Below are positions 1 to 64,000 of a stretch of DNA of 64,000 nt, one piece after another. Source of the stretch: Boletus sp. NGJ (Eukaryota > Basidiomycota > Agaricomycetes > Boletales > Boletaceae); assembly GCA_019096195.1 (NCBI GenBank), contig JAGTXK010000073.1, forward strand, positions 1,240,001 through 1,304,000. Direction: 5' to 3'. Every line of letters starts with the position of its first letter. The stretch's first letter is position 1. A program made the position numbers and the translations under genes. The notes beneath the pieces are model-generated. The model did not search any database and was not told where the DNA came from. It saw only the letters and a list, made by a program, of their open reading frames with translations.

Positions 1-1318
1 TTCTGCAGTCGGATCATATGCTAAGGATTCCGTGGTCCGAGAAAACCGGATGGGGTGCGCCGTCCATCGAGCCCTGTGAGTGTACTACCTTTCGTCACCT
101 ATCTGCCTCCTTGACATGCCATAGTTTCCACCATCAACCTCACTCCTGCTGCAACCGTTCTTCATTATGCTCAGTCGCTTTTCGAGGGCATGAAGGCTTA
201 CCGACATACGAGTGGCACTGTGACCATGTTCCGACCTGACATGAACATGAAACGGATGAACAACAGTGCGAGACGTTTGGCACTACCGGTCAGTCCGGTC
301 ATCGGGCACCAATCTCTTGGTTGATGAGAGATTCTGTACAGACTTTTGGTGGCGATGCCCTCATTGAGTGCATTAGGCAACTCATTTCATTAGAGCGTGA
401 TTGGATACCCAAGGAACCAGGTCACAGTCTATACATCCGCCCTACTTTGAGTCAGTCACCCATCGGCCGTCCAGTCTGGTATTTGCTGACAGATGCTACT
501 TCAAGTTGGAACCAACGGGACACTCGGAGTTCAACCGCCAACGGAAGCCCTGCTTTTCGTGATCTGCAGTCCTGCTGGCCCTTATTACCCCCAGGGTTTC
601 AAACCTGTGGCCTTGTACGGCACAACAGACTCAGAGTACATTCGTGCTGCTCCCGGAGGTCGGTAGTTCCTGATTTGGCTGACGTTCCGTCGTTGATTAT
701 CTCTGGTGGATAGGCACTGGTGCTTTCAAGTTGGCAGCCAACTACGCTCCCGGTGTCGTGGCTCAGAAAACTGCTGCGAAAGCAGGCTATGTCCAAAATC
801 TCTGGCTCCATGGGCCTGAACATTGGTTGACTGAGGTCGGTACTATGAATCTGTTCGTCGTGTTCAAGGGGGAAGACGGTGGTACGTGGACATGTCTTTT
901 CTGAACGAGGGTTGCATGAGCATCACACTTTGCAGTGATTGAACTCGTCACGCCTCCCCTCGACGGTATGATCCTTCCTGGCGTGACTCGTGATTCGGTG
1001 CTCGCCCTCGCACGGAATCACGCTTCTGGACGCAAGCAGCTCCAGGGTCTCCCCACCCAACTCAAGGTCTCCGAACGAGCCGTGAACATGGGGGAGATCA
1101 TCGCTGCGTCCAAGGCTGGACGCCTCGTTGAGCTGTTCGGCACGGGCACTGCAGCTGTTGTGACACCAGTAGAAAAGATTGGATACATGGGTAGCGATGT
1201 CATTATTCCTACTGGCGAGGATGGGATGGGACCGGTCTCGAAGCCACTGTGGACTGAGCTGGTGGGTATTCAAACAGGGGAGATCGGAAGCGAGTGGAAC
1301 TTTGTTGTCGCAAATTAA
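1..1318 (+). CDS. BAT1: Branched-chain-amino-acid aminotransferase (5' end outside window)
   Basis: PLP-dependent transaminase of fold type IV that interconverts leucine, isoleucine and valine with their 2-keto acids. The first codons lie left of the window. Reading through short GT-AG introns gives the family blocks in order: [77 protein letters not shown], the [12 protein letters not shown] region around the probable PLP lysine, [32 protein letters not shown], and an end in EWNFVVAN. Introns lie at about 89-126, 291-341, 454-495, 659-708 and 873-935. In raw frames the gene looks broken, but each break resolves into an intron, so I read it as intact. Mitochondrial or cytosolic isoform cannot be told because the N-terminus is missing. 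Confidence 0.9.
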
Positions 1319-1409
1319 TTAGACAAAGTGTAACCTACGAGGGGCTTAGTCATCTTTGTAGTGGTACTGCTAGTCTTTTGGACTACCATCCAAGTTTCGA
1401 ATTTGAGCG

Positions 1410-4179
1410 ATGCTCTTCGACTCGTCCACTGCACAACACCTCAAGCCATGGCTCGTTCGTACCCTCGGCCCAATGTTCGTCTCCTCCTCGTCCCCCTTTC
1501 CTCGCTCACCATCCCACAGATGCGACGCTGAACCAGCCGCCCTCGCTGAATATGTCCTCGCCCTCCTCAAGCACAACCTACCCGAGCTAGAGATGCGCAA
1601 GGAACTCACGAGTCAGCTAGAAGAGTTTCTCGAGAAAGGTATACCCTTCTTCCCACCTCTTCCCTTCCACCACTCACTCCTTTCATCTCAGAGGGCCCTT
1701 CATTTATAGATACATTATTCACCGTCCTAAGAACAAAGTCATATCTTCCGTATACAACCTCTCCGCCTCCATCACAGTCCTCTTCGTCCAATCCCCATCC
1801 GACTGACGCTGGCATCCCAATACCTCTCGATAGTTTGCTATCAAACAATTCGCCTTCCCCCGAACGCGGTCAAAAACGCACCCATGCCGACGACGACCGT
1901 GATGCACACCACCCTGCCAAAGGTCCTCGGTTAACTGTCGACGGTCAGTTTTCGCGCTACTCGAGCGGACGCGACGCCCTTTCGACCGGCCAGTGGGGAC
2001 CAAGGAACGACCGGCATGGTCCGGTGAATGGGGCTGGTCCGGCTGTGAACGGCCAGCGGATCCAGACATATCAACCCCCAGATCAGCGGAGAGGTGTATG
2101 TCGGGACTACCACAGTGTGTATCCTTCTTTTTACCCTATCCCGTTCCACTCAACACCAAGATTCAGATAATGGTTACTGCGCCAGAGGTGCACTTTGCAA
2201 ATACAGTCACGGGGATGATGCCTTTGTTCCGTCGCAACTGTTCGCAATGGGCGCCCCAGGGCCAATGCCCTTTCTACCCATGTTTCCCAATGGCGCGATG
2301 CCGTTTGGTATCGTTGGACCTGGCACTACTTACGATCCCCACGAGGCACGTATGGACATGCGACCTAGCGGGAACATGATGGGCATCAACGGACGAGCTC
2401 TTCCTCCTCGTCCCCTTCTTCTTTCCCGCACCCAGGAGGACAGTTCACAGACCGCCCGTGCTTCAGGGGAACTCCCTGTGATTCAAGATTTGACGCCACA
2501 AATTCCTGAGGATCCCACTACTGCAAGTTCACAACTGCCGCCGCCTTCACAGGATGGTTCGACATGGATGCAGAGTGCACCGTTACCTCAGCAACCACAG
2601 CCCATGGACGTTGACACGGGTGCTTCATCACAGAATATTCGTACCGGATCCGGAGGTGCACGGGGTGGGTTTAGAGGCGGTGGGAGAGGAACATTCTCTG
2701 GTGATGCCCAGTCATTCCGCCCAGAGCGCCGGAACGATAAAACACTTGTCGTCGAGAAGATACCGGAGGACAAGCTCTCTCTCGATGCTGTGAACACTTG
2801 GTTTAAGCGCTTTGGCACGGTCACAAACGTCGCTATTGATGCCCGCACCGCAAAAGCGTTGGTCAGTTTTTCGGACCACAGCGAAGCGCACGCCGCATGG
2901 AAGTCGGAGGATGCTGTTTTCGGTAATCGATTTGTCAAGGTGTTCTGGCACAGACCTATGGAAGGACATGGTCAAAAGGGTGCGCGCATGTTGGCTGCGT
3001 CTGCGCCGTTAGTTGCAAACATCGCTGCACGGACTGCGACACCCACCACTCCTCCAACAGCAGCCCCGACCACCACAATTGCTCGCAAGCCAGTTGTGGC
3101 TTCTAATGCTGCCGTTGAACTTGCTGCGAAGCAAAAGCTTTTGGAAGAACAGATAGCGGAGCAGAAATCCCTCATGGCATCTTTAACAACGGCCTCTGGA
3201 GATGAAAAGAAAACCATAATGGCCCATCTGAGAAAGCTTGGTGAGGAGATGAAGCCTCCTGCGTCCCCAACTTCAATATCCGGGGAAGCTCCATCGCATC
3301 CTACATCTACAACACAACGACCTGCAGGTTCTACGGAACAGTTTAGTCAGCACGATAAGGAAAGAGAAAGGCTTGACAAGGAACTGGATCTTCACTCTGT
3401 CACCGGCAATGAGTCTACGGCAGAGCTGCAATCCAAGCTCGCGAAACTCAAAGAAGAGGTGCGTATATGCATCCACTTTATGTGTCACGAGCGCTAAGAA
3501 TCTTACAAGGCTGCAAGTCTGGGCATTACAGAAGGTGGAGATACTAACGGCGGCGGCGGATCGTACCGTCCTTACAGGGGGCGGGGCCGTGGGGCGCGCG
3601 GTGCCTTCTTTCGGGGTGCCGGGAGAGGTGCTCCCCGTGGTAGCATGAAACTTGATAACAGACCCAAAAAATTGCTTGTCAAGGGCATACGGGAAGAAGG
3701 TGTTCCACCGTTGCGGGAATGGTATGAGGTATGAATGGTTCCCTATCGTTCCTGGTTGCGTCGCATTCAGGTGCTTTTTACTCTCTAGACTACGGGTCAA
3801 CTCGATTCAGTGGACTCTGTTGGAGACGACGAGGTGCTTGTCGGTTTCCGAACAAGAGCAGCTGCCGAGCAAGTTCGTAATCTTCTCAAACTGTCTCGCT
3901 TTTAAATACTGATAAGGTATCTAGGCACTCGCCAAGGGTAGTGATATCCCATCTATAGGCGTGGTGCAAATTTCTTGGCATACAGGTCCACAATCACTCC
4001 CAAACTCCCACACACTGCCTGCTTCATCTTCTCGACCAGACGCACAAGAGAACGGATCAGAGGATGTACACCCTTCTTCGCCAATCCAACAAGGGCATCC
4101 ATCAACGCGTCGCCAGGAGGAAGAGATTATTGCGAGTGGGTGGGGTGACGGCGGGGATGAGGACGCCATGGGTTTTTGA
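1410..4179 (+). CDS. rmn1: RBM26/RBM27-type RNA-binding protein (PWI-like, CCCH finger, RRM)
   Basis: N-terminal PWI-like fold: MLFDSSTAQHLKPWLVRTLG, then a CDAEPAALAEYVLALLKHN-type helix region after an intron at about 1471-1520. A single CCCH zinc finger spans another splice junction (CRDYH / NGYCARGALCKYSH, spacing C-x8-C-x5-C-x3-H). Pro/Met-rich linkers, an RGG stretch near residue 330 and an RRM (KTLVVEKIPEDKLSLDAV to VKVFWHRPMEG) follow. The C-terminal half has a charged coiled coil, a second RGG cluster and a degenerate second RRM-like segment, ending in WGDGGDEDAMGF. This order matches vertebrate RBM26/27 and fission yeast Rmn1. Those proteins work with nuclear exosome adaptors (MTREC/PAXT type) in nuclear RNA decay. 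Role here is inferred from family. Only 91 bp separate it from the aminotransferase stop. Confidence 0.85.
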
Positions 4180-4652
4180 TGACAGGTGGAATGCGGTAAT
4201 TGTTCCGCGCTTGCTCTCTTTTTCTTCATTTTCGTTTGTATCTCGGGACTTGCGCAACAATAATCCAGGGAGGCAAGCTGGCCATATGTTATGAGCCAAT
4301 CATCCATTATACATCCTGCAATATGATCGAGAAGCATGCATGGTTCATGGTCATTTGAGCAGCCGACATAATATATGGTAGGTTACAACAGTCCGTGGAA
4401 TAGCTACAACAGTCTAGGAGGCAGAGGCGTTTACACAAAACGATACAGGGAGTTAATTATCAGTGCGAGTCATTGTCCGATTATGATATAGAGCAAGCAA
4501 TTATCCGTTCATGAATAGCTCGTTACTTTATCGCGATAGCGTCCTGGACACTTCAGGGAACGATCTGGATACTCTAGAAGTCCAACAAATAGTCCACACA
4601 GCACAAGGATTCTCACCAAACATCAAAGTCACCTGCCATGCGACGAACAGAC
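4180..4652. other. Intergenic, convergent 3' ends
   Basis: This 473-bp stretch lies between the 3' ends of the RBM26/27-like gene and the minus-strand gene at 4653. The open frames here (for example 3921-4337 minus) overlap exons or have no coding signature. I see nothing else in it. Confidence 0.6.
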
Positions 4653-5780
4653 TTACTCCCGGGAAGTCGGGTTGAAACGAGCGCGAGTCACCTGGACCGT
4701 GGGTAGCTCAATGTGTGTGAGCCCATCCTCGTCCGTGGGGTCGATCGGATCCGGCGAGTCACACATTGGCTTGTCAAAGTAGGTGGTCGAGCTCGGTTCA
4801 AGTGGAAGCATAGCAGACCGAGACGAGCAGGCATGGATGCCATACTCGCCAATGGGTTCATCCGTCGGCGAACCCGCCGGCTTGCGGGATGACGACAGAC
4901 CGCCCGCCCGACCGCTGTTGGTCGAGAGGAACAAAGGCCCCGCTTCACAACCCCTCTCGTGGACCTTGACGGTGCCCACAAACGGTTGCTCGATTTCCTC
5001 AAAGGGACGAGGAAGCCCAAAGTCCTGCAATGATGATAGGCGACCGTGTTTTCGGGGAACTGTGGACGCCAGTGCGACTTCCGCGAACGAATTCGCGGAA
5101 TCAGAATGTCCACGTTCCTTGCGGTCCTCCGGATCGTTGACACTGGGCGAGGGACTCCTCTGCGGCGTACATGGGTCGTGTTCACGAGAGTTCACAGCAT
5201 AGAAGCGCCGTTGGATGGAGCTGGATGGATCGGTCACGTTTTGGGTGTGATGAAATGCTGACATCGTCTCTTCCTTCACAGGAGGGTCTCGATCCATGCC
5301 GGGAGACATCAAGAGGAGAGGGGAGAATTCCCTGTCCTGATGCGTCCACAGACACGGACGTATTCTCCTATGTGATTGGGAATTCGCACCGTCTGTGGAC
5401 GCATCATCATCCTCCGTGTGATTATGGTCCAAGACGTGCGTGTGCGGTGAACCATGGCTATGTTTTCGTTTACGTGGTGTGACCTCCCGTGCAGATGGCC
5501 CCAAGCCGAGAAGGATATCACTGCGTCGCCTTACCAGCCCGTAACTCTGACATGTGTCACCCATCTCCCGAGGATGATTCATAGGAGAGGATGGTGATGG
5601 CGGTATCATGAGCTGAGGAAAACCATCCGAGACAGACAGACGTTCGCAGCTAGGGGACGGACGGCTAGGAACGCCGTGGGTTGGCGTTTGGACAGTACCA
5701 ACGATCTGGTGTGGCCGGGGATGATAATCAGATGACATGCGTCCGCCGAAAGGACCAGGGGAATTGTCATCGATATCCAT
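4653..5780 (-). CDS. Hypothetical disordered protein, 375 aa
   Basis: A single uninterrupted frame starts MDIDDNSPGPFGGRMSSDYH and ends ARFNPTSRE. I do not recognise the family. The protein is low in hydrophobic residues, rich in Ser, Pro, His and Asp, and has no membrane segment or signal peptide. It has a basic cluster PRKRKHSH near residue 105 that could be a nuclear localisation signal, preceded by RRSDILLGLGPSAR. The most ordered-looking part is the C-terminus around DGLTHIELPTVQVTRARF. Opposite-strand frames of up to 165 aa look like shadows. A nuclear regulatory role is possible but unproven. Confidence 0.6.
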   Translation of the reverse strand: MDIDDNSPGPFGGRMSSDYHPRPHQIVGTVQTPTHGVPSRPSPSCERLSVSDGFPQLMIPPSPSSPMNHPREMGDTCQSYGLVRRRSDILLGLGPSAREVTPRKRKHSHGSPHTHVLDHNHTEDDDASTDGANSQSHRRIRPCLWTHQDREFSPLLLMSPGMDRDPPVKEETMSAFHHTQNVTDPSSSIQRRFYAVNSREHDPCTPQRSPSPSVNDPEDRKERGHSDSANSFAEVALASTVPRKHGRLSSLQDFGLPRPFEEIEQPFVGTVKVHERGCEAGPLFLSTNSGRAGGLSSSRKPAGSPTDEPIGEYGIHACSSRSAMLPLEPSSTTYFDKPMCDSPDPIDPTDEDGLTHIELPTVQVTRARFNPTSRE

Positions 5781-6697
5781 TGATATGGATTCTGATTCTC
5801 TCTAGAGAATTCAAAGTGGGACGGTTCTAAGGACGCAGAGACCATGTCAATAATATGAAGAATGACTCACGGGACAGTCGAGATCCATCAAATGAAAAGG
5901 CACCGAGTAAAATGCCTTTCTGCGAGACCTGAGGTGGGGTGATGGCTCCTTGACAGCAACAGTTGTCCCTTTTATGAACTACCCCGGTCTTCGGAACGCC
6001 TGGGGACGGAAACCGGGGTGACCGTCCTACCAGGAATTAGAAACAATTCACATCGTCACCACGCGAATAGCAGACAAAAACAAGGAGCTGGACGGAGATG
6101 GATCACCACAACCCATGGACCCACAGGGACCCACAACACGACCTGAGTATAATAAAGGTGTGGTTGACACTTGCCAGTTTCATTTATTGCAAAGCGAAAG
6201 AAGATGGTCGTCGTCACTCGTTGTCCTTGCAACACCTTGTCTCTCGTCTGGAGATGGCAACTGCAACGTTAGACATGAATTTTAGATCGTACTCTAGTCC
6301 TTACGATCTCTTTAGCAATGACTCTGCAAGTACTGGACCTGATGGCATGGAGCACACGGAGTCAGTTTTAAGCATTGAATATGCGCTTTTCGTTGATATG
6401 AAGGGACTCTGGGTGTAAAGGAACGCTCTGAGTCTCTGACTCTGAGGTATGGTGCGTGTGAAGGAGCAGGGGTCTCGATTGTAATGTGCAAAGAACGTTT
6501 CTAGGGACTCAGGCGGCGGCAAGGCTGTATCCAGCTGGGCATGGTCGTTGATGCCACCGTTGAAATGGTGGTGGGAATATTTTCTTCACGACCCTTATCA
6601 GTTGAAAGTTCGGTTTATCCTTACCGCCAGGTCCTAGTTGACTGAGGCAAGCTCACAGTGATCTGGAACTTGTCACCGGTGTTCGCTGATTCGATTC
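5781..6697. other. Intergenic, with one weak small-ORF candidate
   Basis: This is the region between the disordered protein and LYC1. One plus-strand frame at 6098-6418 (106 aa, or about 54 aa from an internal Met at 6254) has plausible composition (MNFRSYSSPYDLFSNDSAST) and lies just downstream of an AT-rich TATA-like stretch at about 6147-6157. I see no homology, no signal peptide and no CaaX end, so I do not call it a gene. The rest shows no features. Confidence 0.35.
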
Positions 6698-8094
6698 ATG
6701 ATGGCCCGACTGCACGAGCTCGCTTCACTAACTCTTTTCCGTGCGACTCCGGCACAAGTGTCAGAGTCCCGCAGGAGGACTTGGCACGAGTGGGGAGGTG
6801 TACTCACCGAGGAACAATACCTAGAGCGCGACAACCAAATGGATGGGATGGAACATGCCGCCAACTCTAAGATGATCACCTGGTAAACGTGCAATCTGAA
6901 TGACAACGATTCTTCCTGATCATGGTAAATACAATACAGGGTCCTCGCACCAAGAGATAATCCAGATACTCTCGATTTCGCGAGTGCTTGTGAAACGTTT
7001 GTACCACTGGTTGTTAGACAGACAACGTCAGCTAGGCTGATGTTATACGCGCAACCACTGGCAGATACAAACGAAAGGGACTTGTTCGATACAACGGATC
7101 AAGAGGAGTGCAGGGAGTGACTTGCTACGCCGTAGCATGTGTATTCACTCCGCCTCGCAAACGAGGGAAGGGGTATGGGTCTCATATGATGCGCCTGTTG
7201 CACTGGGTCACCTCGAGACGAACATCCGAGTACAACCTACCCCATTTCCCAGCGGAATGGGGCGCTCCGCCTCCCGAGATCGAAGAAGCTGGGGGCGGAT
7301 TGTTTTCCATCCTATACAGCGCCGTAGGGGACGACTTCTACAAGGAGACTGGCCCCGGGATCGAGAAATCGGGCGGATGGGAGACAAGGCGACCCATCTC
7401 GACCACCTGGGAGATCCCCGTGCAGGACGAAGTCGAGCAGGACAGCACAGACAACAAGTGGACATGGCTCAAGTATGGTGACCTGAATGCTTTCTGGGCG
7501 AAAGACATTCAGCTTATTCGACACACGATGATGAATTTGCCAGACTCGAACCCGGACTATCACACTGAAAGACCCACGGCGTTTGTAACATACCTTCCCG
7601 ACGAGGGCGTCGGGTCTTTTCACATCTTCCGCTCCATGTTTGCCGTCGATAATATCGTGTCCATGAATGTTTGGGGCATAGAAAAGAAGGAGAGCTACCC
7701 CGACCAGCCATTGACAACCTATGCTACATGGACAGTTGACACAAAGCCACTCCCTCCAGTGCTCGTCATCACCAGATTGAGTGCAGCTGAAGCAGATTTT
7801 CCAGCACTTATTAAGAGAATCCAGGAAATCAGTGGAAAGAACGGGATTAAGAAAATGGAAGCATGGAATATACCATCACATCTCCTTGGAGCAGTGGCGA
7901 AGACAGGGGGCAAGACTTTTGCGAGGCAAAAACGTCTGCCTGCCTTGAAATGGTATGGAGAGGGAGAAACAGCAGACATAGAATGGGTTTGCAATGAGAA
8001 GTATGTCCACCATTTTTTTTGCAAATGTGGCCCGGGGATGACAAGACCCTTAGATTTTGTTGGTGTTGATAGGGAAATTGCTCATAACATTTGA
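6698..8094 (+). CDS. LYC1: LYC1-type lysine N6-acetyltransferase (GNAT family)
   Basis: Three exons (6698-6882, 6940-6996, 7065-8094). The N-terminus reads MMARLHELASLTLFRATPAQ, and a WGGVLTEEQYLERDNQM helix follows. The GNAT acetyl-CoA loop is visible as VFTPPRKRGKGYGSHMMRLL (R-x-x-G-x-G type). Then comes the fungal LYC1 signature GLFSILYSAVGDDFYKETGPG and a C-terminal domain with GVGSFHIFRSMFAVDNIVSM. Family members acetylate lysine in the first step of fungal lysine catabolism, or act on related substrates. Both splice junctions are supported by the decayed paralogue immediately downstream, whose junctions fall at the same codons. The C-terminal 20 residues differ completely from the paralogue after a run of eight T at about 8013-8020, so the true end may have been shifted by a length change there. 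Confidence 0.82.
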
Positions 8095-8699
8095 AGTGCC
8101 CTCTTGCTCGTCAGCATCTCGGTCCACGGCAATGTTGAATTACAAGTCACGAATAGGCAATACAGCCTATTCTTTTCTGTTGCTGTGATGTAGTCAAGGT
8201 TAGTCGTTGAACCTGGGTCAACTCGAACTCAGACATGTGGTGTCGTGAGATGAAATCATCTTATTGACAAGTAGGTCACCGTGTCTGTTGGACTATTTCA
8301 GATTATTCTTGTCGTCCCATTCTTACAAGCCCCGTTATCTGTCAACAATTCCAGATCTAAAACAAACAGCATCCACGGATCGGTAGAGCAGGATAATGAC
8401 TCTATTGAAACCACTAGGCGGTAACTGGGTGGTTATGATATCGTCGATTATCAGGTCTATTTCGTTGAACATTTCCCTGGCAGAAAACCAAACCATCCAT
8501 GTTTGGGCTTTTAGGCCCTGGGCATGTACGTACTTCTCAGCTGTGGCGTATATTTTTTGCTCAACATCTGCATGTTCGAGTCACATGAGGCCGTACTATG
8601 TTGGGAACGAAATGTAAGGCCTGGATCTGGCAGCTCGCCCTCTCAATAAAAGTTGATGTGCACGCATCAGTATGTGATTGTTATCCCTCGTTTGCAGAA
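8095..8699. other. Intergenic spacer between LYC1 copies
   Basis: This 605-bp spacer separates the intact LYC1 gene from its decayed tandem copy. It should contain the terminator of the first copy and the old promoter of the second. No coding signal or repeat was seen. Confidence 0.6.
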
Positions 8700-10022
8700 A
8701 TGACTCAGTCGGAGCTCGCCTCGCTCACTTTATTTCGCGCCACCCCAGCTCAAGTGCTTTGAGTCACGAAAACGAACCTGGCCCCAATGGGGCGGTCTAC
8801 TCACCGAGGAGCAGTATCATGAACGTAACGCCCGAATGGACGCCGTGGAGCATGCAGTCAACTCCCGGATGATAACTTGGTACGGCTGCTCAAATCTTCC
8901 GTCGATGCAATGAGGCTAATCTCAGATGAACCTCATCAGGGTATTGGCACCGAGAGACAATCCGAGCACCCTTGACTTTATGTGTGCTTGTGAGACGTCA
9001 GTGCATCATGTTCTTTTGATCAAAAGATGTAAACTTGATATCACTTAACAGTTACAAGCGACACGGGCTTATCCGATACCCGGGTTCAACAGAAGTGCAG
9101 GAAGTTGCATGCTACGGGGTCGCGTGTGTGTTCACCCCACCGCATAGACGAGGGAGGGGATATGCCTCTCATATGATGTCTCTCCTGCACTAGGTCACCT
9201 CAGGAAGGACATCGGAGTACAACTCGCCCCAATTCCCAGTCGAGTGGGGTGCTCCACCCCCCGAGGTGGCGGAGGCTGGGAACGGGATGTTTTCCGTTCT
9301 CTATAGCGACATCGGAGGAAAAATTCTACGAGAAAACTGGCCCTGGGATCGAAAAGGCTGGCGGCTGGGAAACAAGAAGCCCTATCTCGACTATCTGGGA
9401 AATTCCTCGCAAAGCAGATGTTCAGCAGAGTAGCATAGACAACAAGTGGACATGGCTCAAATATGGTGACCTTGATACCCCCTGGGCGAAGGATGTGCAG
9501 TTCATCCGACGCACGATGGAAAATTTGCCCGAGTCAAACCCGGACTATCACAATGAAAGACCGACGGCGTTTGTTACATACCTTCCCGATGAGGGCGTCG
9601 GGTCTTTCCACGTCTTCCGTTCCATGTTCGCTGCGGATAGTATCGTGTCCATGGACATCTGGGGCGTAGCGAAGAAACCCACCGATAGTGCCAGTGACCG
9701 ACCGACTCATGCAACGTGGTCGATCGACGTGCGCCCATTACCTCCCACTCTGATCGTCACCCGAATCAGCGCGGCAGAATCAGAATTTCCGGACCTTCTT
9801 TCTCACATTCAGGAAGCCGCTAGGAAGAGTGGCATTGGAAAAATGGAGATATGGAACATACCCGAGCATTTACTCCAGATCGCGACAGAGACAGCCAGCC
9901 AAACCTTTGAAAGAAAGGAAAAGCTGTCTGCTATCAAGTGGTATAGTGCAGGTAAGTCAGTGGATATAGAGTGGGTCTCAAACGAGAAGTATGCTCATTT
10001 CCACTGGATTTGGGCAATTTAG
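8700..10022 (+). pseudogene. Decayed tandem copy of LYC1
   Basis: It is collinear with the upstream LYC1 gene, keeps both intron positions and stays strongly similar along its whole length (for example WTWLKYGDLDTPWAKD against WTWLKYGDLNAFWAKD). It starts MTQSELASLTLFRATPAQV. Three changes break the frame: one extra base at about 8757-8760 just after that segment, a TAG at 9194-9196 where the intact copy has TGG (context LLHWVTS), and one extra base near 9318-9325 in the segment equivalent to YSAVGDDFY. The long 3' frame from 9249 remains open and ends EKYAHFHWIWAI, a more family-like C-terminus than that of the intact copy. Each lesion is a single base, so decay looks recent, or one could be an assembly error, but three together argue for a pseudogene. 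Confidence 0.8.
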
Positions 10023-10767
10023 CTGATTCTCCGAAAGATTTTGTTGGTGTTGAAGTCGAGTACTCATACTCAGCATAGGGGGATGCCTTGTGCCTTGGAT
10101 GGTGTTTGAATACTTCTACTCAGCTAAAAAGACGTTTGCTGGCCCGGGCCTGGTCATTTACTTCTGAAATGCATGTCATCGGATCTGTGAGCGAACAGAA
10201 AAAGCCATCCAGACGAATCAATGTATCCTAAGTCCCCTGATTGTTCCGGTGGTTGCTTTTTCTGTCACCGTGTTACGGTCGCAGGTGAGACGCGCCTTGA
10301 AGCTGCCATCATGCCAGTGGAGCCTCGGCCTCAGCCTTCGACTATGGGATTCAAACACAAACGCGCTGAAACTTTGAAACAAGACGCTCCGATCAAGGCT
10401 TGCGAAAATCCGAAATCCCAGATGCCAAGGTTCCTCCAAACTCAGCAGAACAGGTACGTACTGTACTCGCCGATAACCGTAATCCTCTGTAAGTTTTCAT
10501 TTTTAGGGTTGGTGGAGATGGAAGCTAAACGAGAGGCTTGTGGATTGTCATTCGTCTGCTCTAATAACTGTGAACAAAAATCTAGGACAGGAAATGGTTT
10601 GTCTAGGAACTACACTGCTATGAGCGATTGCGATGGGACATTGAATATGTATGTATATTATCTAAGAAGTGTGTGGGGGAATATACAAATGTTAACGAGA
10701 CAGCAGAAAGATTGGGTATAACCCCCAGAAGATCAAATAGCGCTGGCAGGTCTGGGGAGCGTCGCCG
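10023..10767. other. Intergenic with a weak ORF (10221-10721, plus)
   Basis: A plus-strand frame of 166 codons begins MYPKSPDCSGGCFFCHRV. It contains a possible intron at about 10455-10507 (GTACGT to TTTTAG), which would truncate it to VGGDGS-stop. I recognise no domain and both readings look arbitrary. The 3' end of the downstream minus-strand carrier abuts this region at 10768. No repeats or RNA genes were seen. Confidence 0.3.
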
Positions 10768-12350
10768 TCATGAGTGTGCGAAATGGGACCAGCCTCGCTT
10801 TAGTTGCTGTGTCCGTCAGTTAAGCTAACTATCGCGGAGGGTTTTCGACAGACTCACTTCGAAGAAGACAAACATAAGGATGGTGTTGGGTCCTAGACGC
10901 ATGAACGCAGGTGTCCAACCTTTAAACATGAACATGGGGCCTTCTTCGCGGAATGATCTCACAAGAACTTGCAACGGGCTAGTGTTCCCTGACTGCAGAA
11001 TTGATATTCGTGAAGAGTCACATATATATAGACAAGACATCTCACCGAACCCATTATTCTTGTTCTTATGACATCGACAGGTGAGCAAACAGCTGGGAAA
11101 TAGAGTGAGCACAAAACACAAGTTAAAAGAGGACAACGAACTCGTGCCGCAGGTACCGGCGGCTAGACTAGCGATAACATGCAAGGAGAAACCGTCGTGA
11201 AACTGATAGTCCACCAAGGGTATTCGATGACGAAGTAGAGTCGCCTTGAAGAAGTCATAACTGTAGCCGGCCTCAGGAAACGTGTTCAAGTGATTTGAAG
11301 GGGACCACTGAATCAACTCACGATGCCACCTGTGACGGCTATCAAAAGGACACATGTTACACGCCGCCTTTAGAGAAGGCAGAGGCTCACATTCATTAAG
11401 GCTGCGCGTGTCTTGAAATATATAAACCATTGCGTCATTCATCCAGTCTGCATGCTCACCACGTTGGTTCCGAGCCCTCTACAGAGGCCCTTGATACCCT
11501 CAGTTTTCACGAGGTTTGCAAGGCCTGTCAGAGCGTTACGATACCTGTATTGCTTTTCTGGAGGCCTCAGTGAGTCACTAGTCATGCGCACGAGCAAGAT
11601 GTCCGCAGGGTTCCCAGCAACACCTCCCAGTCCGCCGGCCACACTAGCGGCCAGGAGCAGCTTGGCAGTAGAAGGCTTGCCATTTTCAGACATGCGTCGT
11701 TTCATCTCCTCGTAGCTTCCAATGCGGACAAGCGAATATGTCATCTGTCGAAGCAGTGATGCGGAAAGGCCGGTGTAAATACTGCGCAAGCTGTTTTCGG
11801 ACAACGAAGCCCGGATCGTCGCGAGCATGGACGGACGCGGCACAGATGGACGGAGGGTTTGCATACGACTGTGTAGACGTTAGCCATGCTCCCTCAGTGA
11901 AACCAATGCCACGTACACTTTAGTCAAGTCTAGGGGATGTGTGATGCAAGCTGCCACTAGCACACATTGCGTAAGTCAAGGCAGAATGTCTGGTGGGCAC
12001 GACCTACTAGAGGCAGCAACGCCTATAATTGAGCTGTTAGTCGGATGCTATCAACGATGAACAGCGAGCTTACCGCCGAGCCTGCGTAAAACGGTCTTCA
12101 GCAAGGGTTCCGGAGTGGCCTTGAGAAATACTCACCAGAACGGATAGGTGGACATTCTGTGTCTCGTCTTCTGACGCATCTCCCCAAACACCACCCCTGC
12201 TTTATACCACCCCGATGCAAATGATCGGATTTGAGAAGCTACGCCTTGACGCGTGACGGGTCTGGAAGCTTTACCAGTATTCAGGGAGCGCAAAAGGCTA
12301 CAGGATGGAGATGTCTGCAGTCGCCTTATTGCCGCAGAGCGATTAGACAA
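10768..12350 (-). CDS. DIC1: Mitochondrial dicarboxylate carrier (SLC25 family)
   Basis: Splicing gives a full six-helix SLC25 carrier with its three signature loops: HPLDLTKVR, NPADILLVR and SPVDVIRTR. It begins YPFW-LGG-VAASMAAC and ends FFE-QLKRGWSHFAHS, the pattern of dicarboxylate carriers. These exchange malate or succinate for phosphate across the inner membrane. Minus-strand exons run from 12350 to 10768. Several are tiny: 12074-12081 (8 nt), 12008-12022 (15 nt), 11917-11956 (40 nt), 11391-11411 (21 nt), 11322-11338 (17 nt) and 11046-11092 (47 nt). The main exons are 11460-11868, 11157-11260, 10858-10992 and 10768-10806. The longest N-terminal reading (from 12350) adds about 60 Arg/Ser-rich residues that look like a mitochondrial presequence. 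An internal start near MSTYPFW is the alternative. Confidence 0.88.
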
Positions 12351-12743
12351 ATTTAGTTTTCAAGCCGGCGATGCTCCAAAAGCCTCAATGAACGTTTTAA
12401 GGGAGTGTAAGGGTGATGGGAGCTGAAAAGTTGGGTGTAGCTATGTAACAAGGCCACTGTTGAACAGCCAAGAAGCTGAGATTTGCACGCACTGTGGTTT
12501 ACAGCAACGCTCAGCTAACAGGCTGCATTTCAGCGACGTCTCTGTATATCGTTACGACAGACGAAAGAGGTCCGTGCACACGTGCGATTAAGTAAACGGA
12601 AGTTGTTCCATTAGTCAGCAGCCAGCCAAACATCATCGTTGACGGCGCCACAAACTTGACTTTAACTCTCTCTCCTTGACCATCTCTCGCTTTGCTTTCA
12701 ACTCTACCCACCAGATAATATTCAATAACCTCGTTCAACAACA
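12351..12743. promoter_or_regulatory. Divergent promoter region DIC1 / SUB2
   Basis: This 393-bp stretch separates the divergent starts of the carrier and SUB2. The last 100 bases before SUB2 are pyrimidine-rich on the plus strand (ctctctctccttgac and similar runs), as is common upstream of fungal housekeeping genes. No TATA box is obvious. Confidence 0.45.
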
Positions 12744-14763
12744 ATGTCGCACGACAACGAGGAACTGGTCAATTACGAGGATGAAGACGATGTCGTCCCC
12801 AATGGCGCCGCTGCAACCACGAACGGTGTCGCTGCTTCGGCAGCAGCGGATGGCGAAGTCGACAAAGACAAGAAAAACTTTTCAGGCATACATTCGACTG
12901 GCTTCAGGTCTGTCTCGTCTTTTTTTTTCTTATAGTATCTTCCCGCCTGACTTTCTTAGGGATTTCTTGTTGAAACCTGAACTTCTGCGAGCAATCAGTG
13001 ATTTGGGTTTTGAACATCCCTCAGAAGGTACTTTGTCGCGCTTTGAATAGCCCTTCTTTTTTTTTTTTTTTTTTTTTTGACTTGCCTTTCACAGTTCAAC
13101 AAGAATGCATTCCCCAAGCTGTCTTGGGAATGGACGTCCTTTGTCAGGCAAAGTCGGGGCATGGCAAGACCGCGGTCTTCGTACTTGCGACATTGCAGCA
13201 ATTGGAACCTGTGAATGGCGAAGTTTCCGTGATTGTCTTGTGCCATACCCGTGAGCTCGCCTTCCAAATCAAGAACGAGTACACGCGGTTTGCAAAGTAC
13301 ATGCCCGATGTACGGGTCCACACCTTCTATGGCGGTACTCCCGTACAAAAGGACGCGGAAATCCTTCGCGACAAGAGTCGGTGCCCACACATCGTTGTGG
13401 CGACTCCTGGCCGTCTGAATGCCCTCACTCGAGACAAGATTTTGGATGCCAAGAACGTCAAACACTTTACTTTGGACGAATGCGACAAAATGCTAGAGCA
13501 GCTTGGTTAGTCTCCGCCCCTTCAGTTTCGGCTGCCAATCTTGGAATGTTGCGCCATTAAACAAATTGCGCCCATCCCACCGGTCTCCGCCACCGGTTAA
13601 CGAGGTTCTTGTCGCCATACTCAACGTCACACTGCCAAAGTGGGGAAGCGCCTTGGGCGCCACTTGGAATTGGTGTTGAAGCATGGTCATGGGTTCATCG
13701 CTGGGTTGCTGAGTTGTCGAGAGTGTTGCACGATGAAGAACATCACGGGTCCACTTCCGATTTCCTGCTCTCGCCGCAGGCGAAAGTTATACGTGGGCTT
13801 ATTCGCAGTTTATGCTCGGCGCTTGCACGTCCTTATCTGTTCTTGAGTTTCCTCTTTTCTCGCTCGACCCGAGATTCAATCGCAATCTAACCGCTACCCT
13901 CCGCCCTTTCTTTACTGCGTAGACATGCGTAGGGATGTCCAAGAAATATTCCGCGCGACTCCCCACCACAAGCAAGTGATGATGTTTAGCGCCACGTTAT
14001 CGAAGGAAATCCGTATTACCTGCAAAAAATTCATGGCGAATGTGAGTCCTCATGGACAATTCAAGAACACGCCCTGACATTGGGACATAGCCTCTTGAGA
14101 TTTTTGTTGATGACGAGACAAAGCTCACGTTGCACGGCTTGCAACAACACTATGTCAAGCTCGAGGAGAATGCCAAGAACAGGAAGCTGAACGACTTGCT
14201 CGATACTTTAGAGTTCAATCAAGTAAGCATCATATGGAGCATTATGTCCTGTACTTATCGCCTGTTAGGTCGTTATCTTTGTCAAGTCTGTTGCACGAGC
14301 AATTGAATTGGACAAGCTGCTGGTATCATGCAACTTCCCCAGTATCGCTATCCACTCCGGTCTTGCGCAGGAAGAGCGGTAGGTTTATGAGGCTCTTTTT
14401 GACCACACTGCTGACGTGATGAAAAGCATTAAACGTTATACTGCCTTCAAGGCTTTTGAAAAGCGAATACTAGTCGCCACTGATATCTTCGGTCGCGGTA
14501 TCGATGTCGAACGAGTCAACATCGTTGTCAATTATGACTGCCCCCCTGATGCAGACAGCTACCTCCATCGTGTTGGTCGTGCTGGACGATTTGGTACCAA
14601 GGGTCTCGCTACCACATTTGTGTCGAGCGAGAGTGACCAGCAGGTGATGGCTGCCATTCAATCTCGGTTCGAAGTTGCAGTGCCTGAGCTCCCAGATCAC
14701 ATCGACCCTGCTAGCTACAGTGAGTTGGTCTGCTCCATACCTAAAGGCGTCGTGCTTATTTCT

Positions 14764-14797
<34 letters not shown>

Positions 14798-14811
14798 CAG
14801 TGACCTCGTAA
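12744..14811 (+). CDS. SUB2: SUB2/UAP56 DECD-box RNA helicase
   Basis: ATP-dependent RNA helicase of the spliceosome and the TREX mRNA-export complex. It starts [18 protein letters not shown] and has the Q-motif region ([20 protein letters not shown]), Walker [18 protein letters not shown], the diagnostic LDECDKML in place of [16 protein letters not shown] and the [10 protein letters not shown] motif VI. Exons are 12744-12907, 12960-13027, 13095-13505, 13923-14041, 14091-14222, 14269-14378, 14427-14719 and 14801-14811. The last exon encodes only the end of ASYMTS-stop. One intron (13506-13922) is 417 nt against about 45-80 for the others, and two introns end in very long T runs. Confidence 0.95.
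13057..13078 (+). repeat. T22 homopolymer in SUB2 intron 2
   Basis: An uninterrupted run of 22 T lies a few bases upstream of the acceptor CACAG at 13090-13094. It acts as an extreme polypyrimidine tract. Confidence 0.9.
14765..14797 (+). repeat. T33 homopolymer at the last SUB2 acceptor
   Basis: A run of 33 T directly abuts the CAG acceptor at 14798-14800 of the final SUB2 intron. Run length may be inexact in any assembly. Confidence 0.9.
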
Positions 14812-15756
14812 TTGGTTTCGTGTTGTCGCTGTATGCTCTCCCGTGTTCTATTCTCACTATAACAATGTACTTGGTAGAGGTCGTTGGCTCGCGAATAGTT
14901 AACAGCTTCCATTATTATACATTGCGACTGCTCGAACGAGACCCTCCATGTGTATGGACTCTTGCCTCTTGATTCGTTCCAACTTGAATGGCAGCGATTT
15001 TAGACTCCTCGCGGCAGATCATTACATGTGTAGTGACTCGTAGAGTCGGGTCGCTTGGAGCACCAGTTATCTGAACTGCTCTCCTTGTCCCCGTTGCTTG
15101 AAAATCGATACGCATGATTTACACAGATTATAAGTCCAACACCACCAACGAGATCAAGTCTCTAAGGATGAATTACATCGCGCAAGAACACGCTGCGCGC
15201 GCGGGCCTTTAATTCCACTAGCAACATCGTTAGTCAGTAAACAAGAGGGTGCAACGTTGATTCACTGCAGACCAACAGTGGGCAGATCCTTCGAGCATTG
15301 GCTCGTTTTGTCATGTAGTAGAGGATACACCACCCCCTTGCGTCGGATGATGTTGTACTGGTCGCCTCTTCACCGTAAAGTATATTTGGATGGGTTACTG
15401 AAACCCAATGCATTGCGCCCATACTCGTAGGCGATCGATTTATCGAACCAAGATCCCCATATATCGTACTTCAATAGCAAAGGTTGTTATTTCAAGTGCC
15501 AGGCCTCCAGGGACGGAAGGACCAAGATTAAATGTTATATGATACCATATTCTCAGCAAATCAAACACATCACGGGTATCAGTCTGATGCGGTGCAGTTG
15601 CTACTACTCTGTCCCAGGCACTGATCTTGACGTCTTCAGGCGTCAGGGGTCTCTCTGACAACGCGACGCCTTTTGGAGCATCGGCGTCCAGGATTCTGAT
15701 CGCTGCTCTTATCCGCCGTCCCTGTATCCTAGGGAAGAGTTACTCAAGTTCACCGT
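14812..15756. other. Intergenic with a possible coding remnant on the minus strand (15440-15735)
   Basis: The region lies between SUB2 and the Fpg glycosylase. On the minus strand a frame running from about 15735 down to 15440 has coding-like composition (RRIRAAIRILDADAPKG, then LTPEDVKISAWDRVVATAP and FDLLRIWYHITFNLGP), but it has no clear start, partner exons or family I recognise. It may be a remnant of a lost gene. The remaining 14812-15440 shows nothing. Confidence 0.35.
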
Positions 15757-17131
15757 TTATGTGATTGGAAATAGTACTTCAGGGGGTTTATCACGGTTTT
15801 TCTGCTTCAGAGACGGTTTCTGAACTTCGGCAATGTAGGCAGAGGTACGGCCACCGACAGTGATCCATTTAACGGTGGCAGGTTCACCCGAAGGCTGTGG
15901 GAGATGGGGGGTCAGCCGATGGTGGAAACGGTGAAGAAGCAGGACAACCAGTCTCATCGTTTGCTTTATTTTTTTCTTGCCCTTGCCCTGCGCTGACAGC
16001 GTGAGAAGCGCACGGGCGAAGAAAAGAGGAGCGTACCCATCGATGGTGGAAAAGCCAATGATCAGGGTACTTGGCATCATCTGCGTTCGCCTCGACGGTT
16101 ATACGACACACGTCGGCGATCTGGTGATGGAGAGCGAGGGTTTGACTCTCGTCCAGGAGACTGCATCGTTGCTCGGGATGCACTTGAGCCTGATATAAAA
16201 TTTCATCTGACGAGAGAAGTGAGTCGAGAGAGAGTTGAGCGTGGGATGGAGAGATATAAACAGAGTTGTGAGGACCTGCGAGATAGTTTCCAATGCCAGC
16301 GCTGAACGACTGATCCAATAGGAGTACCTTAATCGTACAAGTTCTCTTCGAGACAGTGTTACGAAAATCCCGGAGAGATGGCATGGATAAAACAGGATCG
16401 AAGCCAAGGTCCGAGATCGGGGATTCGCGCAACGGAGAGAAAGCCATGCGAATGCGACCGAGACGACGAGCATCGCAAAAGGCGAGTTCGGTGAAACTCG
16501 AATCATTTTCTTGAATGAACAAAATAAACTGCATGAACCGACGGGCTGGAATTAGCGGCGAATGGGGATGGGCAGAAGTGACACACTTTCACATATCGGG
16601 GAGGCCAGCCGTCGGAAGAATCGCCGAGGTTGGCTTTGTACTGCGGGGTTAGCTGACCTCTCACCTAACGGAATCAAGGTTGAAATTGCGACGTCGAATC
16701 TCACGAAGGGCAAACAAACCTTGAGCATGCCCGTCATACCGAAATGTAGGACAGGCATCCTACCGCTGCCGTCGAGTTGGATATAGAAATATTTTCCTGT
16801 GGGATCACCTCATGCAGGAGAGCGCGACGATGGCAAAGAGCTGCTTTACCGTATCGGGCGGCATCACGGATCGTACGACCAGCAATTTCTGCTGCCTGTG
16901 CGTTGGCCAAAAATAGGTGTCGAGTGTACCCGAGGCGAGGGGGACAGACGAACAAACTCGTGGTGGGTTACCCGTGAATATACGAGTTCGTCTCGGTAGG
17001 ATTCTACATGGTGGATTATCTTGCTCTTTGCGACGGACCTGATGAGGGCGGCGGCTCGCTCGACCTCTGCGGGACGGTGTGGGCGGATGAGAGGCGGTGA
17101 GTGGAGTGGGCACACCTGGAAGCTCCGGCAT
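15757..17131 (-). CDS. Formamidopyrimidine-DNA glycosylase (Fpg/MutM, zinc-less fungal type)
   Basis: Bifunctional base-excision repair enzyme that removes oxidised purines. Splicing joins MPELP to EVERAAALIRSVAKSK, giving the catalytic Pro (after Met removal) and Glu of the MPELPEVE start. Later exons give YGKYFYIQLDGSGRMPVLHF, GMTGMLK, then a short exon VRGQLTPQ, YKANLGDSSDGWPPRYVK and FCDARRLGRIRM. The helix-two-turn-helix reads AGIGNYLADEILYQAQVHPE, with a splice inside it. The C-terminus carries ITVGGRTSAYIAEVQ in place of the bacterial four-Cys zinc finger. This is the 'zincless finger' arrangement known from plant and fungal members. About nine exons, no disabling changes seen. Start at 17131, 136 bp from the divergent MFS gene. 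Confidence 0.88.
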
Positions 17132-17267
17132 GTTACTGTAAAGCTCGTAGCTGTACTTTTCGTGCGAGTCGTTGCTGGCTGGGGCAAGAATACCTTACCT
17201 TGATCACGTAATGGTCCATAAAAACGTGTGGTCGATAGCCGACTACCGTTTCCTCCTCCCTCCCTCC

Positions 17268-19524
17268 ATGGGACCCTCAATCTCCATGTTCACTCGCCCA
17301 TCAACGAAGCCCTGGGGGCTCAAATGGCGCTCTTCTGTCTGGTTCACCACAACAGGTCCGTCTCTCGTCTCCCTGCACTCCATCCTGCTCATCTTGGACT
17401 CTACCTCCTAGTCGTCGGTTTTGGTCAGCAATCTTTCCCTGACCCCTCCGATCCGTCTTACCCCTCCCCAGGTATCACTACCGATCTCCTCGTCTACTCG
17501 ATAATTATCCCCGTCATGCCATTCCAACTCGAACGTCTTCAATACTCCCAAGCCCAAGCCTCCGCCCTCACCGGCTGGCTTCTCTGTGCATATGTACGTC
17601 CTTCTCGCTCTCCTAGACTCGCTCACACAGCTCCCCACAGTCTGTCGGGCTAGTCCTCTGTACGCCTCACATCCTCTCTTCTCCCCTCCCGATCCTCATC
17701 CATTGTCAGCCACAATACCTATCGCAATGTTCGCGGAAAAGAGTTCTTCCAGGCGCACCCCCCTTGTCATTGGCCTTCTCGCTCTCCTAGGCGCTCAAGT
17801 CCTACTGATGGAAGCACCCAACTACGCCCTCATGGCCGTCGCACGTACCCTCCAGGGAATTAGCTCATCCATGATTTGGATTGTCGGCCTCGCCCTTCTG
17901 TAACTCCTTTCCCCACTCTTCCTTTCTCTTCTAATTTTTTCTCAGTTGCGATACCACCCCAGAGCACAATGTCGGCAGTCAGTCGCCTCTTTTGCCTTTA
18001 TGTCCTTGCTTGTGCTCACTAGCGTTCCTCATTCAGGGCAACTTGGCATCGCCATGACGGGTCTCTCCGTTGGGTAAGCCACCGCATTTCTCATCATCAT
18101 TCCAACTGACACCGTCAAGCCTCATGGTCGGCACACCTGCAGGAGGGACCTTGTATGCTAGATTTGGCTTTCGTGCCCCTTTCATCTTTGGCGAAATCTG
18201 CACAGCCGTTGACCTCTTCCTTCGCCTCCTCATCATCGAGAAAGATGTCGCCATCCGATGGGGCTACGATCCAGCAACATGTCGAGACGTTAACTTCGTC
18301 GCAAACCTACAAGCATCGTCTTTGCCTAATCGCTCATCGGATCCTATTGGACCTTCTACGTTCACTCCACTGCAACCCTCACCGGAACAAATCCCAGCGT
18401 TAGGTGATCCCAAACAGAACCCACCCCCACTCGATCCTTGCGTTTCCTCTTCCAACAATCTGACCGTGTCAGAGATTTCGCTCGTTCGTAAACCACTTCC
18501 ATTACTGCCAGTAATACGCCTGTTAGGGCAATCTTCCCGTGCTGTGGTCGCCTTAACAATGTCTTTGATCTACGGGTATGTTGCTTTCACAAGCCGATGG
18601 CCCTGTGGACAGATCATCTCCTTTCTAGTACCCTCAACACCATGCAGGAGCCCTCTCTTCCTCTCCATCTGCAGTCGGTATGGGGATACAATTCCGATAA
18701 GGTTGGTTTGGTATACATGGCAGCTCTTGTACCCGCTTTGATTTGTGAGCATTTCTTGGTGGCCTACGGTTGGAGCAGAATTGACTTCAAGCTAGCATCA
18801 CCTTTATCCGGATTGCTCGCCGATCGAATAGGTTCAGATTATATCACGTCCATATGCCTACTCCTTGCTCTCCCTTGGTGGATCGTCTTGACTCTCAGGA
18901 AGTCAATCGCTTTGTTTGTTGTGTCTCTTGCTATACAAAGTGAGCGTCATGTTCTAGCGGTTGTGCTCTTCCTCATGCACATGGCCTTCAGGTTTCTTTG
19001 TCTCGGGCGTGGTCCCTCCAGTGACTGCAGAATTGGCGACCGTTGCTAGGGGTATGCAGGGTGTTGGATGCAAGTCTCCTCGACGTTCATGTATTCATTG
19101 ACTGATTATGCCATACCCCAGATGCCCACGTATATGGGGCTTTCAATCTAGCTTTCGGTATTGGAACTGCTGGTGAGCGCTTTAATACCTATACATAAGG
19201 ATATAATCCTGACCACGAACAGTGGGTCCTATACTTGGCGGACAGGTTCGTAACCGTTTATACGCTTGCCGACAGAAAATCTGACTAGACCTGTTCCTGC
19301 AGATATATGGCCGTGCAAAACATGGTTGGACTGCACTGTGTTGCATAACGGCTGCACTCATCATCGTATGCATCATGCTTGCATTCTGTTATACCGGTGA
19401 CGATCCGCTGCTATCGAAAATGATGCGGCAGCAGAATTGGTCACAAGTATCAGTAGAGATGAAGCCTTTGAAAGCGCGGCTCAAGAAACGGGCTACTGAC
19501 AATTCGGAAGAGCACCCTGCATGA
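17268..19524 (+). CDS. MFS transporter (12-TM, DHA1/SLC18-like)
   Basis: Integral membrane transporter of the major facilitator superfamily. Substrate unknown. The start reads MGPSISMFTRPSTKPWG and leads into RSSVWFTTT-VVGFG-ITTDLLVYSIIIPVMPF. Family marks include a motif-A-like LSGLLADRIGSDYIT between TM8 and TM9, and the TM5 region GLMVGTPAGGTLYARFGFRAPF. A central polar loop of about 100 residues separates the two six-helix halves. Exons are 17268-17355, 17412-17423 (12 nt), 17472-17593, 17641-17659 (19 nt), 17710-17899, 17946-17977, 18037-18073, 18120-18575, 18629-18744, 18796-18939, 18992-19069, 19122-19172, 19223-19245 and 19303-19524. The intron at 19070 begins GC (GCAAGT) rather than GT. 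Similarity to vesicular-amine-type fungal MFS proteins is a family impression only. Confidence 0.83.
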
Positions 19525-19826
19525 TAACTTTCGGACGCTATGTAAACATACCATTACAGCACTTCGTATGCCTATTCTACCGCAGGACTATCTGGCAATG
19601 ATCCACCATATGTAATGTATATTATCGTATAGATTCCAATGCATAATGTAACATTGCCGTGGGCGTGAGCCTGTGCTGCAGTGGGGTTAGATGGTTTGAA
19701 TTAGCGTGTAGTGAATGCTGCCAGTGTGTGAGGCTTGATCAAGAACTGTAGCCTCTGCGAGGTTGGCAAGTTCCGAGGGAATTTTCTGGCCTCAACATTG
19801 CCTCACGCAGTGCTGTACAGCCTAGC
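19525..19826. other. Intergenic
   Basis: This 302-bp gap lies between the transporter stop and the next plus-strand gene. It must hold a terminator and a promoter. No specific motif was identified. Confidence 0.5.
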
Positions 19827-21664
19827 ATGGACTACCCTGATCCAGATGCTAGGTCAACAGGACAGGTATCTCCAGAACGCACCTTGACGGCATATCGCCA
19901 GGGAGCAGCCGACGTCGGCACTACCCCACCACAGTCTGCATTTGCCTCTAGCTCGGTCACCTGGACGTCAAGTCCACACCTGGACTCTCAAAGCCGGAGC
20001 AACCTCAGACAGGCCTCTGTCGCACTTGATACCGCGTACGAGCGGATCACATCTCTTAGGAACAGCATCAACAACATGTTGAATCGCATCCCGCAGGAAG
20101 TTGCAGGGACTAGGACCTCAACTGGCAGTACAGACACCAGTGGCTCCCAACCTCGTCATTCTCTCGGCCACGACGCCAGCATTCGCCCGCCACATTCCGC
20201 ACTCGTGCTCTCAGGCGAGCAGGTTGTGGAAGAGCTGAACGTGAGGGCTACGAGGCTCCGCTCACTTATACCTCCCTCTGCCCGACAGAGGCTCGAGGAG
20301 TTTGAATCCAACAGCAGAAGCAATGCGAGGAGGGAGTCCGCTCTCTCTTCGAGCGACCATCCGAGGCTAGACAGAAGTGATTTCCATCTGGTCCTACCCC
20401 GATCCCGCACGCCGCCCATGCCGGATCTCGTCCTACTACGCGCCAGAGACTACGCTGATCCACGCGCTACCCAGAGACGAGATCTCCAGAGCGCCAATCG
20501 AGATGAATCGAGTACTATGATTGGAAGACGTGTGACCGCGCGCGTGAACGCATCCAATGGCCACGGCAGTCGCTCGTCGCGACTGTCGTTCTCGCAAATC
20601 GAGCAGCGGTTGCAAGCCCAGACGGCCCAGGTCGCACAAGAGCTAGAGAGCATGACGGAACAGTTGACCACCCAAAGGTCTAGAAGGGTCGAACTGGCTT
20701 CCCCTAGGGTGCGCGGCGAAAATGCTGCCGCCACTGCACCCGACAACTGGGCCCTTGCTCCATCACAAGTTGCGTCGACCACTGCTACTGGTGACTTGAG
20801 GTTGGTGCCCAACCCCCCGGTGGGCGGGCGTCCGCTCAGACCAACTCGGGACGTCACTCTCGTTGACAACACCACACGCATTGGCGTACCACAACCGATA
20901 TCACGTACATCCTCTGACGGCACTCCCATTGACGAGCTCTCCGCTCCCGCCCGCCGTAGCCTCTCCGCGGCCTTTAGGGAGCATATCGCGACGTATCGGG
21001 ACCACGCCCAGGTGGCAAGTTTCTCTCAGGATACCCCTCGGGATCTTGCAAATACACCCGAGGTGCGAGGGACACTGGTCAATCTTCTCTCACGGGATCG
21101 GGATGACCGGTTCCTATCTGCCCGTCAGACCGAATACACCCGGCACGGCGTTGATACCAACCGGAGAGATGACGCGTCGGTCCGTTCTGATCCTTCGTCT
21201 CCGGCGGGACAGGGTAGACGTCGACAAGGCTGGAGTGAGCTCTTTTTCGCGAATCCTATACCTCTTCATGTCTGACACGCCACACAGCCCGACTCAATGC
21301 AGATGGCGACGAAGTAGATTCTGATGAGGATGACAATATGTCGCCACACACACGTCGCCTCCGAATGCGCTTTGCCTACGGCACGCCAAGCGTGGATCAA
21401 CGGCCGACGCGGTCTCATACGGTCACCATTGAGGACATCCTTTGGCGGACGTCTGGAAGTGATAGTGAAGCGGATGCACCGTCCCCGGATACGACCGAAA
21501 GCTGTCATTCGCTTTTCCAGAGCTCGCCTCCTCGGTCTCCATTCCGCCATCCACACCCGCTCCCGACGCCCGTTGAAGACATGTTGGTATACCCCGCCAC
21601 CAAACCACCTCAATTACCACGGGTGATTTGTGTGTCAAAATTTGCCAGTCTTGCTGGCCGGTGA
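19827..21664 (+). CDS. Hypothetical low-complexity protein, about 590 aa
   Basis: Two exons: a long frame from 19827 and, after an intron at about 21234-21289 (GTGAGC to CACAG), a frame ending ICVSKFASLAGR at 21664. I do not recognise the family. It starts MDYPDPDARSTGQVSPERT and is rich in Ser, Arg, Thr and Asp. It has two likely short coiled coils, one around ALDTAYERITSLRNSINNML (residues about 68-88) and one around FSQIEQRLQAQTAQVAQELE (about 255-275). The second exon has an acidic patch DGDEVDSDEDDNM followed by RRLRMRFAYGTPS. No signal peptide or membrane span. The composition suggests a cytoplasmic or nuclear scaffold, but this is only inference. Confidence 0.65.
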
Positions 21665-22362
21665 CCCCATTTCTTGGCTATATATCCGCCCCTCTCGCTT
21701 ACCTCGACATTGGATGTTTCGTTATATAAATTGGTTGATCTCCACTCCTTTTTCTCTTGCACTGGATAATATCTCGAGGGAGGCACTGCACGGTTTTTGT
21801 TTAGGTTATTCGTAAATTACAAGTAGTTTGGCTTTTCTATCCAACTCTCGACTTCGTACCGTGCGAAAAAAAAAACGTCCGTAGGAGAAAACGTGATCGT
21901 TCGTCGGTCTCTCCTTCTCTTCTTCTTCAAGCGTGCTTGCCTGTCCATCCTTGCTGTTTTTCCTCGGTTCGGCATAGATATCGAGGGTGAGGCGGGCTCT
22001 TTCCTCTTCAGAAGAGCAACTTTGTGTTCGCTCAGGGCAATGAAGAGGTGGTTTGTCGCGCAAGAATGAACCTTGGCGGATGCGGACCGAGTCCCCTGTC
22101 CTTTTGCATGACGGCAGGCTTCGAAACGGTGCCAGACATTGATTATGTGTCGGTCGCAGTGACTCTTTGACAACTTGAACGTTGCTTTACTGTAAATATT
22201 TGCTGTGTGCCTCTGGGTCACATTCTCACCGTAGTATACCGATAGGCTCGACGTGTTTGGCAAGCTAAATCTCATTATCGATGCCAGTGACGACGCTGTA
22301 CAAGTAACGAATATTACTCTAGATGCGAGAAACGACATCAATGTTCAGAAATGCCAATGTGG
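21665..22362. other. Intergenic, convergent 3' flanks
   Basis: About 700 bp between convergent genes. A minus-strand frame of 174 codons (21817-22341) begins MMSFLASRVIFVT and becomes very basic near its end (KKKRRRDRR). It has no recognisable domain and overlaps the expected 3' UTR, so I leave it uncalled. Confidence 0.45.
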
Positions 22363-24843
22363 TCATGATTGTGCGGGGGACGGCGTTGCCTGGTACGCCC
22401 CGTAATAGTTGGGCTGGTACAGACTGGGGTTGTAGGCACCAGCAGCACCTGGTTGTCCCGCGACCGCGCTCCTCATATGTGGAGGCAAGGTCGGCGCGAC
22501 ATACCCCGTCCCGCCCGTTCCGGCAGGTGCCGTCCATGTCCCACCAGCAGCGGGCTGGTACGGTTTCCCGCCCGGCGTCGCTGCCGCAACCGTGTTTGCC
22601 ACTGCGCGTTGACCCGGCGTCTGCGTCGCTGCACTGAAGAAGCCCGCATACGACGTCGGCATCGTACTCGGTGCCGTCGTTGCAGGCGTGGCAGCAGCTG
22701 TGCTTGGTTGTGGCGTCCCCTTGCGTGATCCGCCCGCGGACGTGGTAGGTTGCGGCTGGGGATTGTACTGGTACCACGACGAACAGGTGTATTGCTGTTG
22801 CCCGGTCGCACTGTACGGCTGAGCTTGGTAATACTGCGACGCGGCTTGGGCTTGGGCGGTCGTCTGGGCTGCGTACGCGTTGGGATAGTATAACGACGGT
22901 TGACCGGGTTTGTATTGATAACCCGGTCGATAGGGTGTTGCGTAGTTGTATGGATAACCGGCGTAAGCCTGGGCTGTCGCTGCTGCCGCGGCGACAGTGG
23001 CTTGCGCAGGCGTGGGTTGGGTCGGCGTCGGCGTCTGGGCTGGTGGAGCTGAGGGGGCTGCGGGAATTGCGGTCGCAGTTGACTTGATGTAGAGGGTAGA
23101 ATCATCCCGGAGGGCTGTCGCGTGTTCTGCAGGGAGTGTCCCGTGCCAGCCTTGAGTGGGTGCTATGGGTAGGGTCCGCTGGAGTTTATGGAGGGCGGAT
23201 GACGATGGGACGAGTGAAGCATTGTCGGAAGTCGACGACCGCGGTCGGAGAGACGCGAGGAGGCAAAGGGAATTTAGAATACTCTGGGCTGAGTGTAAAG
23301 TTGAGCACTGGTGTCAAAAGGGATGTTGATGGAATAGTACAACTGACCGGTATCCCACTCTTCTGATCCTTCCTCAACCGGGGTAAACTCGCCCGGCTGT
23401 GATAATCGTCTATTCTGAAGTTCTTCCAGTCTTTTAAGCGCCTTGGCATTTCGCTCCAGTAGTTCGTGCACAGCTGCTTCCAGCTCGAGACTTCCGAGGG
23501 CTTGTTTGAGCAAAGTTATCTGTTCCGTCGAGAAAAGCCCCTCCAAGGACTCTTCATCGTCAAGCACGTCGTTCGTGTCCGACTTTTCAACGCCATTGAG
23601 CTGAGGGGGCTCGGCATCTTGGTCCGAAGGTTGCTGTGTGACAAGAGTGTCCTCGTTTGTCCACCTCTTCTTTCTGTCCTCCCATCTCCAGAACAGTTCG
23701 CCCATGGCCGACCGCCCAACCTCGACGCCATCTTGTTCGAATGCCGGGGCAAAGCTGGCATATGGCCCATAATCTAGGAATGTGCCACAACTGACACGAC
23801 GGGGTCCAGGAAGCTTTGGCTTGTATGGAGGCTTCTTGGGGACATAGGATGCCAAAGTGACAGAGGAAGTCGCTTCTGAGCCTGACTCAGCTGGTGCTGG
23901 AGCGGAGGGGGATGGCAATATGGCGACGAGCTCCGCGTTTGCCGTTGATAGGTCTTTTATGGGCTTACTATCCGAGGGAACGAGATCGGAGTTGAGGGAT
24001 GTCCACCAAGTCCCAAAAGGCAAACGTTGCATGAGCGCATACTTTTTCGTCTGATTTAAAAGGGCAAGTTTTTCGGGGCGAGAAGAGGAAGGTGTGGGTT
24101 TAGCTTCGGCCGTAGAAGAGGGGTCTGGAAAATCGGAGAGGAGCGTGTCGATGTCGAGGGGAAGGGAAACGGAGTGGAAAGAGGCTTGGTCGAGGAGGGA
24201 ACATGCCAGATTGCAGAAACGGAGTTGCTGTGCTGCGGGGGAGGAAGGACGGGACCTCGGATGGTAGGATATTGGGAAAAGATTTTGAACGGCGGCCTGC
24301 GTGGGGTGAGGATTAACGCGGGAGAGAGGATGCGAGAGAACTTACACGCAAGACGCGGAGGGGATGCTGAGAAGGCTCTCTGAGAAGAGCGCGGAGGGAG
24401 AATGAGGCGGACTGGGACGTGGAGGTGGAGGGCTCGGAGAGATCGGATGGAGGGAGAGGGAAGACGCGGTCGAGCAAGGCCTGAGAGTCGATGCTATTGG
24501 GAGAGTCGGTAACCACTGAAAGGTGATATGGATGTACTTACAGGGCAAGAATGTCGAGGATCTGCTGTGCGTCGGAGGGGTCGATTGGGGCATCGGCGGC
24601 GAGTCGCAAGTTTTGTAGTTTTGAGCTGGTAGCGTTGTCGTCGTCGATGTCGAGCTCGTTCTCCTCTTTTATGGCCGTGTCTGAGCGGAGGTGCTTTGGT
24701 GGAGGGTGATCGTCGTTGTCTGCGAGTGAGGTGCGTTTCCGCTTCTTCGTAAAAGATTTTGTCCGTGTGGAGGCGGGTGGATCGACGAGCTTGTCTTTTT
24801 CGCTGTGAAGTTGTGTCGCTGAGCTTCGCGTTGCGCGGGCCAT
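22363..24843 (-). CDS. Hypothetical protein with Ala/Pro/Gln/Tyr-rich prion-like tail
   Basis: Minus-strand gene of at least four exons starting MARATRSSATQLHSEKDK, with a basic KKRKRTS near residue 33 (possible nuclear signal). Introns lie at about 24495-24541, 24302-24346 and one near 23285-23345, where the acceptor at CACTCAG restores the frame. The central part looks folded: KYALMQRLPFGTWWTSL, then GTFLDYGPYASFAPAF and MGELFWRWEDRKKRW, followed by an acidic segment and a helical region (ITLLKQALGSLELEAAVHEL). The last roughly 250 residues are rich in Ala, Pro, Tyr and Gln (AYAGYPYNYATPYRPG, SQYYQAQPYSATGQQQY), a composition typical of phase-separating tails. I do not recognise the family. 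A chromatin or transcription role is a guess from the nuclear signal and tail. Confidence 0.7.
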
Positions 24844-24956
24844 GACGAACACCAGCAAATGACGATTTACGGAAATTCTAGGCGAATCGCGCGCGGTCAC
24901 GCGTATGTCTTTAAAGCGGAGTCAAACCTTTCAATCTCAGACACACCCAAGCCGAC

Positions 24957-25455
24957 AATGCCGCCTCGCCCGTCCTCCATGGCGTCCCCACTCTGGAGGG
25001 CCAAGCTGCGCGCCGCACCCGCCAACGGCCACGGCGCATTCATCCCACACATTCGCAAGGTCGTCCTCGAGTTTTGCCAGCACGGCCCATCCTCCGCCAA
25101 TGCGCGCACATTCATCTCAAAAGACATGGAACGCGTCGCACGCGAGCACCCACACGTAGAATTCGTGCTCAAGCAGCGCAACGGCCACGAACCCATCGCC
25201 CGCGGTTTTTACGGTCGGTCGCATCCGCTCTCTCTTTCTCGCACCGTTGACCCCCCATCAGTGAACGGACGCGACAAGGTGATCCCGCTACAGCGACTGC
25301 AGGTGAACGGGATAGAGAGAAAGGTGCAGCTCATACTGGAGTCGTCTGGTGCCAAGATCAAGCCGTTGAAGAAGGGTCGGATAGTCGAGAGCACGTCCGA
25401 GTCGGTGCGGGGTATCTGGAGCGGGATGCACGTCGGCACGCCGTTTACAATTTGA
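24957..25455 (+). CDS. MRPL51: Mitochondrial large-subunit ribosomal protein mL43
   Basis: L51/S25/CI-B8-domain protein of the mitochondrial 54S subunit. Start MPPRPSSMASPLWRAKLR. The thioredoxin-like domain reads IRKVVLEFCQHGPSSANART, FISKDMERVAREHPHVEFVL and GHEPIARGFY, then after a 46-nt intron (about 25214-25259) VNGRDKVIPLQRL. The end is GIWSGMHVGTPFTI, about 150 residues in all, a normal length. It is divergent from the minus-strand unknown gene, with 113 bp between start codons. Confidence 0.85.
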
Positions 25456-25557
25456 GTAGCTGTGAATGTCATGAGCCTGTCAAAAAAACACGCCGTTGCC
25501 TGCCTGCACCGTCACGGCTTCCCAATTTTCGCCTTTTCTTCTTGCGCTCTCCCACCA

Positions 25558-26539
25558 TGTCCCTCCTTCAACAGGTCCGTCTCTGCCACCTCATCCCATC
25601 AGATGCTAACCCGTCTCCCAGTCGTACGAACAAGTATTTAAAGATTGGCTCGAAACGGTCTCCATCGTCAACGTATGTTCTCTTCATTTTCTATCATGAT
25701 CGATCTTGCCTTTTAACACCGCATTCTCCCAGTCCGTCTCCGAGCTGTCCCCAGTCACAACCCTGACCGATCTCCCTGTGAGCACAGTCCATCGATGACA
25801 ACACGCGGCCTCGCTAATCTCGACCGCCGCCGCCAGGATGTCATTCCCGAACACGACGAGTACCGCGCTATGCCACACAGCCTCAGACATGTCCTGGTCC
25901 GTCCCTCCTCTCTCCTTCTCTCCTCGTCCCATGTCTTCTCGCTCATCCTTTTCCTTCCTTCAGACACCTCCAACACCAAATGCTTCCGCTCGTCCTAGAA
26001 GCATCCTCCTCGAGCCCGTGCTCTCCCAGATTCCCTCTTCCCCATATTCAAGACCTCGATGGCCACCTTCTTCAGACTCATCCAGTGGCGGCGTCTCCCG
26101 CGCCCGACAGAGCGTATCCTCCATCGGCTCATGTTCCACCCTACAGACTGGCTCAGCGGCGCCAATGAAATCGATCCTTACTCGACATGACTCTGGCATC
26201 TCCATGGCCACATCAACAAAGTGCATCCGTCGCAAAAAAAAGCGCTCCCCACCATCAGTTAAATTCGTCGACGCACCAACAGTCCACTATGACGACGCCG
26301 TCTATTATAACGCTCCCCCGCGTTCGTCTTCTTCTCCTTCACAGGCGCGCAAGCCGACGCGCTGGTTCACCAAGTGGTGGAAGAGATCTTCTAGTCCCCC
26401 GCCACGACCCCCCATCTCTGGTCCATATCACCTGTCCCACACCGCGTCGCTGGTAGACGTCTATACTTCGAGATCACCAATGCCAAAGCCAGGCAGGCTA
26501 AAGGAACTGTGGCATCGGCTGACCAGCATGATCGCTTGA
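25558..26539 (+). CDS. Hypothetical Ser/Pro-rich basidiomycete protein
   Basis: Five or six exons joined by 45-65-nt introns: MSLLQQ / SYEQVFKDWLETVSIVN / SVSELSPVTTLTDLP / DVIPEHDEYRAMPHSLRHVL / TPPTPNASARPRSILLEP, then one long exon. The C-terminal half has a basic KKKKRS-like cluster followed by PSVKFVDAPTVHYDDAVYY, then WFTKWWKRSSSPP and an end LKELWHRLTSMIA. Initial exons are 18-60 nt and splice in phase 0. I know no function. The SVKFVDAPTVHY-type core looks like a conserved docking motif, but that is inference. Confidence 0.65.
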
Positions 26540-26902
26540 CCTGCAGGCAAGTACAGGCAGTCTTCCATTCCACAGCCTCTCGCCTGACATTGCACCCAGA
26601 TTTTACTTCGTGGCTGACTCGTGTTTCGTCTTGTGCACTTTCCAAGATCCCGGCCCACCGTAACGGCTGCGGCATCCTTGGGTTGAGAAGAAGACCTGCA
26701 CGCATGTGTTGTGTCTGCAATCCTGCACCGATCGACTCGGTTGCCCATCGCGCGCTGTGCGTGTCCATACTAGACGTATCACACCATCATACATGTACCT
26801 TCGTTATTGCACACGCATCCCGGTCTGCCATTCGGCTCATTGATCGTCAGAACACGTGTATCTGGATGTAATCAACAGTAGGAATGAGAGAAAATAGAAG
26901 AT
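26540..26902. other. Intergenic, convergent 3' flanks
   Basis: About 360 bp between the hypothetical gene and the stop of the minus-strand MGR2 gene. Short frames here (for example 26391-26768 minus) show no coding character. Nothing further seen. Confidence 0.5.
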
Positions 26903-27538
26903 TCAGGCAGTAACGACTGTTCTTCGTGCTTTCTCTGCGTCCCAACGTGCGCGTATGAGCATCGCACCTTCTGCTCTTGACCGAACGATTGGTGGAAGGA
27001 GTTGCATATGTGCGGCTTGCAAATGTGGTGGTAGTAGTGCATCGTTTCGGATGACCTAGGAGGGCAACGCATATCGAAGAGCGGGCCATACATGAGGATA
27101 TGGATGAGGATGTGAGAGGATATCAGCTTACGGAGCCGATGGCGAGGAAAAACGAAAACGTCGCTGCACTGCTGAGCATGTACTGAGAGAGCGTAGCCAA
27201 AAACCCTCTATGGCCAGCGCCGTTTCTTTCGATGGACAGGACCGTGTTCAGTCGTGTGCCGTCGTGACTTGGGGAGGGAGTCTCACCTGAGGATACTGTA
27301 CGAACCAAAAATGAAGCCAATGGTAAGACCGACACCTCCACCCATGAGGGCACCCATTCTTATCGACATACATGAGCACATTTATTTAGCTTCGGGGCGT
27401 CGTGGACGGGGAAAGACGTACTTTACTGTGTATTCCCAAAGTCTCGAGTCAGAACTTGGTTTCGTAGTGCTTTGGTTATTTTCACTTACATTTTTGCCAG
27501 ACAGTTGGCTCTTGTGCGCGGGGAGCTCGTGCTGCCAT
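26903..27538 (-). CDS. MGR2: MGR2/ROMO1-family inner-membrane protein of the TIM23 complex
   Basis: Small two-helix mitochondrial inner-membrane protein that gates lateral release at TIM23 (yeast Mgr2, animal Romo1). Minus-strand exons are 27490-27538 (MAARAPRAQEPTVWQK), 27422-27425 (four bases only), 27287-27358, 27132-27225 and 26903-27055. The four-base exon supplies codon parts that turn VWQK into VWQKLKMGALMGGGVGL. Without it the frame is lost, and W-x-K-[FL]-K-M-G is the conserved start of the family. The first helix is GLTIGFIFGSYSIL, the second TLSQYMLSSAATFSFFLAIG. A charged tail (RWDAEKARRTVVTA) is longer than in yeast. It is divergent from PEX10, 91 bp apart. Confidence 0.87.
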
Positions 27539-27629
27539 GAGATCAGACAAAATTGCTCGGCGAGACAGTCAGAGATGGTTTCCGGAGTCACGTCCGAGTC
27601 CCGACCCACAACTCCGGTCACTCAACTCA

Positions 27630-28808
27630 TGGCCCAACACTACTTGCCGTCGTTCCCAACTGCTCGACAGGCTCAAATCAGTGTGTTTACTAGATTCTCT
27701 TTGCATTTGACCCACTGACTCAAGTACAGTCAGAGCAAACCAGAGAGACTTGTTCCATGTCTTGTCGTTCAAGGAGCAAGCGGACACCGTGCTCCGCTCC
27801 TGGCTGGGTGCGTGCGCGTCATTACATACTTGCACTGTATCTCATTCGTTTGCTAGGAACAAGATGGCTCTTGAAGTGGGACAAAGAAATCGATCTCGCT
27901 CTCAAGTTGCTCTACTATGGCTTGACAATCGGTCGAGGTTCGCAACACAGATATATCCTTCATACCGTTCCGCTCGCTGACATTGTTCCGAAGCCGTACA
28001 GACTCTTGGGGAAGAATACACTGACATCTGGCAACATTCTGCCTTTGGTGGCCGAGCGCCTTCCAGAACTTCGCGGATAGCCCTTGTGCTTCTCCCAACC
28101 CTACCTGCGTATATTCTTGCAAAGTGGGGTTCACATCTCAGCTCTTTGTCCCCCCGGGTAGCAAGTACCCTACGCGTACTGCCCATGTTTCTAGAGGTGG
28201 CTGCAGAGGTCAACCTTGCCATATTCTACCTCCGAGGCACGTACTACGACCTGACCAAGCGGGTACTAGGTATCCAGCATGTGATTAGTCCACTCCCTCT
28301 ATCACACGCGAGATACTCAAAATGATGGTGCTTACAGGTTTCGTCCACGCCGGAGAATCCACTCGTACGCCTGCCGTCGTATTCTCTGCTCGGAATCCTC
28401 ATCCTCATCCGCCTCCTCTACCGGCTTATACATTACTTGCGCTCCCGCGCCCACGATGCCGCAGAGAAATCGCGTGGAAAACGCAATTTTGATGAGACAC
28501 GGGAGATGTTTATTGATGACCGACTTGTCAGTACCATGCTCGAGCACGTGGATCCAGAGACTGTACCCGTGAAGCCTGCCGAGGAAGACGAGAACACTGT
28601 GTTAGACGTCAGCGCTATACCTGCTCGAGCAAGGGCCGGTCGGACGTGTACTCTTTGCTTGGAAGAGAGGACTGATAGCTGTGCGACGGAGTGTGGACAT
28701 TTGTTTTGCTGGAATTGTATTGTGGGATGGGGGAGGGAAAAGGCGGAGTGTCCGCTGTGTAGGCAGGGGTTGAATCTGACCCGGCTACTACCTATTTACA
28801 ACTTGTGA
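27630..28808 (+). CDS. PEX10: Peroxin-10, peroxisomal RING E3 ubiquitin ligase
   Basis: Peroxisomal membrane RING ligase that acts with PEX2 and PEX12 to ubiquitinate the PTS1 receptor PEX5. Start [17 protein letters not shown]. The N-terminal PEX domain ([51 protein letters not shown]) is spread over four exons. The intron before AVQTLGEEY ends at CCGAAG rather than the later CAG, which would break the frame. Hydrophobic spans lie around [17 protein letters not shown] and [17 protein letters not shown]. The C-terminus is a C3HC4 RING ([23 protein letters not shown]) ending in LLPIYNL. All zinc ligands are present. Confidence 0.92.
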
Positions 28809-28907
28809 TTGAGGGACACGTTTTATCGTCTATGCATTGATAGCCATCGAAAATATAGTATACAACAATGCACACAGTATTGTGCAGAGGGATTTTACAC
28901 GAGGCTA

Positions 28908-29462
28908 TCATACCACTTGTTGGATGAGAGTAATGTTGTCGCCCTTGAGGAGAATGCGGCCTGGCGAAAAGTTAGCGGCGGCGGTGGAGAAAGACGAACA
29001 AAGGCGTACCGAGTTCACGTCGTGGTTTTGCGTCCTTGACATATACCTCTGTTGCCTCGTCTACGACGATATTCATGAATTCATCGAAACCCTGAGTGAG
29101 AAGACGTGAGCACAAATCACATTATAGCAGAAATTAAAACAAAAAGAATGCGGTAGGGATGAACCCATCGCCTTTGCAAGAGACGATTTAATGTTGGAAG
29201 TGATCTGACGATGAATCGGATGGACGTACAATGATGCGCCCTTCAATTCGCATCTCGATGTTATCGTACAGCCATATTACGACTTTTGTTCGCTGTAGAT
29301 GGTGTCGTCAGTGATGCTGAGCGCGGCGAAGAAATTGCACAACGCGACCTGTTGCAGGTTTTTGAAAATAACATTCTAACGGGATCGTCAGTGCGGGAAA
29401 GTGAACGGAGATAGTGTGCATACGATGGGCTGAACCATCACCCGTTGTTGACGTCCGGACAT
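28908..29462 (-). CDS. SME1: Small nuclear ribonucleoprotein SmE
   Basis: Sm-ring subunit of the spliceosomal U1, U2, U4 and U5 snRNPs. Five exons give MSGRQQRVMVQPI / NVIFKNLQQ / RTKVVIWLYDNIEMRIEGRI / GFDEFMNIVVDEATEVYV / GRILLKGDNITLIQQVV. Sm1 (IEGRIIGFDEFMN) and Sm2 (ILLKGDNI) motifs are intact, and the length of about 90 residues is normal. The third intron is about 150 nt, the others 45-55. The divergent dynein start codon lies 147 bp away. Confidence 0.9.
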
Positions 29463-29609
29463 GGCTGGTAAAGTGATCTTTCGAGGCGTCGAGGACGCGC
29501 ACGACAGTGACGAGGACTTGAGTGTTCTGATTATCTAATCTGTTCCCACATAATTCGGGGTTGTCAACTGGACGCGTCTACTCGACTCGGTTGCTTTCAC
29601 GACCAAAAC

Positions 29610-32600
29610 ATGGAGGCAAGTGCTCGTCTGCTCGCAATAACCCACAAAACCGCTCACAGTTGTCCGACCAGGCATTCAGTCCCTCCAACTCCTCCACCGC
29701 AGCTGCGGTCACCTTTATCACCTTTGTCCAAGACCTCAAACGGAAGACCAAGACATGGGGTCCCATGATAGAACTTTGCGCCAACGGCGAGAAGACTCTC
29801 GAACGTTTCCGTTACCAATTCCCCGAGGACTGGCTCTACAGTGATCAGCTCAGAGGCGAATGGAGCGCATACAACGAGATCCTCAAGCGCAAGAATGATT
29901 CCATCCAGGAGCAGCTCGGTAAGCCGGTTTCCATCGTGTCTCCCCCATCTCACGTAGATCTTCGTTCACAGCTGGACTCCAGCTCAAGATCGTCGCAGAG
30001 GACAAGATCGTGGAGAACAAGATCAATGACATTCTCGTAGAATGGGAGCAGACACGTCCTGTGCAAGGAAGCATGCGTGCCGATACCGCCATGAATACCA
30101 TCAACGTCTTTGAAGGCAAGCTGAACCGCGTCAAGGAGGAATACGACCTCGTATGCAGGGCTAAAGAGGCACTCGACCTGGAGTTGACGCGTCACACGCG
30201 CTTGGAACCCGTGTTTGAAGAATTAAAGGACCTCAAGGCCGTCTGGACAGCGCTTTCGGGCGTCTGGAGCCAGATCGGAGAGTTGAGAGAGATGTCGTGG
30301 GCGACTGTACAGCCAAGGAAGTTGAGGCAGCAAATTGATGGACTGTTGTCTTCGACCAAGGATATGCCGACACGCATGCGGCAGTATGCAGCATTCGAAT
30401 ACGTTCAGGACGTTCTTAGGGGGCTCCTGAAGTCGAACTCGATCATCTCTGATTTGAAATCCGAGGCTCTGAAGGATAGACATTGGAAGCAGTTGTTCAA
30501 AGTTTTGCGACTACCCTCGCAAATCAGTCTTCCCGTGTAAGTGACTCGGTTTTTTGTTCTCTCCTTCCTCTGATACGTGTACATAGTATGACTTTGGGAA
30601 ATGTTTACGACTTGGACTTGAAAAAGAATGAATCCCTTATACGGGAAGTCATCATACAAGCTCAGGGAGAGGTACAATGCGCCACACAGCTCTGTCGATT
30701 CCTCTGTATTGACGTCATACATAGATGGCTCTCGAGGAGTACATCAGGCAAGTCAAGGAAACTTGGACTAACTACACCCTAGATCTGGTGAACTACCAGA
30801 ATAAATGTCGACTTATTAGGTACGAACCAGTCGTATCTGTTTCGTTGTACCATGTTGTTGATGTCGTGTGCCAGAGGCTGGGATGATCTTTTCAGCAAGT
30901 GCAGCGAGAACCTGAACTCCTTGACCGCGATGAAGCTTTCTCCCTACTACAAAGGTACGTTAACAAAAAACAAGAAGGCAATTTCACCAAGTTCACTCCT
31001 TTGTCCTAGTCTTCGAGGAAGAGGTATTATTCTAATACAGACACTGTCTCTGCGCTAACACTGTGAAAGGCTGGTTCATGGGAAGAGAAACTGAACAGGA
31101 TCCATGTGTTGTTTGGTAAGATACCCACTATCATATTCCCAGACGAAGCTCCTCACTTTCGTAAAGATGTCTGGATTGACGTTCAGCGCCAGTGGGTGTA
31201 TTTGGAGGGGATCTTTTCTGGGAGTGCGGACATCAAACATCTTCTCCCTGTGGAGAGCGCCCGGTTCCAAAACATCAATGCTGAGTTCTTGACCGTCATG
31301 AAGAAGGTGTACAAGTCACCCTTCGTTGTCGACGTCATGAACATCCAAGGAATACAAAAGAGCTTGGAACGTCTCGCTGATCTTTTGAACAAGATCCAGA
31401 AGGCCCTTGGTGAATACCTTGAACGCGAGCGGTCATCGTTCCCTCGATTCTACTTCGTCGGTGATGAAGACCTGCTGGAGATCATCGGTAACAGCAAGGA
31501 TATCCTGCGCATCATGAAGCACCTCAAGAAAATGTTCGCAGGCATTTCTACGATCAAGCTAGACGACGACTTGACTCAAATTCAAGGCATGGCTTCACGC
31601 GAGGGAGAGGAAGTCCAGTTCAGCGAGCCAATCCTGTTGAAAGACTATCCCAAGATAAACGATTGGCTTGCTCGACTTGAATCTTTAATGCGACTTTCTT
31701 TGGCCGATTTACTTTGTGACGCCGTTGGCGAACTGCAATCATTCTACGGCACTGGATATCCGCTCAATATGGATCAACTCATGTATTGGATGGAGAAGTA
31801 TCCTGCCCAACTTGTCACGTTAGCTATTCAAGTTGCGTGGACCACGTCTGTTGAGGGTTCTTTGGAATTAGGCAATCTCCCCGAAGGACCTCTTGAAACG
31901 ATTTCTCAGGCTCTTGACCTCCTTGCCGATATCGTCCTACGAGAACTTGGCCCCGTCACCCGTCGCAAATGTGAGCACCTTATCACGGAACTCGTCCACC
32001 AACGAGACGTTACGCGCGCACTTATCCAACAACGCGTCACCGACACCAAGGCTTTTACGTGGCTCTCGCAAATGCGTTTTTACTTGGAACGATCGGCCGA
32101 AAATCCTCTAGACCGTTTAGCCATTCGAGTCGCGAATGCGACCTTCCCTTACGGGTGGGAGTACCTGGGAGTTCCAGATCGTCTCGTGCAAACACCATTG
32201 ACGGATCGGGTCTACCTCACCTTAACTCAAGCTTTAGACAGTCAGCTCGGTGGATCTCCATTTGGCCCAGCTGGCACAGGTACCTCCGTCCAGTCCTATG
32301 CGGCAGACTTGTTCTCTGACGATTAACTCCAGGCAAAACCGAATCGGTCAAGGCCCTTGGTGTCCAGCTCGGTCGGTTTGTGTTGGTATTCTGTTGTGAC
32401 GAGACATTCGATTTCCAGGCCATGGGCCGTATTTTTGTTGGTCTTTGTCAGGTCGGAGCGTGGGGGTGCTTTGACGAGTTTAACCGGCTGGAAGAGCGTA
32501 TTTTGAGTGCTGTCTCACAACAGGTGCAGAGTATCCAACAAGGACTAGCTGCTCTCGCCAAGAATCCCAATACCGAAATTGAGCTCGTTGGGAAGAGCTT

Positions 32601-35600
32601 GAAGATCAACAAGAACATTGGTATGTTCATCTACGAAGCTGTTGTTAACCCCGCCTAAGCATGAAAATCAGGTATCTTCATCACTACTAACCCTAACTAC
32701 GCCGGACGGTCGACTTTGCCACCAAACCTGACAAAACTCTTCCGACCGTGCGTTCATGCCCTTGCCATGTAAACGACGACTCTGATTAGTCCTATAGGAT
32801 GGCAATGACAAGGCCCGATCGCGAGCTCATCGCCCAAGTCATGTTGTTCTCTCAAGGTTTCCGAACAGCTGAATCCCTTGCGTCCAAAATCGTACCCTTC
32901 TTTAACCTTTGCGACGAGCAGCTTTCGCCTCAGCCCCATTACGATTTTGGTCTGCGTGCACTCAAGGCTGTGCTTGCCAGTGCAGGTATCCTCAAACGTG
33001 AACGCCTACAGAATGCCAGGTTGGAGGACACAGATAGTGTCAGCGGGCTATCGGATGTCGTCTCTGAGCAGATCATCGTTATCCAGAGCGTCACGGAGAC
33101 GATCGTGCCAAAATTGGTTGCTGACGATGTTCCTTTGCTTACTAGGTGAGCGTTAACGACGGCACAGATGCCTCACATGCTCAATGTTGTATTACGTCTA
33201 GCCTGCTTGCAGATGTCTTCCCTGGCACAGACTACGTTCCGGTCGACCTGGAGGCACTTCGTGAGCAAATCTTGAAGGTTTGTGCCGAACGGCGCCTGGT
33301 GGATGGCGAGCGATGGATCGCCAAGATTCTCCAATTGTACCAGATCCAGAAGATCCAACATGGTCTTATGATGGTCGGTCCCTCCGGCACTGGCAAAACA
33401 AACGCATGGCAAGTCCTCCTCTCCGCGCTGGAGAGACTCGATGGCACCGAAGGGGTTGCGTATGTCATTGATCCTAAAGCAATCCACAAGGACGCGCTCT
33501 ATGGCACGCTTGACCCAACTACTCGCGAGTGGAATGATGGTCTGTTCACGCATATCTTGCGCAAAATTGTGGATGATGTGCGTGGCGAGAGTTCCAAGAG
33601 ACACTGGATTATATTCGATGGTGACGTCGATCCGGAGTGGGTTGAGAACTTGAATAGGTCGGTCTATTTGCTGAATGCTTGAATGCTTGGCTGACCAAAC
33701 TTCAGTGTTCTCGATGACAACAAGCTACTCACACTTCCTAATGGTGAGCGTCTGAACCTGCCCCCCAACGTCCGGATCATGTTCGAGGTCGAGCACTTGC
33801 GCTATGCGACTCTCGCTACCGTTAGTCGCTGTGGTATGATTTGGTTCAGCGAGGATGTCATTGAACCTTCAATGGTTTATCGCCACTATCTCAACACCCT
33901 TTCATCTGTGCCCTTGGACGCAGACGACGAGGACGCTGCCGATGTACCGGGACGTCGTGCTGACATCCTCGGTGTCGAAACTCCCGGTTCTACCCACCTT
34001 GCCACACAGGTTCAAATTGCTAGCATCCTCGAGCGCTACTTTGCGGACGGAGAACTTGTCAGCTCTGCTCTCGAATTTGCGGAATCTATTGATCACATCA
34101 TGGACTTTACGACTACTCGTGCGCTTCACACCCTCTTCTCATTGCTCAACAAGACGGCACGTAACATCATCGAGTACAACATCCAACATTCGGATTTCCC
34201 TCTTCCCCCCGAGAAGGTCGAACAATATGTCACCAAGCGTCTGCTTGTCAGCATCATCTGGGCATTTTCTGGTGATGCTAAGTTGGACTTGCGTGCGGAG
34301 ATGGGCGAGTTCCTACGGAAACAAACCGGCATCGACCTACCTCCAATGGCTGCTGAAGCGTCTCTCATCGACTTTGACGTACAGATCGCCACTGGGGATT
34401 GGATTGCTTGGCAGTCGAAGGTGCCCTCGATTGAAATCGACGCACACTCCGTTACTGCGGCTGATGTCGTCGTTCCGACCATGGATACCGTCCGCCACGA
34501 AGAAGTCCTATACTCATGGCTCTCCGAACACAAGCCTCTCATGTTGTGTGGACCTCCGGGTTCAGGAAAGACCATGACGCTCTTTCAGTGCCCTCCGCAA
34601 GCTTCCTGACATGGAAGTCGTCGGCCTCAACTTTTCCAGTGCCACTACCCCCGAGCTCATTCTCAAGACATTTGAGCAATACTGCGAGTATAGAAAGACT
34701 CCGAACGGCGTCATCCTTGCGCCAGTCCAGATTGGTCGCTGGCTGGTCGTGTTCTGTGATGAAATCAATCTGCCAGCTCAAGACAAGTATGGCACTCAGC
34801 GAGTTATCTCGTTCTTGCGTCAATTGGTCGAATGTGGTGGATATTGGCGCGCAAGCGACATGTCGTGGGTTAAACTCGAACGTATCCAATTCGTCGGTGC
34901 ATGTAACCCGCCCACCGACCCTGGACGTGTTCCTCTCAGTCACCGTTTCCTCCGTCATGCACCGCTGATCATGGTGGATTATCCAGGAGAGGTTTCGCTC
35001 AAGCAGATTTATGGTACATATAATCGTGCCCTTCTCAAGGTCATCCCAACCCTGCGCGCGTACGCCGAACCCCTCACAGACGCAATGGTCTCCTTCTACC
35101 TCGCTTCGCAGAAACGTTTCACTTCTGATACTCAAGCTCACTACGTCTACAGTCCTCGTGAACTTACGAGATGGGTGCGTGGTATCTATGAAGCCATCCG
35201 TCCCCTGGAGATTCTATCCGTGGAGGGCCTGGTACGCGTCTGGGCTCACGAAGCGCTGCGTCTCTTCCAAGACCGTCTCGTCACCGAGGAAGAAAAACAG
35301 TGGACTGATGAACACATTGACTTTGCCGCCATGGAACACTTCCCGACCATCAATCGCGACGAAGCCTTGAACCGACCTATTCTCTTCTCCAATTGGACCT
35401 CCAAAGACTACATTCCCGTGGACAGAGAAGTTCTCCGCGAGTACACAAAGGCTCGTTTGCGCGTCTTTTATGAGGAAGAATTGGATGTACCTCTTGTTCT
35501 TTTCAACGACGTGCTTGATCATGTCCTCAGGATTGACCGTGTGTTCCGTCAAGTTCAGGGTCACTTATTGTTGATTGGTGTTAGTGGGAGTGGCAAGGTA

Positions 35601-38600
35601 ACTAGACTTCTAGTGCTTGTATTATTAGGCTGACGGTACTGCTAGACGACGCTATCTCGTTTCGTTGCTTGGCTCAATGGCTTAAGCATTTTCCAGATCA
35701 AGGTTTCGAACAAGTATACTGGCGATGACTTCGATGATGATCTCCGTACCGTGCTGAGGCGCGCTGGTTGCAAAGGCGAGAAGATTTGCTTCATCATGGA
35801 CGAATCCAATGTACTTGACTCGGGTTTCCTGGAACGCATGAACACGCTTCTCGCGAACGCCGAGGTGCCAGGTCTCTTCGAGGGTGACGAGCATGCTGCT
35901 CTGATGACAGCCTGCAAGGAAGGATCGCAGAGAGATGGGCTTATGCTCGACTCGCACGAGGAGTTGTATCGGTGGTTCACTCAGCAAGTTGCGAAGAATC
36001 TCCACGTCGTCTTCACTATGAATCCGCCGGAAAACGGTCTCGCGTCCCGCGCCGCCACGTCGCCTGCTTTGTTCAACCGCTGCGTTCTCGACTGGTTCGG
36101 TGACTGGTCAGACCAGGCATTCTACCAAGTTGGCATGGAGTTCACCCATACGTTGGACTTGGACCTGTCTTCGTACTCCCCACCTGTTCATTTCCCTATT
36201 GCCTATCGCGAGCTTTCCATGCCCCCCATCCATCGCACTGCTGTTGTGAATGCTCTCGTCTACGTGCATATGTCAATGCACCAGATCAACCAGCGCATCA
36301 GTCGTCGTCAAGGTCGTTACAACTATGTCACACCCCGGCACTACCTCGACTTGTAAGTCTTTTCATGCTATGGGGGTTGATTGACCTGACTGGTGTTCTT
36401 TAGCATCAATCACTATGTCAGGCTCTATAACGAGAAGCGTGACGAGCTTGAGGAACAGCAGCGTCACCTTCACGTTGGTCTCGACAAACTCAAGGACACA
36501 GTGACTCAGGTCGAGGAGCTTCGCAAGAGCCTTGCCACAAAGCGTTCCCAACTTCAAGCCAAGGATGCAGAAGCTAACGAGAAGCTTAAACGCATGGTTG
36601 CGGACCAACAGGAGGCTGAACAGAAGAAGGCGGCGTCTATCGAAATACAGGCTGCTTTGGTGGAACAGGACAAGCACATCGCACAACGTCGCGCTGTTGT
36701 CATGGCTGACCTCGCAGATGCAGAACCTGCTGTGTTGGAAGCACAGGCTGCCGTCAGTAACATCAAGAGGCAACACTTGCAAGAAGTCAGGACAATGGCC
36801 AATCCGCCAGAAGCCGTCAAGCTTGCCATGGAGTCTGTCTGCACGATTCTCGGTCACAAGATCGACAGCTGGCGTACGGTCCAAGGTATCATTCGCCGGG
36901 ATGACTTCATCCAGAGAATTGTCAACTTCGATACCAACAATCAAATGACGAAGCCCCTCCGTGAGCTCATGAAAAAGGATTTTCTGAGCCGACCGTCGTT
37001 CAACTTTGAGACCGTTCAACGCGCTAGTAAAGCATGTGGTCCTCTCGTCAAGTGGGTCCTTGCGCAGGTCCGCTTCTCTGAGATTCTCGACAAGGTCGAG
37101 CCGCTACGTAACGAGGTGCAATCCCTCGAAACGCAAGCCGAGACTACGAAGAAACAAGCCGCTCAGATTATCACCATCGTCGCTGAACTAGAGGCGAAGA
37201 TTGCCAAGTACAAGGAAGAATACGCATTTCTCATTTCGGAAACGCAGGCCATCAAATCAGAGATGGAGCGAGTGCAAAGCAAGGTTGATCGTAGCATGAA
37301 GCTCCTCGAAAGCTTGTCCTCAGAGAAGGGACGATGGGAGTCCGGAAGTCGTACTTTCGATGCAGAAATGAGTACCATCGTTGGTGATGTGGTGCTGTCT
37401 GCAGCATTCCTCGCGTACGGTGGTTTCTTTGACCAACATTACCGAGAGGTGATGTGGCAGGATTGGTCAAACCATCTTCTCGAAGCCAACATCAAGTTCA
37501 AACCAGAACTCTCGTTGACGGAGTACCTCTCGACTGCGGATGATCGCTTGAACTGGCAATCCAAATCGCTGCCAGCCGACAACCTTACCACCGAGAACGC
37601 AATTATGCTCAAACGATTCAACCGTTACCCATTGATCATCGATCCCACTGGTCAGGCAACGACGTTCTTGCTCAATGAGTACAAGGAACGCAAGATCACG
37701 GTCACAAGTTTCCTCGATGAAGCCTTCCTCAAAGTTTTGGAGAGCGCTCTGCGATTCGGTAACCCCATCCTTATCCAAGATGTTGAACACCTGGATCCCA
37801 TCCTGAATGCCGTTTTGAACCGGGAGATCCGCAGGACAGGTGGTCGCGTGCTCATTCGAATCGGGAACCAAGATATCGACTTCTCACCTGCGTTCACAAT
37901 GTTCCTCTCGACTCGGGACCCCTCAGTGGAATTTTCCCCCGACATCTGCAGCAGAGTTACGTTCGTCAACTTCACAATGACGCGTAGCAGCCTCCAAAGT
38001 CAATCTTTGGATCAAGTACTCAAGGTGGAACGACCCGATACCGAACGCAAGAGAACGGATCTTATGAAAGCCCAAGGTGAATTCCGCCTTCGCCTCCGAA
38101 CACTGGAGAAGTTGCTCCTGCAGGCTCTCAACGAGTCGACTGGAAACATTCTTGATGACGACAAAGTCATCGGTACCTTGGAAACGTTGAAACGGGAAGC
38201 TGCAGAGATCACGCGCAAGGTGGAGGAGACAGACATCGTCATGAAGGAAGTTGAGCAAGTGACTGCTGAATACTTGCCTTTGGCACAAGCCTGCAGTTCC
38301 GTGTTCTTCATTCTCGAACAGCTCAACCTCGTCAATCACTTTTATCAGTTCTCCCTTCAGTTCTTCCTCGACATCTTCGACTACGTGCTCCATCACAATC
38401 CCAACTTGAAGAACGTCACTGACTACCACAGACGTCGGGAGATCCTACTGAACGACCTCTTCCTGATCGTGTACAAGCGAACCTCGAGAGCTTTGCTTCA
38501 CCGTGACTACGTCATGCTCGCCGTACTTTTGGCACAAGTGAAGCTGCGAAGTTTTGAGGATATCGCCGACGAACTCGAGTTCCTGCTCGAAAGTGGCCAG

Positions 38601-41021
38601 GGAATCACTGGAAAGCTCAATACCTCTTTAGGCGAGCATCCGGTACCTTCCATACTCTCCCCAGACCAGATGATGCACCTCGAAGATTATGCGAAACAAA
38701 ATCTTTTCAAGCCAGTTCTCAACCACGTCCTCGAGCGTCCTGAAGATTGGGCCCCTTTCCTACAATCTGCAAACCCTGAAATGATCGTGCCCGCACCTTG
38801 GGAACCCAGCACACGTACGTGTCCACCCCTCCTATACAAGTTCTTCGTGTCCTGACGTTTGAGCAGCTGCTGTGGAGGCCCTTCGTTCGATGCTTATTAT
38901 CAAGTGCTTGCGACCTGATCGTCTCTTGCAATCTACCGCATTGTTCGTGCGGACTGTTTTCCAGAATGACTTGTCGTCCGAACTCGACCTCGGCGCCATG
39001 GTTGGCAACGAGGTTCCCGCAAAGACTCCATTTGCTTTGGTATCTGTCACTGGTTATGATGCTAGCTACCGTGTCGAGAATCTCATACAAACTGTCGGAG
39101 CGCGGTCATCCTCAGTTGCCATGGGCTCTCAGGAGGGCTTTACTCTTGCAGATCAAGCCATCGCTGCAGCATCAAGACAGGGGACATGGGTTCTCCTCAA
39201 GAATGTTCACTTGGCCCCCTCATGGCTAGGACAGCTGGAGAAGAAACTACAAACCCTCAATCCTCATCGCAACTTCCGCCTCTTCTTGACCATGGAAGCC
39301 AATCCATCCATTCCTGTCAACATCCTCCGACAGTCTCGCATCATCATGAACGAGCCTCCACCAGGAGTGAAGGCCAACTTGCTCGACTCGCTTGGATCCA
39401 TCCCCCCACAGCGCCTTGCTCAAGGGCCAGCGGAGAAGGTCCGTCTGTATTTCCTCCTCGCATGGTTCCATGCTGTTGTACAAGAACGTTTGCGATATGT
39501 TCCACTGGGCTGGAGCAAAACTTACGACTTCAATGACTCTGATATGGCTTCTGCCTTTGGCACAATCGACACGTGGCTCAACGCCATTGCCAAAGGGAGA
39601 GCTAATGTTGACCCTGCCACGATTCCATGGGATGCGCTCCGGACACTCATCAAACAATCAGTGTATGGTGGGCGTGTCGACAGCGATTTCGATCAACGCA
39701 TTCTCGACGCATTCGTCGATAAGCTGTTTACTCCGGCTGCCTACAATGTGGATTTCAACCTGGTGCCCAGTATCAACAGTAGTCAGGTACTTGAAGCTCC
39801 TGATGGCACTAAACTTGAGCACTTCCTATCATGGGTGCAAGGGTTACCAGACCGCGAGCCACCCTCGTGGTTGACACTGCCGCCCACTGCAGAAAGAGTT
39901 ATCGCTGTTGCTCAAGGTGAGTTCACTTGAAGTTAGCTCGATGCACCCTAAGCTCACTTGTCGTAGGTAACGAGCTTCTCAGCAAGCTACGGAAGATGCG
40001 AACGCTGGCTGATGATGAGGACGACGTTCCGAGTACTGGTAGTCCTTCCAAGAGTCAACCTTCACAACAGCCCGCGTGGATGCGCAACCTGCACGAGCGT
40101 TGTCGCGAATGGCTGACCCAGTTGCCATCAGTAAGTATACCCTGCGCATAAGAATTGACTTGTTACTGACACTTTTATCCAGTCTCTGAATATATTGCCC
40201 AAACAATCCAGCGACATTCCAGATCCACTTTATCGCCTATTCTTCCGTGAAGGCTCTATCGGACGCAAGTTGCTTGACCAGGTTCGCAAGGACCTTGCGG
40301 ATGTCGTCAAAGTTTGTGAGGGTGAATTGAAGCAGACCAATCACCTCCGTGCTTTAATGAGCTCCCTGACTAAAGGTAAATTCGACAGTGTCGATTGGAA
40401 CCAAACTAACATGATATAGGTACTATTCCGGTACACTGGAGACGATACAAGGTTCCCAGAGCCATGTCGGTGTCGGAGTGGATTCCGGACCTCGCTCGTC
40501 GCCTGGCTCAATTGGACGGGATTACGACGATGCAACACTCGTTATCTGACGTTGAAGTTTGGCTTGCAGGACTGTTCTTCCCGGAAGCGTATATTACGGC
40601 TACTCGACAAGCTGTGGCCCACCGCAAGCGCTGGAGTCTGGAGACGCTGAGTCTGCGGCTAGACATCGGTCAAATGAGCAATCCGGGAGCGTTCATCGTC
40701 GATGGTGAGTCCTAGAGAACGGTTTTCTAGTTCAACTTCTCTAATCACGATGATTTAGGTTTAACATTGGAGGGAGCTGCGTGGGACGCAGAAACTGGGA
40801 AGCTTGTGCTCAACGATGGCGAGGCCGTTCACCTGAATGCATCTCAGGTCCGTTGGGTGCAAGAAGAAGAGGATGACGTCGATCAGAGTAACCTGGTGAC
40901 ACTACCGGTCTACTTGAATAGTGACCGCAGTGATGTGATGTTCACAGTTGACCTGCCTTTCGATGGCAGCTCAGCATCCCTTGTCGCGATGAGAGCTGTT
41001 TGCCTCAACGCAAGAGGCTAG
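29610..41021 (+). CDS. DYN1: Cytoplasmic dynein heavy chain, motor half of a split heavy chain
   Basis: Linker and motor of the cytoplasmic dynein heavy chain, about 3,500 residues in roughly 20 exons. It aligns with animal heavy chain from about residue 1,100 to the end. Seen in order: linker ([29 protein letters not shown]-like [17 protein letters not shown]), AAA1 Walker A GPAGTGKT (split by an intron at about 32281), AAA2 [11 protein letters not shown]3 [11 protein letters not shown]4 GVSGSGKT, the antiparallel stalk (36393-37330) with microtubule-binding domain, AAA5-AAA6, and C-terminal domain to CLNARG. The roughly 1,000-residue dimerising tail is absent, and the divergent SmE gene leaves no room for it. 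The likely start is ATGGAG at 29610 followed by a GC-AG intron. One apparent extra T at about 34583-34585, just after the AAA3 Walker A, shifts the frame with no plausible intron. Confidence 0.93.
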
Positions 41022-41141
41022 AAGTGAAGTGATATTAGATTTGAGGATACCCAGAGGCATAATACCTAGTAGTAATACATGCATGTCAGGATACCGTATG
41101 ACCAGTAATGATCTTTTTTTTCTACGCTCAGCCAGTTCTAT

Positions 41142-42321
41142 CTAGTTGACCTGTACTGGATGACACTGACTTCCGCCAACAACGTCAAGTAACTTCCAAT
41201 CCACTTCTATGTTTTCTGTCGCAAATATTGCACGAGCCCCTTCTGCAATAGCCTCGAAATTGTGAGTTGCGAGAGCCAGGATCGTTGGTCCTGCTCCTGA
41301 GAGACAGATGCCAAGTAGACCAGGATGCGATTCTGGGGTAAGCAACGATGTCACTGCTGGCAAACCAGGAATCTGTGGAACATTGATCATGGACCATGAC
41401 ACGACAAAAGAAAACATACGAGCATTTTTCGATACGGTTGATGGACACGATCCTTCATCGCTTCGTAGATAAGCTCGGGATCTGGTGGTGATTGTCCGAG
41501 CGCGGTGGTCAACACGGCGAGCCGTTGCATGTTGAAAACCTAGGCTTTCTATCAGCCAATTGGGACGGATGGATACCTGCATCGAGCATACGCACGAGAT
41601 CTTTTCGAGAGTATTCTGTGGGTAGTACTTCTCTCGCCTTGGCGGTACTAAGCTCGAATCGAGGCACAATCGCCACGGCTTTGACAGCAGGACTCCAACC
41701 GAAGCGAACAAAGTGTCCGATGCCATATGGAGGGACAGGCGGGGATAATCCCCATTCTTCTCCTGCGTCTGGCGGGTACTCTGGTAACACTTCCGATAGC
41801 GGTACTTGGGCTGCCTCGCTAGCGACGGGATCGAGCTCTCGGAGGTAGGATCCGACGAAACCACCGATGAGCGCTGCTGTCACGTTGTCCGGATGCCTCT
41901 CGACCATGAGCGCATAGTCGAGTATCCGTTCACGCGATAGATCAAGCTGCCCGAGTGTGTTCCCGAGCAGCACACCCGCGATGACGGCTGCCCCCGAGGA
42001 GCCGAGCCCGCGGCCAAAGGGTATCTGGTTGTCAGCATGAATACTGACGAGCTCTGGGGGAAACGAGCGGTGGTTGTTGCAGCGCAGGACGTAGAGCGCT
42101 ACGCGGGTCGTTAGGTTTCGGTAGGGATCGAGGGGGACTTCATCGGCCCCTTCGCCGGAATAGGTGATTTTCACGAGGTCAGTCGAGGGAGGTCCAAATT
42201 TGACGGTGAGCGTCAAATACAGCGAGAGAGAGAGTCCGACTACGTCAAAGCCGGGTCCGATGTTGGCAGAAGTTGCGGGGACTTTGATGATGACGGCGCT
42301 CCTCGAGTCGGACATGACCAA
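41142..42321 (-). CDS. THR1: Homoserine kinase (GHMP kinase)
   Basis: Phosphorylates L-homoserine on the way to threonine. Start MVMSDSRSAVIIKVPATSAN, with the GHMP motif 1 region PATSANIGPGFDVVGLSLSL. The ATP-binding glycine loop is IPFGRGLGSSGAAVIAGVLL. MVERHPDNVTAALIGGF follows, and near the C-terminus the motif 3 LGICLSGAGPTILAL. One intron of about 50 nt lies near 41520-41580, and a second near 41375-41425 just before IPGLPAVTSLL. About 360 residues. Its 3' end faces the dynein 3' end, 120 bp apart. Confidence 0.92.
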
Positions 42322-42786
42322 GGGTCCAAGGAGGCTGCAAATTTACTGTCCTCCATGACTTAAATGCCAAGAATCAAGGATGATAACGACTCACGAGAGA
42401 TGAGGTAGTCTCCAACAGTAAGAGCAGGTACTGATTGCAGCTGTAGCGAGACTCCGGATAAAAGTAAAGCGAGGGTGAGCCGAGTCATGGTTGAATATTG
42501 TGCGTCGATCATCCTTTATCCATATCAGGAAAGCAGAGTAACGGCAGTGGGCACGTCTTCCGGATTGAACACATTTCTTACTGATCTGCTCGATTTCAAG
42601 TGCTACTGAATGCATTTCCTTATTGCCCAACCAGAAAACAAATTACTACGTGCAACTGACTAGTATCAATACAAATGTGTGTTTGCAAGAATGATGAGTT
42701 AATGGTAAAATATTGGAGTGGTCGCTCAACAACCTCTCCAGTCAACGCCGCTTCAGTCAAGAAGAACATTGCGTTAGCGTCGAAAG
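42322..42786. other. Intergenic
   Basis: About 465 bp upstream of homoserine kinase and downstream of the secreted-protein gene. A 79-codon minus-strand frame at 42391-42630 has no recognisable features. Nothing else is seen. Confidence 0.5.
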
Positions 42787-44292
42787 CTAGCACGTCTCAC
42801 CATCGTTTCCCGCACTAGAAGTCTGTGCAGCAATCGCGGTGCTAGAGGGGGCAACGGGAGAAGTGATGGCAAGCTGAGAGGGTTGCGGAGTTTGGGTGGG
42901 AATTGTGGAAGTGATATTGGCACTCTGGCTTGTAGAGGGGACAACAGGAGAAGTGATGGCGGGCTGAGAGGGTTGCAGAGTTTGGCTGGGAGCTGTGGTT
43001 GTGGTGTTGGTACTCTGGCTTGTACCAGCAACAATAAACTAGAAATGTGAATGTCAGTTCGTCTTTTTCAACGAATGGCCCGAACTCAAACTCACGTAGA
43101 TCGTATCGTCCGCAGCACCGCGCTGGGCAACCGGTAACAACAGAGGCTGATGATTCGTCGCAGCGTTGATGGTAGTCATCTTGTACGTGCCCTCGGGCAG
43201 GCCACCGGTGACATTGGCATACAGGTAACCGTTGGCATCGGGTTTACTGTTCAGCGCCACAAAGAATGCGAACTTGGTTGGGTCTGTGGGTGTGGTCTGG
43301 TTGAGTGATTTAAGAGCCTCAATAACGACGTGCGCATGCCCCTGAATGAGACCAGTGATTGGATCCAGCTGCTGAGGTGCTGCGAAGTACTTTGTGTCTG
43401 GATCGGCAAAGTAGCCCGTCGCAAAGTTCCTGACAGCCAATGCAATTTGAAAGGTGCTGTTCGATGGGACGACAGCGAGGTTCAGGGGCGAGACAAACTT
43501 AGCACTCGGCATGTTGGAGGTAGATGGGATCGCCCCCATCGGAGCAGGGTTGCAGGAGCCATTCTTGAGCTGCTGGCCATTGGTGATGGGAAGGTTTGGG
43601 AGCGTAGCGCACCAGTTGATGAAGTTGTTGGTGGATGTCAGTGAAGCGACTTCGCCAGCCTCTGTAGCGTTCGTGTTCAGACCGTTTTGCGAGAAGTTTG
43701 TGGCGATCACAGAAGATAAGAGTGTCAAGGAAGTCTGAGCACTACTTGAGTTGGTCGAGCCAGAGCCAGACGAGGCCGTCGGGGTCGCGGTAAGCGACGC
43801 CATCGTAGGAGAGGGGGTAACGGTTGCATTAACAGAAGTAGTACCATTGGTTGCTCCAGTGGCGGCAACGCGCGTATTCAGATCAACCTGCGTCGTGCAG
43901 GTGATACTCGTCCCGGCCGAGTTAACTAATGGCAATGCTGCACAGCTAATGATCGACGGGTCATTAGCCTGTTGGGGGAAACATTGACAGGACTTACGCC
44001 AAACCGGGACTACAGGGCGACAAGACATATTTCCCGTTGACACATTGGGCGAATTGACCATTGACACAAGCGTTACCAGAGGTACAGGACGAGTTAGCAG
44101 TCAATGACACGAACTGATTGCTGTGATGAAGGATCAGAAAAGTATTAACCGCAGAGGAGACTGGATTTACTTGAGATTGATGGCGTCTATACCATTTTGT
44201 AGCTGAAAACTACTTGTCTGACGTTGTCTGAGGCTTGGACGGGCCGAAGCCAGAGAAGAAAGCAACAGTGTAGAGAACGTGATGAACCTCAT
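42787..44292 (-). CDS. Secreted Ser/Thr-rich basidiomycete protein
   Basis: Starts with a clear signal peptide (MRFITFSTLLLSSLASA) followed by RPSLRQRQTSSFQLQNG. A Cys-containing segment (NSSCTSGNACVNGQFAQC) is followed by a Ser/Thr/Ala linker with many N-glycosylation sequons. The core domain has FINWCATLPNLPITNGQQLK, MGAIPSTSNMPSAKF, QGHAHVVIEAL and TTINAATNHQPLLLPVAQRG. I know this domain from many Agaricomycete secreted proteins, sometimes mislabelled 'ribosomal protein S17'. No function is known to me. A final exon after an intron near 43035-43083 adds about 85 residues with an imperfect two-copy repeat (TSQSxN..., QPSQxAITSPVxPS), which looks like a mucin-like or cell-wall-exposed tail. 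Confidence 0.8.
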
Positions 44293-44593
44293 GAAGTCGG
44301 AGGGGGGCAATCAATGCCTCAGGAATAACGAAGGTGAGAGTGAAGGACAGAGCAATGGACGGAATGTGGAGAGGTAGCATGGCTGGGCTGTTCTTATACT
44401 GGCGTGGATAGAATGGAGGTCATTGATTAAGCTGGGCCGAAAATGGCACAACAATGGTTAAGCGGGACACATTGGCCACTTTTGCGACGCAACAATAGCG
44501 ACTCGTCGGCGAAGAAGTTCATTTAAAGACACCCAAATCTGGGCCATCGACACGATCAATGAAGTCTTGTAATATCCAGCTCTGACCAAAAAC
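44293..44593. promoter_or_regulatory. Divergent promoter: secreted protein / HAD phosphatase
   Basis: This 301-bp region separates two divergent starts. On the minus strand a TATA-like CAGTATAAGAA lies at about 44391-44401, roughly 100 bp upstream of the secreted-protein ATG. Confidence 0.4.
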
Positions 44594-45665
44594 ATGGAAC
44601 AAGAGAGTACATTCCGAGTCGATGCAGTACGGACCCCTTGACCAGGCTCGGTTCACTGTTTCTGACAACCTTTTGTATAGATCCTCTTTGATCTGGATGG
44701 GTAACGACTGTCAACTCCAAGTCTTTCAATTGCTGATCATTCCTTACAGCACACTCATCGACTCCACTCCTGGCGTATTCTATGCCTGGGACGAATTCCG
44801 CAAGCAGTATACGCATCTCCCTACCAACATTGCCCACCTAACCCACGGGAGGAGACTGGCGGACACCTTGTGCGAATACTGCCTGATCACAGATGAGGCG
44901 GAGATCGAGGTGAGTCGACCCGTCGGTCGATGCACGTGAGCCAAGGTACAGACCAGGGCCGTTGTAGAAAGAGACCATGCGTTTCGAACTGTTAGTAGCG
45001 AACCAAAGGGACGGTCTAGGTCCTCAAGTCCTCAACGGAGCACACAGACTGCTGAACGAGGTAATCATTGTACTCACAGCGATACAAAATCCCAGCTTAC
45101 CATCTGAACCCAGCTCAGTAGGATAGCACCGGATAAATGGACCATCGTCACGTCAGGTGCATATCCAGACAATGTCTTTGCAATCTGGTGATGACAGTCC
45201 TACCAGCGTCCAGATTCTACGCGAGCCTCGCCCTCTCCAAGTGCTCATTACCAATCCCGCGCAAGGGTTATGTGACAGCGGACGATGTCACCGAAGGCAA
45301 GCCTAGACCAGACCCATACATCGCGGGTGCAGTCACGCTCGGTATATCCCCCGAGAAATGTGGGCTGTCTATTATTCTGAACTCCCCCAACGATCCTCCT
45401 GATCCTGATATTCATAAGGCCTGGTAATCGAAGATGCACCGTCTGGACTCAAAGCAGGGCGTGCTGCTGGCGCTCGAACGCTTGCCGTGTGTACGTCTCA
45501 TCGACCCGAAACACTCTTGAAAGAGGCAGTTGGCAACCTCGATGATATTGTACAGGAACTTGAAGGGTGCGTTGTCCTGAACAATAATCCCAGACGACTG
45601 CTGACGGCTGACCGTCTCGGACCAATTGTATAGGATCTCGGTCAGCTTGGTGGAAAATCAACTAG
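44594..45665 (+). CDS. HAD-family sugar- or glycerol-phosphate phosphatase
   Basis: Haloacid-dehalogenase hydrolase resembling yeast Gpp1/Dog1. Small exons join MEQESTFRVDA to ILFDLDG and TLIDSTPGVFYAWDEF, which gives HAD motif I (DLDGT). The cap follows (LTHGRRLADTLCEYCLITDE, then MRFELLVANQRDGLGPQVLN). Motif II is KWTIVTSA, then SRFYASLALSKC and the catalytic Lys in ADDVTEGKPRPDPYIAGA. Motif III/IV is LVIEDAPSGLKAGRAAGA. Eight or so exons with GT-AG introns. The reading frame is restored at each, including an acceptor TTGTAG just before the MRFEL exon. The C-terminus is GSRSAWWKIN. Substrate (glycerol-3-P versus 2-deoxyglucose-6-P) cannot be told. Confidence 0.82.
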
Positions 45666-45890
45666 AGATCACGGTGGCCGCGATACCACGAAACTAGAGA
45701 TTTTCTGTGCATAAGGGTGGATGTGGCTAAGAGATATGACAGCTGCAGCATAACAAGATCTACGACTCGATGACTTAAACATTGCATAACAAAAGGCTGA
45801 CGATAAAAAGACAAGCATAACTCTCAAGTATGTATCCGCTGGTAGCCTACCTAGAATCAAGGTGGTGACAAGAAAATGACAAGTGCGACT

Positions 45891-46943
45891 CTAACTATTA
45901 TCCGCTATGGCAGCAAATGTGAGTGTTTCAAGACGCCCCCTTCCCTTACATTCTTTCTGGAGTAGATCAGCGAGCGTCTTGAACTGAGGAGGATCAATCA
46001 GCATGACCTAGCGACATTCTCATCAGTAACCGTGCACAAGAAATCATGACCAGCTTACATATTCCCACATCTCTGCCTTCTCCACTCGCTCGACTTGTTC
46101 AGCTGCTGATTTGATCCGTTCCTCCAACCCTTCTCCGTCTGCAGCGGGGACCGCGACACGGACACGCATGCGTGCACGTTGAATGGGCAGTTTCGATCCG
46201 GATTGAATGAGCCGCAAGGTTTCTGACACCTAGTTCACTCAGAAATAGCCAGCTCACGGTGCGAATCGGCATACCTGACTCTTGGCATTCTTGCCCGTTT
46301 TCACGCTCACCCCTGCCTCTGCCATTGCCTTTTCGATGATCCCAACAGGATACGGACGCTGCGTCGCAGGATCGACACATTTCTCTGCCACAAGAGTTGC
46401 GATTTCCTTCCGTAAGGAAGCAAGGTCATGTTCGCGCTCTTTCTCGCCGACTTGAAGCTCTCCCTTTTTCAGTATCTAAAAGACAATCCAGTTTGCAAAG
46501 ACGCGATCAGGGAGATAGACGACCGACCTCTTTCACGACCACATCCACGGACGATGTTCCGAACGCCTTCTGGAGGTCATTCGATTTCGCCACTTCGCCT
46601 TTGGAAACGTTTATGAACACGTTTGATATTTGGAGGACGTCATCTAGATCAGTTTCACTTCAAACGCAGGATGAAGGCAGAGCAGAGGGATAATTGGAAG
46701 CGGACTGACACGCCGTTTCGCCATTCTTGTACTTTATTCTTGTAGCACGCAACCTGTGAACTGTGTATCGGCACAAGCCTACTTGACAAGAGTCGTACTA
46801 TTGCATACCTCGAAACGTTTTCCGCCTTTTTTCAGGCGAACGATGGAGACATTTGTCAGTCTTGGGACCGGATGTGGGTCAGAATGTGGATAAAGAATAG
46901 GGACTACTCACTTTATTTGATTGGAAGGTTGATTAATAGGCAT
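45891..46943 (-). CDS. SDO1: SBDS/Sdo1 ribosome maturation factor
   Basis: Releases eIF6/Tif6 from nascent 60S subunits together with the GTPase EFL1. Start MPINQPSNQIK, then (after an intron) LTNVSIVRLKKGGKRFE and VACYKNKVQEWRNGV, the conserved SBDS N-terminal domain. The middle helical domain includes VGEKEREHDLASLRKEIATL and EKCVDPATQRPYPVGIIEKA, and the C-terminal domain SGSKLPIQRARMRVRVAVPA, ending AAIADNS. About 250 residues in five or six exons, normal for the family. Confidence 0.9.
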
Positions 46944-47160
46944 CGCGAGCAACGATACAGTCAGTCTGCTGTGGATACAAGGCAGATACGATGGAGATTT
47001 ATATTGGTGATGTAAGTTATGACTAGAGTCTGCCCCAAACGGAAGGCAGTCGGTTGCGAGATTTAGGAGCTATTTCAGGTGGGCTCATGTAGAACAAGAC
47101 CGAGTTGAATCATTCGGTAAAGGAGGGAGGCCGAAAGCCCCAAAGCTGCCTTCCATCTGT

Positions 47161-48911
47161 CTATTGTACATAGTTACCAGGGAAGACACCCTCTACTCCG
47201 TTCAGGCGGCCAGTCCACCAGTCCTCCTGACTTTCTGTCTTTTTCACAATCTCGATCCGATTACCAACCTTGAACGACAAATCGCCGTCGGCCTGCACGA
47301 TGCGGGGGTTCAATGGGTGCTCCCAGTAAAGAACTACTACGCACCTGAGCATCGAAGTCGTACAGCGCTGTAACGTACTCAACCACAGGCTCAGGTTTCG
47401 GTTTAGGCTTGAGTGGCGGAGGTGGAGGTGGTCGTTTCGTAGCGGCAGCAGCACCATTTCCATTATTCGAAGCAGAATAGGGTGGTGGTGGTGCGATTGA
47501 CTGGCCGGGAGGAGGAGGAGGAGGCTTCTTCACAAACGACGAACCACTACCATACGAAGGCGGTGGCATGGGGCGCGAGGCAAAACTTGCGGAGCTTGAT
47601 GCGGTTGTTGCACTGACACTGCGTCCTATAGGTGCACCGACGCTACTTTCCGCACGTTTCGCCTGAACAAGCTTGGCTGTACGAATCAGTCAGCGGGATC
47701 GGTGGACAAAGAAGGTATCGTAAGACATAACACACGTACACGTAGACACGATTCGTTTGGCGATGCCAAGGTCCTCGATTTGGCTCCAAGCATCAGTGCG
47801 TTTGTTCTCGTAATCAGAGTGGATCTGCGAGGCTGAGCCGTTGGTGACATCGTATCTGCCCTCAGCGAAGGAGTTCATCTTCTCCAGGAATAGGTAGTAA
47901 ATATTGAGCCTTGTCGAGGACAGTTGAACTTAAAGGATGTTGTAAACATTCAAGAAGCGGACGCACTGCATATAATAAAAGGAGTGGAATAAAGGGTCGA
48001 TGAACTGGCTCGCAAGCTGCATGAATCGAGGAAGGTCTTGCTTCAGTGTGTTGTTGATGTAATCATACTCATTCGTCGCCACCTCGAAGTCTTGTTCAAG
48101 CTAGGAACATCGATTACACCACAGCAGCACGTATGAATTGGTTGACAAACCTTGAACAAGTTCTTCTCGTCATTCAAACTCTTCTCCTTCTTGTCTCGAA
48201 GCTTGGTTAACGAGTTGTTGAATCGATCATAATCAATCAACTTGTGGTCACGCTTCGTGATTGTCTTTCTGATGACTTTCAAAACGCCCTGGAACTCCTT
48301 AACCGGACCGACCACACGACTCTCGATGAGTTCAAGCTCTGGTGCTACGGCAGAGCGGAGTTCGTCCAAGTGCTGGGCATAAGGAGGAGTGTTGGCGATC
48401 GTGGCGGCAGAATCGGGGTATTTGCTGCCTAGGCTGAGTTCTCCCGACAATGGTGAATATAGGAAGTTGAAGTGGTTTGCAAAGCCATTGGCACCGGTCA
48501 ACAGAGCTTAGAAATGGAGGATCGATGTTGATAGTAGATAGAAGCGACGGTCGCGATTGCATACCTATGATTGCATCCGTGTAAGCCTTGGTATCCTTGA
48601 GTAGCTTCTCTGTGGCCTTCTCGAGAGAGGAGAAGTGAGAGGTGTAGTCATCAAATTCGGGATCAGACGACTCTGACAACAGGGTGAGATCATTCGCAAC
48701 AGCATGGGAATAACTCTTACTGACTCTTTGAAAAACCGGCTTTCGTGGTGACAATGTGAGGTGTCCTGTGTGGGGTAGCGTGAGCTTCTGACAAAAAGCA
48801 AGAATGTGCAAGATCGGCTGCGGCGATACATTGCATTGGATCTCAAGTAGGTCTGCTTGAACTACAGGAAGGGTATGCTCACCTCTTGATGGCTTTGGTA
48901 AATCCCTTCAT
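47161..48911 (-). CDS. RVS167: Rvs167-type BAR-SH3 endocytosis protein
   Basis: Amphiphysin/endophilin-type protein that bends membranes at cortical actin patches during endocytosis. Start [10 protein letters not shown], then the BAR domain over several exons: [60 protein letters not shown] and the [20 protein letters not shown] arm. A Pro-rich linker with PPPPPP runs precedes a C-terminal SH3 domain: [10 protein letters not shown], then (after an intron) [29 protein letters not shown] and VFPGNYVQ. The ALYDF, WW and GNYV hallmarks are all present. Confidence 0.9.
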
Positions 48912-49280
48912 ATCGCTGCGTCTGTTGGATGCAGTCCAGCTGAAACACTTGAGAAGGAAAGTGCGGATATGTTGCTACAATGTGGAGACTAGAAGTGGAG
49001 ATATGAGATGTTGCGCATGAGAGTGCGATTATGTCATCACGCCATAGCCATTCACGTCCTTGGACTAGTGCAAAACCAGCACTCGTTATCTGATTCAGAG
49101 TGCCATGACTCGTTCGAGTCGGCCTTGGCAATGACTGATTGGCGTTATGTGAATAGGAAAACAGTGACGATTCGTGTCTTGTACCATAAATGCTGCTAGT
49201 AGTAGTATACAAATAATAACGATATGAAAGTGGACAGGGGAACAGAATGCTTTTGATATGGATGTAAAGGTGCTTCCCAA

Positions 49281-49727
49281 TCAGAAAAATTTGAGGCCGC
49301 GGCGACCGGAGTGCTTAGAGGAGGGTTTTCTCGTGCCCCAAGACATGTTGTCGTCCTCAAGCATCTCTGCCTGCAGAAGAAAAAAGAGGTTAAGCATGAT
49401 GGAGTACTCCGTACAGAATATGATGCTCACATATTCGGCACCATTGGAAGATGATGATATCAGTGATGGTGGTGGTGATGGTGACTGGAAGCCCTGCGAG
49501 ATGGTCAGAACTGGGGACCCGGCAGAGGCGTCTGACCTACCAATGGAAAAGTAGGATCCACGGGGGATGAATGACCGTTGACCGAACCAGAGCACTCGCT
49601 CGATTTAGTACTCTGGGGATGGAAAGCACGTCAGTAGCTGAAACCCTTTTGCATTATTCCATTGGACGGTTACCTTTGTGCTGCCAACGGACTGTCTCTT
49701 GAACGAAGACGAGATGATGGAAGACAT
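49281..49727 (-). CDS. 92-aa small protein of unknown family, copy A
   Basis: Four exons on the minus strand: 49674-49727, 49541-49612, 49431-49493 and 49281-49370. All introns are phase 0, of 61, 47 and 60 nt, with GT-AG ends and CTGAC or CTTAAC branch-like sites. The protein starts MSSIISSSFKRQSVGSTK, has a Ser/Pro-rich middle (FQSPSPPPSLISSSS), then an acidic AEMLEDDNMSWGTRKPSS and a basic end HSGRRGLKFF. No signal peptide, membrane span or known domain. Exons are identical at every base to copy B. Introns differ at several positions. I do not know what it does. Confidence 0.7.
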
Positions 49728-49802
49728 TGTGTGTAGAGGAGAGAGCAGACAGGCAAGTAGTAGTGGGATGAGTGGATGCCTTTTGAAAGCAAAAGATGGG
49801 CC

Positions 49803-49812
49803 TCTTTTATGT
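49803..49812 (-). promoter_or_regulatory. TATA-like box of copy A small-protein gene
   Basis: On the minus strand, CATAAAAGAGG lies 84 bases upstream of the ATG, the same spacing as TATAAAAGAGG in the two other copies. It sits in a conserved stretch that also contains GACTTTATCCGATAACG. Confidence 0.55.
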
Positions 49813-49949
49813 TGAGGGATGGAGGGCCGTTATCGGATAAAGTCATTTGCCCCGGATCTCGTGTAAGAGTCCGCTTCTTGACGAGGCCGCGGGAGAGAAC
49901 AGGTACAGCTTACTGATGGCCTGGAACGTTCACACCCTTTCCGGGATTC

Positions 49950-50381
49950 TCATATGTAGCGGTTGGGTCGTTTCTTCGGCTTTCTCGGTTTACCCCACGC
50001 CAAGTCATCCTCGTCCAAATATTCAGCTTGGATCTGAACGTGACAACAAGTGAGCGGAAAAAACCCGCCTCCACTATCTCCGTGGCTTACCCCGTACACT
50101 TCCTCCCCTTCGAAGCCTATTGCGGGGTTGCCAGCTCTTTGGTATTCATTCCTCGGTGGCTTACCAAAGGTGTCATTCCATGCGCCGCACGATGAATGTC
50201 GACCTTACAGCCGTGGCCAATACATGACTTCAACATTTGCCAGAATTCGGACAGCCCCCGATGCTTTTTTTCGTCGTTATAATTGCCTGGGTGAATCATT
50301 CAGTTACCAAGCGAAGCGAAGGTTACGGTGGGACGTTCGCACAGCGTTGCGATAACAATGTGATGCTAAAAAGGAGAACAT
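49950..50381 (-). CDS. Candidate 86-aa protein (MFSF family), copy A
   Basis: Three exons are proposed: 50327-50381 (MFSFLASHCYRNAVRTSH), 50165-50286 (NYNDEKKHRGLSEFWQML, then KSCIGHGCKVD and AAHGMTPL) and 49950-50033 (IQAEYLDEDDLAWGKPRK, ending RPNRYI). Coding length is 261 nt, a multiple of three. The first intron is 40 nt. The second is about 130 nt and contains two similar donor-like blocks (GGTAAGCCAC). A TATATAAAGAGG box lies about 35 bases upstream of the ATG. The model rests on frame continuity and on the coding-like third exon, shared with copy C except for one synonymous base. An unspliced reading stops at ELATPQ. No known domain. Confidence 0.4.
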
Positions 50382-50453
50382 GATGGACGTCAAGGGCGTA
50401 AGTTGTAACCTCTTTATATACCAAACTCTTTGCAACTGACTATCATCGTAAGT

Positions 50454-53400
50454 GCCAACGGCGACAGACCTTCTAATGCCATGTTTGCAGCCGTCATCTT
50501 CGTGTTTGCCAACACAAAGCCTGACCTGAGGTTAGGTTACGTACAAGTCAAGCCAAGACTATTACCCACGGGCACGATTCTTGCGATGTAAAACCTCTAC
50601 GGTCCAGGAATTATATCGCTCCAGACCAGAGTCTCTCTTTGACTGGAAACCCGGGTACACTTCATTTATCGAAATGCTTCTGAAGGTACTGCCACGCTTG
50701 TGCAAGCTGGGACGCTGCTAGGTATGGGATCGAGGTAGCGCGTTGACCTATACGGTGAATCTTGTCGTGCAACTATTCAGGCGGGAGCTTAGTCAACAGG
50801 GTTTCTCCTTTGCCGACAGTTGTCTACCCGTCCACTGAACTACAATAAACACAGGGATGGATTCTTGGAATGATCCCGTCTACGAGATACTCGTCAGGTC
50901 GACCTTGATCAAGGCATCAAACACTCACGTAAAAGGCGTAAGGAAGGTAAGTTGATGGATCTCAGATATACTGGAATCACACGTGTAAGAAGTGAGAAGC
51001 ATATTCATATTTAACTTGACGTACCGGCGTCTTGATGCTTAAAGACTAGCAGGCCCTCTTCGGCAGTCTACCGTGACGGTATGTATCCCGCTGCTGGGCG
51101 AAGAAACTGTCTGTAGACAGTGCGGGAGTAAGCACGTCAGCCAAGTACTCCCTGAGGATGCTCATGACGGTGTTGAAGTCTGCCTGCCTTGATGATAGGG
51201 ATGCCCACACCAGGCTGAGAGAGCAACAAAGGGGTTGCATCGTTGAACGTACCCCAGTGTCTATGACATCACTAACGAATAGCCTTACCGCTTCACCCTC
51301 ACAACAATGCGCCCCGTCACTGCCCGCGGTTTGCGTACAAGCTTCGGGTTAGATCCGTGCACCCATCGCCGCATACACGCAACGCCGCGGGTGTCGAGAT
51401 CCGTAAAGGAGAAATTATCGGAGGTGGTAGACAAGGTGTGGTTTATCTCACATGATCCGTGGCTTCGACTTGTGTAATCGGGATCTCGAGCAGGTCAACA
51501 AGAGAGTTGGCGAGGGCTTGAAACAGGTGAGAAAGCCACAGAAAAGACAAAGAGGACCCTAGGCGAGTAAAACGCACGAGTACCCGTTGTTGGTGACGAC
51601 GAGATAACTAAACACGCAAAAGACAAGGCCGAGGGGCCGCAAGAGGGAGCAGATCAAAGAGGACAGAAACCCGAGGAGGTCGCCAACGACGCATCCTCTC
51701 TGTAAAGGGAAGGTCGTTCCAGCCGCTAAAGAAACTGGGGAAAATGCACACAAGGATGTGTCACATCCACGGAACACGCTTAATTCCTTCTCGGTCGGAA
51801 CTTGACACATGCAGACTCGCTTGCAAGTGGATGCTTGGCATCATTGTTTGCCGACAAGGCAGCCGTCATCCGGACGTTGAATTGGAGTCTCCGACTAAAA
51901 ATGCTCGAGTTGGTAGTGCTGTGGGTCATGGCAACTGCACATTGACCTCTTCGAGAAATGGAAAAAGGGTGATACATTAGCAAGCAAACGATGTTCCTCG
52001 AAGTTGTAAGACGACAGGATGGGGACTGGAGCAGACAGCAGTACTCGTAACGAGACGAGAGTTTCCCGGATTTAAACCCCGAACGTCTGCAATGTCGGAC
52101 GGCAACACAAGCGAAAGGAATGGGTTCAGTGACGTAGGCATATGTATCCAATGATTTTTTAAACCGGCTTCCTGCATCCGGGTTAATCTCCCCCTGTCTC
52201 GATGGTCAAGGAACAGAGCATATAATTTAGTGTGCATGCATACATTAAATCAGGTTTGGGTAGGTGCTGGGCTAATCATCTTCAGGTCGCCAACTTGCCA
52301 AGGAGCAAGAGGACAAGAATCACATGGTGCACCAGATTGATCAGCAGCCCTCGGATCCAGGGTACGGTACGGATCAATGCTGACAATCAAGAGTGCCGAG
52401 GGGTTTTGAGCTTTTAATGCCAAGGGTATCTCATTCTTCGCCTGTTATTTCAACCATGCGAGCCGGATACGAATCCATTGCCAATGATAGATTGTCAGAT
52501 AGAGTATTGATGGGTCACAGGTTGAGTGGATACTCAAATGATGTGTTTGCCGAATATGTGATGTTCTCTCCCCAGGCAGGGTGGTAAATATCGCGTACGA
52601 TGACAACGACTTCTGCCGGTGTGGGGTTTATCTGATTGTTACCCCCTGCGTGTGACGGAGCCGGTGATTGACCCGAGGGACCATGCAAAATATCGGACCA
52701 TAGGCGGTACCCGTCTCTGGGAAAATCATCCCCCGAGGGGAGCTCAAGGAGAGGGTATCCGAGCAACGCAGGTGAACTCGCAGGCAGTTGCTTGCCAGTT
52801 ACAGGCACGATTCGGATCCTAGATTTCGGCCCCGTTATGCATGCAGTACTGATAGTCCGGATGTTGTGTTGCTCATGGCGATTACAGTGGGTGTGGGGGA
52901 TTCGGCGATCATCTGTCAATGCGACATGTAGAATGAGCAAACCATTGCGAGGAACATACTGGTTGTGGGGGTGCCCAAATAACACCTTATCATCAGCGTG
53001 ACAAGCTGCGCGGCCTTGGTCATCCAAACGGTGGGCGCCGTAATGGGGCCACTTGAGAAATTGCTGACCAACTCGCAAAAATCAGCAAGGCGTTAAGCAA
53101 CTGGATGGATGATAGTGAGCGGAACGGGATGCAGTGTCTTATCAGATGGAAACAGTTACTGGGCTCACCCCGGATTTGCGATGAAATCGCATCAAGTGTT
53201 GTCAGGTCCAAAGTTAAACTGACAGGATAGGATGTCGCTCTCCACGCTCAATAGAATTTGGTATAATTATCTCACTGAGGGAGAGCTGACGGAGAAATGG
53301 AACGTTAGGGGCAACGAGAAAAATATCACAGCGCATGCATTGTGACAGAGCTCGACGTTGGTCTTGAACGGAAACGACCTTGCTTGGGATGCTGCAAACG

Positions 53401-53833
53401 CTGCATGGTGATATGGAGGCTGCGAGACTTGTGTGGATCCTACATATCTGATTTGATTCCGAGTCGATTTGTCAGGACCATTCGAGTAAGTATCTGAATG
53501 CGAGGTCCTACAATGTATCTCCCAGGGCCCGCGGAAGACATATTCAAGCGGAGTCCAAAAGCATGGCCGGCCGAATCGACAAGTTTCTCTACTTTGCCAT
53601 ATGATGCATTGCCCGGAGATTTGTGATAAGCAGCTCATTTAGATCGACAAGCGCGGACCAGAAAACTTTGCGAATGAGTTCTACGAGTTTCATACGTGAC
53701 GAGGGAGTAGGATCTTGACCTGACGGAAGTATAGATCAGCAGATTCTGGCAAGGTGAGAGAAAATGCAGGCATCCGGACCGCGGTAGTCCAATGATAAGA
53801 CTTGTCAGCTGTTTGACAATCATGCATAGTAGG
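50454..53833. other. Gene-poor interval between duplicated units A and B
   Basis: About 3.4 kb with no gene I can support. The longest frame is 187 codons on the minus strand (52515-53078, from MRVGQQFLKWPHYGAHRLDD). A second of 123 codons lies at 53267-53638 minus. Neither shows a domain, plausible splice structure or a promoter like those of the neighbouring units. No terminal repeats, reverse transcriptase or transposase motifs were seen. It may be decayed unique sequence. Confidence 0.5.
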
Positions 53834-54070
53834 CCGCAATCTGATAGCGGGGAATAGAAACTAAGTATACTGCAACGTTGTTCAAGAAAGGATCTAAATA
53901 CAATCATTCTGACAAAGGAACTTTTGTGTGCTGTGTGTGAGTGCGTGATGAAACCGTGGGTGGCTTATGTTCGTACCTTGTTCTCTCCCGACTTGGCTAT
54001 GGCCATGGACACCACCGTCGAGCAGCGGACTCTGGGGGAAAATGACTTTATCCGATAACGACCCTCTATC

Positions 54071-54081
54071 TATAAAAGAGG
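54071..54081 (+). promoter_or_regulatory. TATA box of copy B small-protein gene
   Basis: TATAAAAGAGG lies 84 bases upstream of the ATG, at exactly the same spacing as in copy C. It is preceded by the conserved GACTTTATCCGATAACG. Confidence 0.65.
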
Positions 54082-54154
54082 CCCATCTTTTGCTTTCAAA
54101 AGGCATCCACTCATCCCACTACTACTTGCCTGTCTGCTCTCTCCTCTACACACA

Positions 54155-54600
54155 ATGTCTTCCATCATCTCGTCTTCGTTCAAGAGACAGTCCGTTGGCA
54201 GCACAAAGGTAACCGTCCAATGGAATAATGCAAAGGGTTTCAGCTACTGACGTGCTTTCCATCCCCAGAGTACTAAATCGAGCGAGTGCTCTGGTTCGGT
54301 CAACGGTCATTCATCCCCCGTGGATCCTACTTTTCCATTGGTAGGTCAGACGTCTCTGCCGGGTCCCCAGCTCTGATCGTCTCGCAGGGCTTCCAGTCAC
54401 CATCACCACCACCATCACTGATATCATCATCTTCCAATGGTGCCGAATATGTGAGCATCATATTCTGTACGGAGTACTCCATCATGCTTAACTTCTTTTT
54501 TCTTCTGCAGGCAGAGATGCTTGAGGACGACAACATGTCTTGGGGCACGAGAAAACCCTCCTCTAAGCACTCCGGTCGCCGCGGCCTCAAATTTTTCTGA
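54155..54600 (+). CDS. 92-aa small protein of unknown family, copy B
   Basis: Exons 54155-54208, 54269-54340, 54388-54450 and 54511-54600 encode the same 92 residues as copies A and C. Exon sizes are 54, 72, 63 and 90 nt, all multiples of three, so skipping any exon would keep the frame. Against copy C only one exon base differs (GAC/GAT, Asp, synonymous, in the EDDN segment), while the three short introns and the flanks carry several substitutions. This pattern favours the spliced frame over the longer unspliced antisense frame of 98 codons at the same place. Confidence 0.72.
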
Positions 54601-55143
54601 TTGGGAAGCACCTTTACATCCATATCAAAAGCATTCTGTTCCCCTGTCCACTTTTATATCATTATTATTTGTATACTACTACTAGCAGCATTTATGGTAC
54701 AATCGTCACTGTTTTTTTTTTTTTTCCATTCATATAGTGGACGTCAATCAGTCAAAACCAAAGCCGACTCGAACGAGTCGTAGTATTATGAATCAGATAA
54801 CGAGTGCTGGCCCGCGGCCTACCTCGGACTAATTTTACATTAAACTCCAGAACGACGGAAAGGCGCAAATCTAGATTACACAAGCTCATTTTCTCTGGCC
54901 GAACTGAGGCACGCATCTCCACTGACGCTAGTAGTTGGCTGTCTGCTAGGTCAAAAGGAGAAACGAAACCTAGTCCAATGGGATTAAAATAAAATAAAAT
55001 AAAGTTGATCAGGGTAACACCCGATGCACAGCCGTCAACGTACGATGTAGGGTTCTCTGTCTTAACGCACAGCGTCGTATGTGTCTTGATTGCAAACGGA
55101 TCGTTCGATAAATTAGGGGAATCTGTTGCGAGACAGACAGTTG

Positions 55144-55280
55144 CAGTAGACTTTCGCATAATGCATGGCGTCGGGAGCAACAAATGCTGATGCACCTTGA
55201 GGTCTATGCATTATTGGAGTGCATTTCATCTGGGGGAGGGCTCGAGCGCAGCTCCTCCTGCATTATGAGAAAGTCTACTG
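55144..55280. repeat. Short inverted-repeat block in unit B
   Basis: Two 22-bp arms in opposite orientation, matching at 21 of 22 positions, start CAGTAGACTTTC and enclose about 93 bp. The arms are at 55144-55165 and 55259-55280. The same block occurs in unit C. No target-site duplication is evident. It could be a MITE-like remnant or a hairpin-forming regulatory element. Confidence 0.6.
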
Positions 55281-55771
55281 TCCCATTTCAGCGAGCGACG
55301 CGATGGTCCCATGTACCAGCGGTTACATCGGTTGAGTGGAATCGGTCAAACAATAATATAGTAACCCTTTGGCGTACCATGCAACACGATGGACTTACTT
55401 GCTGCCAGCGAATCACGGGCGATTCATCTGCATCCCGACTTCACCGGTAAATTTCAACTTGAATGCATATGCCACGTGCAGCCACGAGCGCTGCGCAGCA
55501 TACTATGATGCTGCATTGATGCACCGAGGAGGAGAAGCAGAGAATCACACGAGTGTGAGATCAGAACGTCGAGGGCTGTAGACGTCATGGAGCAATTGCC
55601 ATAACGTAGTCAGTTGCAAAGAGTTTGGTATATAGAGAGGTCTTGACGATATTTTCATACCAACTGCCAGTGTCCTATTCCTCCCTAACCACGAATCGGT
55701 CAGTGGACCGCGCATAATCCGAAACGCACGAACTGTAGAAATTTACAACTTACGCCCTTGATGTCTTCATC

Positions 55772-56067
55772 ATGTTCTCCTTTTTCGCACCACATTGTTG
55801 TTGTGCGAATATCCCACCGTAACCTTCGCTTCGCTTGGTGACTGAATGATTCACCCAGGCGACTAAACCCCACTAAAAAAGCCTCGGAGGCTGTCCACAT
55901 TCTGGCAAACGTTGAAGTCATGTTTTGGCCGCGGCTTTGAGGTCGACATGGTGAGTACACGGTTTCACATCGTACGGCGCATGGGATAACGCCTTTGGTA
56001 AACCACCGAAGAATGAATACCAAAGAGCTGGCAACCCCCAAACACGCTTCAAAGTGGTAAGCCACGG
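55772..56067 (+). pseudogene. Damaged MFSF-type gene, copy B
   Basis: It starts ATGTTCTCCTTTTTCGCACC like copies A and C, but a net loss of eight bases in exon 1 (near 55793-55802, relative to C) shifts the frame so that it reads MFSFFAPHCCCANIPP-stop. The third exon (EYLDEDDLAWGK in A and C) is missing because homology ends first. The upstream TATA is altered to TATATAGAGAGG. Confidence 0.5.
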
Positions 56068-57083
56068 CTTGCCAAAGGTTTCCGTCCCACCTAAACATCG
56101 TGGGAAAGTGTAGCCCCTGTCTTACCGGATTTTGCCGACCGACGTATGCTGCAACAGATCTACGCACTAGTGCTACCTGACCTGAACGTTTGAACCGTGA
56201 TCCCTACTGGACAAGGGGGCACACCACCAGCTGTTTGAGTCTTAATCCATTCCCGGAATCCCTCCCAGGATCCCTATACTGTCTTTCCCAGCCATTCAAG
56301 TGCCTCTGAGCTTTTTGAAAAGGTTTGTTGTTGAAATCTCGTAGGCTGAGGCTCGCTCGCACCATCACCACCGCTCGCCATCACAGCGCACGCGCCACTA
56401 CCACCAACACCCCCGTGTGCAGTACCGGAGTCACCCCCACCCCGTGCGCGAATGGCTGCCCCCGTCTGTACACAACTTGAAATGGGCACTCCACATGTGC
56501 ACAAGCACTCGCCAGTCACCCCCACCCTGTGCACGGGCACTCGCCCCCCACTGGCACCCATGCACGAACAGTCGCCTCCGCCCCTATGCAGACGACCACC
56601 CACCTGTGCAAAGGGCTCCCCGTCCCCTCTACTCCAGGCGTGAGTGATCGACAATTCCATTCTCACTGACTGTCGCATCACATCCAGTCGTGGGCATGAC
56701 TCCGAGGCTGACCACTGCATTGCTCGGCCTCCGCCTGTGCACGCTCATGCTTCAGGCCAACGGCTTGCCTCCACGACCACCCGGCGTGCTTGGGCCAGCC
56801 ACGTCTGCAAAGAGGATTAGAGCAAGGCAGACAATGACCGCAATCTTGACCAATGTACGACTCGGAGTGCGTGCTGGTGAATTGGAACCTGCCGGTTGGG
56901 GACGAGTATGTTATGATATATAGACAACCATGCACATACTACCATGTCATTCTAGGTACTTTGAGCACACTTTGATTCTCCAAAAGTCCAAAAAGTCCTC
57001 TGAGATTTTGCTGATGACTTGCCTCATTTGACCTTGCAAATGACAAGCAAGGTTTCAGCCGGCACTCCCCAAGTCACGGTGGA
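56068..57083. other. Unique GC-rich spacer between units B and C
   Basis: About 1 kb not shared with the other units. From about 56400 to 56640 the sequence is C-rich with imperfect reuse of AGTCACCCCCACCC and TGTGCACxxGCACTC words. Frames on both strands (148 codons minus, 63-77 plus) look like by-products of that composition. No gene called. Confidence 0.5.
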
Positions 57084-57350
57084 CCGCAATCTGATAGCGG
57101 GGAATAGAAACTAAATATACTGTAACGTTGCTCAAGAAAGGATCTAAATACAATCATTCTGACAAAGGAACTTTTGCGTGCTGTGTGTGAGTGCGGAGAC
57201 GGTGATGGACCGCGGGGTTGGCTTACACATGAGCATCCCAGAACGGGTGTGAACGTTCCAGGTCGACCGAACTTGGCTATGGCCATGGACACCACCGTCG
57301 AGCAACAGACTCTGGGGGAAAATGACTTTATCCGATAACGACCCTCTATC

Positions 57351-57361
57351 TATAAAAGAGG
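57351..57361 (+). promoter_or_regulatory. TATA box of copy C small-protein gene
   Basis: TATAAAAGAGG lies 84 bases upstream of the ATG, identical in sequence and spacing to copy B. Confidence 0.65.
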
Positions 57362-57434
57362 CCCATCTTTTGCTTTCAAAAGGCATCCACTCATCCCACT
57401 ACTACTTGCCTGTCTGCTCTCTCCTCTACACACA

Positions 57435-57880
57435 ATGTCTTCCATCATCTCGTCTTCGTTCAAGAGACAGTCCGTTGGCAGCACAAAGGTAACCGTCCAA
57501 TGGAATAATGCAAAAGGTTTCAGCTACTGATGCGCTTTCCATCCCCAGAGTACTAAATCGAGCGAGTGCTCTGGTTCGGTCAACGGTCATTCATCCCCCG
57601 TGGATCCTACTTTTCCATTGGTAGGTCAGACGTCTCTGCCGGGTCCCCAGTTCTGACCGTCTCGCAGGGCTTCCAGTCACCATCACCACCACCATCACTG
57701 ATATCATCATCTTCCAATGGTGCCGAATATGTGAGCATCATATTCTGTACGGAGTACTCCATCATGCTTAACTTCTTTTTTCTTCTGCAGGCAGAGATGC
57801 TTGAGGACGATAACATGTCTTGGGGCACGAGAAAACCCTCCTCTAAGCACTCCGGTCGCCGCGGCCTCAAATTTTTCTGA
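57435..57880 (+). CDS. 92-aa small protein of unknown family, copy C
   Basis: Exons 57435-57488, 57549-57620, 57668-57730 and 57791-57880. The predicted protein is identical to that of copies A and B. The single exon change is synonymous. Intron 1 differs from B at three to four positions and intron 2 at two. The 84-bp TATA-to-ATG distance and the start context (CACACAATGTC) are kept. Unknown function. The basic, aromatic C-terminus GRRGLKFF and the acidic EDDN segment before it are its most distinctive parts. Confidence 0.72.
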
Positions 57881-58386
57881 TTGGGAAGCACCTTTACATC
57901 CATATCAAAAGCATTCTGTTCCCCTGTCCACTTTCATATCATTATTATTTGTATACTACTACTAGCAGCATTTATGGTACAAGACACGAATCGTCACTGT
58001 TTTCCTATTCATATAACGTCAATCAGTCATTGCCAAGGCCGACTCGAACGAGTCGTAGTGAATCAGATAACGAATGCTGGCCCGCGGCCTACCTCGGACT
58101 AATTTTACATTGAACGACGGAAAGGCACATATTAACACAAGCCCATTTTCTCTGGCCGAACTGAGGCACACATCTCCACTAACGCTAGCATGCTAGGTCA
58201 AAAGGATAAATGAAACGTAATCCAACGGAAAGAAAGACGTTGAGCCGGATGGCACACGATGCGCGGTCATCAACGCACGATGTTATAAGGTTCTCTGCCT
58301 GTAAATATCTTAACACACAGCATCGTATGTGATTGCAGACGGATCGTACGATAAATTAGGGGAATCTGTTGCGAGACATGCGGTTG

Positions 58387-58523
58387 CAGTAGACTTTCGC
58401 ATAATGCATGGCGTCGGGAGCAACAAATGCTGATGCACCTTGAGGTTTATGCATTATTGGAGTGCATTTCGTCTGGGGGAGGACTCGAGCGCAGCTCCTC
58501 CCGCATTATGAGAAAGTCTACTG
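58387..58523. repeat. Short inverted-repeat block in unit C
   Basis: Same structure as at 55144-55280: 22-bp arms starting CAGTAGACTTTC at 58387-58408 and 58502-58523, with two mismatches. The block was present before B and C separated. Confidence 0.6.
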
Positions 58524-58892
58524 TCCCTTTCAGCGAGCGACGCGATGGCCCATGTACCAGCGGTTACATCGGTTGAGTGGAATCGGTCGAACAATAATAT
58601 AGTAACCCTTTGGCGTACCATGCAACACGATGGACTTACTTGCTGCCAGCGAATCACGGGCGATTCATCTGCATCCCGACTTCACCGGCAAATTTCAACT
58701 TGAATGCGTATTCCATGTGCAGCCATGAGCGCTGCGCAGTGTACTATGATGCATCGAGGAGAGGAAGCGGAGAATCACACGAGTGTGAGACCAGAACGTC
58801 GAGGGCCGTAGACGTCATGGAGTAACTGCTATACCGTACTATTCCTAGCGTTAGAAAACTTACGATGATAGCCAGTTGCAACTCGAATTTGG

Positions 58893-58902
58893 TATATAAA
58901 GA
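58893..58902 (+). promoter_or_regulatory. TATA box of the MFSF-type gene, copy C
   Basis: GGTATATAAAGAGG lies about 140 bases upstream of the ATG at 59034. The same box is about 35 bases upstream in copy A, where the intervening leader is shorter. Confidence 0.5.
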
Positions 58903-59033
58903 GGTCTTTGACGATATTTTCATATCATCGGTCCTCTTCCTCCCTAACCACGAAGCGGTCAGTGAGCCGCGCATAACCTGAAACGCACGGACTGTAGAAA
59001 TTTACAACGACTTACGCCCTGGACGTCTTCATC

Positions 59034-59501
59034 ATGTTCTCCTTTTTCACATCACATTGTCATCACAACGCTGTGCGAACATCCCACCGTAACCTTCGCT
59101 TCGCTTGGCAACTGAACGATTCACCCAGGCGACTAAATCCCACTATAACGACGCAAAAAAGCCTCGGAGGCTGTCCAAATTATGGCAAACGTTGAAGTCA
59201 TGTATTGGCCACGGCTGTAAGGTCGACATGGTGAGTACTCGGTTTCGTCGTGCGGCGCATGGGATGACACCTTTGGTAAGCCACCGAGGAATGAATACCA
59301 AAGAGCTGGCAACCCCGCAATAGGCTTCGAAGGGGAGGAAGTGTACGGGGTAAGCCACGGAGATAGTGGAGGCGGTTTTTTCCGCTCACTTGTTGTCACG
59401 TTCAGATCCAAGCTGAATATTTGGACGAGGATGACTTGGCGTGGGGTAAACCGAGGAAGCCGAAGAAACGACCCAACCACGGAATTACGGACCGTATGTA
59501 G
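59034..59501 (+). pseudogene. MFSF-type gene, copy C (probably disrupted)
   Basis: Exon 1 reads MFSFFTSHCHHNAVRTSH. After the acceptor used in copy A, the next exon runs into a stop (CGC GAC TAA), because C carries extra bases there. The later frame SKLWQTLKSCIGHGCKVD and the last exon IQAEYLDEDDLAWGKPRK, ending RPNHGITDRM, are still open. Either splicing differs in C or the copy is dead. An unspliced reading from the ATG would give about 50 residues. Confidence 0.4.
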
Positions 59502-59697
59502 GATGACCATTTGACTTTGACAACCGGACCGGGGACGAGTTATCATTCCTTATCTGATTCGTTCCTTTCGGACACAAAGTATGTACTTTATTGACTACGA
59601 AACCCGAGAATCCGCGTACACCGAATATTTCCGATTCTGTGATTGTTGTAAGGACACCATCTCTAAGCCAACCAACCTTGTTCGACTACTACCTCAC

Positions 59698-60474
59698 ATG
59701 TCCCTGCCACCTGTGTTCTACCATCATTTTCAGACGCCTGTACCCTACACGAGGACGCTTGCTTTGCAAGAGAAAATTTATCAGATTCAGCTGGCTTCAC
59801 GACGTACATCATCTCATCATGATATCCTCTTGTTATTGCAACACCGGCCCGTTTATACAGCAGGACGTCGGCAAACCGAATCCGAACTCCGGATGGAACG
59901 TAGTCGCCTGACAAAGACCGGTGCTGACTTTGTCATGGCATCCAGAGGCGGTCAACTAACCTATCATGGACCTGGCCAACTCGTTGGTTACCCTCTCCTT
60001 GACCTGGGTCGCACCTCTCCACCCATCGGTATACGTGAATACATATGCAAAATGCAAAAAATGATTCAAAGTTATCTGTCGAGCGCTCACAAACTCGCGC
60101 ACGTTCCTTCGAAACACACTGGTGTGTTTCTGGACCCGGCGACAAAGGTTGCTAGTATTGGCGTCCAAGTACGCCATCGCCTCACGACGCACGGATTTGC
60201 ACTGAACATCACACAAGAGCCTCTGGAGTGGTTTGATCAAGTGGTCGCTTGTGGACTAACGGATGTGAAAGCTGGTTGCATAGCGTTGGCGGCCGGGGAG
60301 CAGATTCAGGTTCATGATGTAATAGAGGGAGTGGTGGACGCGTTCAGACAATCGTATGGGAGGGATGTAGAGAAGCTCGAGTTGGAGTCCGTGGGCGAAC
60401 TTGGGAAAGTAATTCTCGAGTTGGAGGAAGAGGCTGTGGGGGCCGGGGACTGGCCAAGGATACCTATCTACTAG
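59698..60474 (+). CDS. LIP2: Octanoyl-[acyl-carrier-protein] transferase (lipoate biosynthesis)
   Basis: Mitochondrial LipB-type enzyme that moves octanoyl groups from ACP to lipoyl domains of 2-oxoacid dehydrogenases and glycine cleavage H protein. An intronless frame. I chose the Met at 59698 (MSLPPVFYHHFQTPVPYTRT), although the frame is open further upstream without obvious coding character. Motifs: LLLQHRPVYTAGRRQ, ASRGGQLTYHGPGQLVGYPL, the catalytic Lys in KVASIGVQVRHRLTTHGFAL and the catalytic Cys in VACGLTDVKAGCIALA. A mitochondrial presequence is not evident from this start. Confidence 0.88.
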   Translation: MSLPPVFYHHFQTPVPYTRTLALQEKIYQIQLASRRTSSHHDILLLLQHRPVYTAGRRQTESELRMERSRLTKTGADFVMASRGGQLTYHGPGQLVGYPLLDLGRTSPPIGIREYICKMQKMIQSYLSSAHKLAHVPSKHTGVFLDPATKVASIGVQVRHRLTTHGFALNITQEPLEWFDQVVACGLTDVKAGCIALAAGEQIQVHDVIEGVVDAFRQSYGRDVEKLELESVGELGKVILELEEEAVGAGDWPRIPIY

Positions 60475-61235
60475 GGTAATATGTGTTCCGAACAAACTCG
60501 GATCCAACTGACAAGTTCCGCTGTCTGTACGGTCTCGTGAACTTTTAGATGGTCGAAACGTTGATATGGTCTGAGAGGTATTCGTGTACATTCACCTAGT
60601 GATAAGAATGAAGGTGAGATGTTGGTGAGCAACTTGAGATCTCGGGTATCAAACCATCACATCATCCGAACGCTAAACAAACTGTGGAGAAGGAGACAGG
60701 CAGAGCGCTGAGATTCTATTTGCAAGTTTGGAGTGCAATCTTGGCAGATTGTCACATGATCGACATCACGAGCACTGACTGTTTCATTCGCGAACTTCGG
60801 GGTAATCCCAAACAGAAGAGCTTGAACCTGAGAGGTGTATGGATATAGACTTGATGCATCGGGGACAAAAATCGCACCTTGCTTGACTTGGCGGCCGAGT
60901 ACAACTTGGAAGTCGCAGCGCCCCGCGAATGTTGCGCAAGGTCACATTGATGCGGTCGGTACATCTCATTTGCCGTACGTAGGATTTTCGTTGCCTTCTT
61001 CTTTCTGTCGGCTGTCTCGCCCCATTCACGGCTCAGATCGGTCCCGAGCAAGCTATTCTGATCACACTCACAGGCCTGGGGTTCAAGTTTGTGAGTACTT
61101 TGCTCGCCACACCACTCACGAACGCTCCCCTGCCGCTGGCAATCCTCACGGCGGCCCCGAAATATTGCAACTCGGTAAGTAGTTCGTCACTGACGGCTTA
61201 TTTTAGTTGAGGCGTTTCATCCGCTCCTTTTTGTA
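60475..61235. other. Intergenic
   Basis: About 760 bp. A plus-strand segment near 61035-61160 is hydrophobic in one frame (LTLTGLGFKFVSTLLATPL-like) and might be a former exon of the decayed NmrA-like gene that follows, but I cannot place it. Nothing else found. Confidence 0.4.
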
Positions 61236-61741
61236 GAACTCCTTTACTCATCCTCGGCGCTACCGGTGCGTGTGTCATAATGCTTGTTCAAGGAAGCACT
61301 CGGTGCTCCGCACACCGTCGTCATTTTTGCTCGCTCTCCAGAGAAGCTCTTTGAAAAAATCAGAAATGACTCACGGGTCAACTGTTTGAATGGCGAGTCA
61401 GATGATGACTCCGCTCTCTCAGCCCTCCGTCCTAAATTGTGACATGGAATGTATCCAAGTGGCGAGCCTCTGGCCCGAGCATATTCGTCGATCATGGCGA
61501 CGCACAGCTCAAACGGCTCATTGCTCTCGGCGCCCCTAGCTGATCCTCACGACAAGCAGAGTCTGAAATGGTCATTGATTGTCAGTGGTATCAAGGCCTT
61601 GTCACTTACATTGTAAAGCGACGTCGTAGGCATTGGGAACATCATTCATGCGGAGGATGACGCGCTTGACTGGACAATTGTCCGAGTCCGATTTTTGACA
61701 ACTTCACGATGTTCGTCTTACAGGAGCTCGCAAGGAGTGAA
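61236..61741 (+). pseudogene. Decayed NmrA-like NAD(P)-binding protein
   Basis: Pieces of a Rossmann-fold NmrA/SDR-type protein appear in order on the plus strand: TPLLILGAT (nucleotide-binding start), EALGAPHTVVIFARSPEKLF, SGEPLARAYSSIMATHSSNG, DPHDKQSLKWSLIVSGIKAL and DVVGIGNIIHAEDDALDWTI. The segment after LILGAT that should complete the glycine-rich loop is missing. The pieces lie in different frames without good introns, and a TAA at 61617-61619 separates SLTL from SDVVGIGN. I read it as a pseudogene. A poorly predicted live gene is less likely. Confidence 0.6.
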
Positions 61742-61872
61742 TGAGTTAAGGGACCCCCTCTGATTATTGCTGTAGTATAACGAATTTATTGTATTTTCAT
61801 TCTCCTGAACTAGTCTCGGGTATAGAGAACTCGTCCACGAGTCTTGTCGTGGCAGGGCGAAAACCAACAGCT

Positions 61873-63089
61873 TCAGGCAATGACATCGGAGGATTTTAGA
61901 AGGTCTTGCCAGTTAAATTTCTCGGGCTCCTCGTGGAACTGTTTCAATAGTGCTTCAGCGGTCAGACCATGAACACCGCCCTTTCTACCCTCTCCCCACA
62001 AATAAAATCTTTGAAGTCCCATCGCCAGCAGCTGAGCGTCAATTTGACTGAGGATGAAACGTTCTAGAGGTTCCTGCCCTGGCTGTACGGCCGCCGAGGT
62101 GGAGGACGGCGTTATCTCGCCGCGGAGCAATACTATTCCGTGCGATTGTGACATGTCAGTGTAGAACGTTAATATCAGGTACGGCGTCGCAAAGGATGTA
62201 CGATGTTTGTATTCTTGGAGCGGTGTAAACAAGACGGTGGAGGGCTCCGAAATGTGGCATGAGGAACCTGATGTCACGGGTTGGAACGGGTCTTGTTCCG
62301 TGGCAGAGGGGGCCAGAGGAGCTGGATGGAAATCCCATTGCAAGAAAAAGAACTCATGGGCTGTCCCAGTGCTTTCGCTGGCAGATCGATCTGGGGTAGA
62401 CTCTCTAGGTACCGGCATAACAAAGACCGGATACTTTTTTGCAACACGCGCCATTGCATCGTACGACTCCAAAGGGAGGGAAGCACAGATATAACCTCTC
62501 CCGGTACCCTTAGTTCGCGAGGCATGATACGCAGTCCACAACGCAGATATCTGCGATGCGGTGTGCGGTGTCGCCATGAGTTTCGAGAGATTCAATATAG
62601 AGGAAAGCGGCTGGCGAGCCGGTGGACGAGTTTAGTACCGCTGCGTACGAGTCACTGCATCAAACACACTTACCTTTACTGGGGAGCTGTCTTTTCGTGT
62701 ATTGGATATTCTTGCACCTTCTGGGGGATTGAACCGAGTCTTCACGTGCGAGAGCTCATCATCAGTTTTTTTGAATGACGCGAGAAGGGAGGCAGCCTCC
62801 TGCTTCTGCTTGCAGCGGGCTTCCTCACGAGCTTGTGATTTCAATTCCTCGAGGTCCAGTCCCTTTCTGTAGTTGCACAGTTATGAACACGGAGACGCAA
62901 CGAGCATGTGAATACACCTGTAAGAATGTCACAGAGACGGGACACGCACTCTTGAGCCTTCTGCAGGAGCTTGTCAGCGTATTTGCAGTTGTGCGATGTA
63001 GCCAAAGAACCAGAATGAATGCATCGAGCAGCGCAGGCCGTCACTCGATACACTGCACGGGGAACTGCGGGGCGTATCATCTGGTCCAA
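61873..63089 (-). CDS. ATP11: Atp11-type F1-ATPase assembly chaperone
   Basis: Mitochondrial matrix chaperone that binds F1 beta subunits during ATP synthase assembly. Three exons: an N-terminal presequence-like start (MIRPAVPRAVYRVTACAARC), a charged middle exon (KGLDLEELKSQAREEARCKQ), and after an intron at about 62591-62661 PLSSILNLSKLMATPHTASQ. The long last exon carries ISALWTAYHASRTKGTGRGY, PVFVMPVPRE, HEFFFLQWDFHP and TFYTDMSQSHGIVLLRGEI, the family core, ending LLKSSDVIA. The splice KAQE-KGLDLEEL uses the donor GTGCGT. About 330 residues. Confidence 0.88.
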
Positions 63090-63204
63090 AGGAGACTGAC
63101 TGACTGACCGTTCGCGGAGCTTTTAGTACTAATTTCTGTCGTAATGTTGCCCTAACTTTAGGGCTTCTAACAAGCAACACAACAACACACAATTTGCCTC
63201 TAGG

Positions 63205-64000
63205 ATGTATTCGCTCACTCGCACCGTCTTGTATATCTCGTTAATAAGTCCTTCGATCGCGTTCCAGTTGCCGTTCAAGCTTCCATTCTTCAAGTCCAGT
63301 CAAACAATCATCGCGGAAGAGCAAGTAGCCACTACAACTCCGCGTATAGCTATCATTGGAGCGGGCGCTGCGGGCTCGTCTGCAGCGTTCTGGATATCAA
63401 AAGCCCAGCAAAGATCCGAGATTGATGTGGAAGTGGATGTATACGAGCGGGGGTCTTATATTGGAGGAAGTGAGTGTTATGTTCGATCCGCGTGCCAGCT
63501 TGAATTCATCGACGCGTCTGCAATGCCTAGGGAACACAACTGTCTACCCCTATGATGATCCTGCCTATGCACCAGTCGAGCTCGGCGGTTCGATATTCGT
63601 CGACTCGAACAAGAATATGATGCGGGCGTCAAAGGACTTCAACCTCAGTCTCAGCGATTTCGGCGACGACTTCTCGGACATGGGAATATGGGATGGTAAC
63701 AAATTCGTCCTTGTTGTAAGCACTACGTGCCTATCTCGCCCAGTAACAAAGTACTTATTGGTGTTTGACTCAAGATGGATGACTCCAGCTACTATAAGAG
63801 TTGGTGGACGACGCTCAAGGTCCTATGGAGATATGGTTACACTGCTCCAGCCAGGACTCAGACACTGTGAGTGGATAAGGATTCTTCCACGTCACTCTAC
63901 CAATCCACTTTCAAGCGTTCAAAATATGGTCTCGCGGTTTGTGGGTTTGTACACAACTGAGTCGCCCCGGTGGGTCGATGTGGTGGATCTCGCCACCACG
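63205..64000 (+). CDS. Prenylcysteine oxidase/lyase (3' end outside window)
   Basis: FAD-dependent thioether oxidase that frees cysteine from farnesyl- or geranylgeranyl-cysteine during turnover of prenylated proteins. Signal peptide MYSLTRTVLYISLISPSIAF, then the FAD-binding glycine loop RIAIIGAGAAGSSAAFWISK and EVDVYERGSYIGG. Exons join at GGR-NTTVYPYDDPAYAPVELG, then GGSIFVDSNKNMMRASKDFN, MGIWDGNKFVL, VMDDSSYYKSWWTTLKVLWR and MVSRFVGLY up to the edge. Three introns of about 50-65 nt are seen. It is divergent from ATP11, 115 bp between starts. Confidence 0.82.

Follow-up and report, generated by a model that had tools for sequence, protein, structure and literature searches.

A small spliced candidate gene in three copies with one predicted protein, and its diverged sister unit, in Boletus sp. 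NGJ

Gene Copies and Exon Plan

The locus described here lies in a window of 64,000 nucleotides, the whole stretch of DNA that was analysed, taken from contig C81 of the Boletus sp. NGJ genome (1,738,993 bases; window C81:1240001-1304000), and it is situated away from the contig end. A small gene, here called g1, is present there in three copies, one of which is in the opposite orientation to the other two:

g1 copy A, 49281-49727, minus strand: exons 49674-49727, 49541-49612, 49431-49493 and 49281-49370, for a predicted protein of 92 amino acids
g1 copy B, 54155-54600, plus strand: exons 54155-54208, 54269-54340, 54388-54450 and 54511-54600
g1 copy C, 57435-57880, plus strand: exons 57435-57488, 57549-57620, 57668-57730 and 57791-57880

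As read from the sequence and from the alignment of the three copies, the four exons measure 54, 72, 63 and 90 nt, all in phase 0, and they are separated by introns that have GT...AG ends in every copy and measure 60, 47 and 60 nt, except that the first is 61 nt long in copy A. Spliced according to this plan, copies A, B and C would encode an identical protein of 92 residues, exon by exon MSSIISSSFKRQSVGSTK/STKSSECSGSVNGHSSPVDPTFPL/GFQSPSPPPSLISSSSNGAEY/AEMLEDDNMSWGTRKPSSKHSGRRGLKFF. The first-pass annotation had placed three copies of a gene with four phase-0 exons at these coordinates, and the alignment bears this out, with the same spliced product each time; the span that it assigned to the family does contain the g1 copies, but it is wider than g1 and encloses a second duplicated unit, g2, which had been overlooked. 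In every copy, introns 1 and 2 contain a match to the branch-site pattern CTRAY, at a distance of 19 and 12 nt, respectively, from the acceptor end, and the match is kept even though its last base varies between C and T among the copies; in intron 3 none of the three copies has such a match. The one-base change in intron length would cause a frameshift if the intron were retained. With an intact predicted spliced frame in all three copies, g1 is a credible small gene.

Promoter and Flanking Sequences

The surroundings of g1 are best described from copy C:

57315-57434, plus strand: proximal promoter and 5' leader of g1 copy C, with TTATCCGATAA at 57328-57338 and TATAAAAG at 57351
57881-57982, plus strand: near 3' flank of g1 copy C, with little variation among the copies (2 of 102 columns)
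57084-57314, plus strand: stretch upstream of copy C, matched at copy B by 53834-54034 and without a BLAST match at copy A

In copies B and C the sequence TATAAAAG stands at -84 from the ATG, and to these two copies applies the earlier statement that a TATA box is kept at a fixed 84 bp; in copy A, instead, the box is altered to CATAAAAG, and 6 extra bases are inserted immediately before it. Of the 84 columns that run from TATA to the ATG, a single one varies, namely the first T of TATA, which is C in copy A, and neither this stretch (P = 0.28) nor the near 3' flank (P = 0.33) differs significantly from the g1 introns. Further upstream 3 of 42 columns vary, with 6 gap columns, in the three-way alignment, and further downstream 24 of 108 vary, with 10 gap columns, in a stretch that is partly misaligned, the alignment of copy B being poor from 57983. 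The flanks had been reported to differ more than the gene, which is correct for these more distant parts but not for the near flanks, which vary little.

The element TTATCCGATAA, which we take to resemble a pair of GATA-factor sites, is found upstream of g1 in all three copies and at seven sites genome-wide, including the three at the locus, against four sites for a reversed control. The idea of a regulon marked by TTATCCGATAA was dropped: at the three of the four other sites that were inspected, no TATAAA lies within 139 bases downstream in matched orientation. Presumably resembling a heat-shock element, GAACGTTC starts 184 bases before the ATG in copy C; its octamer is seen by eye slightly farther upstream in copy A and is absent from the 200 bases scanned at copy B. 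Between copies B and C, at 56350-56640, irregular C-rich repeats made of CACTCGCC and GTGCAC units were also recognised by eye.

Divergence of Exons and Introns

In the three-way alignment only one of the 279 coding columns of g1 varies, a synonymous GAC/GAT difference at position 57811 in copy C, whereas the introns carry substitutions at 8 of 168 columns, all of them transitions, together with one column of a 1-base indel; both counts agree with the first-pass annotation, which had listed a single synonymous GAC/GAT change in the exons of copy C and about nine intron differences including a change of length. Fisher tests, in which sites are assumed to be independent while the three copies share their history and the counts are small, separate the introns from the coding sequence as a whole (P = 0.0022) and from the nonsynonymous sites (0 of ~210, P = 0.0014), but not from the coding sites at which a transition would be silent (1 of 89, P = 0.17). 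Purifying selection on the amino-acid sequence of g1 is therefore supported by these comparisons, and, since the silent sites are not significantly below the introns, only a constraint at the amino-acid level is demonstrated. The original proposal of selection on the spliced product stands as far as the amino acids are concerned and not beyond them.

A contrast between exons and introns could also arise if a reverse-transcribed spliced message were used as a template to convert exons and UTRs, leaving the introns to drift. The coding sequence and both near flanks, taken together, do vary less (4 of 465 columns) than the introns do (8 of 168; P = 0.0038), as such homogenisation would predict. 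In yeast, conversion by cDNA across an intron deletes that intron. All nine introns are still present at the locus, however; moreover, the stretch that is alike in the copies starts at the TATA box, and a transcript would probably begin only farther downstream; each conversion tract would also need to be as short as the exons (54-90 nt) or shorter. We regard this explanation as extremely improbable.

Probable Homogenisation Between Copies B and C

The likeness of B and C extends beyond the gene, and part of it falls on a short repeated element:

58387-58523, plus strand: MITE-like element, present also at 55144-55280 downstream of copy B, with inverted ends CAGTAGACTTT/AAAGTCTACTG recognised by eye

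When three badly aligned 50-base bins (starts 57234, 57984 and 58234) are omitted from the sums, the B-C differences number 8 in 650 positions of the gene block, 10 in 184 of the upstream flank, and 24 in 288 and 62 in 599 of two parts of the downstream flank. The introns (5 of 168) are significantly less diverged than both downstream parts (P = 0.028 and P = 0.0017, respectively), and their lower divergence relative to the upstream flank is not significant (P = 0.30). Introns that have diverged less than the downstream flank make some homogenisation, by gene conversion or unequal exchange, likely, and this process would be the partner of selection on g1. The first-pass annotation had argued that conversion alone would level the introns as well and had preferred selection; in the light of the B-C introns, the likely partnership of the two processes no longer allows them to be opposed in this way. 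A second stretch, at 58384-58683 (~55141-55442 at copy B), in which no coding was recognised and which consists in part of the MITE-like element, differs at 5 of 300 positions and is as alike as the gene block, so that low divergence alone is no proof of function.

The same data raise the question of whether recent gene conversion might account for everything, the whole gene having been levelled lately and the exon-intron contrast being due to chance. The limited divergence of the B-C gene block, introns included, relative to the downstream flank, the equal likeness of the non-coding stretch just described and the non-significant difference between silent exon sites and introns are all in keeping with it. 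What speaks against it is that the lone exon change is synonymous and that nonsynonymous sites and introns differ beyond what chance would readily give, and on this balance we consider conversion without selection unlikely.

A supposed conflict between the trees of the upstream and downstream flanks was also considered and dropped, as the differences of copy B at 57983-58006 are mostly a misaligned indel and a T-run, and with three copies such a conflict could be shown only if an outgroup were available; from 58007 onward the flank differences are evenly spread, four columns being peculiar to A, four to B and one to C.

The Sister Unit g2

Each copy of g1 is accompanied by a unit of a second kind, whose predicted parts are the following:

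g2 beside copy A, 49950-50453, minus strand: penultimate exon 50091-50150 and last exon 49953-50033 (IQAEYLDEDDLAWGKPRKPKKRPNRYI, then stop), with probable bounds; TATATAAAG at 50412-50420
g2 at copy B, 55607-56060, plus strand: downstream of g1, frame broken, last exon missing
g2 at copy C, 58850-59501, plus strand: downstream of g1; TATATAAAG at 58893, penultimate exon 59290-59349, last intron 59350-59405 and last exon from 59406 (IQAEYLDEDDLAWGKPRKPKKRPN...), with probable exon bounds

The last exon of g2 reads IQAEYLDEDDLAWGKPRKPKKRPN at both A and C. Aligned locally with g1 exon 4 at the protein level, it gives a score of 50, which was reached by none of 20,000 shuffles; for the full g1 protein against the two g2 exons, the score was reached in 7 of 20,000 shuffles. 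The motif AExL..DD..WG..RKP is found in the last exon of all three g1 copies and of two of the three g2 units, the exon being missing in the g2 of copy B. At the DNA level, instead, the likeness between g1 and g2 is not significant, either for the whole gene (69 of 300 shuffles) or for the last exon (396 of 2000), and the same holds for the promoters (551 of 2000 shuffles). Likeness in protein without likeness in DNA is what would be expected of old coding relatives. On these alignments, g2 is a diverged sister of g1, a distant relative recognisable through the last exon, and the g2 unit at copy B is evidently a relic.

This pattern bears on a more sceptical reading, in which no protein is made from g1 and the locus is a non-coding RNA or is non-functional, with an open frame that is incidental. 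Such a reading would fit a product that is of low complexity and rich in Ser and for which no homologue was found beyond the locus; on the other hand, the substitutions are patterned by exon and by codon effect, and the last exons of g1 and g2, being alike in protein and not significantly so in DNA, show coding behaviour. We judge the absence of a protein product to be quite improbable.

Within g2 itself, units A and C differ at 10 of 114 and 5 of 59 positions in the 5' part (~9%) and at only 1 of 188 in the last two exons with their intron. The last intron has 0 of 56 differences and one indel; since it is as unchanged as its exons, the low divergence of the 3' part does not show selection on g2. 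Two further attempts on this unit were set aside. Enumeration of models with one further intron, 83 of them for A and 50 for C, did not single out a complete gene model, and an internal repeat, comparing the last exon with the preceding one, was not significant (6128 of 20,000 shuffles).

Locus History and Genome-Wide Searches

At copy A, g2 lies directly upstream of g1 and in the same orientation, and at copies B and C it lies downstream of g1. Because g2 precedes g1 at A and follows it at B and C, we infer that the locus was once a tandem array (g1-g2-g1-...), which arose by local tandem duplication and was later modified by loss and by an inversion of the A segment.

The genome (32,776,125 bases in 141 contigs) was searched for relatives, scoring the best candidates only, so that the absence of others is not proven. 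No further copy of g1 was found either by the DNA search or with the 92-residue protein up to E = 10, the g2 protein search gave no further copy of g2, and no intron-less copy of g1 appeared in the DNA and protein searches. A degenerate motif pattern matched the genome twice, both times in g2, against no match for its reversed control, and a constructed consensus of the last exon found the known g1 and g2 units only.

Each g1/g2 unit might be supposed to be one copy of a gene-carrying, non-autonomous mobile element. Three copies, one of them inverted, might suggest mobility, as might the MITE-like element present at two of them, which has relatives of 74-76% identity on contigs C75, C22 and C21. 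Nevertheless, every copy of g1 or g2 that the searches detected falls inside ~10.4 kb on a single contig, and the ends of the copies differ (the stretch upstream of B and C is unmatched at A, and the g2 side differs), as tandem duplication with rearrangement predicts. A mobile origin is thus very improbable in our view.

Other repeats and matches were observed in the same window and genome. The 43 bases at 50473-50515 are identical to C107:386954-386996, with no longer match around them. The stretches 7062-7688 and 9049-9676 are duplicates with 77% identity, and an open frame that overlaps the former contains a LYC1-like GNAT domain (PF22998, E = 1.9e-30). At 42843-43024 a unit occurs twice head to tail (period 90 bases, 86% identity), inside an open frame of 133 amino acids (42842-43243, minus strand). 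Genome-wide, 131 matches to Plavaka transposase and 21 to hydrophobin were counted, and none of 14 control genomes had a match in either search, as would fit an Agaricomycete.

The Predicted Protein and Its Possible Function

The predicted g1 protein contains 27% Ser, has a pI of 9.4 and a GRAVY of -0.69, and falls on the border between order and disorder in charge-hydropathy terms (0.423 vs 0.425). It has no hydrophobic segment, the best mean over 19 residues being 0.09 and the best over 9 residues 1.08 (MSSIISSSF), and this hydropathy scan gave no indication of a signal peptide or of a secreted effector. Pheromone precursors of basidiomycetes are defined by a C-terminal CAAX box; the g1 protein ends in ...RRGLKFF and lacks it. 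Hydrophobins have eight cysteines in a fixed pattern, which is not found in the g1 protein, with one cysteine in 92 residues. The first-pass annotation had recognised no family for the protein, and in line with this it matched no Pfam family up to E = 10.

Other matches were weak and were not accepted: PcfK, the sole Pfam match of the g2 pieces, remains below the family cut-off (E = 0.064), and the PDB matches are to a VPS35-like chain (best E = 0.56) and to protein A over 17 residues (best E = 0.027). Rfam gave no matches at gathering scores and no tRNA was found.

The explanation that we favour, and that we hold to be moderately probable, combines tandem duplication, purifying selection, occasional exchange, docking through the C-terminus and the maintenance of three copies for dose. 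The product of g1 would be a soluble, probably disordered, Ser-rich and basic protein. Its acidic-Trp-basic segment at the C-terminus may be the working part, because the diverged sister g2 retains it, and would dock on a partner, and the Ser-rich remainder would act as a flexible and possibly phosphorylated tail. The three copies may be kept for dose; amino-acid changes would be purged from each of them by purifying selection, and occasional exchange between copies may keep g1 and its introns more alike than the downstream flanks. More tentatively, and as a possibility that we rate as rather doubtful, g1 and g2 could be two anciently diverged and co-located lineages of a family of small, disordered proteins not yet described in fungi, which have in common the C-terminal motif AExL..DD..WG..RKP as a dedicated docking peptide for one conserved partner, with the gene dose fixed at three.

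Relation to Known Systems and Significance

Fungi often contain duplicated genes whose function is unknown and which are under purifying selection, and as a system g1 and g2 are ordinary rather than of a new kind. According to passages of two studies, genes that are young or lack annotation occur widely in mushroom-forming fungi or in other fungi, and the young ones are overrepresented among those expressed during development (PMC8893723, PMC10949477). Compared with the unannotated and young Agaricomycete genes in these passages, none of which describes it, g1 is similar in that it is also without a known domain, and different in that it has three copies with an identical predicted protein and a diverged sister unit. 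It likewise resembles tandem families under conversion and purifying selection, as far as the opening part of one example describes them (PMC1855330), in its local copies and mixed signal, but it differs in having only three copies, one of which is inverted, and in the exon-intron contrast seen inside a gene of 0.45 kb. At the level of titles and abstract openings, and largely outside subscription papers, the literature searched does not name g1.

If other fungi keep the motif, g1 and g2 would constitute a new small-protein family with an internal control, in which identical predicted proteins can be set against drifting introns, and the diverged sister g2 would indicate the residues that matter. 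In that case the locus would also offer a test case for genes missed by annotation and for the distinction between conversion and selection.
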